A DNA stretch of 33,464 nucleotides, taken from Nautiliaceae bacterium. Lineage in GTDB: Bacteria; Campylobacterota; Campylobacteria; Campylobacterales; Nautiliaceae. The notes under the pieces were generated by a model. It made no database searches. It was not told the origin of the DNA and worked only from the letters and a program-made list of their open reading frames with translations. Positions 1 to 33,464 of this stretch are shown here, one piece after another (the first letter of the stretch is position 1; each line of letters begins with the position of its first letter). The stretch covers positions 30,799 to 64,262 of the forward strand of contig JALVVX010000006.1 of NCBI GenBank assembly GCA_027038555.1, written 5' to 3'. A program made the position numbers and the translations under genes.

Positions 1-81
1 AAAGGAAAAAGCAAAAAAACAGCTCAGCAAGAAGGCGCAAGACTGACTATTGAAAAGCTTAAAAAAGAGCTTGGGATTTAG
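1..81 (+). CDS. rnc: Ribonuclease III, C-terminal end (partial)
   Basis: Only the last 26 codons are present, ending in TAG at 79-81. The peptide contains GKSKKTAQQEGARLTIEKLK, which resembles the final helix of the double-stranded-RNA-binding domain at the C-terminus of RNase III (the GKSKKxAxxxAA pattern). RNase III cleaves double-stranded RNA in rRNA and mRNA maturation. The identification is helped by the neighbour: in Campylobacter, rnc directly precedes aroC. The catalytic domain lies outside the window, so the call rests on one short motif plus gene order. The stop codon is followed directly by an octamer repeat array. Confidence 0.75.
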   Translation, partial: KGKSKKTAQQEGARLTIEKLKKELGI

Positions 82-84
82 TGA

Positions 85-156
85 ATGGGTGGATTGGTGT
101 ATGAGTGGATGAGTATATGAGTGTATGAGTGTATGGGTAGATGGGTAGATGAGGGA
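85..156 (+). repeat. Octamer tandem array downstream of rnc (C-free tract)
   Basis: Nine consecutive 8-base units lie here: ATGGGTGG, ATTGGTGT, ATGAGTGG, ATGAGTAT, ATGAGTGT twice, ATGGGTAG twice and ATGAGGGA. They start four bases after the rnc stop codon. The array continues into a purine-rich stretch (157-178). The whole span 71-192 has no C on this strand. Related arrays follow moaD, moeA and nspC. Function is unknown. Confidence 0.85.
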
Positions 157-210
157 GAAGGGAGAAGAGTGGGGAGTGTTGAGTTAATTTAACAGTGCAA
201 AAGGAAAGTA

Positions 211-1284
211 ATGTTTAACAGTTTTGGAGAAATATTTAGATTTACAACTTTTGGGGAATCACATGGAAAGGCAATCGGTTGTGTTGTTGATGGAGTACCT
301 GCCGGTATAGAATTTGACGAAAAGTTTTTAGTAAATGAACTTGATAGAAGAAGACCGGGCAAAAACAGATTTGCAACCCAGCGTAAAGAATCGGATACTC
401 CGGAAGTTTTAAGCGGTGTGTTTGAAGGAAAAACAACAGGGACTCCAATTGCCATAGTGATTTTCAATAAAGACCAAAAAAGTAAGGATTATTCAAATAT
501 AAAAGATATATTCCGTCCGGGGCATGCCGATTTTACTTATTTTCACAAATACGGCATAAGAGATTACAGAGGCGGCGGCAGAAGTTCGGCAAGGGAGACC
601 GCCGCAAGGGTTGCGGCTGGGGCTGTTGCTAAAATGATTTTAAAAGAATTTGATATAGAAATTGAAGCGGGGACTGTGGAAATTGCCGGTGTAAGGGCTG
701 AAAAGCTTGATTTTGAATATGCGAAAAACTCTCCTCTTTTTGCACTAGATAGTGAGATTGAGAAAAAATGGATAGAAATTATTGATAAAGCAAGAAATGA
801 GCATAATTCACTCGGAGGCGTTGTGAAACTAAAAATTAAAAATCTGCCAATTGGACTTGGAGAGCCGGTTTATTATAAACTTGATAATGTCTTGGCAAGT
901 GCGATGGTAAGTATAAATGCGGTAAAAGGCGTTTATATCGGTAATACCGAGGCTCATAAACTTACAGGTCTTGAAAATAACGACGAGATTAGCAAAGACG
1001 GATTTTTAAGCAACAATTCAGGCGGAGTGCTTGGAGGGATAAGCAACGGTGAAGATGTTGAGATTGAAATATACTTTAAACCAACCCCTTCAATTTTTAA
1101 ACCTCAAAAATCAGTCGATATAAACGGCAATGAAGTTGAGGTAAACTTAAAAGGCAGACACGATCCTATTGTGGCAATCAGAGGTTCTGTCGTAGCAGAA
1201 GCTATGGCGGCATGTGTTGTTGCCGATATGCTTATGTTAAACGCCACAAGGACAATTGAGAGATTAAAAAAAGTTTATCAGTAA
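211..1284 (+). CDS. aroC: Chorismate synthase
   Basis: This enzyme converts 5-enolpyruvylshikimate-3-phosphate to chorismate, the last shikimate step, using reduced FMN in the cytoplasm. The 357-residue protein has the family signatures. TTFGESHG lies near residue 12, with the conserved His at 18. A basic RRRPGKNRFATQR stretch is followed by SDTPEVLSGVFEG and TTGTPI. Then come RPGHADFTY, YRGGGRSSARETAARVAAG and the C-terminal KGRHDPI region. Length is normal. The ATG at 211 has a good ribosome binding site (AAAGGA, 4-5 bases upstream). The upstream gene is rnc, and the repeat-filled gap shows no clear promoter, so co-transcription is likely. The 3' end overlaps the convergent cupin gene by 7 bases. 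Chorismate is the substrate of the MqnA homologue encoded just beyond on the other strand. Confidence 0.97.
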   Translation: MFNSFGEIFRFTTFGESHGKAIGCVVDGVPAGIEFDEKFLVNELDRRRPGKNRFATQRKESDTPEVLSGVFEGKTTGTPIAIVIFNKDQKSKDYSNIKDIFRPGHADFTYFHKYGIRDYRGGGRSSARETAARVAAGAVAKMILKEFDIEIEAGTVEIAGVRAEKLDFEYAKNSPLFALDSEIEKKWIEIIDKARNEHNSLGGVVKLKIKNLPIGLGEPVYYKLDNVLASAMVSINAVKGVYIGNTEAHKLTGLENNDEISKDGFLSNNSGGVLGGISNGEDVEIEIYFKPTPSIFKPQKSVDINGNEVEVNLKGRHDPIVAIRGSVVAEAMAACVVADMLMLNATRTIERLKKVYQ

Positions 1285-1577
1285 ATATGTACAGCAAGCC
1301 AGATGGCGATTTTTTTGGTTTTTAGAAGTGTATGAGGAGTATTTGCCGGGATAAATAGATAATCTCCGGCTTTTAACTTTTTAATTTCTCCGTTTATTTC
1401 TATTTTGGCACAGCCTTTAAGCAATACTACAAATTCATCTTCTTTTTGAATAAATTTTTGAGGTGTTTTAAGTGTATTTGAGACTATTTTTTTGATTTCA
1501 ACGTTTTTATGTTTTAGAAGAGTTTCAAAAACTTCACTGTCAATTTCTGGCAGGTTTTTTATGTCGAATAAGTTCAT
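1278..1577 (-). CDS. Small cupin-domain protein
   Basis: This 99-residue protein is a single cupin barrel. The second half carries the typical pattern: EDEFVVLLKGCAKIEI, then LKAGDYLFIPANTPHTL. That gives a G-x5-P-x4-H type motif 2 (G71, P77, H82 approximately). Motif 1 is degenerate, with no HxH, so metal binding is uncertain. The substrate cannot be told. The ATG at 1577 has a clear binding site (AAGGA) on the minus strand. It lies 38 bases inside the 3' end of mqnA, so the two genes are probably co-transcribed and coupled. The stop codon overlaps the end of convergent aroC. Small cupins of this kind are common in Campylobacterota and mostly uncharacterised. Confidence 0.85.
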   Translation of the reverse strand: MNLFDIKNLPEIDSEVFETLLKHKNVEIKKIVSNTLKTPQKFIQKEDEFVVLLKGCAKIEINGEIKKLKAGDYLFIPANTPHTLLKTKKIAIWLAVHIY

Positions 1578-2175
1578 CTTTTTTCCTTAAAAACATTTTC
1601 AGTGATTTTTTTTCTCTCCATCCCATTTTGTAATAAATTATCTTATCAAGATACTCTTTTGCCTCTTTATATGAAATGCCAAGGCTTGAAGCATATTTTT
1701 TGAGTGTAACATAAGGGATTTTCTGTTTTTTTTGTAAAAATTCGTTTATAAGTTTTTCATATTTTTCGTAGTTTTTATTTACGCAAAATCTTGCAAATAC
1801 AAAGGGAAGTTTGTGTTTTTGATGCCACTCTTTTGCCAAATCAATGCAGTTTTTTTCTCTGAACGCCTTATCTCCTATAATTACTTTTCCTTTGATATTT
1901 AAAATCTCAGCTAAAATATTTGAAGTTGCCGATTCGCTGTCTAAGCCTTTTCCGGGACATACAAGGACTGTTTTTACTTTTTTATTCGCAATTATTCCGA
2001 TATCAAAACATTTTTTGTTTTTGGATTTGACGGATGATATGAAAGCGGCATCAATTTTTCTTTTTTCAAACATTTCATTTATTGTACTTGGGACGCCTTT
2101 TTTTATTTTTATATGCTTTTTTTTCAAAAATTGATAAAATGGCAAAAGATTTAAATAATCAATATGACCTAACAT
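1540..2175 (-). CDS. mqnA: Chorismate dehydratase (futalosine menaquinone pathway)
   Basis: MqnA converts chorismate to 3-[(1-carboxyvinyl)oxy]benzoate, the entry step of the futalosine route to menaquinone. The 211-residue protein begins with the family pattern GHIDYLNLLPFY. It then shows GVPSTINEMF and DAAFISSVKS, the ligand-binding residues of this periplasmic-binding-protein-like fold. Next come a CPGKG segment and a C-terminal helical part (YVTLKKYASSLGISYKEAKEYL) typical of MqnA/MqnD-family proteins. It is shorter than the roughly 270 residues of well-studied MqnA proteins, mainly in the middle, so it may be a compact version. The ATG at 2175 is preceded by AAAAAGG. It is transcribed away from moaD and shares its 3' end with the cupin gene. 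Campylobacterota are known to use this pathway. Confidence 0.85.
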   Translation of the reverse strand: MLGHIDYLNLLPFYQFLKKKHIKIKKGVPSTINEMFEKRKIDAAFISSVKSKNKKCFDIGIIANKKVKTVLVCPGKGLDSESATSNILAEILNIKGKVIIGDKAFREKNCIDLAKEWHQKHKLPFVFARFCVNKNYEKYEKLINEFLQKKQKIPYVTLKKYASSLGISYKEAKEYLDKIIYYKMGWREKKSLKMFLRKKDELIRHKKPARN

Positions 2176-2214
2176 AAAAACCTTTTTATTGGAATTTTAA
2201 CATAAGGATTGCAA

Positions 2215-2436
2215 ATGGTGAGTGTGGAATTTTTAGGACCGATTCAAATCGATAAAAAAGAATTTGATGTAAAAAGTGTAAGAGAGCTAAAAGATGAGCT
2301 TTATAAAATACCGGAACTTGAAGATTGGCTTATTAGCTGTGCTATTGCTGTAAATGATAAAATTATCCAAAATCTTGACACACCTCTTAAAGACGGTGAT
2401 AAAGTGGTTTTACTGCCGCCGGTCTGCGGGGGATGA
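2215..2436 (+). CDS. moaD: Molybdopterin synthase sulfur carrier subunit
   Basis: The 73-residue beta-grasp (ubiquitin-like) protein ends in VCGG. The C-terminal Gly-Gly is thiocarboxylated and donates sulfur to precursor Z (cyclic pyranopterin monophosphate) inside MoaE. The middle carries VNDKIIQ and the LKDGDKVVLLPPV stretch typical of MoaD/ThiS proteins. The ATG at 2215 sits 6 bases after AAGGA, so I prefer it to an upstream in-frame TTG at 2209. The stop codon TGA lies inside the first unit of an octamer repeat, so the array begins exactly at the functional C-terminus. moaE follows. The promoter probably lies within the 5' part of divergent mqnA. Confidence 0.95.
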   Translation: MVSVEFLGPIQIDKKEFDVKSVRELKDELYKIPELEDWLISCAIAVNDKIIQNLDTPLKDGDKVVLLPPVCGG

Positions 2437-2490
2437 GTGGTAGATGAGTGATGAGTGTATGGGTGAATGAGTAAATGGGTAAATGGGTGA
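2433..2490 (+). repeat. Octamer array overlapping the moaD stop codon
   Basis: The units are ATGAGTGG, a TAG spacer, a 7-base ATGAGTG, then ATGAGTGT, ATGGGTGA, ATGAGTAA, ATGGGTAA and ATGGGTGA. The first unit contains the moaD stop codon. The strand has no C from 2428 to 2582, a 155-base run that crosses the stop of moaD and the start of moaE. The opening GAGTGGTAGATGAGTG matches the array after nspC. Confidence 0.85.
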
Positions 2491-2520
2491 GTAGTGGGGA
2501 GTTTTGAGTTTAATTAATGA

Positions 2521-2555
2521 AATGGAGAATTGAGAATGGAGAGTGGAAAATTAAA
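2521..2555 (+). repeat. Heptamer array before and within the moaE start
   Basis: Five 7-base units are visible: AATGGAG, AATTGAG, AATGGAG, AGTGGAA and AATTAAA. The first unit supplies a GGAG ribosome binding site. The third contains an ATG (2536) that can start moaE. The same AATGGAG unit occurs four times inside alaS at 20637-20664. Confidence 0.8.
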
Positions 2556-3000
2556 TAATATGGTTTTGGAGATATATAAAGGCGGAGTGCCTGTAATGGA
2601 TGTGTTAAACAGGTGGTATGATGAGTTTAAGCTTGAAGGATATGGAGCAATGATACCGTTTATCGGGATTGTAAGACCTGATAACGGCATTGATGGGCTT
2701 AGTTTTGATTTGTATCTGCCGCTCCTTACCGAGTGGTTTAAAAAATGGCAAAATCTCCCTGATGCTAAAATCACAATGGCGCACAGCTTTGGCGATGTAA
2801 TGGTAGGTGAGACAAGTTTTTTATGCGCCGTTTATACAAAACATAGGCGCGAAGGATTTAAATATTTAGAAGAATTTGTAGAGGATTTCAAAGCAAATGC
2901 CCCTATTTGGAAGTATGATTTAAAAAACGGAAAAAGAATTTTTGCAAGTGACAGGGCAAAGCCGCTGCCTCAGGCTGGAATTTTAATGGAGAATAAATGA
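2536..3000 (+). CDS. moaE: Molybdopterin synthase catalytic subunit
   Basis: MoaE inserts sulfur from two MoaD thiocarboxylates into the pterin precursor to give molybdopterin. The sequence shows LEIYKGGVPVMDVLNRWY at the N-terminus and AMIPFIGIVRPDN. AHSFGDVMVGE follows, then the catalytic Lys region NAPIWKYDL, and KPLPQAGI near the end. Two starts are possible. The ATG at 2536 has GGAG eight bases upstream, supplied by the heptamer repeat, and gives 154 residues with a repeat-derived N-terminus (MESGKLNN). The ATG at 2560 gives a more standard 146-residue protein but a poorer binding site. I list the former. The stop overlaps the next gene by ATGA. Confidence 0.93.
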   Translation: MESGKLNNMVLEIYKGGVPVMDVLNRWYDEFKLEGYGAMIPFIGIVRPDNGIDGLSFDLYLPLLTEWFKKWQNLPDAKITMAHSFGDVMVGETSFLCAVYTKHRREGFKYLEEFVEDFKANAPIWKYDLKNGKRIFASDRAKPLPQAGILMENK

Positions 3001-3398
3001 GTTATAAAAAGTGGGATATTGTAAGTGTTGATTTTGGAATTAGTACAAATTTAATAGATGAAAAAGAAATTTTTACAAAAAGTAAAATTATTGAAAAGAA
3101 AGGTATAAATTTTAATAAAGAATTTAGCTTATTGCATATTGCAATTGTAATTAGTCCTTCTTTTTTAAATAAAAAAGGAAAATTATTAGTTATTCCTATT
3201 ACCTCTTTTAATCCTGAAAAACATAGTCCTGATTTTTTAAATCATTTTGTTTTGTATAAAAATTTAAAAAATGATAGTGTTTTGGTCTTAAATGAAATTA
3301 GAAGTATTGATGAGGGAAGAATTGTAAAGAAACATAATTTTCATTTAAAGGATATTCACAAAAAAGTGATACAAGAAAAATTGCCTAAAATATTGTAG
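2997..3398 (+). CDS. MazF/PemK-like toxin-family protein, no partner antitoxin
   Basis: The 133-residue protein resembles the PemK/MazF fold (type II toxin endoribonucleases). It has a KKWDIVSVDFG opening strand, then HIAIVISPSFLN, then LVIPITS followed by a His (SFNPEKHSP). It ends with VLVLNEIRSIDEGRIVKK, which matches the family's late conserved block (IRxIDxxRL). The usual RPxLVIS arginine is not obvious, because the position before AIVIS reads LLH, so ribonuclease activity is uncertain. The start codon overlaps the moaE stop (ATGA), so translation is coupled. The gene is visibly more AT-rich than moaE and moeA. No antitoxin-sized gene adjoins it on either side. It looks like a later insertion between two molybdopterin genes. 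Family assignment is moderately sure; function is not. Confidence 0.7.
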   Translation: MSYKKWDIVSVDFGISTNLIDEKEIFTKSKIIEKKGINFNKEFSLLHIAIVISPSFLNKKGKLLVIPITSFNPEKHSPDFLNHFVLYKNLKNDSVLVLNEIRSIDEGRIVKKHNFHLKDIHKKVIQEKLPKIL

Positions 3399-3433
3399 AC
3401 CCACAAAGGGGTAAAAACGATAATTAAATTTAT

Positions 3434-3439
3434 TATAAT
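3434..3439 (+). promoter_or_regulatory. Probable -10 element for moeA
   Basis: A perfect TATAAT lies about 20 bases before the moeA start, in the only real gap between the MazF-like gene and moeA. No -35 is evident, which is normal for Campylobacterota sigma-70 promoters. It would let moeA be expressed independently of the toxin-like gene. Confidence 0.45.
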
Positions 3440-3459
3440 ACATTTTAAAGGAAATGTCA

Positions 3460-4656
3460 ATGGCGCATATTAGCTTTGAAGAATCTATAAAAATTTTAAA
3501 TGAAAATCTTCCGGGTATGAAAGGAAGTGAAAAAGTATTTTTAAGTGATGCTCTAAACAGGGTTTTGGCAAAAGATATTATTGCTAAATATGATAATCCG
3601 TATATGCCAACAGCCTCAATGGACGGATATGCGATAAATTATGATGATATCGACGGTGAGATTAAAATTATTGGCAAAAATCCGGCAGGGCATTTTGATA
3701 TTAAAGAAATTAAAAGAGGTGAGAGTGTTAAAACATATACGGGTTCTTTTATGCCAAAAGGCGCTGATACGCTTGTGCCAATTGAAAATGTGGAAGATAA
3801 AGACAACAGACTTATAATAAAAGAAAAGGTTGAGAGAGGCTTTTCCGTACGACCTGTCGGGGAGGATTTTAAAAAAGGTGAAGTTTTAATAAAAAAAGGC
3901 ACACTTCTTAAAACCGGGGAAATTGGGGTTTTAGCATCTCTTGGAATACCTGTGGTTGATGTGGTTAAAAAGCCTATTGTTTCAATTCTCGCCACCGGAG
4001 AGGAAGTTGTGGATTTAGATGATGAGTTTGAAATGGGACAGATTAGAAGCTCAAACAACTATACACTTACAGCCCTTGGAAAATCTTTTGGTTTTGAAGC
4101 GATTAATTTAGGAATTGCCGGTGATGATAAAGAAAAAATAAAATCAAAACTTCTTGATGCTCTAAAAACCAGCGATGTAGTGGTAACCACAGGGGGAGTA
4201 AGTGTAGGGGATTTTGATTTTGTAAAAGAGATAACGGGTGAATTTGACGTTTTATTTCACGGAGTAAATATTAAACCGGGACAATGGATTATGATAGCTA
4301 AATCAGGTGATAAATTTATAGTATCACTCCCCGGATTCCCGTACAGTTCTTTTGTAACGTTTCTTTTGTATGTAGTACCTATTTTGGAAAGTTTGGAAAA
4401 TAAAAAAGTGCTTAAAAAAATTAAAGCGAGACTAAAACACGAATTTGTCAAAAAATTCAAAAAATATCAGTTTGTTGCGGTAAATATTGAGTTTAACGGT
4501 GAATTTTATGTTGATACAATAGGCAAAAAACAGGGAAGCAGTGGAATACTTACGAATTTAATAAAAAACAGAGCCTTAATGTGTTTAGATGAGGGACTTT
4601 ATACGCTTAAAGCCGGTGAAATGGTAGATGTTTTAGTTTATGAGAGGATTGTGTAG
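3460..4656 (+). CDS. moeA: Molybdopterin molybdenumtransferase
   Basis: MoeA inserts molybdate (or tungstate) into adenylylated molybdopterin to make the active cofactor. The 398-residue protein has the characteristic MPTASMDGYA segment near residue 50. It also has TGSFMPKGADTLVPIE, VRPVGEDFKKGE, SILATGEEVVD and GQIRSSN. The MoaB/Mog-like domain follows with TTGGVSVGDFDFVKE, KPGQW and LPGFPYSS, and then a C-terminal beta domain. The ATG at 3460 lies seven bases after AAAGGA. An in-frame ATG at 3454 is too close to that site to be used. A TATAAT lies upstream. An octamer array begins right after the TAG stop. With moaD and moaE it serves molybdo- or tungstoenzymes such as nitrate reductase or formate dehydrogenase, which are not in the window. 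Confidence 0.96.
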   Translation: MAHISFEESIKILNENLPGMKGSEKVFLSDALNRVLAKDIIAKYDNPYMPTASMDGYAINYDDIDGEIKIIGKNPAGHFDIKEIKRGESVKTYTGSFMPKGADTLVPIENVEDKDNRLIIKEKVERGFSVRPVGEDFKKGEVLIKKGTLLKTGEIGVLASLGIPVVDVVKKPIVSILATGEEVVDLDDEFEMGQIRSSNNYTLTALGKSFGFEAINLGIAGDDKEKIKSKLLDALKTSDVVVTTGGVSVGDFDFVKEITGEFDVLFHGVNIKPGQWIMIAKSGDKFIVSLPGFPYSSFVTFLLYVVPILESLENKKVLKKIKARLKHEFVKKFKKYQFVAVNIEFNGEFYVDTIGKKQGSSGILTNLIKNRALMCLDEGLYTLKAGEMVDVLVYERIV

Positions 4657-4713
4657 AGTGGATAGGTAGATGAGTGGATGGGTGGATGTGTGGATGTGTG
4701 AATGAGTGGGTAG
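4657..4713 (+). repeat. Octamer array downstream of moeA (C-free tract)
   Basis: After AGTGGATA and a GGTAG spacer come five exact 8-base units: ATGAGTGG, ATGGGTGG, ATGTGTGG, ATGTGTGA and ATGAGTGG (4670-4709). The strand has no C from 4615 to 4756, including the end of moeA and the approach to nspC. It belongs to the same family as the arrays after rnc, moaD and nspC. Confidence 0.85.
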
Positions 4714-4759
4714 TTATGATATGTAAAATTGTATAGAAATATATATTAAAAGGATGCAA

Positions 4760-5875
4760 ATGAAACTGAAAACGCCAATGTATGTAATTGAAGAAGAAAA
4801 GCTTGAAAATAATTTAAAAATTCTTAATAATGTTCAAAAAGAAGCGGGTTGTAAAGTTTTAGTGGCTTTAAAAGGATATGCCGCGTGGGCGACTTTTGAT
4901 TTATTGGAAAAATATTTAAGCGGTGCTACGGCGAGCGGGCTTTGGGAGGCAAAACTTGGAGCGATGAAGCCTTGGGAAGTTCATACATATGCTCCTGCAT
5001 TTAAAGATGATGAAATTGATGAAATAGCAGATATTTCTCACACAGTTGTATTTAATTCATTTAATCAGCTTGAAAGATTTGAAGAAAAAGTAAAAGATAA
5101 GGCGCTTATTGGGCTTAGGGTAAATCCGGGTGTTTCGTCTGCGCCTGTTGCACTTTATGACCCGTGTGCACCTTACAGCCGTCTTGGAATAACAAAAGAG
5201 AATTTCAAAGCCGACAAATTAAAAAATGTAAGCGGACTGCATTTCCATGCACTTTGCGAACAGCTTGATGATGCATTGGAAAGAACTCTTGAAGGATTTG
5301 AGAAGAATTTCGGTGAATATCTTAAAGATATGGAATGGGTAAATTTCGGAGGAGGACATCATATTACAAGAGAAGGCTATAATGTCGATAATCTGATAAG
5401 ACTTATTAAAGAGTTTAAAAACAGATATCCAAATATTAAAGATGTTTATTTAGAACCCGGAGAAGCGGTAGGTCTTAATGCCGGATACCTTGAAGCAACA
5501 GTCCTTGATATAGTTGATAACGGTATGAAAATAGCTATTCTTGATACCTCAGCAGAAGCTCATATGCCAGATGTCCTTGCGATGCCTTATCGGCCGGTGG
5601 TAAGAGGTGCCGGGGAGCCGGGAGAGAAGAAATATACATATCGATTCGGGGGAGTTACATGTCTTGCGGGCGATGTTATAGGGGATTACAGTTTTGATGA
5701 GCCTTTAAAAATTGGTGATAGAGTGATATTTGAGGATATGGCGATTTATACGATGGTTAAAAATACGGCGTTTAACGGAATTAAATTGCCTAGTATTGTT
5801 ATTAAAAGAAAAGACGGAAGTTTTTATGTGTCAAGAGAATTTCATTATGAGGATTTCAGGGACAGACTGAGTTGA
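4760..5875 (+). CDS. nspC: Carboxynorspermidine/carboxyspermidine decarboxylase
   Basis: NspC is a PLP-dependent fold-III (alanine racemase-like) decarboxylase. It makes norspermidine or spermidine from the carboxy precursor, the alternative polyamine route used by Campylobacterota and Vibrio. The 371-residue protein has the PLP lysine in VALKGYAAW (K38) and GLRVNPGVSS. It also has LHFHALCEQ, the glycine-rich NFGGGHHITR and LEPGEAV. Near the C-terminus are DTSAEAHMPDVLAMPYRP and GVTCLAGDVIGDY, whose Cys and Asp act from the partner subunit in this family. The ATG at 4760 lies 5 bases after AAAAGGA. An in-frame ATG at 4754 overlaps that site. The stop codon TGA lies inside the first unit of an octamer array. 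Confidence 0.94.
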   Translation: MKLKTPMYVIEEEKLENNLKILNNVQKEAGCKVLVALKGYAAWATFDLLEKYLSGATASGLWEAKLGAMKPWEVHTYAPAFKDDEIDEIADISHTVVFNSFNQLERFEEKVKDKALIGLRVNPGVSSAPVALYDPCAPYSRLGITKENFKADKLKNVSGLHFHALCEQLDDALERTLEGFEKNFGEYLKDMEWVNFGGGHHITREGYNVDNLIRLIKEFKNRYPNIKDVYLEPGEAVGLNAGYLEATVLDIVDNGMKIAILDTSAEAHMPDVLAMPYRPVVRGAGEPGEKKYTYRFGGVTCLAGDVIGDYSFDEPLKIGDRVIFEDMAIYTMVKNTAFNGIKLPSIVIKRKDGSFYVSREFHYEDFRDRLS

Positions 5876-5922
5876 GTGGTAGATGAGTGGATGGGTGAAT
5901 GGATGTATGAGTAGATGGGTTG
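5872..5922 (+). repeat. Octamer array overlapping the nspC stop codon
   Basis: The units are TTGAGTGG (containing the nspC TGA), a TAG spacer, ATGAGTGG, ATGGGTGA, ATGGATGT, ATGAGTAG and ATGGGTTG. There is no C from 5868 to 5949. From about 5923 to 6020 the sequence is a purine-rich, unrecognised stretch that shows no gene. Confidence 0.83.
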
Positions 5923-6024
5923 ATGATGAAGAAATAAGTGTTTTATGTTCTTAGTTCCAAGTAGAGAGTAGAGGTGAGTTTTAGGACGGTTATATTAGTG
6001 AGAAAGTGTTAAAAAGTAATAAAC

Positions 6025-6052
6025 GGGAAACAGATGTTTCCTATTTTGTTTT
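6025..6052. terminator. Probable bidirectional terminator between nspC and the OB-fold/membrane gene
   Basis: A 6-bp stem GGAAAC/GTTTCC (6026-6031 and 6036-6041) closes a 4-base AGAT loop. It is followed by a T-rich run on the plus strand and by a T-rich run on the minus strand (the complement of AAAAAGTAATAAAC). It sits at the stop of the minus-strand gene and in the only non-overlapping convergent junction of the window. Confidence 0.5.
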
Positions 6053-6730
6053 CATAGAAAAAAATGCAATTGTCGCAATTATCCATCCTATAAATATTAA
6101 AATTCCTCCTATGAATATAATTGTTAAAATTCCGCCCCAGAAAAATGTATTTGCGGCTGTTTTAAAAAGTGTTTCGCCTGTGAGTTCGTAGATTGCCATA
6201 AATATTTTTTTGTAATAAACTCCTGTAAAAATACCAAGACCAACAAAAATCAAATAGGCTAAAAACATCAACGCCTCGGATTGATTTACAATTGCGCTGA
6301 TAAATATCGCTCCAAGAATAATTGAAAGTATTATGCCGATTATTAAAACAATCAGCCAGTTTTTAAAAATTTTTTTTGAAGGGTTTTTGTCGGATAGCTT
6401 TTTAAAAGCAATTGTAAGAAGTATAAGTCCTACAAGATAGAGTGCCATCCCGATATAAGGTATCCAGCTAAGAAGAATAAAAAGAGCTCCAAGCCCTCCG
6501 AAATATTTTATGTTTGATTCCATATTAATTGCCGTAATTAAATCTGGCTTTGGGGCTTCTAAAATATAAATGTTTTTTGCTCTGTTTTCTTCCGTTTCAA
6601 AATCGACAACCATTCCTTTTACCGGAGGTACTTTTTCTTTGAATTCACTCAAATCAAATTCATATCTTTCGCCGTCATCGCCTAAAATAATTCCCTTGTT
6701 TTCTTCAACGGTTAAAATTTTCCCTTTCAT
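6041..6730 (-). CDS. Membrane protein with N-terminal OB-fold-like domain, DUF996-like
   Basis: This 229-residue protein has two parts. Residues 1-57 look like a small cold-shock/OB-type beta barrel (MKGKILTVEENKGIILGDDG, then VPPVKGMVVDFE). Residues 68-225 carry about five hydrophobic membrane segments. The first begins ESNIKYFGGLGALFILLSWI, a pattern I associate with the DUF996 membrane family. Function is unknown. The soluble domain is expected in the cytoplasm. The ATG at 6730 follows AAGGAG closely, so I reject an extension to a TTG at 6748. A strong extended -10 lies just upstream. The gene ends in a hairpin terminator and is transcribed alone. The family name is from memory and should be treated as tentative. 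Confidence 0.75.
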   Translation of the reverse strand: MKGKILTVEENKGIILGDDGERYEFDLSEFKEKVPPVKGMVVDFETEENRAKNIYILEAPKPDLITAINMESNIKYFGGLGALFILLSWIPYIGMALYLVGLILLTIAFKKLSDKNPSKKIFKNWLIVLIIGIILSIILGAIFISAIVNQSEALMFLAYLIFVGLGIFTGVYYKKIFMAIYELTGETLFKTAANTFFWGGILTIIFIGGILIFIGWIIATIAFFSMKTK

Positions 6731-6748
6731 TTTGCTCCTTTTTTGCAA

Positions 6749-6757
6749 ATTATAGCA
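6749..6757 (-). promoter_or_regulatory. Extended -10 promoter for the OB-fold/membrane gene
   Basis: On the minus strand the sequence reads TGCTATAAT, a perfect extended -10 (TGnTATAAT). The predicted transcript would start about a dozen bases before the ATG at 6730, just ahead of AAGGAG. Confidence 0.6.
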
Positions 6758-6803
6758 GGTTTTTAATGTTTGTTTAATATTTTACTTTTATTCTCTATCT
6801 TTA

Positions 6804-6809
6804 TATAAT
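6804..6809 (+). promoter_or_regulatory. Probable -10 element for topA
   Basis: A TATAAT lies 20 bases before the GTG start of topA, in the divergent gap with the membrane-protein gene. The upstream T-rich stretch is typical of Campylobacterota sigma-70 promoters, which often lack a -35. Confidence 0.5.
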
Positions 6810-6829
6810 ACCGCAAAAAAAGGTTTTGA

Positions 6830-9004
6830 GTGGGTAAGAAATTAATAATTGTTGAATCACCGGCAAAAGCGAAAACTATAAAAAACTTTCTTGGAAAAGA
6901 TTATGAAGTTGTTGCAAGCAAAGGGCATATCAGGGATTTGCCAAAGAGCAGTTTTGGGATAAAAATTGAAGAGGATAAATTTATTCCGCAGTACCGTGTT
7001 ACAAAAGACCACCAGCAGATTGCAAAAGAGCTGAAAGAAAAAGCAAAAAAGGCAGACACTATTTATATCGCAACGGATGAAGACAGGGAAGGTGAGGCTA
7101 TCGGGTATCATATAGCCCATATTCTTGGTAAAAAACCGGAAGAGCTTCCAAGAATCGTATTTCACGAAATTACCAAAAAAGCTATAAAAAATGCGCTTGA
7201 AAATCCAAGAAGAATTGATTTAAACAGGGTTAACGCGCAGCAGGCAAGAAGACTGCTTGACAGGATTGTGGGGTATAAACTCTCACCTCTTCTTGCAAAA
7301 AAAATTCAAAGGGGGCTTAGTGCCGGAAGGGTTCAAAGCTCGGCTCTTAAAATAGTTGTTGACAGAGAAAGGGAAATAAGAGCGTTTAAACCTCAGGAAT
7401 ACTGGAGTATAGAAGGGATTTTTAAAAAGAGTGAAGGTAATTTAATAAAATATCACGGTAAAAAACTTGAAAAGTTTGATATCAAAACAAAAGAGCAGGC
7501 ACAAAATATTGTAAATGAATTAAAGCCTCTGACGTATAACGTCTCAAAAATAGAGAAAAAAACAACAACTGTAAAATCCCCGGCGCCTTTTATGACTTCA
7601 ACCCTTCAACAGGTTGCGAGTTCGGAACTTGGATTTTCTCCTAAAAAGACTATGAGTATCGCCCAAAAACTATATGAAGGCGTTAAAACTCCGGTTGGAG
7701 AGACGGGGATTATTACCTATATGAGAACTGACAGCTTAAATATTGCCGATGAAGCGCAAAAAGCCGCTCTTGATATGATAAAACAGAGTATTGGCGAAGA
7801 ATACGCAGAGCCTAAAACATACAAAACAAAATCAAGCTCCGCACAAGAAGCGCATGAGGCGATAAGACCTGTTGATGTGAGACTCACTCCTGATGATTTG
7901 AAAAATTATCTGACAAAAGACGAATTAAAATTATATACATTAATCTATAACAGATTTCTTGCATCTCAGATGAAAGATGCGAAGTTTGAAACTCAAAACA
8001 TTTATCTTACAAATGATAAGAGCGAATTTAAAATAAGCGGAAGAAGACTTCTGTTTGACGGATTTTACAAAGTATACGGCAAACCGAGTGCCGATACTCT
8101 TTTGCCTGAATTCAAAGAAGGTGAAGAGGTTAAACTTGATGAAATCAAAGCTACTCAGCATTTTACGAAACCTCCTGAGAGATACACGGAAGCGAGTCTT
8201 ATCAAAAAGCTTGAATCACTTGGTATCGGAAGACCTTCAACATATGCTCCGACTATTACACTTCTTCAAAACAGAAATTATGTTGAGGTAAAAGATAAAA
8301 AACTTCATCCGACTGATACTGCATTTACCGTAATCGAGACACTTGAAAAACATTTTCCTGATATTGTGGATGCTAATTTTACTGCCAATATGGAAGAGAT
8401 GCTTGATAGTATTGCGGGAGCAAAAAAAGACTGGCAGGAAGTACTTAAAGAATTTTACAATCCTTTTATTGAGCTTATTAAAAAAGGTGAAAAAGAAATC
8501 CCGTCTCAAAAAATAGCAAAACCGATAGGTGAGCCTTGCCCTCAGTGCGGAAGCGAACTTGTAATAAGAAAAGGAAGATTCGGGGAATTTATAGCTTGCA
8601 GTAATTATCCGAAATGCAAATATACAAGACCTCTTGAAGAAGAAGAGAAAAAAACCGATGTCAAATGCGATAAATGCGGGGCTGATATGGTTATCAAAAG
8701 AGGTAAAAGGGGTGAATTTTTAGCTTGTAGCAATTACCCTGAATGTAAAAATACAAAACCACTAAAAGAGCCTGAAAAACTTGAAGATGTAAAATGCCCT
8801 GAATGTGGAGGAGATATTATTAAAAGAAGTTCAAGAAGAGGAGAATTTTACGGGTGTAGTAATTATCCTGAGTGTAAATTCATCTCAAAATTCAGACCTG
8901 TAAATAAAAAATGTCCTGAATGCGGGTATTTGATGGCTGAGAGAACATACAGAAACAAAGATATTTATGAATGCATAAAATGCAAACACAGGGAAGAACA
9001 ATAG
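6830..9004 (+). CDS. topA: DNA topoisomerase I (type IA)
   Basis: This enzyme relaxes negatively supercoiled DNA by transient single-strand cleavage. The 724-residue protein opens with the TOPRIM signature IVESPAKAKTIKNFLG and has TDEDREGE at 82-89, which binds Mg2+. The catalytic tyrosine is in GIITYMRTDS (Y297, R299). Other family marks are NAQQARRLLDRIVGY, LSAGRVQSSAL and GIGRPSTYAPT. The C-terminus (about 565-724) holds four Cys4 zinc ribbons. The first three repeat CPxCG, RGEF or RFGEF, and CSNYPxCK; the fourth is more divergent (CPECGYLM, CIKCK). It starts at a GTG with AAAAGG upstream, and an ATG-only search would miss it. The hepT gene follows at once, with its binding site overlapping the topA stop. 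Confidence 0.97.
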   Translation: MGKKLIIVESPAKAKTIKNFLGKDYEVVASKGHIRDLPKSSFGIKIEEDKFIPQYRVTKDHQQIAKELKEKAKKADTIYIATDEDREGEAIGYHIAHILGKKPEELPRIVFHEITKKAIKNALENPRRIDLNRVNAQQARRLLDRIVGYKLSPLLAKKIQRGLSAGRVQSSALKIVVDREREIRAFKPQEYWSIEGIFKKSEGNLIKYHGKKLEKFDIKTKEQAQNIVNELKPLTYNVSKIEKKTTTVKSPAPFMTSTLQQVASSELGFSPKKTMSIAQKLYEGVKTPVGETGIITYMRTDSLNIADEAQKAALDMIKQSIGEEYAEPKTYKTKSSSAQEAHEAIRPVDVRLTPDDLKNYLTKDELKLYTLIYNRFLASQMKDAKFETQNIYLTNDKSEFKISGRRLLFDGFYKVYGKPSADTLLPEFKEGEEVKLDEIKATQHFTKPPERYTEASLIKKLESLGIGRPSTYAPTITLLQNRNYVEVKDKKLHPTDTAFTVIETLEKHFPDIVDANFTANMEEMLDSIAGAKKDWQEVLKEFYNPFIELIKKGEKEIPSQKIAKPIGEPCPQCGSELVIRKGRFGEFIACSNYPKCKYTRPLEEEEKKTDVKCDKCGADMVIKRGKRGEFLACSNYPECKNTKPLKEPEKLEDVKCPECGGDIIKRSSRRGEFYGCSNYPECKFISKFRPVNKKCPECGYLMAERTYRNKDIYECIKCKHREEQ

Positions 9005-9012
9005 GAAATAAA

Positions 9013-9459
9013 ATGAAAAACAATCAAAGACTTAGCGGCTATATGAAAGAAGCTAATTTGCATATAAACAGATTAAAAAAGACTTTAAAAGCTCTTCCAT
9101 ACCCGTTTGAGCCAAAAGATTTAGATGAAGAAATTTTGGATAAATTAGATGTTTTGGCTTTTAGGTTTTCAAAACTTCAAAGTTTAGTGGGCGAAAAACT
9201 TTTTAGAGAATATTTATCGCTTTTTTATGATGTTGAAGGGAAAAGTTTTTTAGAACTGCTGAAACTGCTTGAAAAAGAGGGGATAACAGATATCGATACT
9301 TGGAGTGAAATTAGAAAAATCAGGAATTTTATTTCACATGATTATCCTTTAATTGATGAAGAAAAAGTTAAAGCCATAAATTTTTTAATTGAAAATTTGA
9401 ATATAATTTTTGAAATTGTTGAGAAAATAGAAAGCAGGTTAAATGAGATTGACTTATGA
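9013..9459 (+). CDS. hepT: HepT-like HEPN toxin of a HepT-MntA (type VII) toxin-antitoxin pair
   Basis: The 148-residue, mostly helical protein carries the HEPN ribonuclease motif R-x4-H-x-Y in RKIRNFISHDYP (R104, H109, Y111). In characterised HepT proteins this is the active site, and the Tyr is the residue modified by MntA. The N-terminus (about 1-35) extends further than in the shortest homologues. The ATG at 9013 follows AGGAA, which overlaps the topA stop. A longer reading frame beginning at 8971 lies inside topA and lacks a binding site. It overlaps mntA by 17 bases. The toxin would cleave RNA in the cytoplasm when not AMPylated. Family assignment is firm, but activity here is inferred. 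Confidence 0.88.
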   Translation: MKNNQRLSGYMKEANLHINRLKKTLKALPYPFEPKDLDEEILDKLDVLAFRFSKLQSLVGEKLFREYLSLFYDVEGKSFLELLKLLEKEGITDIDTWSEIRKIRNFISHDYPLIDEEKVKAINFLIENLNIIFEIVEKIESRLNEIDL

Positions 9460-9721
9460 GGAAATTAATACCATAAAAAAAGTCATTACAGAGATTTTCG
9501 GAGAGTCTGAAATAAGGATATTTGGAAGCAGATTACAAAAAAAGAAAGGCGGGGACATTGATATTTATGTAATCCCTGAAAACAGAGAGGAGTTATTTAA
9601 AAAAAAGATAAAAGCGTGTGCAAAACTTGAAAATCTGCTTTATAAACCTGTGGATATTTTAGTTCATTATGATTTTGACAGAGAAATTGAAAAAGAAGCG
9701 TTAAAAGGAGAATTGATTTGA
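9443..9721 (+). CDS. mntA: MntA-like minimal nucleotidyltransferase antitoxin
   Basis: The 92-residue protein is a minimal DNA polymerase beta-type nucleotidyltransferase. It has IRIFGSR, then GGDIDIYV, giving G28-S29 and D38-x-D40, with a third acidic residue in KPVDILV (D71). In HepT-MntA systems the antitoxin transfers AMP to the HEPN Tyr to inactivate it. The loop between GS and DxD is 8 residues, a little shorter than the usual 9-10. The start lies inside hepT and the stop overlaps the next gene's TTG start as TTGA, so the pair is translationally tied to its neighbours. Confidence 0.87.
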   Translation: MRLTYEEINTIKKVITEIFGESEIRIFGSRLQKKKGGDIDIYVIPENREELFKKKIKACAKLENLLYKPVDILVHYDFDREIEKEALKGELI

Positions 9722-10233
9722 AAATTGGTATTATGTCTGATACGCATAAAAAACTTGGACGTGCCAAAAAAGCGGTTGATTTATTGATTCAAAAGGGAGC
9801 TGAATTTATAGTCCACGCCGGTGATATTGTAAGAGTCGAACTTCTTGAATATTTAGAAGAAAAAAATATAAGATATGTGGCGGTTTTGGGAAATAATGAT
9901 TTTCATTTATATAATGTAGCGGATAAGTTTAATATTGTAACGGAGCCGTATTACTTTAAGTTAGCAAACAAAACATGGAAACTTATGCATTATCCGAAAT
10001 ATATGTTTCCTCTTGATACCGATATAATCGTTTACGGACATACGCATGATGTTGATATAACTTTTAACGGTAAAAATTTAATACTTAATCCCGGAGAAGT
10101 GTGCGCAAGGGATCATGGTTTTTCGACATGTATGACGCTTGATATTGAAGAAAACCGGTATGTTGTAACGCTTTATTACAGAAAAATTGGTGAGGATGAG
10201 TGGAAGAGTAAAATTAAGGAGTTTTTGATTTGA
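9718..10233 (+). CDS. YfcE/MJ0936-family metallophosphoesterase
   Basis: The 171-residue protein is a calcineurin-like phosphodiesterase. Its dimetal ligands are all present: IGIMSDTHKK (D8, H10), VHAGDIVR, VLGNND, MHYPKY (His) and YGHTHDVD. The C-terminal NPGEVCARDHGFST is the pattern seen in the YfcE family. The substrate cannot be deduced. It starts at TTG 9718, because AAAGGAG lies 7 bases upstream and the first strand (KIGIMSDTH) would be lost with any later ATG. The start overlaps the mntA stop, and the end overlaps the TTG start of bioB, both as TTGA. Confidence 0.9.
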   Translation: MKIGIMSDTHKKLGRAKKAVDLLIQKGAEFIVHAGDIVRVELLEYLEEKNIRYVAVLGNNDFHLYNVADKFNIVTEPYYFKLANKTWKLMHYPKYMFPLDTDIIVYGHTHDVDITFNGKNLILNPGEVCARDHGFSTCMTLDIEENRYVVTLYYRKIGEDEWKSKIKEFLI

Positions 10234-11054
10234 TATATCTTTGCGCCATATCCAATATCCGCTCTGGAGCGTGCAGGGAAGACTGTAAATTCTGCACTCA
10301 AAGCGTAAAATGGGGAGCGGATATAAACAGATATAAAGAAAAAAGCATTTCAGAAATAGTAAATGAGGCAAAACTTGCCAAAAAAAATAAAGCAGTCGGA
10401 TTTTGTCTTGTTACAAGCGGTAAGGGGCTTGATGAAAAGACGCTTGAATATGTCTGTCATGCAACACAAGCTATCTTAAAAGAAGTAGATATAAAAATAA
10501 TAGCATGTAACGGCACTGCGGGAAAAGAAGAGCTTAAAGAGCTTAAAAAAGCGGGAGTTGATATCTATAACCACAATCTTGAAACAAGCAGGGAATATTA
10601 TCCTAAAATCTGCTCCACCCACAGCTGGGATGAGAGATTTGAGACCTGTGAGAATGTAAAATCGGCAGGGCTGAGACTTTGCAGTGGAGGAATTTTCGGA
10701 ATGGGAGAGAGTGAGGAAGATAGAATTTCTCTTCTTAATTCGTTAAAAGAATTAAATCCTGAGGGGATTCCTCTTAATTTTTTTATAGAAAACGAAAAAC
10801 TTCCATTAAAAGCTACACATAATAAAAAAACGGCTCTTGGAATTATTAAAATGTTCAGAAAAAATTTTAAGAATGCAATTATTATGCTTGCAGGAGGCAG
10901 GGAAAAAGTTTTTGGAGATGAATTTACGCAAGGTTTAAAAGCCGGGGCTAATGCTATAATAATAGGTGATTATTTAACTACAAAAGGCGAAAAGCCTGAT
11001 AAAGATATAGAAATTTTAAAAAAAGAAGGGTTTAAAATAGCAAATGAGTGCTGA
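10230..11054 (+). CDS. bioB: Biotin synthase (radical SAM)
   Basis: BioB inserts sulfur into dethiobiotin to form biotin. The radical-SAM cluster motif is CREDCKFC (C15, C19, C22). Further family marks are NIRSGACRED, TQSVKW, HNLETSREYYPKICSTHSW, LRLCSGGIFGMGE and LAGGRE. At 274 residues it is shorter than the E. coli enzyme (346), mainly at the N-terminus, as is usual for Campylobacterota BioB. The start is TTG at 10230, overlapping the upstream stop, with AAGGAG before it. bioF lies 7 kb away on the other strand, and other biotin genes are not in the window. The stop overlaps the antiporter start by 11 bases. Confidence 0.93.
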   Translation: MIYLCAISNIRSGACREDCKFCTQSVKWGADINRYKEKSISEIVNEAKLAKKNKAVGFCLVTSGKGLDEKTLEYVCHATQAILKEVDIKIIACNGTAGKEELKELKKAGVDIYNHNLETSREYYPKICSTHSWDERFETCENVKSAGLRLCSGGIFGMGESEEDRISLLNSLKELNPEGIPLNFFIENEKLPLKATHNKKTALGIIKMFRKNFKNAIIMLAGGREKVFGDEFTQGLKAGANAIIIGDYLTTKGEKPDKDIEILKKEGFKIANEC

Positions 11055-12180
11055 AATAATTATGATTGTTACTTTATCGGTGATACTTCTTGTCTCACCT
11101 TTTATAAGTAATTTGTTAAAACTTCCGATTTCAATGGTTGAGATAACTCTTGGGGCATTAGCCGCAGGAGTTGGACTTTTGCATCATAATGAAATGTTTT
11201 CGCTTCTTGCAGAGGTGGGATTTTTATATTTGATGCTTTTAGCCGGTATGGAGGTAAATTTAAAAGAGCTTTTAAAACTTGATAAGTCGGTATTTATTAA
11301 AGGATTTTTATTCTTGTTTATTTTGTATGCTCTAAGTATCGCCTCTGTTTTTGTATTTAAATATTCGGTGATATTTGTTGTTATTTTACCATTGATATCA
11401 ATTGGTCTTATGCTCTCAATCCAGCAAGAAATAGGCAAACAGCCTTGGCTTGATTTAGCTATTAAAATAGGTGTTTTGGGTGAGCTTATATCAATTTTGG
11501 TTTTGACAGTGGTGAGCGGATATTTTGAATTTGGACTTAGTAAAGAGCTTGCTTTTAATATCGGTATTTTGTTTTTATTTTTGTTTGTTTTGGCTTTGTT
11601 TTTTATGGGGCTTAGAACACTTTTTTGGTGGTTTCCGAAACTCAAACACTATTTAATGCCCGGAAGCGATAAATATTTTCAGGATGTAAGGATTGCAATA
11701 AGTCTCTTTTTTATAATGATTGCGGTTATGCTTGTTTTGCATCTTGATGTAGTTTTGGGCGCTTTTGCAGTGGGTGTATTTTTGGCCACATTTTTTGAAC
11801 ATAATAAAGATTTGGAGCATAAACTTGCTCCTTTTGGTTTTGGATTTTTGATTACTATATTTTTCGTTCATGTTGGAAGTTCTATTGATATTTCTCAAAT
11901 TTCACTTGCAATGATAACAGACAGTCTAATTTTAACTTTTTTAATGATAATTTTGAGAATTATAAGCTCTTTTTTGTTTTTTAAAGATTTGAAATTTAAA
12001 AATACAGTACTTTTTGGGCTTTCACTTTCAATGCCTCTTACTTTGATGATAGCAACGGCAACTCTTGCTTATCAAAACAGAGTAATTAATGATTATTGGT
12101 TTACGGTATTCGTATTCACTGCTGTACTTGAAGTTATTATTGTAATGCTCGCAGTGAAATTTTTTTATAGGGAAAATTAA
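11044..12180 (+). CDS. CPA2-family cation:proton antiporter
   Basis: The 378-residue protein is almost entirely hydrophobic, with about 12 membrane segments. It resembles the membrane part of Kef/NapA-type Na+/H+ or K+/H+ exchangers. Typical elements are LPISMVEITLGALAAGVGLL near the start, FLYLMLLAGMEVNL in segment 3, and FFVHVGSSIDI in a late segment. There is no C-terminal TrkA-N/RCK domain. The ion cannot be told from sequence. The ATG at 11044 is inside the end of bioB. The stop overlaps the convergent hemerythrin-like gene by 4 bases, so no terminator separates them. Confidence 0.85.
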   Translation: MSAEIIMIVTLSVILLVSPFISNLLKLPISMVEITLGALAAGVGLLHHNEMFSLLAEVGFLYLMLLAGMEVNLKELLKLDKSVFIKGFLFLFILYALSIASVFVFKYSVIFVVILPLISIGLMLSIQQEIGKQPWLDLAIKIGVLGELISILVLTVVSGYFEFGLSKELAFNIGILFLFLFVLALFFMGLRTLFWWFPKLKHYLMPGSDKYFQDVRIAISLFFIMIAVMLVLHLDVVLGAFAVGVFLATFFEHNKDLEHKLAPFGFGFLITIFFVHVGSSIDISQISLAMITDSLILTFLMIILRIISSFLFFKDLKFKNTVLFGLSLSMPLTLMIATATLAYQNRVINDYWFTVFVFTAVLEVIIVMLAVKFFYREN

Positions 12181-12632
12181 TATTTTTCATACAATTCATT
12201 TTCTTCAAATTCCACTCTTTGTGTCAAAGCTTTGCCTATTTCCCCCAAATCTTTTAAGAAATCTTCGCTTTGAATATTTTTTGTATTGTTATATTTTAAA
12301 ACAAATTCTTCCAAAGCAATTGTGATTTTTTTCATTTCTTGCTGTTTTTCAATGATTTGATTTTTTATTTCAGGGAAAAACCGGTATTTTACAATTAAAT
12401 AATTATAAAGTTGTTTGTCTTCTTTTAAAATATGCAAGTGATAAGCTTCATAAAACTTTTTGAGATATTTTAAAGTTTTTCTATATTTTTTGCTGATATA
12501 AGTTTCTATGATTTTGTCATAAATAATAAATAGTTTTTCATGCTCTTGATTTAGCTCGTTTATTAATTTATTGTTGTATGTACGTTTCGGTTTGATTCTC
12601 TTTGCTTTTAAATTATAAAAAAAACCTTTCAT
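12177..12632 (-). CDS. Hemerythrin-like (HHE) domain protein
   Basis: The 151-residue protein is a predicted helical bundle. Candidate iron ligands lie in NQEHEKLF (H31) and AYHLHILKED (H65, H67, E71), with acidic positions in RVEFEENELYEKY at the C-terminus. The spacing resembles hemerythrin HHE-cation-binding proteins, and the same fold includes Rsd-type regulators. A role in oxygen, nitric oxide or iron sensing is possible but not shown. The ATG at 12632 is preceded by AAGGGG. The gene is divergent from gltX and its promoter must lie in the 42-base gap. It ends 4 bases inside the antiporter gene. Confidence 0.7.
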   Translation of the reverse strand: MKGFFYNLKAKRIKPKRTYNNKLINELNQEHEKLFIIYDKIIETYISKKYRKTLKYLKKFYEAYHLHILKEDKQLYNYLIVKYRFFPEIKNQIIEKQQEMKKITIALEEFVLKYNNTKNIQSEDFLKDLGEIGKALTQRVEFEENELYEKY

Positions 12633-12644
12633 TCTATCCCCTTA

Positions 12645-12653
12645 TGATATAAT
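12645..12653 (+). promoter_or_regulatory. Extended -10 promoter for gltX
   Basis: TGATATAAT (TGnTATAAT) lies about 21 bases before the gltX start codon, in the divergent gap with the hemerythrin-like gene. Confidence 0.55.
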
Positions 12654-12674
12654 TGTAACCAAAAAAGGAAAATA

Positions 12675-14060
12675 ATGGTAGTGACTCGTTTTGCTCCAAG
12701 TCCAACGGGGTATCTTCATATCGGAGGGCTAAGAACTGCGCTTTTTAACTGGCTTTGGGCAAGAAAAAATGATGGGAAATTTAGATTAAGAATTGAAGAT
12801 ACAGATAAAGAAAGAAACAAAAAAGAAGCGGTTGATGCAATAATTAAAGCATTTGACTGGACTGGGCTAAATTATGATGGAGAGATAGTTTTTCAAAGCC
12901 AAAGAGAAGATATTTATAAAAAATATCTTAATGAGCTTTTAGAAAAAGGTTTGGCTTATAAATGTTATCTTACAAAAGAAGAGCTTGAAGCAATTAGAGA
13001 AGCCAAAATGAAAGGTGAAGAGCCTCCTATTGATATTAGAAAATATAGAGATTTTAAAGGAGAGCTTGATAAACCTTATGTTATAAGATTTAAAACTCCT
13101 CTAAGTGGTAAAATCTGTTTTGAAGACGGAGTTAAGGGAATGCAGTGCGTGGAGGCAAATGAGATTGAAGATTTCGTAATTGCAAGGAGTGATGGGAGCC
13201 CTACATATAATTTTGTTGCCGCAGTAGATGACCATGAAATGGGAATGACAGATATTATTAGAGGGGATGATCATTTAAGAAATACTTTTAAACAGCTTTT
13301 AATTTATGAAGCGTTTGGCTGGAATGTGCCGAAATTTTATCATGTGCCTATGATTCATAATGAAAAAGGCTCTAAAATGAGCAAAAGAGACGGGGCTGTT
13401 GATGTAATGGAATACAAAAGAGAAGGTTATCTTCCAGAAGCACTTCTTAACTTTTTAGTGCGTCTTGGATGGTCTCATGGGGACCAGGAAATTTTTAGTA
13501 TAGAAGAGATGATAAATCTGTTTGACCCAAAAGATATAAACAAAGCACCAAGCAGATTTAATAAAGAAAAACTTGACTGGCTGAATTCTCACTATATTAA
13601 AAATTCACCTAATGAGAGACTTGAAAAACTTCTAAGAGATGATTTTGGAATTGATATCATTAATCACGATAAAAAAGAAATTTTAATTGATGAACTTAAA
13701 GAAAGAGTAAAAACACTTAAAGAGATGGCAGAGGAAATTGATAAAATTCTAACGCCGCCAAAAGAATATAATGAAAAAGCGGTTAAAAAATTTATAAAAG
13801 ATGAGGTAATCAGTAATTTAAGGGAATTTTTGGTATTTTTAAATGATAAAGACCCGAAACTTCCGCCTGAGTGGGCAGACGCAATGCATGAATTTTTAGA
13901 AATGAAGCAAATTAAGCCAAAATTTTTAATGCCGCCACTGAGAATTGCAATGGTAGGAGATACAAAAGGAATTGATTTAGCTGCACTTCTTAGCGTACTT
14001 GGCAAAGAAGAAGTCAAAAAAAGAATAGCAGGTTTAATTGCTAAATTTGAGGTTTTTTAA
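12675..14060 (+). CDS. gltX: Glutamyl-tRNA synthetase
   Basis: This class I synthetase charges tRNA with glutamate. The 461-residue protein has the HIGH-type motif in SPTGYLHIGGLRTALFNW (HIGG at 15-18) and the KMSKS-type motif KMSKR at 234-238. LRIEDTDKER and NEIEDFVIARSDGSPTYNF, both typical of GluRS, lie between them. The C-terminal anticodon-binding part is helical. Many Campylobacterota have two GltX paralogues, one charging tRNA-Gln, and I cannot tell which this is. The ATG at 12675 follows AAAAGG, with an extended -10 just upstream. The stop overlaps the convergent XRE-cupin gene by 4 bases. Confidence 0.95.
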   Translation: MVVTRFAPSPTGYLHIGGLRTALFNWLWARKNDGKFRLRIEDTDKERNKKEAVDAIIKAFDWTGLNYDGEIVFQSQREDIYKKYLNELLEKGLAYKCYLTKEELEAIREAKMKGEEPPIDIRKYRDFKGELDKPYVIRFKTPLSGKICFEDGVKGMQCVEANEIEDFVIARSDGSPTYNFVAAVDDHEMGMTDIIRGDDHLRNTFKQLLIYEAFGWNVPKFYHVPMIHNEKGSKMSKRDGAVDVMEYKREGYLPEALLNFLVRLGWSHGDQEIFSIEEMINLFDPKDINKAPSRFNKEKLDWLNSHYIKNSPNERLEKLLRDDFGIDIINHDKKEILIDELKERVKTLKEMAEEIDKILTPPKEYNEKAVKKFIKDEVISNLREFLVFLNDKDPKLPPEWADAMHEFLEMKQIKPKFLMPPLRIAMVGDTKGIDLAALLSVLGKEEVKKRIAGLIAKFEVF

Positions 14061-15073
14061 CCCTTTTTGGCTTTTTCATAATAAAGTCCTGAATTAAAGC
14101 CTGTTAAGTGGTATGGCTTTAAGTTTTGTCTATGGGTTAAAGTTGAATTTTTAAGATTGTTTAACAGATTTTTAAATTCTTCAATTTGAGATTCAAATTT
14201 TTCATTTTCAATAACTTTTATACTTTTAATCACTTCAAGAGCTTCTTCAAAATCCCCGTTTTCAATAGCATATTTTGCATAAAGAATTTTTTTATCAAAA
14301 ATTTCATCTTCAACATTATCTATTATAAGCTGTAAAAAGTGTTTTATCATATTTATTTTTTTCTCTTTGCTGGTGGAAAAAGGGGCAATTATATCAATAA
14401 TACCGGGTTTTCTTTTATAAGGTTTTGGCTTAAAGCAATAAAGCCATCCGTCATATTCTATTGTTTTTATTGTTTTGTCTTTTGGAGCGTATTTCAAATT
14501 ATCCGTTCTTTTTATAGGGATGCCGGAATTTATTTCAATTTCTATATTGTCATCAAAAATATCGTCTTCAAAAAACTTAAACCTGTTTTCAAAATAGTGA
14601 ATTGTAACAATTATAGTTGCGTTTTGGCTCAGTGTTTTATAAATATGAGCTTTATCGGCTTTGAATGAATAAATTTCACTCGGCTTTAAAATTTTTGGCT
14701 CTTCAAATGGACCTGTTAAAACTTCACCGTCTATTACGAATACATCCTCTTTTGCGTTTTTTGGATGTGGAGCGGCTTTTTGGGTATGATAGTTTTTTAG
14801 TTTCATTTTATAAACTTCAATGTTTTTTTCTTTTTCAATTAAACTAACTTCAATGTTTTCTTCAATGATTTTATCTTCGATAAGTTCTCCAAAAGGAACA
14901 TTTAAAGCATTAGCTATCGCCCATAGTGTATTGATAGTCGGATTTGTATTACCTTCTTCTATGCTTAAAAGATTTGATTTTGAAATTCCGGCTTTTTTGG
15001 CTAAGCCGCTTAGCGAATAATTTTTTTCTTCTCTTAATTTTTTTATTCTTTTTGCAAGGTTTTGAAGTTTCAT
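14057..15073 (-). CDS. XRE-cupin transcriptional regulator with an extended C-terminal region
   Basis: The 338-residue protein has three parts. Residues 6-61 are a clear XRE helix-turn-helix (LAKKAGISKSNLLSIEEG, NPTINTLWAIANAL). Residues about 90-165 resemble a cupin sensor barrel (AKEDVFVIDGEVLTG, KPSEIYSFKADKAHIYK). The remaining 170 residues are not part of the usual XRE-cupin layout. They include IEYDGWLYCFKPKPY, then IIDIIAPFSTS, then a helical, TPR-like stretch (LYAKYAIENGDFEEALEVIK) and a basic tail. I do not recognise this part. The gene is divergent from an EamA transporter. Two inverted repeats lie in the shared 178-base gap, so it probably controls itself and the transporter. The ATG at 15073 follows AAGGA. 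Confidence 0.85.
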   Translation of the reverse strand: MKLQNLAKRIKKLREEKNYSLSGLAKKAGISKSNLLSIEEGNTNPTINTLWAIANALNVPFGELIEDKIIEENIEVSLIEKEKNIEVYKMKLKNYHTQKAAPHPKNAKEDVFVIDGEVLTGPFEEPKILKPSEIYSFKADKAHIYKTLSQNATIIVTIHYFENRFKFFEDDIFDDNIEIEINSGIPIKRTDNLKYAPKDKTIKTIEYDGWLYCFKPKPYKRKPGIIDIIAPFSTSKEKKINMIKHFLQLIIDNVEDEIFDKKILYAKYAIENGDFEEALEVIKSIKVIENEKFESQIEEFKNLLNNLKNSTLTHRQNLKPYHLTGFNSGLYYEKAKKG

Positions 15074-15096
15074 AATTTTCCTTGTTTGTTATTTAG

Positions 15097-15122
15097 AACG
15101 AATTTTAATATAATTGTTCGTT
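15097..15122. promoter_or_regulatory. Operator-like inverted repeat over divergent -10 elements
   Basis: AACGAA (15097-15102) and TTCGTT (15117-15122) form a perfect 6-bp inverted repeat with a 14-base spacer. The spacer contains TATAAT on the plus strand (15109-15114) and TATATT on the minus strand. A protein bound here would cover the -10 elements of both the regulator and the EamA transporter. The XRE-cupin protein is the obvious candidate ligand, by inference from position. Confidence 0.5.
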
Positions 15123-15138
15123 AAATTCAAGAAATTAT

Positions 15139-15237
15139 AAAAATACTGACTAAATACATTCAACAAAAGTGCAAATTTTTTAACGCCTTTATTGCACTAA
15201 AATTTGCAATTGTTTCATTTTATTTGTCAGTATTTTT
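15139..15237 (+). promoter_or_regulatory. 99-bp concentric imperfect palindrome in the eamA leader
   Basis: A perfect 12-bp inverted repeat AAAAATACTGAC/GTCAGTATTTTT (15139-15150, 15226-15237) encloses a perfect 10-bp one TGCAAATTTT/AAAATTTGCA (15170-15179, 15199-15208) with nearly the same centre. AAATA/TATTT and AACAA/TTGTT pairings lie between them. A competing 7-bp pair AGTGCAA/TTGCACT (15168-15174, 15192-15198) uses the same left bases. The outer arm ends two bases before the AAGGAG of the transporter gene. If transcription starts near 15121, the RNA leader would contain the whole hairpin. Confidence 0.6.
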
Positions 15238-15251
15238 TAAGGAGTAATTAA

Positions 15252-16088
15252 GTGAAAAATAAAAAAAGAGGTTTAATTGAAATGATAGGGGCTACCCTTA
15301 TTTGGGGCAGTACGCCAATTGTCGGGATACTTTCAAACTTACCAAGTCCTGTGTTTGTATTTTTTAGAGTGCTTTTTGCTTTTCCTTTTATTTTTTATTT
15401 TGCCATTAAAAGAGCAGGTATTAAAGAGTTTTTTAGATTAAAACCTTTTTGGCCTTTATTTATCAGCGGAATTTTTTTGGCTGTTAATTGGATATTTTTC
15501 TTTTGGGCTTTGAATCTTACTACTATTTCAACAGTTGTGGTGTTGTATTATACAGGACCGATAATTTCTATAATATTAGCTGTTATTTTTTTAAAAGAGA
15601 AAATGAATAAATATATTGTATTTGCGATAATTTTGGCACTTACAGGAGTTGTTATAAGTAATTTTGACAATGGATTTGAATTTAATTTAGGAGCAATTAT
15701 TGCACTGATGGCCGGAATATCATATGGATTTTTGGGATTTTTTTCAAAAATTGCCACTATGCATCATAGAGCCGTAAGTGTTACGGCTTGGCAGATTTTA
15801 ATTTCTATTATTTTAACAGTCCCGTTTTTATTTTTAAATGATTTTAAATTTAGTTTTGCAACATTGATTATCGTGTTAATAGCAGGTATTATCCACACGG
15901 CTTTGGCTCTTTTTCTTTGGTATGATTCGCTTAATTTCATAAGCGTAGGCATTGCTTCGATTTTGCAATACCTTGATATTTTCTTTGCAATGCTTTTTGG
16001 GCTTTTTTTAAATCAAATTCCAAGCATTAATCAGTTAATAGGAGGAATTTTGATTGCGATAGCAGGGGCTGTGGGGACTAAAAAATAG
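15252..16088 (+). CDS. EamA-family (DMT) transporter
   Basis: The 278-residue protein has two EamA repeats, about ten membrane segments in all. The first repeat begins IEMIGATLIWGSTPIVG and ends near LTGVVISNF. The second begins GAIIALMAGISYGFLGFF and ends GGILIAIAGAVG. The late Pro-containing element of repeat 1 (TVVVLYYTGPIISIIL) and ASILQYLDIFFAMLFG in repeat 2 are typical. Such proteins usually export metabolites or amino acids, and the substrate is unknown. It starts at GTG 15252 with AAGGAG eight bases upstream. It is divergent from an XRE-cupin regulator, with a long palindrome in the leader. The stop overlaps the convergent pbp1A gene by 11 bases. Confidence 0.9.
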   Translation: MKNKKRGLIEMIGATLIWGSTPIVGILSNLPSPVFVFFRVLFAFPFIFYFAIKRAGIKEFFRLKPFWPLFISGIFLAVNWIFFFWALNLTTISTVVVLYYTGPIISIILAVIFLKEKMNKYIVFAIILALTGVVISNFDNGFEFNLGAIIALMAGISYGFLGFFSKIATMHHRAVSVTAWQILISIILTVPFLFLNDFKFSFATLIIVLIAGIIHTALALFLWYDSLNFISVGIASILQYLDIFFAMLFGLFLNQIPSINQLIGGILIAIAGAVGTKK

Positions 16089-18027
16089 GAGCTTCATCCG
16101 TTGTTGTTTCTTTACTTGGAGGTGGAGATAACGGAGTGAACAGCTCTTTTTTACCATCGGCTGTAATGTATGTTTTTACTTTTTTTGGAATTTTAAATGT
16201 TCTTTTAAGTTCAGGATGAATTTTTAAAAGTTTTTCATAAAAATACTTAAATGCGGGAGCCGAAACTCTGCCTCCTGTCATTTTTTTGCCAAGAGAAGTT
16301 GAATTATCGTTTCCAAACCATATAAGTGTTTCACTATCAGGTGTAAATCCGTCAAACCATGCGTCTTTGTCTTTATTGGTGGTACCTGTTTTACCTGCGA
16401 TTTCAATTCCTTTAACTTTTGCGTTTCTTCCTGTTCCTTTTTTTACGACATCTTGTAAAATATTGATTATCAGATATGCTTGATAATTAGGTTCAATTTC
16501 TTTGCTTTTGTATTCAGGTGTTATTGAAATGTTTTCTTTTGGAATTTCTATTTTTTTGACAATATGTACTTTTGTTTTGACTCCGTAATTACTGAATATT
16601 GTATAAAGTTCACTCATTTTCCACATACTCTCCCCTATGCTTCCAAGAACAATTGAAAAGTTTTTAGGCATTTTGCTAAAACCAAAATTGTAAAGATTGT
16701 TTATTATTGTATCAAGGCCGAGTTCCATAGAAAGATTGATAGTGGCAAGATTTCTTGAATGAACAAGAGCCTCTCTTAATGTAATAAGTCCTAAGGTGTT
16801 TTTTTCATAGTTTTTCGGTTTCCAGTACTCATCTTCGTCATTATCACTGTTTTTATCTGTGATTTTGAATTTTCTGTTTATATCTGGTATGAGACTTCCG
16901 GGATTAAAACCTTTATTAAGCGCTATTTGATAAATAAAAGGTTTTATTGAACTTCCAAGACTTCTTCTTGATTGATAGGCTCTGTTGAATTTGCTTTTAT
17001 TGTAATCCACCCCTCCTACTATTGCGAGTACTTCGCCGGTTTGTTGGTGGATGGATATCATAGCTCCGTTTAGATTTTCGGGATTTAGTTTCGGGTTTAA
17101 TTTAAGTATTCTTTTATAATTCCATCTGATAGTTTCTTGTGCAAGTTTTTGTATTGGCATATCTATTGTCAGATATATTTTATAGCCTCTTGTAAGTAAA
17201 TCTGGATATGTTTTGATAAGTCTTTTAATTGCGGTGTCAACGGCATAAGGAGCTTGTAATTTTACTATTGAATTATAAATTTTTGGTCTTTTAAGAATTG
17301 CGTTTTTATATTCTTCCGGGGTTATCCATCCAAGAGTATATAATCTTTTTAAAATCCAGTCGGCCCTTTTTAAATTAAGTTCGTAATGTTTTACGGGATC
17401 ATAAAGACTAGGTCCTTTTGGGAGGGCTATAAGCATTGCGATTTCTTTAAGATTTAAATCTTTCAAATCTTTATGAAAGTATCCCATAGCCGCAGTTTTT
17501 ATACCGTAGTATCCGTGTCCCCAATATATTTGGTTTAAATATCTTTCAAGAATTTGCTCTTTTGAGAGAATATGTTCGACTTTCATTGCAATCATCATTT
17601 CAGTTAATTTTCTTGTGATTGTTTTTTTTCTGTTTAGGTATATATTTCTGACCAGCTGCTGGGTAATTGTTGAAGCACCTTCTACTTTTTTTCCGGCTTT
17701 TATATCTTTAATAATTGCCCTTACGATGGCATTTAAATTCACTCCCGGATGTTCGAAAAATGAAGTATCTTCGGTGGCAAGCAGAGTTTCAATCACTCTT
17801 CCGGGAATTTTGTTGTATTTCACGTAAATTCTATTCTCTTTTGAATATCTAACATCAATCAAATTTCCGTTTCTGTCATAAAAAAGAGCTGATTGAGGAG
17901 GATTGTAGTTTATTATTTTATCGGCGTTAAAATTGACGGATTTATATAAATCATATAAATAAAAAAACAAAACCGCCATTGCTATTAAACTTAAAATTAT
18001 AAAAAAAGCAAGTATTTTCTTAATCAT
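16078..18027 (-). CDS. mrcA: Penicillin-binding protein 1A (bifunctional peptidoglycan synthase)
   Basis: The enzyme polymerises and cross-links peptidoglycan outside the inner membrane. The 649-residue protein has one N-terminal membrane anchor (about 4-26). The GT51 glycosyltransferase domain has ATEDTSFFEHPG (catalytic E86), EGASTITQQLVRN and ERYLNQIYWGHGYYGI. The transpeptidase domain has SSIK (S359 to K362), HSRN and AGKTGTTNKDKDAWF. Length is shorter than E. coli PBP1A, with no extra OB domain evident. It is translationally coupled to bioF, since its ATG overlaps the bioF stop as ATGA. The 3' end overlaps the convergent EamA gene. The symbol follows the PBP1a convention; Campylobacter calls it pbpA. 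Confidence 0.94.
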   Translation of the reverse strand: MIKKILAFFIILSLIAMAVLFFYLYDLYKSVNFNADKIINYNPPQSALFYDRNGNLIDVRYSKENRIYVKYNKIPGRVIETLLATEDTSFFEHPGVNLNAIVRAIIKDIKAGKKVEGASTITQQLVRNIYLNRKKTITRKLTEMMIAMKVEHILSKEQILERYLNQIYWGHGYYGIKTAAMGYFHKDLKDLNLKEIAMLIALPKGPSLYDPVKHYELNLKRADWILKRLYTLGWITPEEYKNAILKRPKIYNSIVKLQAPYAVDTAIKRLIKTYPDLLTRGYKIYLTIDMPIQKLAQETIRWNYKRILKLNPKLNPENLNGAMISIHQQTGEVLAIVGGVDYNKSKFNRAYQSRRSLGSSIKPFIYQIALNKGFNPGSLIPDINRKFKITDKNSDNDEDEYWKPKNYEKNTLGLITLREALVHSRNLATINLSMELGLDTIINNLYNFGFSKMPKNFSIVLGSIGESMWKMSELYTIFSNYGVKTKVHIVKKIEIPKENISITPEYKSKEIEPNYQAYLIINILQDVVKKGTGRNAKVKGIEIAGKTGTTNKDKDAWFDGFTPDSETLIWFGNDNSTSLGKKMTGGRVSAPAFKYFYEKLLKIHPELKRTFKIPKKVKTYITADGKKELFTPLSPPPSKETTTDEAPIF

Positions 18028-19082
18028 TCACTCTCCAAAAAATTTATTGTTTTTTTAATAATATCATTTTTTATACATGTTCTTAAAATTATTCTAAAAA
18101 TCGGTGTTTTAACTGTCGGAGGTCTTATTGCACCTATTAAAATATTTCTTTTTTTAAGCTCTTTTTGTTTTTTCAAAAGAGATTCTATATTTTTTTCTTC
18201 GATTGTTTTTATAAGACTTTGGGTATTGAATGTTGAAATTTTATCATTTATTTTCCGTTTATAAAAATCAAGATTTTTTTGAATCTCTTCAAGAGCGTAT
18301 TTAGCAAGAAGAATGTCTACGGGAGAGAGGGCGGTTGTGTAGATAATACTTTTTGCTCTATTTATCAAAAAATTACATATTTCTTTGTTTGCAAGAATAT
18401 ATGCCCCGTAACTTCCAAGGGCTTTTCCAAGCGTTCCCATCTTGATTGTTTTTAAAGGATTGAGGTTATATTCTTCCGTAATTCCAAGAAGTCTATTCCC
18501 GCATATACCCACACTGTGAGCTTCATCTATTACAAGTGTTCCTATTTCCTGGGCGTAAGAGGTGATTTCTTTTTTTACTTTATCGCCTCTCATAGAAAAA
18601 ACACCTTCCGTGAATACAAAAACCCTGTTGAAATTTTTATAATCTCCGCTTTTTTTTATTAAATCTTCCAAATTATTGTGTTTAAAAAATCTTATTTCTC
18701 CCTGAGTCGTTTTACTGCCGAGTATTCCGCTGGCGTGATACTCTTCATCAACCAAAGCCAAATCTTTTTTTCTTACAAGTTCAAAAAGCGCAAGATTTGC
18801 CAAAAAACCGCTTCCAAGGACGATTCCCTCTTCAAAACCGTTGAGTTTGCACAAATATTCTTCAAAATCTTTGTGAATTTGTGTGTATCCGTTTACGAGC
18901 ATGGAGGCTTTTGCACCGTGAGAGTGAAGATTAAGGGCTTTATCAAAGGTTTTTTTTCTTATATTTTTATTTTCGGCCAGGCAGAGGTAGTCGTTGCTTG
19001 CCAAATCTATAACATTGTCATAAATTTTTCTTTGTCTTAAACGCCCCTTTTTTTCTAAAACTTCAAGCTCTTTTTTATACAT
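18024..19082 (-). CDS. bioF: 8-amino-7-oxononanoate synthase (BioF-type PLP enzyme)
   Basis: BioF condenses pimeloyl-thioester and alanine in the first step of the biotin ring pathway. The 352-residue protein belongs to the alpha-oxoamine synthase family. It has [39 protein letters not shown] (D186, H189) and the PLP lysine in [12 protein letters not shown] (K220). The close relatives KBL and serine palmitoyltransferase share these motifs. BioF is preferred because bioB is nearby and the length fits. The ATG at 19082 gives a normal N-terminus, whereas a TTG at 19100 lacks a binding site. It is divergent from alaS across a 50-base gap and overlaps pbp1A by ATGA. Confidence 0.88.
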
Positions 19083-19106
19083 ATTTACTCTTTTTTGCAA
19101 TTTGGA

Positions 19107-19116
19107 TAAAATTTTA
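19107..19116. promoter_or_regulatory. Symmetric -10-like element between bioF and alaS
   Basis: The perfect palindrome TAAAATTTTA reads as a -10-like TAAAAT in both directions, midway in the 50-base divergent gap. It is the only promoter-like sequence visible there. Weak support. Confidence 0.3.
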
Positions 19117-19132
19117 CCAAAAAAGGCCTTTA

Positions 19133-21685
19133 ATGGATATAAGAAAAGAATTTTTAGATTTTTTTAAAAATAAAGGGCATAAGGTTTATCCCTCAGCTCC
19201 GCTTGTGCCGGATGACCCGACTTTACTTTTTACAAATGCGGGGATGGTTCCTTTCAAGCCTATTTTTACTGGTGAAAAAGAGCCGCCTAATCCTCCAAGA
19301 GCTACGTCTGCTCAGCTTTGTATGAGAGCGGGAGGTAAACATAACGACCTTGAAAACGTAGGATATACAAACCGCCATCATACTCTGTTTGAAATGCTTG
19401 GAAATTTTTCATTCGGAGATTATTTTAAAGAAGAGGCCATTGCTTATGCTTGGGAATTTGTAACTGATGTTTTGAAACTACCAAAAGAGAGATTATGGAT
19501 TACAATCCACGAAAGCGATGATGAGGCAGGAAAAATCTGGGAGAAATATGTAAGCAAAGACAGAATTGTCAAAATGGGAGACAAAGACAATTTCTGGCAG
19601 ATGGGAGATACAGGGCCTTGCGGACCGTGCAGCGAGATACATTTTGACCAGGGGGCGGATAAATTTAATTCTCCAGAGGATTATCTTGGAGGTGAAGGAG
19701 ACAGATTTCTTGAAATATGGAATCTTGTATTTATGCAGTATAACAGAGACGAAAAAAGGAATTTAACACCGCTTCCAAAACCAAGTATCGATACAGGTAT
19801 GGGGTTAGAGAGAATTACGGCTATTAAAGAAGGCGTTACAAGTAATTATGATAGCTCGATTTTTAGACCTCTGCTTGAAAAAATAGTCGAAATTACCGGG
19901 AAAGAATATTTCAAAGATAAAAGAGGGGCAAGTCACAGAGTTATAGCTGACCATATAAGAGCGGTTAGCTTTTTATTGGCTGAGGGCGTTAGGTTTGACA
20001 GAGAAGGTAGAGGCTATGTTCTTAGAAGAATCCTTCGTAGGGGAGTTAGACACGGATATCTTTTAGGTCAAAGAGAACCTTTTATGTATAAAATCGTAGA
20101 TACCCTTGCAAATCAAATGGGAGGACATTATCCTCAGCTTATTGAAAAAAAAGAAGCGATTAAAGATTCAATGAGGCTTGAAGAAGAGAGATTTTTTGAA
20201 ACAATAGATAAAGGAATGGCTTTATTTAAAGAAGAACTTGCAAAAACCACCGGTGATGTATTCAGCGGTGAAGTAGCTTTTAAACTTTATGACACATACG
20301 GATTTCCTCTTGATTTGACACAGGATATGTTAAGAGAAGTAAATAAAAAAGTGGATATTACGGCATTTAACAAACTTATGGAAGAGCAAAAAGCAAGAGC
20401 CAGGGCAAACTGGAAAGGAAGCGGTGATAAAAAAATAAATCATAAAGATTTGGAAAAGTATGAACCTAATAAATTCGTAGGCTATGAAAAAACCGCTGTT
20501 AAAACAAAAATAAAAGCACTTTTTGATGAAGAAATGAATGAAGTAAATGAACTTAACGGCAGTGGTTGGGTTATGCTTGAAGAGACTCCTTTTTATGCCG
20601 AGAGCGGGGGACAAGTGGGAGATAGAGGAGTTATAAAATGGAGAATGGAGAATGGAGAATGGGGAATTTGTGCTAATGTTATAGATACTCAAAAATTTGA
20701 TGAGAGAAATTTAAGCAAAGTAAAAAATGCAAAACTAAAAGAGGGCGATGAGGTTGAAGCTGTTGTGGATGAGAGCAGAAGAGAGATTGCAAAACACCAT
20801 TCAGCTACACACTTACTACATTCAGCCCTTAGAGAAGTTTTAGGAGAGCACGTAACACAGGCGGGGTCTTTGGTGGAAGCTAATAGACTCAGATTTGACT
20901 TTACGCATCCAAAAGCGCTCAGTAAAGAAGAACTTGAAAAAATAGAAGATATGGTAAACAATATAATAGCCAGAGGAATTGAGGGAGAAGTAGCCGAAAT
21001 GAGTATTGATGAAGCTAAGAAAAAAGGCGCGATGGCGCTTTTTGGCGAAAAATACGGAGATATCGTAAGAGTAGTAGGATTTGGTGATTACAGTGTCGAG
21101 CTTTGCGGTGGAACTCATGTAAAAAACACGGCTGAGATAGGAAGTTTTTATATTGTCAAAGAAAGCGGTGTAAGTGCCGGGGTTAGAAGAATTGAAGCGG
21201 TTGCGGGACTTGCGGCTTATAAATATGCCAAAGGATATAGGGATTTGGTTGAAGAGCTTAAAGTAGAAAACAGAGCAAAAGATCTTAAAACATTTATAGA
21301 TAAACAAAAAGAAGAGATAAAATCACTTAAAAATGAAATAAAAGAGCTTCAAAAAGCCGCGCTAAAAGAGATTAAGCCTGTTGAAAAAAACGGTATCAAT
21401 TTTGTAATTGAGCGAATTGACAATGCGAATTTAAGAGAAATTGCAACCGATTTAAAAGGTAGAATTGATAATTTGGTTGCGCTTCTTGTTGGTGAGAATA
21501 AAGGCAAAGTTCAAATAGTCGCCGTAAGTAAAATACCGGAAATCAAAGCCGGGGATTTAATCAAAGAATTCGCTCCTGTTGTAAATGGAAAAGGCGGCGG
21601 GAAACCTGATTTCGCACAAGGCGGCGGAAGCGATGTTTCGAAAATAGACGAACTTATCCAAAAAGCAAAAGAAAAATTCTTATAA
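19133..21685 (+). CDS. alaS: Alanyl-tRNA synthetase
   Basis: This class II synthetase charges tRNA-Ala and edits mischarged Ser or Gly. The 850-residue protein starts with the aminoacylation core ([38 protein letters not shown]). It continues with the editing domain, whose zinc ligands are HSATHLLH and [13 protein letters not shown], then a coiled region (about 725-745). It ends with the C-Ala/DHHA1 domain ([13 protein letters not shown]). Residues 502-511 ([10 protein letters not shown]) are encoded by four copies of the AATGGAG heptamer. They lie between GGQVGDRG and DTQKF, where E. coli AlaRS has about six residues fewer. The reading frame is intact. The ATG at 19133 has AAAAAGG upstream. 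Confidence 0.97.
20637..20664 (+). repeat. Heptamer array inside alaS
   Basis: AATGGAG occurs three times exactly, followed by AATGGGG, within the alaS coding frame. Three 7-base units equal seven codons, so such an expansion keeps the frame. The tract 20613-20672 has no C. The unit is the same as in the array before moaE (2521-2541). Confidence 0.85.
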
Positions 21686-21698
21686 AATTTTTTCTTTT
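21667..21698 (+). terminator. Possible weak A/T terminator at the end of alaS
   Basis: AAAAGAAAAATT (21667-21678) can pair with AATTTTTTCTTTT (21686-21698) with one bulge, spanning the alaS stop codon and ending in a T-run. The stem is nearly all A-U, so its strength is doubtful. Confidence 0.28.
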
Positions 21699-21729
21699 GA
21701 CATTAATTTAACATTAATTTTTATATAAT
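21697..21729 (+). promoter_or_regulatory. Direct-repeat response-regulator site and -10 before the two-component genes
   Basis: Two adjacent 11-mers, TTGACATTAAT (21697-21707) and TTAACATTAAT (21708-21718), differ at one base. They are followed directly by TTTTATATAAT, which contains the -10 TATAAT (21724-21729). Tandem sites with an 11-bp period touching the -10 are the arrangement known for OmpR/PhoB-type activators. The first gene downstream encodes such a regulator, so autoactivation is likely. Confidence 0.6.
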
Positions 21730-21749
21730 ACTATTAAAAAAGAGTTGCT

Positions 21750-22397
21750 ATGATATCGGTTTTATTAGTTGAGGATGATTTACAGCTTGCAAAAATAGTA
21801 AAAAAAATCTTAGAATCAAAAGATTATGAAGTTGTTTTGGTTGAAGACGGTTTAAAAGCAGTTGATGAGATTAAATCTAAGCCTTTTGATTTATATCTTA
21901 TAGATATCAATATTCCTAATATTTCCGGTCTTGAAATTGTTAAATATGTAAGAGAACTTTATTCAGACGGGTTTATAGTTATGATTACGGCAAGTGTGGA
22001 TGAATATTATTTTGAAAAAGCATATGAATACGGTTGTGACGATTATATAAAAAAACCATTTCATGCGACTGAACTTGAAGTAAGGATTCAGCGTCTGTTA
22101 GAAAAACAGAAATCTTTTTCTTTTAATGATTACGAATTCAGGTTTGAAGATGACGAACTTTTTAAAAACGGAGAAAGAGTACCTCTTAGAAAAAAGGAAA
22201 AAAGACTGCTTCATATACTTCTTAAAAACGTAAATAGAACAGTTTATAATCAGAGGATAATAGATTATGTATGGGAAGGTGAGAAAAAAACAAATTATCC
22301 TCTAAGACAGTTGGTTAATGAGCTTAGAAAAAAATTCGATAAAGATTATATAAAAACCGTTGTAGGGATAGGTTACAGGTTTGAAGTGGAAGATTAG
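21750..22397 (+). CDS. OmpR/PhoB-type response regulator
   Basis: The 215-residue protein has an N-terminal receiver with the acidic pair D9-D10 and the phosphoacceptor D52 (LYLIDINIPNISG). It also has T80, Y99 and K102 (DDYIKKPF). The C-terminal winged-helix DNA-binding domain (about 125-213) ends with the family pattern NELRKKFDKDYIKTVVGIGYRF. It forms a two-component pair with the kinase that starts inside its 3' end (17-base overlap). The signal and regulon cannot be told. An 11-bp-period direct repeat sits over its promoter, which suggests autoregulation. The ATG at 21750 has a weak AGAG site 5 bases upstream. Confidence 0.93.
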   Translation: MISVLLVEDDLQLAKIVKKILESKDYEVVLVEDGLKAVDEIKSKPFDLYLIDINIPNISGLEIVKYVRELYSDGFIVMITASVDEYYFEKAYEYGCDDYIKKPFHATELEVRIQRLLEKQKSFSFNDYEFRFEDDELFKNGERVPLRKKEKRLLHILLKNVNRTVYNQRIIDYVWEGEKKTNYPLRQLVNELRKKFDKDYIKTVVGIGYRFEVED

Positions 22398-24255
22398 ACT
22401 TCAAAAAGACTTTTTAATTCTTTTTTTAATTGCCGTTGTGTCGGTAATATTGTATCTTCAATATTTGTATAATAAAAAAAATTTAATTGACAGATTCAAA
22501 AGTGAAGAATATGCAAAAACAATTCAGATAAGAGATAAATTTAAATCTGTTCTAAATGAAGCCGAACTTATTTTTAAAAGCAAGCTTGATGAAAATCTGA
22601 AAGTGCTAAACTCTTTATATTTGTCGTATACCGGGATAAATAATTTTAACGCAGATAAAATAGCAAAAATAATAAATAAAAAATATAAAGATGAAGGATA
22701 TTATGAAGTTTTTGTAATTGATAAAAATTACAAAGTTATCAAAGCTTCTTATAAGCCTGATTTAGGGTTTAATCTCGGAGGATTTCCAAAATACAGAAAA
22801 GTTTTTGAAGCGGTTTTCAGCGGTAAAAAGAAAATTGATGTCTCTTATCTTATTTTTGATTATTCTTCTTTTACTTTAAAAAGATATTTTTTAATACGTT
22901 CACCTGACAAAAAATATCTCTTACAGCTTGCTTATGTTGTGGATATATATCCGAAATTAAGAGATATTTATTATAAACTGTTAAACAGATACCGTGATTT
23001 GAATGATATAAAACTTTATTTTATGGACAAATATCTTATTTATCCGGTAAGTTTCAAACATAGGTTTCAACCTAAAAAACCGCTTGAAGAGGCAATGGAT
23101 GAGACTGCGGAAATATCAATTACACTTTTAAAAGATGTTGGTGAGTATGATAAATATGCAAAAATGATAGAAAACAGAAGAAAATGTATGATTTTTGAGC
23201 ATTTAAGTACTGTTGTATTGCAACTGTTTTATTCTCATAATAATATTTTAAGCAGACTGAATTTAAATGAGCATAAATATATAACATATACGCTGATTGA
23301 AGGATTTTTTAAAAAATTTTCGAACCGTCTTATAATAAAAAACGACTTTTCAACATATATTCTTGAAAAAGATATAGAAACCATAAGAAACAGATTTTTA
23401 ATTGTATTGTTTTCTTTGATTGTATTAGCATTTTTTATGAAATTTGTAATTTATTATATGAGTAGTAAAATAAAAGAGCTTGTTATTCATATGAAAGAAA
23501 ACAAACCTGTTGAAAAAACAAATTTTTTTATAAAAGAATTCGATGATTTGGCCGAAGCATACAATGAATACAGACAAAGACTTAATGAAGAGATAGAAAA
23601 AAATAGAAATCTTTTAATGGAAAACAGAAGATTTATAGTTGATACGGTACATCAGTTAAAAACGCCTCTTAGTATTATTACATTAAACAGCGATTTTTTA
23701 AAAATGCAGATAAAAGACAAAAATATTGAAGAGACCCTTAATGAAATAGAAGCGGCAATTGCAATGCTTACAAATTCATATGAAGACCTTTCTTATCTCG
23801 CAGCTGAAAAGACGGTTGAGTATAAACCGGTAGAATTAAACCTTTCGGATATTGTCAAACAAAGGGTTGAATTTTTTACATCACTTGCAAAGGCAAGAAA
23901 TAAAACAATTATAACTGATGTTGATGAGGGGATAGTATATAAAATAAACAAAGTCGAATTTGAAAGACTTGTAGACAATAATATTTCAAATGCAATAGAT
24001 TATTCCAAAGGAGAAGAGATAAAAGTTTCTCTTAAAAAAAGTGATAAAGGATTTGTTTTAAGAGTCGAATCATACGGAGATAAAATTTTAAATCCTGAAA
24101 AACTTTTTGAAAAAAATTACAGGGAGCATACACATAAAAGAGGTCTTGGCATCGGTCTTAATATTGTTAAAAAAATATGCGATAAATACGGTATTGAATA
24201 TAAAATTATTTCAAAAGAAGGTAAAAATATCTTCGAATATGTTTTTAAATCTTAA
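22381..24255 (+). CDS. Membrane sensor histidine kinase
   Basis: The 624-residue kinase has a membrane segment at about 10-28. A large extracytoplasmic region of roughly 300 residues follows, then a second segment at about 338-360. The sensor part contains YEVFVIDKNYKVIKASYKPD and resembles a double-Cache-type fold. The cytoplasmic part has the H-box FIVDTVHQLKTPLSIIT (H424), the N-box LVDNNISNAIDYS (N533, N537) and the G2 box GLGIGLNIVKKI. The usual G1 (DxGxG) reads ESYGDKI, a reduced form. It starts at TTG 22381 within the regulator gene, since no ATG in this frame precedes the first membrane segment. Its partner is the regulator just upstream. The ligand is unknown. Confidence 0.92.
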   Translation: MKWKIRLQKDFLILFLIAVVSVILYLQYLYNKKNLIDRFKSEEYAKTIQIRDKFKSVLNEAELIFKSKLDENLKVLNSLYLSYTGINNFNADKIAKIINKKYKDEGYYEVFVIDKNYKVIKASYKPDLGFNLGGFPKYRKVFEAVFSGKKKIDVSYLIFDYSSFTLKRYFLIRSPDKKYLLQLAYVVDIYPKLRDIYYKLLNRYRDLNDIKLYFMDKYLIYPVSFKHRFQPKKPLEEAMDETAEISITLLKDVGEYDKYAKMIENRRKCMIFEHLSTVVLQLFYSHNNILSRLNLNEHKYITYTLIEGFFKKFSNRLIIKNDFSTYILEKDIETIRNRFLIVLFSLIVLAFFMKFVIYYMSSKIKELVIHMKENKPVEKTNFFIKEFDDLAEAYNEYRQRLNEEIEKNRNLLMENRRFIVDTVHQLKTPLSIITLNSDFLKMQIKDKNIEETLNEIEAAIAMLTNSYEDLSYLAAEKTVEYKPVELNLSDIVKQRVEFFTSLAKARNKTIITDVDEGIVYKINKVEFERLVDNNISNAIDYSKGEEIKVSLKKSDKGFVLRVESYGDKILNPEKLFEKNYREHTHKRGLGIGLNIVKKICDKYGIEYKIISKEGKNIFEYVFKS

Positions 24256-24257
24256 TT

Positions 24258-24266
24258 TGCTACAAT
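24258..24266 (+). promoter_or_regulatory. Extended -10 promoter for maf
   Basis: TGCTACAAT (TGnTAnAAT) lies 25 bases before the maf start codon, just after the kinase stop. Confidence 0.45.
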
Positions 24267-24291
24267 TACAATAAAATCTGTAAGGTATTTT

Positions 24292-24849
24292 ATGCTGATT
24301 TTATGCAGTGCTTCAAAAACAAGAACGGAACTTTTAAAAAAAGCCGGAATAAAATTTATTCAAAAAAGCTGTGATTTTGATGAGGAGAGCATAAAAAGCA
24401 AAGACCCTTATGAATTTGTAACGATTGCAAGTCTTGGTAAATTTCAAAAATGCCTTAAATGTTTTGAAAATGAAGATATTATTGCAGCGGATACCGTGGT
24501 TAGTGACGGTAAAAAAATACTCAGAAAAGCAAAAGACGAAAATGATGCAAGAAGAATCCTGCTCGCCCAAAGCGGAAAAGAAATTAAAATAATAACTTCA
24601 ATGTGGGTTAGATATCAAGGAAGAATTTTCGGAAGAATTGATGAAACAATATATGAATTTGAAAAATTTGACGAAGACGATTTGGTAAATTATTTAAAAA
24701 GCGGTGAATGGAAAGGAAAAGCAGGAGCGTGTATGGTTGAAGGCTTTTGCAAAAAATATATAAAAAGCGTAAAAGGGTATGAATCAACTGCTATGGGACT
24801 TTGTGTGGAAGAATTATTAAGAATTTTAGGAGAGGAAAATGCACATTAG
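24292..24849 (+). CDS. maf: Maf-family nucleoside triphosphate pyrophosphatase
   Basis: Maf proteins hydrolyse non-canonical or excess nucleoside triphosphates to the monophosphate and are linked to division arrest in some bacteria. The 185-residue protein has the N-terminal LCSASKTRTELLKKAGI (SxSxxR motif) and IIAADTVVSDGKKILRKAKD. It also has the C-terminal GKAGACMVEGFCKKYIKSVKGY. These are the nucleotide-binding and catalytic blocks of the family. Substrate class (dTTP/UTP or modified nucleotides) cannot be assigned safely. An extended -10 precedes it. The stop lies 11 bases inside the following Cache protein gene. Confidence 0.9.
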   Translation: MLILCSASKTRTELLKKAGIKFIQKSCDFDEESIKSKDPYEFVTIASLGKFQKCLKCFENEDIIAADTVVSDGKKILRKAKDENDARRILLAQSGKEIKIITSMWVRYQGRIFGRIDETIYEFEKFDEDDLVNYLKSGEWKGKAGACMVEGFCKKYIKSVKGYESTAMGLCVEELLRILGEENAH

Positions 24850-25735
24850 AGAAATCCAGGAATTTCAAAAAATCAGAAAAGAAGCAAGAGCATATTTATG
24901 CTATCTTTTACATAGAAACCTCCCGAACAGACTTCCTAATATCAGTATTGACGTAGTTTACGAAGGATTAGAGAGAATAGTTCATGAGCTTCCTCAAATA
25001 AATGCGGCTTATATCCTTGATGCCGAAGGTAAACAAATAAGCAGAATGATAACTCTTAAAGAGAAATATAAAAATTTTCAAATTGAATTTAATCAGGCAA
25101 ACAGGACTTATTTTTATAAAGCGGTAAAAGAGAAAAAGTGTATTTTAACAGACCCTTATCCGAGTCTTATCGGCGGTGAGATGGTGGTAAGTGCGGCTAT
25201 GCCTATATTTAATGAAAGAGGGAATTTGCTTTATGTTGCGGTTGTTGATATTCCTTTGGATGAGCTTTTAAAATTTGTCAAAGTTGAAAAAGGTGAAAAC
25301 TGGGCCCATACTTTTAACAGAGTGGTATACGGTATATTCGCAGGAGCGTTATTTGCTATTTGTGTGCTTTTATTTGTTGACGGAATTAAAATGTTTTTTA
25401 CATATACCCTTGCAAATATTGAAATCAAAAAAATGTTTGAATCAACTATTTTGATTACTCTTTCGCTTGCGCTTTTCGATCTTGTAAAAACGCTTTTGTT
25501 TGAAGAAGTTATAGGAGAAAAAGAAGAGCATCCTTTTGCAATTCATAAAACGATGATAAAATTTTTAGGAAGTATTGTAATTGCCCTTGCTATTGAAGGA
25601 TTGATGCTTGTATTTAAATTTGCAATGATTGATCCTAAAATGTTAATTTATGCTTCTATTTTGATAGGTTCAGTTACGTTTTTATTAATAGGACTTGCTT
25701 ATTATATGAAAAGTGTAGGTAAAGATATAAAATAG
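24839..25735 (+). CDS. Cache (PDC)-domain protein with four C-terminal membrane segments
   Basis: Residues about 37-148 look like a PDC/Cache sensor domain. They include AAYILDAEGKQISRM, TYFYKAVKEKKCILTDPY, and VVSAAMPIFNERGNLLYVAVVDIPL, which is typical of ligand-binding Cache folds. Four hydrophobic segments follow (about 162-186, 200-221, 238-261 and 268-290). No membrane segment or signal peptide precedes the Cache domain, so it would be cytoplasmic unless exported unusually. No output domain (kinase, GGDEF, MCP) is present. Related proteins are annotated in Campylobacterota as PDC sensor proteins of unknown function. The ATG at 24839 overlaps maf, so the two are probably co-expressed. 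Confidence 0.8.
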   Translation: MHIREIQEFQKIRKEARAYLCYLLHRNLPNRLPNISIDVVYEGLERIVHELPQINAAYILDAEGKQISRMITLKEKYKNFQIEFNQANRTYFYKAVKEKKCILTDPYPSLIGGEMVVSAAMPIFNERGNLLYVAVVDIPLDELLKFVKVEKGENWAHTFNRVVYGIFAGALFAICVLLFVDGIKMFFTYTLANIEIKKMFESTILITLSLALFDLVKTLLFEEVIGEKEEHPFAIHKTMIKFLGSIVIALAIEGLMLVFKFAMIDPKMLIYASILIGSVTFLLIGLAYYMKSVGKDIK

Positions 25736-25789
25736 GGATGAGGGAAGAGAGTGTTATTAAAAGTGGAAATTAAAGATTAAAGGCGGTAA
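25736..25789 (+). repeat. Degenerate member of the C-free repeat family before hisH
   Basis: The gap begins GGATGAGGGAAGAGAGTGTT, close to the tail of the array after rnc (ATGAGGGA, AAGAG, AGTGTT). It then has AGTGGAAATTAAAG followed by ATTAAAG, close to the heptamer array before moaE. There is no C from 25699 to 25782. It appears to be a decayed copy. Confidence 0.5.
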
Positions 25790-26401
25790 ATGAAAATAGG
25801 AATAGTCGATTATAATATGGGAAATTTGGCAAGCGTTAAAAACGCTTTTAAAAAAATCAATGCAAAAGCAGAGATTGTTAAAGATGCCGATAAAATTAAA
25901 AATTTCGACAAACTTGTTTTACCGGGAGTTGGGGCTTTTGGAGATGCTATGGAGCATTTGAAACAAACGGGGATGGATGAAGCTATAAAAGAGTTTGCAA
26001 AAAGCGGTAAATATCTGCTTGGAGTGTGTCTTGGTATGCAGCTTTTATTTGAAACTTCCGAAGAATTTGGAGCTCACAAAGGACTTGGACTGATTGAAGG
26101 AAAAGTTGTTTATTTTGATAAAGAAAAAGTGGGAGAGCATAAAATTCCCCATATGGGATGGAATAAACTTTTTAACAATAATTCACTGCTTTTCAAAGGC
26201 CTTGAAAATCCTTATCTTTATTTTGTTCATTCCCTTCATGCTGTTTGTGATGATAAATACGTAATAGGTAAAACAATTTACGGATATGAATTCGTAAGTG
26301 CGGTTAATAAAGATAATGTTTTCGGTTTTCAGCCTCACCCTGAAAAAAGTCACGATGAAGGTCTTATGATACTTAAAAATTTTGTAAAGTTAGGAGAGTA
26401 A
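25790..26401 (+). CDS. hisH: Imidazole glycerol phosphate synthase, glutaminase subunit
   Basis: HisH releases ammonia from glutamine and passes it to HisF for imidazole ring closure in histidine synthesis. The 203-residue class I amidotransferase has [22 protein letters not shown] and the nucleophile C80 in [16 protein letters not shown]. The catalytic His and Glu are in [10 protein letters not shown] (H183, E185). Length is normal. The stop is one base before the hisA start. hisF, its partner, is not in the window. Campylobacterota may carry more than one HisH-like gene, some serving surface sugar synthesis; direct linkage to hisA favours the histidine role. Confidence 0.94.
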
Positions 26402-26402
26402 T

Positions 26403-27107
26403 ATGGAAATTTTTCCGGCAATAGATTTAAAAGACGGTAAGGCGGTTAGGCTTACAAAAGGTTTGATGGAGAGTGCGAAAGTATACAGCGACGAACCGTG
26501 GGAACTTGCTAAAAGATTCGAAGAAATGGGGGCAAAATGGCTTCATATTGTTGATTTAAACGGTGCTTTTGCAGGGGAGCCTAAAAATATAGAACAGATT
26601 GAAAAAATAAGAAAAAACACTAAATTAAAAATTCAGCTTGGAGGCGGAATAAGAGATGAGGCTACAATAAAAAAATATCTTGATTTGGGAATAAACAGAT
26701 TGATTTTAGGAAGCATTGCTGCAAGAGAGCCTCAAAAAGTCATAGATTTAGCCGATAAATATCCTATAGCGGTAGGCATAGATGCAAAAGACGGATATGT
26801 TGCGGTTGACGGATGGGGGAAGAGTGAGGGGATAAAAGCTGCCGAGCTTGCCAAAATGTATGAAAATTCTAAAATTGATTGTATAATTGCAACAGATATT
26901 TCAAAAGACGGAACGCTTAGCGGTCTTAACATAGATTTTATACTTGAAATTCAAAATGCGAGTAAAAAGCCGGTTATTGCAAGTGGCGGAGTTGCAAGCG
27001 AAGCGGATATAAAAAAAGTAAAAGAAAACGGAATTCACGGGGTAATAATAGGAAAAGCCTTTTATGAAGGTAAAATCGATATAGAAAAAATTTTAAAGGA
27101 TTACTGA
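26403..27107 (+). CDS. hisA: Phosphoribosylformimino-5-aminoimidazole carboxamide ribotide isomerase
   Basis: HisA performs the fourth step of histidine synthesis, an Amadori-type isomerisation that yields the substrate of HisH/HisF. The 234-residue (beta-alpha)8 barrel has [14 protein letters not shown] (D8) and LHIVDLNGA. The phosphate-binding QLGGGIRDE is followed by VGIDAKDG (D127), [12 protein letters not shown] and IASGGVAS. Its stop shares one base with the start of the CheY-like gene (TGATG), so the two are translationally linked although unrelated in function. Confidence 0.96.
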
Positions 27108-27586
27108 TGGGTAAGATATTAATTGTAGACGATTCATCAACTATGAGAAGAATTATAAAAAACGTTTTAAAAAAATTGGGATTTAACTCAAATGACTTTG
27201 TTGAAGCTGAAAACGGAAAAGTTGCATGGGAGATTTGGCAAAAAGAAAAAGACAATATAGATTTGATACTGCTTGATTGGAATATGCCTGAAATGAACGG
27301 TTATGAATTTTTAAAAAAAGTAAGGGCAGATGAGGTTAAAAGAGGTGTGCTTGGAAGCAAGGAAGAAAAAGTAAAAATCAAAGGTAAAGACGGCAAAGTC
27401 AAAGAGATGAGTAAATTTATTTATGATATTAAAAAAGGAAAAGGTGTAAAAATTATTATGGTAACTACCGAGGGTGGTAAAGCAGAAGTTTTAAAAGCGG
27501 TTCAAGCAGGTGTAAACAGTTATATTGTTAAACCTTTTAATGAGGAAAAAATAAGAGAAAAACTTGAAGGGCTTAAAATTTTATGA
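27107..27586 (+). CDS. cheY: CheY-like single-domain response regulator with an internal insertion
   Basis: The 159-residue protein consists only of a receiver domain. It has D8-D9, phosphoacceptor D57 (LILLDWNMPEMNG), T120-T121 and K142 (YIVKPF). Standard CheY is about 125-130 residues. Here roughly 33 extra residues (about 75-112) lie between helix 3 and strand 4, rich in Lys, Gly and Glu (KVKIKGKDGKVKEMSK). The core switch residues are intact. The gene order cheY-prmA-ftsH-psd-pssA matches Campylobacter, where this cheY is the chemotaxis regulator. Whether this one acts on the flagellar motor is inference. AAAGGA lies 6 bases before the ATG. Confidence 0.85.
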   Translation: MGKILIVDDSSTMRRIIKNVLKKLGFNSNDFVEAENGKVAWEIWQKEKDNIDLILLDWNMPEMNGYEFLKKVRADEVKRGVLGSKEEKVKIKGKDGKVKEMSKFIYDIKKGKGVKIIMVTTEGGKAEVLKAVQAGVNSYIVKPFNEEKIREKLEGLKIL

Positions 27587-28404
27587 AAAATATTTTTTTT
27601 GAAATATACGTTACCCCCTCTTCACATAAAGATGAAATAAGTAATTTTTTAATTGAAAGATTTAATAATGGAATTGAAGAAAGAGGAAATACGCTTATTT
27701 TAAGAAGCGATGAGCCTTTGGATGATTTAATGGAAGAACTAAAAAACTATGTTAAAGCGCTGGAAGAAATTTTTGATGAAAAAATAGACTTAAAAATCGA
27801 AACAAAAGAGAAAGAAAACAAAGACTGGATTGAAAATTACAAAAAATCAATACAGCCTGTTGAGATTGATGAATTTTATATACATCCAAGTTGGCACAAG
27901 CCAAAAGAAAATAAAATAAACATAAAAATTGACCCGGCACTGGCTTTTGGAAGTGGACATCATGAAACTACAAAAAGCTGTGTAAAAGCTCTTAAAAAAT
28001 ACGTAAATAAAGACGCGACTCTTTTAGATGTAGGATGCGGAAGCGGTATTTTAGGGATTGTGGCCGCTAAAATGGGTGCGAAAGTTGATGCATGCGATAC
28101 TGACCCGCTTGCCGTAAAAAGCACAAAAGAAAATTTTGAACTTAATAATGTAAAATACGAAAACATATGGGAAGGCAGTGCAAATAAAACAGATAAAAAA
28201 TATGATATTGTCGTTGCAAATATTATTGCCGATGTGTTGATTTTTATATCAAATGATATAAAACCGAAAGTTAATGATATTTTAATCCTTTCAGGTATAA
28301 TTGACAAATATAAAGACAAAGTTTTGAATAAATATAAAGATTTTGAACTTATAGAAGAGATAAAAGAAAACGAGTGGGTAACTCTTATACTTAAAAGGAT
28401 ATGA
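27583..28404 (+). CDS. prmA: Ribosomal protein L11 methyltransferase
   Basis: PrmA methylates ribosomal protein L11 with S-adenosylmethionine. The 273-residue protein has a N-terminal substrate-binding domain, then a linker and a Rossmann methyltransferase domain. The linker contains DPALAFGSGHHETTK. The methyltransferase domain contains LLDVGCGSGILGIVAAKMGA (motif I), ACDTDPLAVKST and VANIIADVL, all diagnostic of PrmA. The start overlaps the cheY stop by ATGA, and ftsH begins directly after the stop. The gene sits in the conserved cheY-prmA-ftsH order. Confidence 0.95.
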   Translation: MKNIFFEIYVTPSSHKDEISNFLIERFNNGIEERGNTLILRSDEPLDDLMEELKNYVKALEEIFDEKIDLKIETKEKENKDWIENYKKSIQPVEIDEFYIHPSWHKPKENKINIKIDPALAFGSGHHETTKSCVKALKKYVNKDATLLDVGCGSGILGIVAAKMGAKVDACDTDPLAVKSTKENFELNNVKYENIWEGSANKTDKKYDIVVANIIADVLIFISNDIKPKVNDILILSGIIDKYKDKVLNKYKDFELIEEIKENEWVTLILKRI

Positions 28405-30348
28405 ATGGCAGACAATAACAAGAAAAATAATAATTTTTTTAACCAAAATCCCCTTTTGCTTTTTATAATTTTTGCTATTTTAATAGTTTTGATTTTCAGA
28501 AGTATAGCCCCAAACGCCGTAAGCGAAGTAAATAATCTTACTTCTCAAAACCGTGTAATGGCATATACTTATTCGGATATAAAAAAACTTGCAAAAGAAG
28601 GAAAACTTGCGTATGTCGCAATAGGCAGAAACACTTTAAGGGTTAAATTAAAAGATGGTGAAATAATTACGGTAAATAAAGTTCCGAATGACCCTACTCT
28701 TGTGGAAATTTTGGATAAATACCATGTTCCTTACGGTGCGGTAAATGATAGCAATTGGCTTAGTGATTTGATTTTTGGGTGGATTATTCCTATTTTTATT
28801 TTCTTTGCAATATGGATGTTTTTGGCAAGTCGTATGCAAAAAGGAATGGGCGGAGTTTTGGGCTTTGGAAGTGCAAAAGGGCTTATAAAGTCTGAAAAAC
28901 CTAATGTAAAATTTGATGATGTTGCAGGAAATGACGAAGCAAAAGAAGAAGTAAAAGAGATAGTCGATTTTCTAAAAAATCCTGACAGATACATTGAACT
29001 TGGAGCAAAAATTCCAAAAGGTGTTTTACTTGTGGGGCCTCCGGGGACGGGTAAAACACTTCTTGCAAAAGCCGTAGCCGGTGAAGCTGATGTGCCTTTT
29101 TTCGCAGTAAGCGGAAGTAGTTTTATCGAAATGTTTGTAGGTGTCGGTGCTGCAAGGGTTAGGGATTTGTTTAACCAGGCAAAAAAAGAAGCGCCGAGTA
29201 TAATATTTATTGATGAAATTGATGCAATTGGTAAAACAAGGGCGGCAGCGGGTCCTATGGGCGGAAATGATGAAAGAGAGCAGACATTAAATCAGCTTTT
29301 AGCGGAAATGGACGGGTTTGATTCCAATGAGCCTGTAATTGTTCTTGCGGCTACAAACAGACCAGAAGTTCTTGACCCGGCACTTCTTAGACCCGGAAGG
29401 TTTGACAGACAGGTTCTTGTAGATAAACCTGATTTTAAAGGAAGAGTGCAGATATTAAAAGTTCATGTCAAAAAAATAAAAGCCGGAAAAGATGTGAATC
29501 TTGAAGAAATTGCAAGAATTACGGCAGGTCTTGCAGGGGCTGATCTTGCAAATATTGTTAATGAGGCAGCTTTGCTTGCTGGTAGAAAAGGTAAAAAAGA
29601 AGTAAATCAAGAAGAGTTTTTAGAGGCTGTGGAGAGACAAATTGCCGGTCTTGAAAAGAAATCAAGAAGACTTAATGAAAAAGATAAAAAAATTGTGGCA
29701 TATCATGAAAGTGGACATGCAGTAATTGGAGAAACCACAGAAGGCGCAAGAAAAGTTAAAAAAGTTTCAATTGTTCCAAGGGGGCTTGCGGCACTTGGAT
29801 ATACACTGAATCTTCCGGAAGAAGATAAATATCTTATGCAAAAACATGAGCTTGTAGCAGAAATTGATACTCTTCTTGGAGGAAGGGCGGCAGAAGAAGT
29901 GTTTATTGGTGAAATTTCCACAGGTGCAAGCAACGACCTTGAAAGAGCAACCGATATTGCAAAAGCAATGGTTAAAATTTACGGTATGACGGATGTTGCC
30001 GGGCTTATGGTGCTTGAAAAACAGGCAAATAAATTTTTAGGCGGTTTTGCTGAAACAAAAGATTATTCCGAAAAACTTCAACAAGAAGTTGATGAATTTG
30101 TTAAAAAATTTTTAGAAGAAAGATACAAAATAGTAAAAGAAAAACTTCAAAAATATAAACCTGTAATAGAGCAGATGGTAAAAGAACTTTATGACAAAGA
30201 AGTAATAGAGGGCGAAAGAGTTAGAGAACTTATAAAAGCTTATGATGAAAGTAAATTGGAAGAAGTTATAGACGAATATAATAAAAAAAACACTCAAAAT
30301 AATAACGAAGAAAAAGAGGAAAAAGATGAAAACGGAAATAATTCTTAA
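28405..30348 (+). CDS. ftsH: ATP-dependent zinc metalloprotease FtsH
   Basis: FtsH is a hexameric AAA+ protease of the inner membrane that removes damaged membrane proteins and some regulators. The 647-residue protein has two membrane segments (about 15-30 and 115-135) around a small periplasmic domain. The AAA domain has Walker A GPPGTGKT (K217), Walker [12 protein letters not shown] and the second region of homology [20 protein letters not shown]. The zinc site is HESGH (H434, E435, H438). The C-terminal tail is charged ([15 protein letters not shown]). It follows prmA without a gap. Its 3' end overlaps psd by 23 bases. Confidence 0.97.
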
Positions 30349-30967
30349 AGAAGGATATCCTTATATAATAGTAAGTTTTGCAGCGTTTTTAATTGCACTT
30401 TTGTTTTCTTTTCCGTTTATAGTCCAGATTGGACTTTTGGGGCTTTTTATGTTTTTTGTGTATTTTTTTAGAAATCCTGCGAGAATCCCGGAAGAGAGTG
30501 GGGAAGATGTTATTATTTCTCCAAGTGACGGAACGGTAATATCTATAACCGATGCGATATCTCCTATAACAAAAAAAGAATCGATAAAAATTTCTATAAG
30601 ACTTTCTTTGTTAGATGTTCATATTCAACGCTCACCGATTGAAGGTGAAATGAGTGCAAGAGAATATATTCACGGAGAATTTTTATATTTAAGCGATGAA
30701 AAAGCAAGTGAGCTTAATGAGCAAAACAGGGTTCTTTTTGAAAATGAAAAATCTCAGATTATTGTAAATCAAATAGCTGGATTTATTACAAGAAGAATTG
30801 TTATGTTCAGGGATTTGGGACCTGTCAAACTTGGTGAGAGATACGGAATGATTATGTTTGGCTCTCAGGTGGATGTATATTTACCTAAACAAAGTATTGT
30901 AAAAGTTACGGAATTTCAAAAAGTTAAAGCCGGTGAGAGTTTAATAGGATATATAAATGAAGATTAA
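30326..30967 (+). CDS. psd: Phosphatidylserine decarboxylase (small, pyruvoyl type)
   Basis: Psd converts phosphatidylserine to phosphatidylethanolamine. The 213-residue protein belongs to the short Psd-related family. It has two N-terminal hydrophobic stretches (about 10-48) and a [12 protein letters not shown] segment. [25 protein letters not shown] and the self-cleavage Gly-Ser in [11 protein letters not shown] (G179, S180) follow. Cleavage there would yield a C-terminal alpha chain of 34 residues bearing the pyruvoyl group. The ATG at 30326 follows AGGAA inside the ftsH tail. It overlaps pssA, whose product supplies its substrate. Confidence 0.92.
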
Positions 30968-31664
30968 TTTAGCTTATCTTTTACCGAATTTTTTTACGGC
31001 TTTAAGCGCTTTTTTTGGTGTAATGAGTGTTATCGCCTCATCTCAGGGAAAATTTGAAAAAGCATTTATTTATATTGTTTTGTCATTAATAGCAGACGGA
31101 CTGGACGGACGGGTTGCAAGGCTTACCAATACCACTTCAAAATTCGGGGTGGAATTCGATTCTTTGGCGGATTTAGTGGCTTTTGGAGTTGGGCCTGCTA
31201 TGATGCTTTTTTTTGCAATCGGTCATAATTACGGAAAATTCGGCGCACTTGTAAGCGGCCTTTTTGTGGTTTTCGGTGCTATAAGGCTTGCGAGATTTAA
31301 TGTAACAACAGGTGAGCTTGACCCGAGATATTTTATAGGGCTTCCTATTCCTACCGCCGCCGTTGTGATTAGTAGCTGGATAATGCTTGATGTAAAATAT
31401 AAAGGTGATTTTGATTTATTAATTTTAATAGGTGCTTTATTTTTGGCTTTTTTAATGGTTAGTAATTTCAGATATCCGAGTTTTAAAAAAATTGACTTTA
31501 ATAAAAATGTCGCAATTAAAATACTTGTTTTAATTATTTTAATAGCATCGTTTATATATCTTTATCCGGTTGAGTCAATTGCTTTGCTTTTGAGTGTTTA
31601 TACTTTTTACGGGGTTATTAGAGGTATAAGAGGGCTTATAAAAGCACAAAGAATTAGTAAATAA
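30957..31664 (+). CDS. pssA: CDP-diacylglycerol-serine O-phosphatidyltransferase
   Basis: PssA makes phosphatidylserine from CDP-diacylglycerol and serine in the inner membrane. The 235-residue protein has six to seven hydrophobic segments. The CDP-alcohol phosphotransferase motif D-x2-DG-x2-AR-x8-G-x3-D-x3-D fits exactly: D47, D50, G51, A54, R55, G64, D68, D72. The N-terminus (YLLPNFFTALSAFFGVMS) is typical of this subfamily. The start overlaps the psd stop by 11 bases, so successive enzymes of phosphatidylethanolamine synthesis are coupled. No hairpin terminator is visible before leuA. Confidence 0.96.
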   Translation: MKINLAYLLPNFFTALSAFFGVMSVIASSQGKFEKAFIYIVLSLIADGLDGRVARLTNTTSKFGVEFDSLADLVAFGVGPAMMLFFAIGHNYGKFGALVSGLFVVFGAIRLARFNVTTGELDPRYFIGLPIPTAAVVISSWIMLDVKYKGDFDLLILIGALFLAFLMVSNFRYPSFKKIDFNKNVAIKILVLIILIASFIYLYPVESIALLLSVYTFYGVIRGIRGLIKAQRISK

Positions 31665-31677
31665 TAATTTTTTTCCT

Positions 31678-31706
31678 TTGACAAATATTTTACATTTTAG
31701 TATAAT
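31678..31706 (+). promoter_or_regulatory. Consensus sigma-70 promoter for leuA
   Basis: TTGACA (31678-31683) and TATAAT (31701-31706) are both perfect and 17 bases apart. The predicted start is about 27 bases before the leuA ATG. It is the only promoter in the window with a full -35 at correct spacing. Confidence 0.8.
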
Positions 31707-31739
31707 TATAAAAAATTTTATAATCTATAAAGGATTAAT

Positions 31740-33293
31740 ATGGAAACGGTTAAAATTTTTGATACTACTCTTAGGGATGGAGAGCAGTCTCCGGGAGCTT
31801 CTATGACAATAGAAGAGAAAATAAAAGTTGCAAAACAGCTTGAAAAATTAAAAGTGGATATTATTGAAGCGGGATTTGCGGCGGCAAGTCCGGGAGATTT
31901 TGAAGCAATTAATATGATTGCAAAAGAAGTAAAAGATTCTACTGTTTGCTCTCTTGCAAGAGCGCTTGAAAAAGATATAGAAGCGGCGGCAAAAGCAATA
32001 GAACCGGCTCCTCTTAAAAGAATACACACTTTTATAGCGACAAGTCCTATTCATATGCAGTATAAACTCAAAATGAGTCCTGATGAAGTTATAAAAAGAG
32101 CGGTCGATGCCGTAAAATATGCAAAAACTTTTGTTGATGATGTTGAGTTTAGTTGTGAAGATGCGGGAAGAAGTGAAATGAGTTTTTTAAAAGAGATAAT
32201 TTCAGCAGTGATTGAAGCCGGGGCTAAGACAATAAATATTCCTGATACAGTAGGATACAGATTCCCGACTGAAATGGGTGCAATGATAAAAGAGCTGGTT
32301 GAATATTTTCCAAAAGATGTAATTTTTTCAGTGCATTGTCATAACGATTTGGGGCTTGCGACGGCTAATTCTCTTTATTCGATTTTAAACGGGGCAAGAC
32401 AGGTTGAATGTACTATAAACGGACTTGGTGAGAGAGCTGGAAATGCGGCTTTGGAAGAGATAGTAATGGCTATTAAAGTCAGACGTGATTTGTTTGATGG
32501 AATTGATACGAGAATAAATACAAAAGAGATTTATCCTACAAGCAGACTTGTAGCATCGGTTACAGGAATTGAGCCACAGCCAAACAAAGCGATTGTCGGA
32601 AGAAACGCATTTGCGCATGAAAGCGGTATTCATCAAGATGGAGTATTAAAGCATAAAGAGACATATGAGATTATGAAAGCCGAAGATATCGGACTTGATG
32701 TAAAAGATACAATTGTCCTTGGTAAACACAGCGGTCGTCATGCATTTAAGAAAAAACTTGAATCGCTTGGATTTAGCGATATAAGCGAAGAAGAGCTTAA
32801 TGAACTTTTTATGAAATTTAAAAAATTAGCCGATAAGAAAAAAGAAATTTATGATGAAGATATTTTGGCGATTATGAATGAAGCGACTGATAAAACACCA
32901 AAAGTTTACGAACTTGTCTCTTTACAGCTTAGCGACTGCTCAGAAGGTGTGCCAAGCGCCGCGGCTAAAATCAAGTTTGAAGATAACGTTTATACCGATG
33001 CGGCAATAGGCGAAGGTACAATTGATGCGATTTTTAAAGTGATTGACAGAATAAGTGGAATAAACGGTAAACTTCTTGATTATAAAGTTGAAGCGGTAAG
33101 CGAAGGTAAAGACGCTTTGGCAAAAGTTATGGTAAAAGTGGTGTTTGATAAAAACAAACCGGCAGTTATGGGTCACGGGTTAAGTATTGATACAATGTTA
33201 GCAAGCGCAAAAGCATATATAAACGCACTTAACAACTATTTACATATGAAAGATTTACTTGCTAAAAAGATTAGTTATAAGGATTCGATTTAA
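31740..33293 (+). CDS. leuA: 2-isopropylmalate synthase
   Basis: LeuA condenses acetyl-CoA with 2-oxoisovalerate, the first committed step of leucine synthesis. The 517-residue protein starts with the HMGL-like barrel. It has [15 protein letters not shown] (R12, D13), the GxGERAGN motif [13 protein letters not shown] and the metal ligands in [24 protein letters not shown] lies in the middle domain and is followed by [10 protein letters not shown]. The C-terminal 120 residues (from about 390) form the leucine-binding regulatory domain, which mediates feedback inhibition in this family. The ATG at 31740 follows AAAGGA, with a consensus promoter upstream. Its stop shares one base with the start of der (TAATG). 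Confidence 0.96.
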
Positions 33294-33464
33294 TGTTAAA
33301 AGTGGCGATACTCGGTAAGCCAAATGTAGGTAAAAGCAGTTTTTTTAATAGAATTTTAAGAAAAAGAGATGCCATTGTAAGCGAAAGGGCAGGAACTACA
33401 AGAGATATTAAAAAAAGAGAAGTGAGTCTTGATGATGAGCTTGAAGATATTTTAATTTTAGATA
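33293..33464 (+). CDS. der: GTPase Der/EngA, 5' end (partial)
   Basis: The first 57 codons are present and the window ends within the gene. The protein starts [18 protein letters not shown] (P-loop with K14, S15). It continues [16 protein letters not shown], the Der-specific G2 region, and ends just before the expected DTGG (G3). Der has two tandem GTPase domains and a KH-like domain and is needed for 50S ribosome assembly. Only the first half of the first domain is seen. The ATG overlaps the leuA stop by one base. TrmE and Era share the P-loop, but the [10 protein letters not shown] and AGTTRD spacing fits Der best. Confidence 0.9.

Follow-up and report, generated by a model that had tools for sequence, protein, structure and literature searches.

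The intergenic space between two divergent genes of a Nautiliaceae bacterium, one for an XRE-type regulator on the minus strand and one for an EamA-type transporter on the plus strand, holds a striking palindrome, and the question raised by this locus is whether that palindrome regulates its neighbors or arrived there as something else. The initial annotation of the window, by which we mean the whole 33,464-nucleotide stretch of DNA that was analyzed, offered three readings, namely an RNA leader switch, a multi-half-site operator for the XRE-type protein, or a small mobile palindrome. Its description of the architecture holds up: a perfect 12-bp outer stem (AAAAATACTGAC at 15139-15150 with GTCAGTATTTTT at 15226-15237), 5-bp inner stems, and a 10-bp core stem (TGCAAATTTT with AAAATTTGCA) are all centered on one point, and the flanking genes are indeed divergent. 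The palindrome folds with an energy of -25.1 kcal/mol, compared to a shuffle mean of -14.0 (standard deviation, 2.6; z of -4.23), and 0 of 200 shuffles reach this value. The right arm had been described as ending in a T-run at an AAGGAG; this motif does lie one base beyond the arm, but the T-run is a paired part of the stem and leaves no free terminator tail. Because the mobile element described below spans only positions ∼15142 to 15234, the outer stem is partly flanking sequence (Table 1).

Table 1. Features of the XRE-eamA intergenic region and its neighbors, in positions of the window
Feature	Position	Strand	Basis
Internally deleted copy of dispersed hairpin element (MITE)	15142..15234	+	Covariance model R1 match; 6 genomic copies
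Left terminal inverted repeat, decayed	15142..15155	+	Consensus GGYACTGACTAAAT, here AATACTGACTAAAT; ends placed by the target-site duplications that border other copies
Right terminal inverted repeat, decayed	15221..15234	-	Consensus ATTTAGTCAGTRCC; here one A deleted, final GTCAGTATT
Conserved core stem, left arm TGCAAATTTT	15170..15179	+	Family alignment A1 (helix 3), with pairing in 96% of cells
Core stem, right arm region AAATTTGCAA	15200..15209	+	Window fold and family alignment A1
Probable deletion junction TTTTTTAACGCC	15176..15187	+	Alignments with full-length copies
EamA ribosome-binding site AAGGAG, immediately outside element	15239..15244	+	Sequence
EamA-type transporter gene, neighbor outside element	15252..16088	+	GTG start; Pfam EamA, 2.3e-37
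XRE-type regulator gene, neighbor outside element	14057..15073	-	Pfam HTH_3, 2.2e-15
Inverted repeat GAACGAATTTTAATATAATTGTTC, outside element	15096..15119	.	1 exact occurrence in genome; kept in G004, G005, and G006
Terminal pair of family written as search pattern, GGYACTGACTAAA...TTTAGTCAGTRCC			

The palindrome is one member of a dispersed family. BLAST of the 116-bp palindrome region against its own genome recovered several additional loci with strong but partial matches, and a covariance model (R1) built from 61 copies identified 6 copies in that genome (G000), scattered over unrelated loci, which answers the call of the initial annotation for a search for further copies; the other positive Nautiliaceae genomes hold 1 to 16. 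The window copy aligned to this model end to end (15143-15234 to model positions 1-152; 81.3 bits, E value of 3.9e-14), with central model positions missing. Searching 60 relatives with a 155-nt consensus gave matches in 23, comprising 20 of the 21 Nautiliaceae and 3 genomes from two other Campylobacterales families; scored by either BLAST or the covariance model, positives were again found in 20 of 21 Nautiliaceae genomes and also in families f13 and f18. Among 397 genomes drawn evenly from the phylum, the matches were confined to families f1 and f18, and the named records that match the element are mostly labeled Nautiliaceae MAGs. Weak model matches in G056, G049, and G058 belong to a related but different class. 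No match was recovered in the phages, plasmids, and viral contigs searched, on which ground carriage by phages or plasmids was rejected, and membership in a known RNA family was likewise rejected after the window and the long variants of the element returned no match in Rfam. Our search of the literature on Nautilia and Nitratiruptor repeats found nothing relevant, and the family appears to be undescribed within the literature searched.

Copies of the family are intergenic, noncoding, and ∼150 nt long, well within the generic MITE size of <600 bp. Where a copy has two flanking genes, these are arranged in the same direction, in opposite directions, convergently, or divergently in a ratio of 22:17:16:16 (gene arrangements called with a simple ORF caller), a split that fits random intergenic insertion with no orientation bias. 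Nautiliaceae intergenic regions also contain degenerate, low-complexity tracts rich in purines or pyrimidines (GAGTTTTGAGTTGTGAGTG..., CCACTCATCCACCC..., and GTTAAAAGTGAAAAATGAAAAGTG), some of which enclose the element (flanks in L053, L056, L016, L017, and L059).

The evidence that this family has moved comes from its ends and from the sequences around them. The ends, GGYACTGACTAAAT...ATTTAGTCAGTRCC, are terminal inverted repeats with the pattern GGYACTGAC...GTCAGTRCC, as found in MITEs, and 16 of 60 independent copies are bordered by 8-bp A/T-rich target-site duplications at ≤1 mismatch; 11 of these duplications are exact, among them CTTTTCTT, GGATTAAT, CAAACTTA, and TTCATTTT. Random re-pairing of left and right flanks in 5,000 permutations gave on average 0.88 and never more than 6 matching pairs at ≤1 mismatch, and never more than 4 exact ones. 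Although the offset and length of the duplication were picked by a scan, this choice cannot explain the excess, since the 11 exact 8-mers stand against at most 4 in any permutation; two of them (L082 and L083, both in G020) have near-identical flanks and may represent one event. At one filled site (G000:C2:7421-7566) the element separates AATCCT from TTTTAGG, and these two flanks directly adjoin each other in G003, G004, and G005. A second candidate empty site, identified by comparing G013 with G009, is less clean, as the unfilled genome holds 28 other bases. The dispersed hairpin family is a MITE, and it is the last of the three initial readings, the small mobile palindrome, that the dispersed copies, target-site duplications, and empty orthologous site support.

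The window palindrome itself is very probably an old copy of this mobile noncoding hairpin of the Nautiliaceae that has suffered an internal deletion. The intact unit is a noncoding sequence of ∼150 nt that folds as one end-to-end hairpin and duplicates 8 bp of A/T-rich target upon insertion. At its apex, intact copies have a stem bordered by an invariant A5 on one side and a T5-8 tract on the other, a shape that would suit a putative intrinsic terminator working in both directions. In the history that we propose, the unit was presumably moved in trans by a DDE transposase of the IS1595 family, as proposed from the terminal GG and the length and composition of the duplication. The insertion, directly ahead of the eamA ribosome-binding site, would predate the divergence of G000 from G005 and probably also that of G004. 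Full copies of the element read ...AAATTTTTTAACGC-(apical hairpin of ∼50 nt)-TTTTTTTAACGCC...TAAAATTTGC, so placed that TTTTTTAACGC stands on either side of the apical hairpin; the window sequence at the corresponding junction, AAATTTTTTAACGCCTTTATTGCACTAAAATTTGC, is the product expected from a deletion between two TTTTTTAACGC repeats, and the apical hairpin was apparently lost in this way. Judging from the alignment, this deletion in the G000/G005 line would have left the palindrome of 93 nt, which, if transcribed, would probably sit passively as a hairpin within the leader of eamA. G005 has the same deletion, G004 carries a different internal deletion at the same site, and short versions of the element are also present in G006, G019, and G020.

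Four points weigh against the MITE reading. No autonomous element with the family ends was found, and within the 637 kb examined no family end pair around a gene was convincing; the sequence of the outer stem varies between subfamilies, which would be unusual if one transposase reads all of the ends; the window copy has neither a recognizable duplication (ATTATAAA and TTTTAAGG at its two sides) nor a clean empty site; and the strong covariation of the family could mean selection on a functional RNA.

This last point leads to the alternative that survives best, albeit an unlikely one in our estimation, in which selection acts on the hairpin as a functional RNA or as a bidirectional transcription terminator and its mobility is secondary. 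In the 61-copy alignment, 94.6% of the cells form standard pairs, changes on both sides are seen in 19 of 30 pairs, and the covariation score is 0.310, compared to 0.139 in shuffled alignments and ≤0.078 in partner-slid controls. The A5/T5 helix (helix 5) is A-U or G-U in 98.4% of the cells and lacks two-sided changes, whereas its two neighbors, helices 4 and 6, show strong covariation with compensatory changes; a constant helix between covarying ones is the pattern expected of a sequence-constrained terminator tract. The recurrence of similar cores within elements bearing other ends, described below, points in the same direction. Orthologous copies in fdh leaders of G000, G001, and G004 diverge in sequence yet keep their stems. 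However, hairpin-templated repair of palindromes can also yield paired changes, and because such mutation could give the same pattern we only infer selection on structure. The copies furthermore have no bias of position or orientation relative to genes, and several of them, the window copy included, persist after loss of the core.

Long variants of ∼240 nt, whose apical loop holds additional hairpins, occur in two genera (G016:C77 and G009:C1; L142, ∼2570-2820, and L140, ∼2910-3145). The long-loop core of the main family is closely resembled by that of another hairpin element, with CAGGG...CCCTG ends, to which the model matches of about 50 bits seen in G016 and G020 belong; three of its copies (L209, L210, and L213; G016) have exact 10-bp duplications (TGGAAAAGAT, GGTAGTTTTT, and TTACATTCAC). 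A genome from another Campylobacterales family (G058) contains at least 6 similar hairpin elements of 157 nt (L203-L208) with ACTGACC...GGTCAGT ends and flanking direct repeats, such as GTTTCCAAC and TTACTGA. Common to all is a core like CTAAAAA-stem-AACG..CGCCCTNNCGGG-stem-TTTTTTTAACG, which has the shape of a stem resembling a two-way terminator, with small hairpins as its cap, and its carriers differ, having GGYACTGAC ends and 8-bp duplications, CAGGG ends and 10-bp duplications (G016), or ACTGACC ends (G058). One tentative explanation, which we hold to be improbable but worth stating, is that this apical module (CTAAAAA-stem-RAACG..CGCCCTNNCGGG..-stem-TTTTTTTAACG), shared across several Campylobacterota families, is structured cargo, for example a transcription insulator, captured by successive transposon families because it would make insertions harmless or block read-through into the element. 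One mosaic element was also observed (G020:C19; L126, ∼3250-3400), in which main-family ACTGACTAAA ends enclose a CAGGG-type fragment.

Other routes of mobilization for the MITE family fare worse. A REP-like repeat moved by a Y1 (RAYT-like) transposase, of which most Nautiliaceae have one gene, is very unlikely: 18 of the 21 Nautiliaceae genomes have a Y1_Tnp gene, typically of ∼250 aa, but four element-bearing genomes (G017, which is 99% complete, G032, G037, and G054) have no Y1 match, many relatives with Y1 lack the element, and the copies have 8-bp duplications, which Y1/HUH transposition is not known to leave. RAYT mobilization was rejected on the ground that the presence of the element does not track the RAYT gene, which is mostly single copy across these 18 genomes, as if domesticated. 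The genome of the window has one such RAYT-like Y1 gene of ∼250 aa (G000:C16; L156:1925-2671). An IS630/Tc1-type element, the type to which CREE and RUP belong and first suggested by the TA at both ends, was rejected in view of the 8-bp duplications and the absence of DDE_3 (PF13358), which has no match in G000 and is present in only 1 of 21 Nautiliaceae.

That the leader of eamA contains a cis-acting RNA switch alternating between two stems is extremely unlikely. The strong fold and the position directly upstream of the ribosome-binding site would suit such a switch, as would a promoter-like -10 TATAAT at ∼15109-15114 that would place the hairpin in the transcript (3 matches compared to 2.4 expected by chance). 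The two states were to arise from AGTGCAA and TTGCACT, both of which are present, but when this alternative helix is forced the energy is -19.9 instead of -25.1 kcal/mol at 37°C, a cost of 5.2 kcal/mol, and the orthologous copies of G005 and G004 lack TTGCACT; the minimum-energy and homolog check that had been suggested did not confirm bistability. At the eamA site the element has one orientation in G000, G005, and G004, separate copies in G003 and G012 lie in the opposite orientation, and the eamA orthologs of seven genomes (G006, G007, G008, G009, G011, G014, and G017) are free of it, with family copies elsewhere found in every gene arrangement. A riboswitch or cis-regulatory RNA class was rejected for these reasons, since compensatory change is present but a position before one gene class is not conserved, and Rfam gave no match. 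Repeated use of the eamA intergenic space is nonetheless notable but may simply reflect how few such spaces exist in these genomes. Scarcely credible, too, is a multi-half-site operator for the divergent XRE-type regulator, which would fit palindromic DNA in a divergent promoter region but not a sequence repeated at unrelated loci, and a different inverted repeat (GAACGAATT-N5-ATAATTGTTC), exact only once in the genome, stays beside the XRE gene at filled and empty sites alike. That repeat overlaps a TATAAT and is likely, as a prediction from sequence, the regulator's own operator/promoter.

With the MITE reading preferred, a supposed riboswitch or operator is dropped and replaced by a mobile-element family of vent Campylobacterota defined by its ends, its structure, the length of its duplication, and a covariance model. 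The window feature is ordinary in kind, a decayed MITE copy beside eamA. Its hosts are hydrothermal-vent bacteria of the family Nautiliaceae, and the shared core merits follow-up, as one structured core recurring inside different ends poses the testable puzzle of why miniature elements retain a hairpin.

Several known systems invite comparison. REP/RAYT systems are alike in their dispersed extragenic palindromes and in the RAYT-like gene in the same genomes, but the element described here is longer, has a low copy number and target duplications, and is present independently of the RAYT gene. The ERIC sequence is an imperfect palindrome. It has been described as a 127-bp intergenic mobile repeat (PMC2759123). 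Compared by description rather than by sequence, our element differs from ERIC and the enterobacterial repeat units in its host and in the 8-bp duplications shown here. Correia elements (CREE) have a TA target duplication, and internally deleted versions of them exist. In Neisseria they are short intergenic hairpin repeats, often beside genes, with structure expected in transcripts (PMC10969869). The present element is likewise a short intergenic hairpin repeat, often gene adjacent, but its duplication is 8 bp rather than TA, and we saw no sequence relation. In the IS1595 family, duplications are usually 8 bp (PMC8101967), and ISApl4 has A/T-rich duplications and ends starting with GG (PMC12561309). 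Our element contains no transposase gene and has ends of GGYACTGACTAAAT where ISApl4 has GGGGCTGTACTAGA, but the IS1595 family (IS1016 group, e.g., ISApl4) and its MITEs combine terminal GG, short inverted repeats, and 8-bp A/T-rich duplications, all as observed here.
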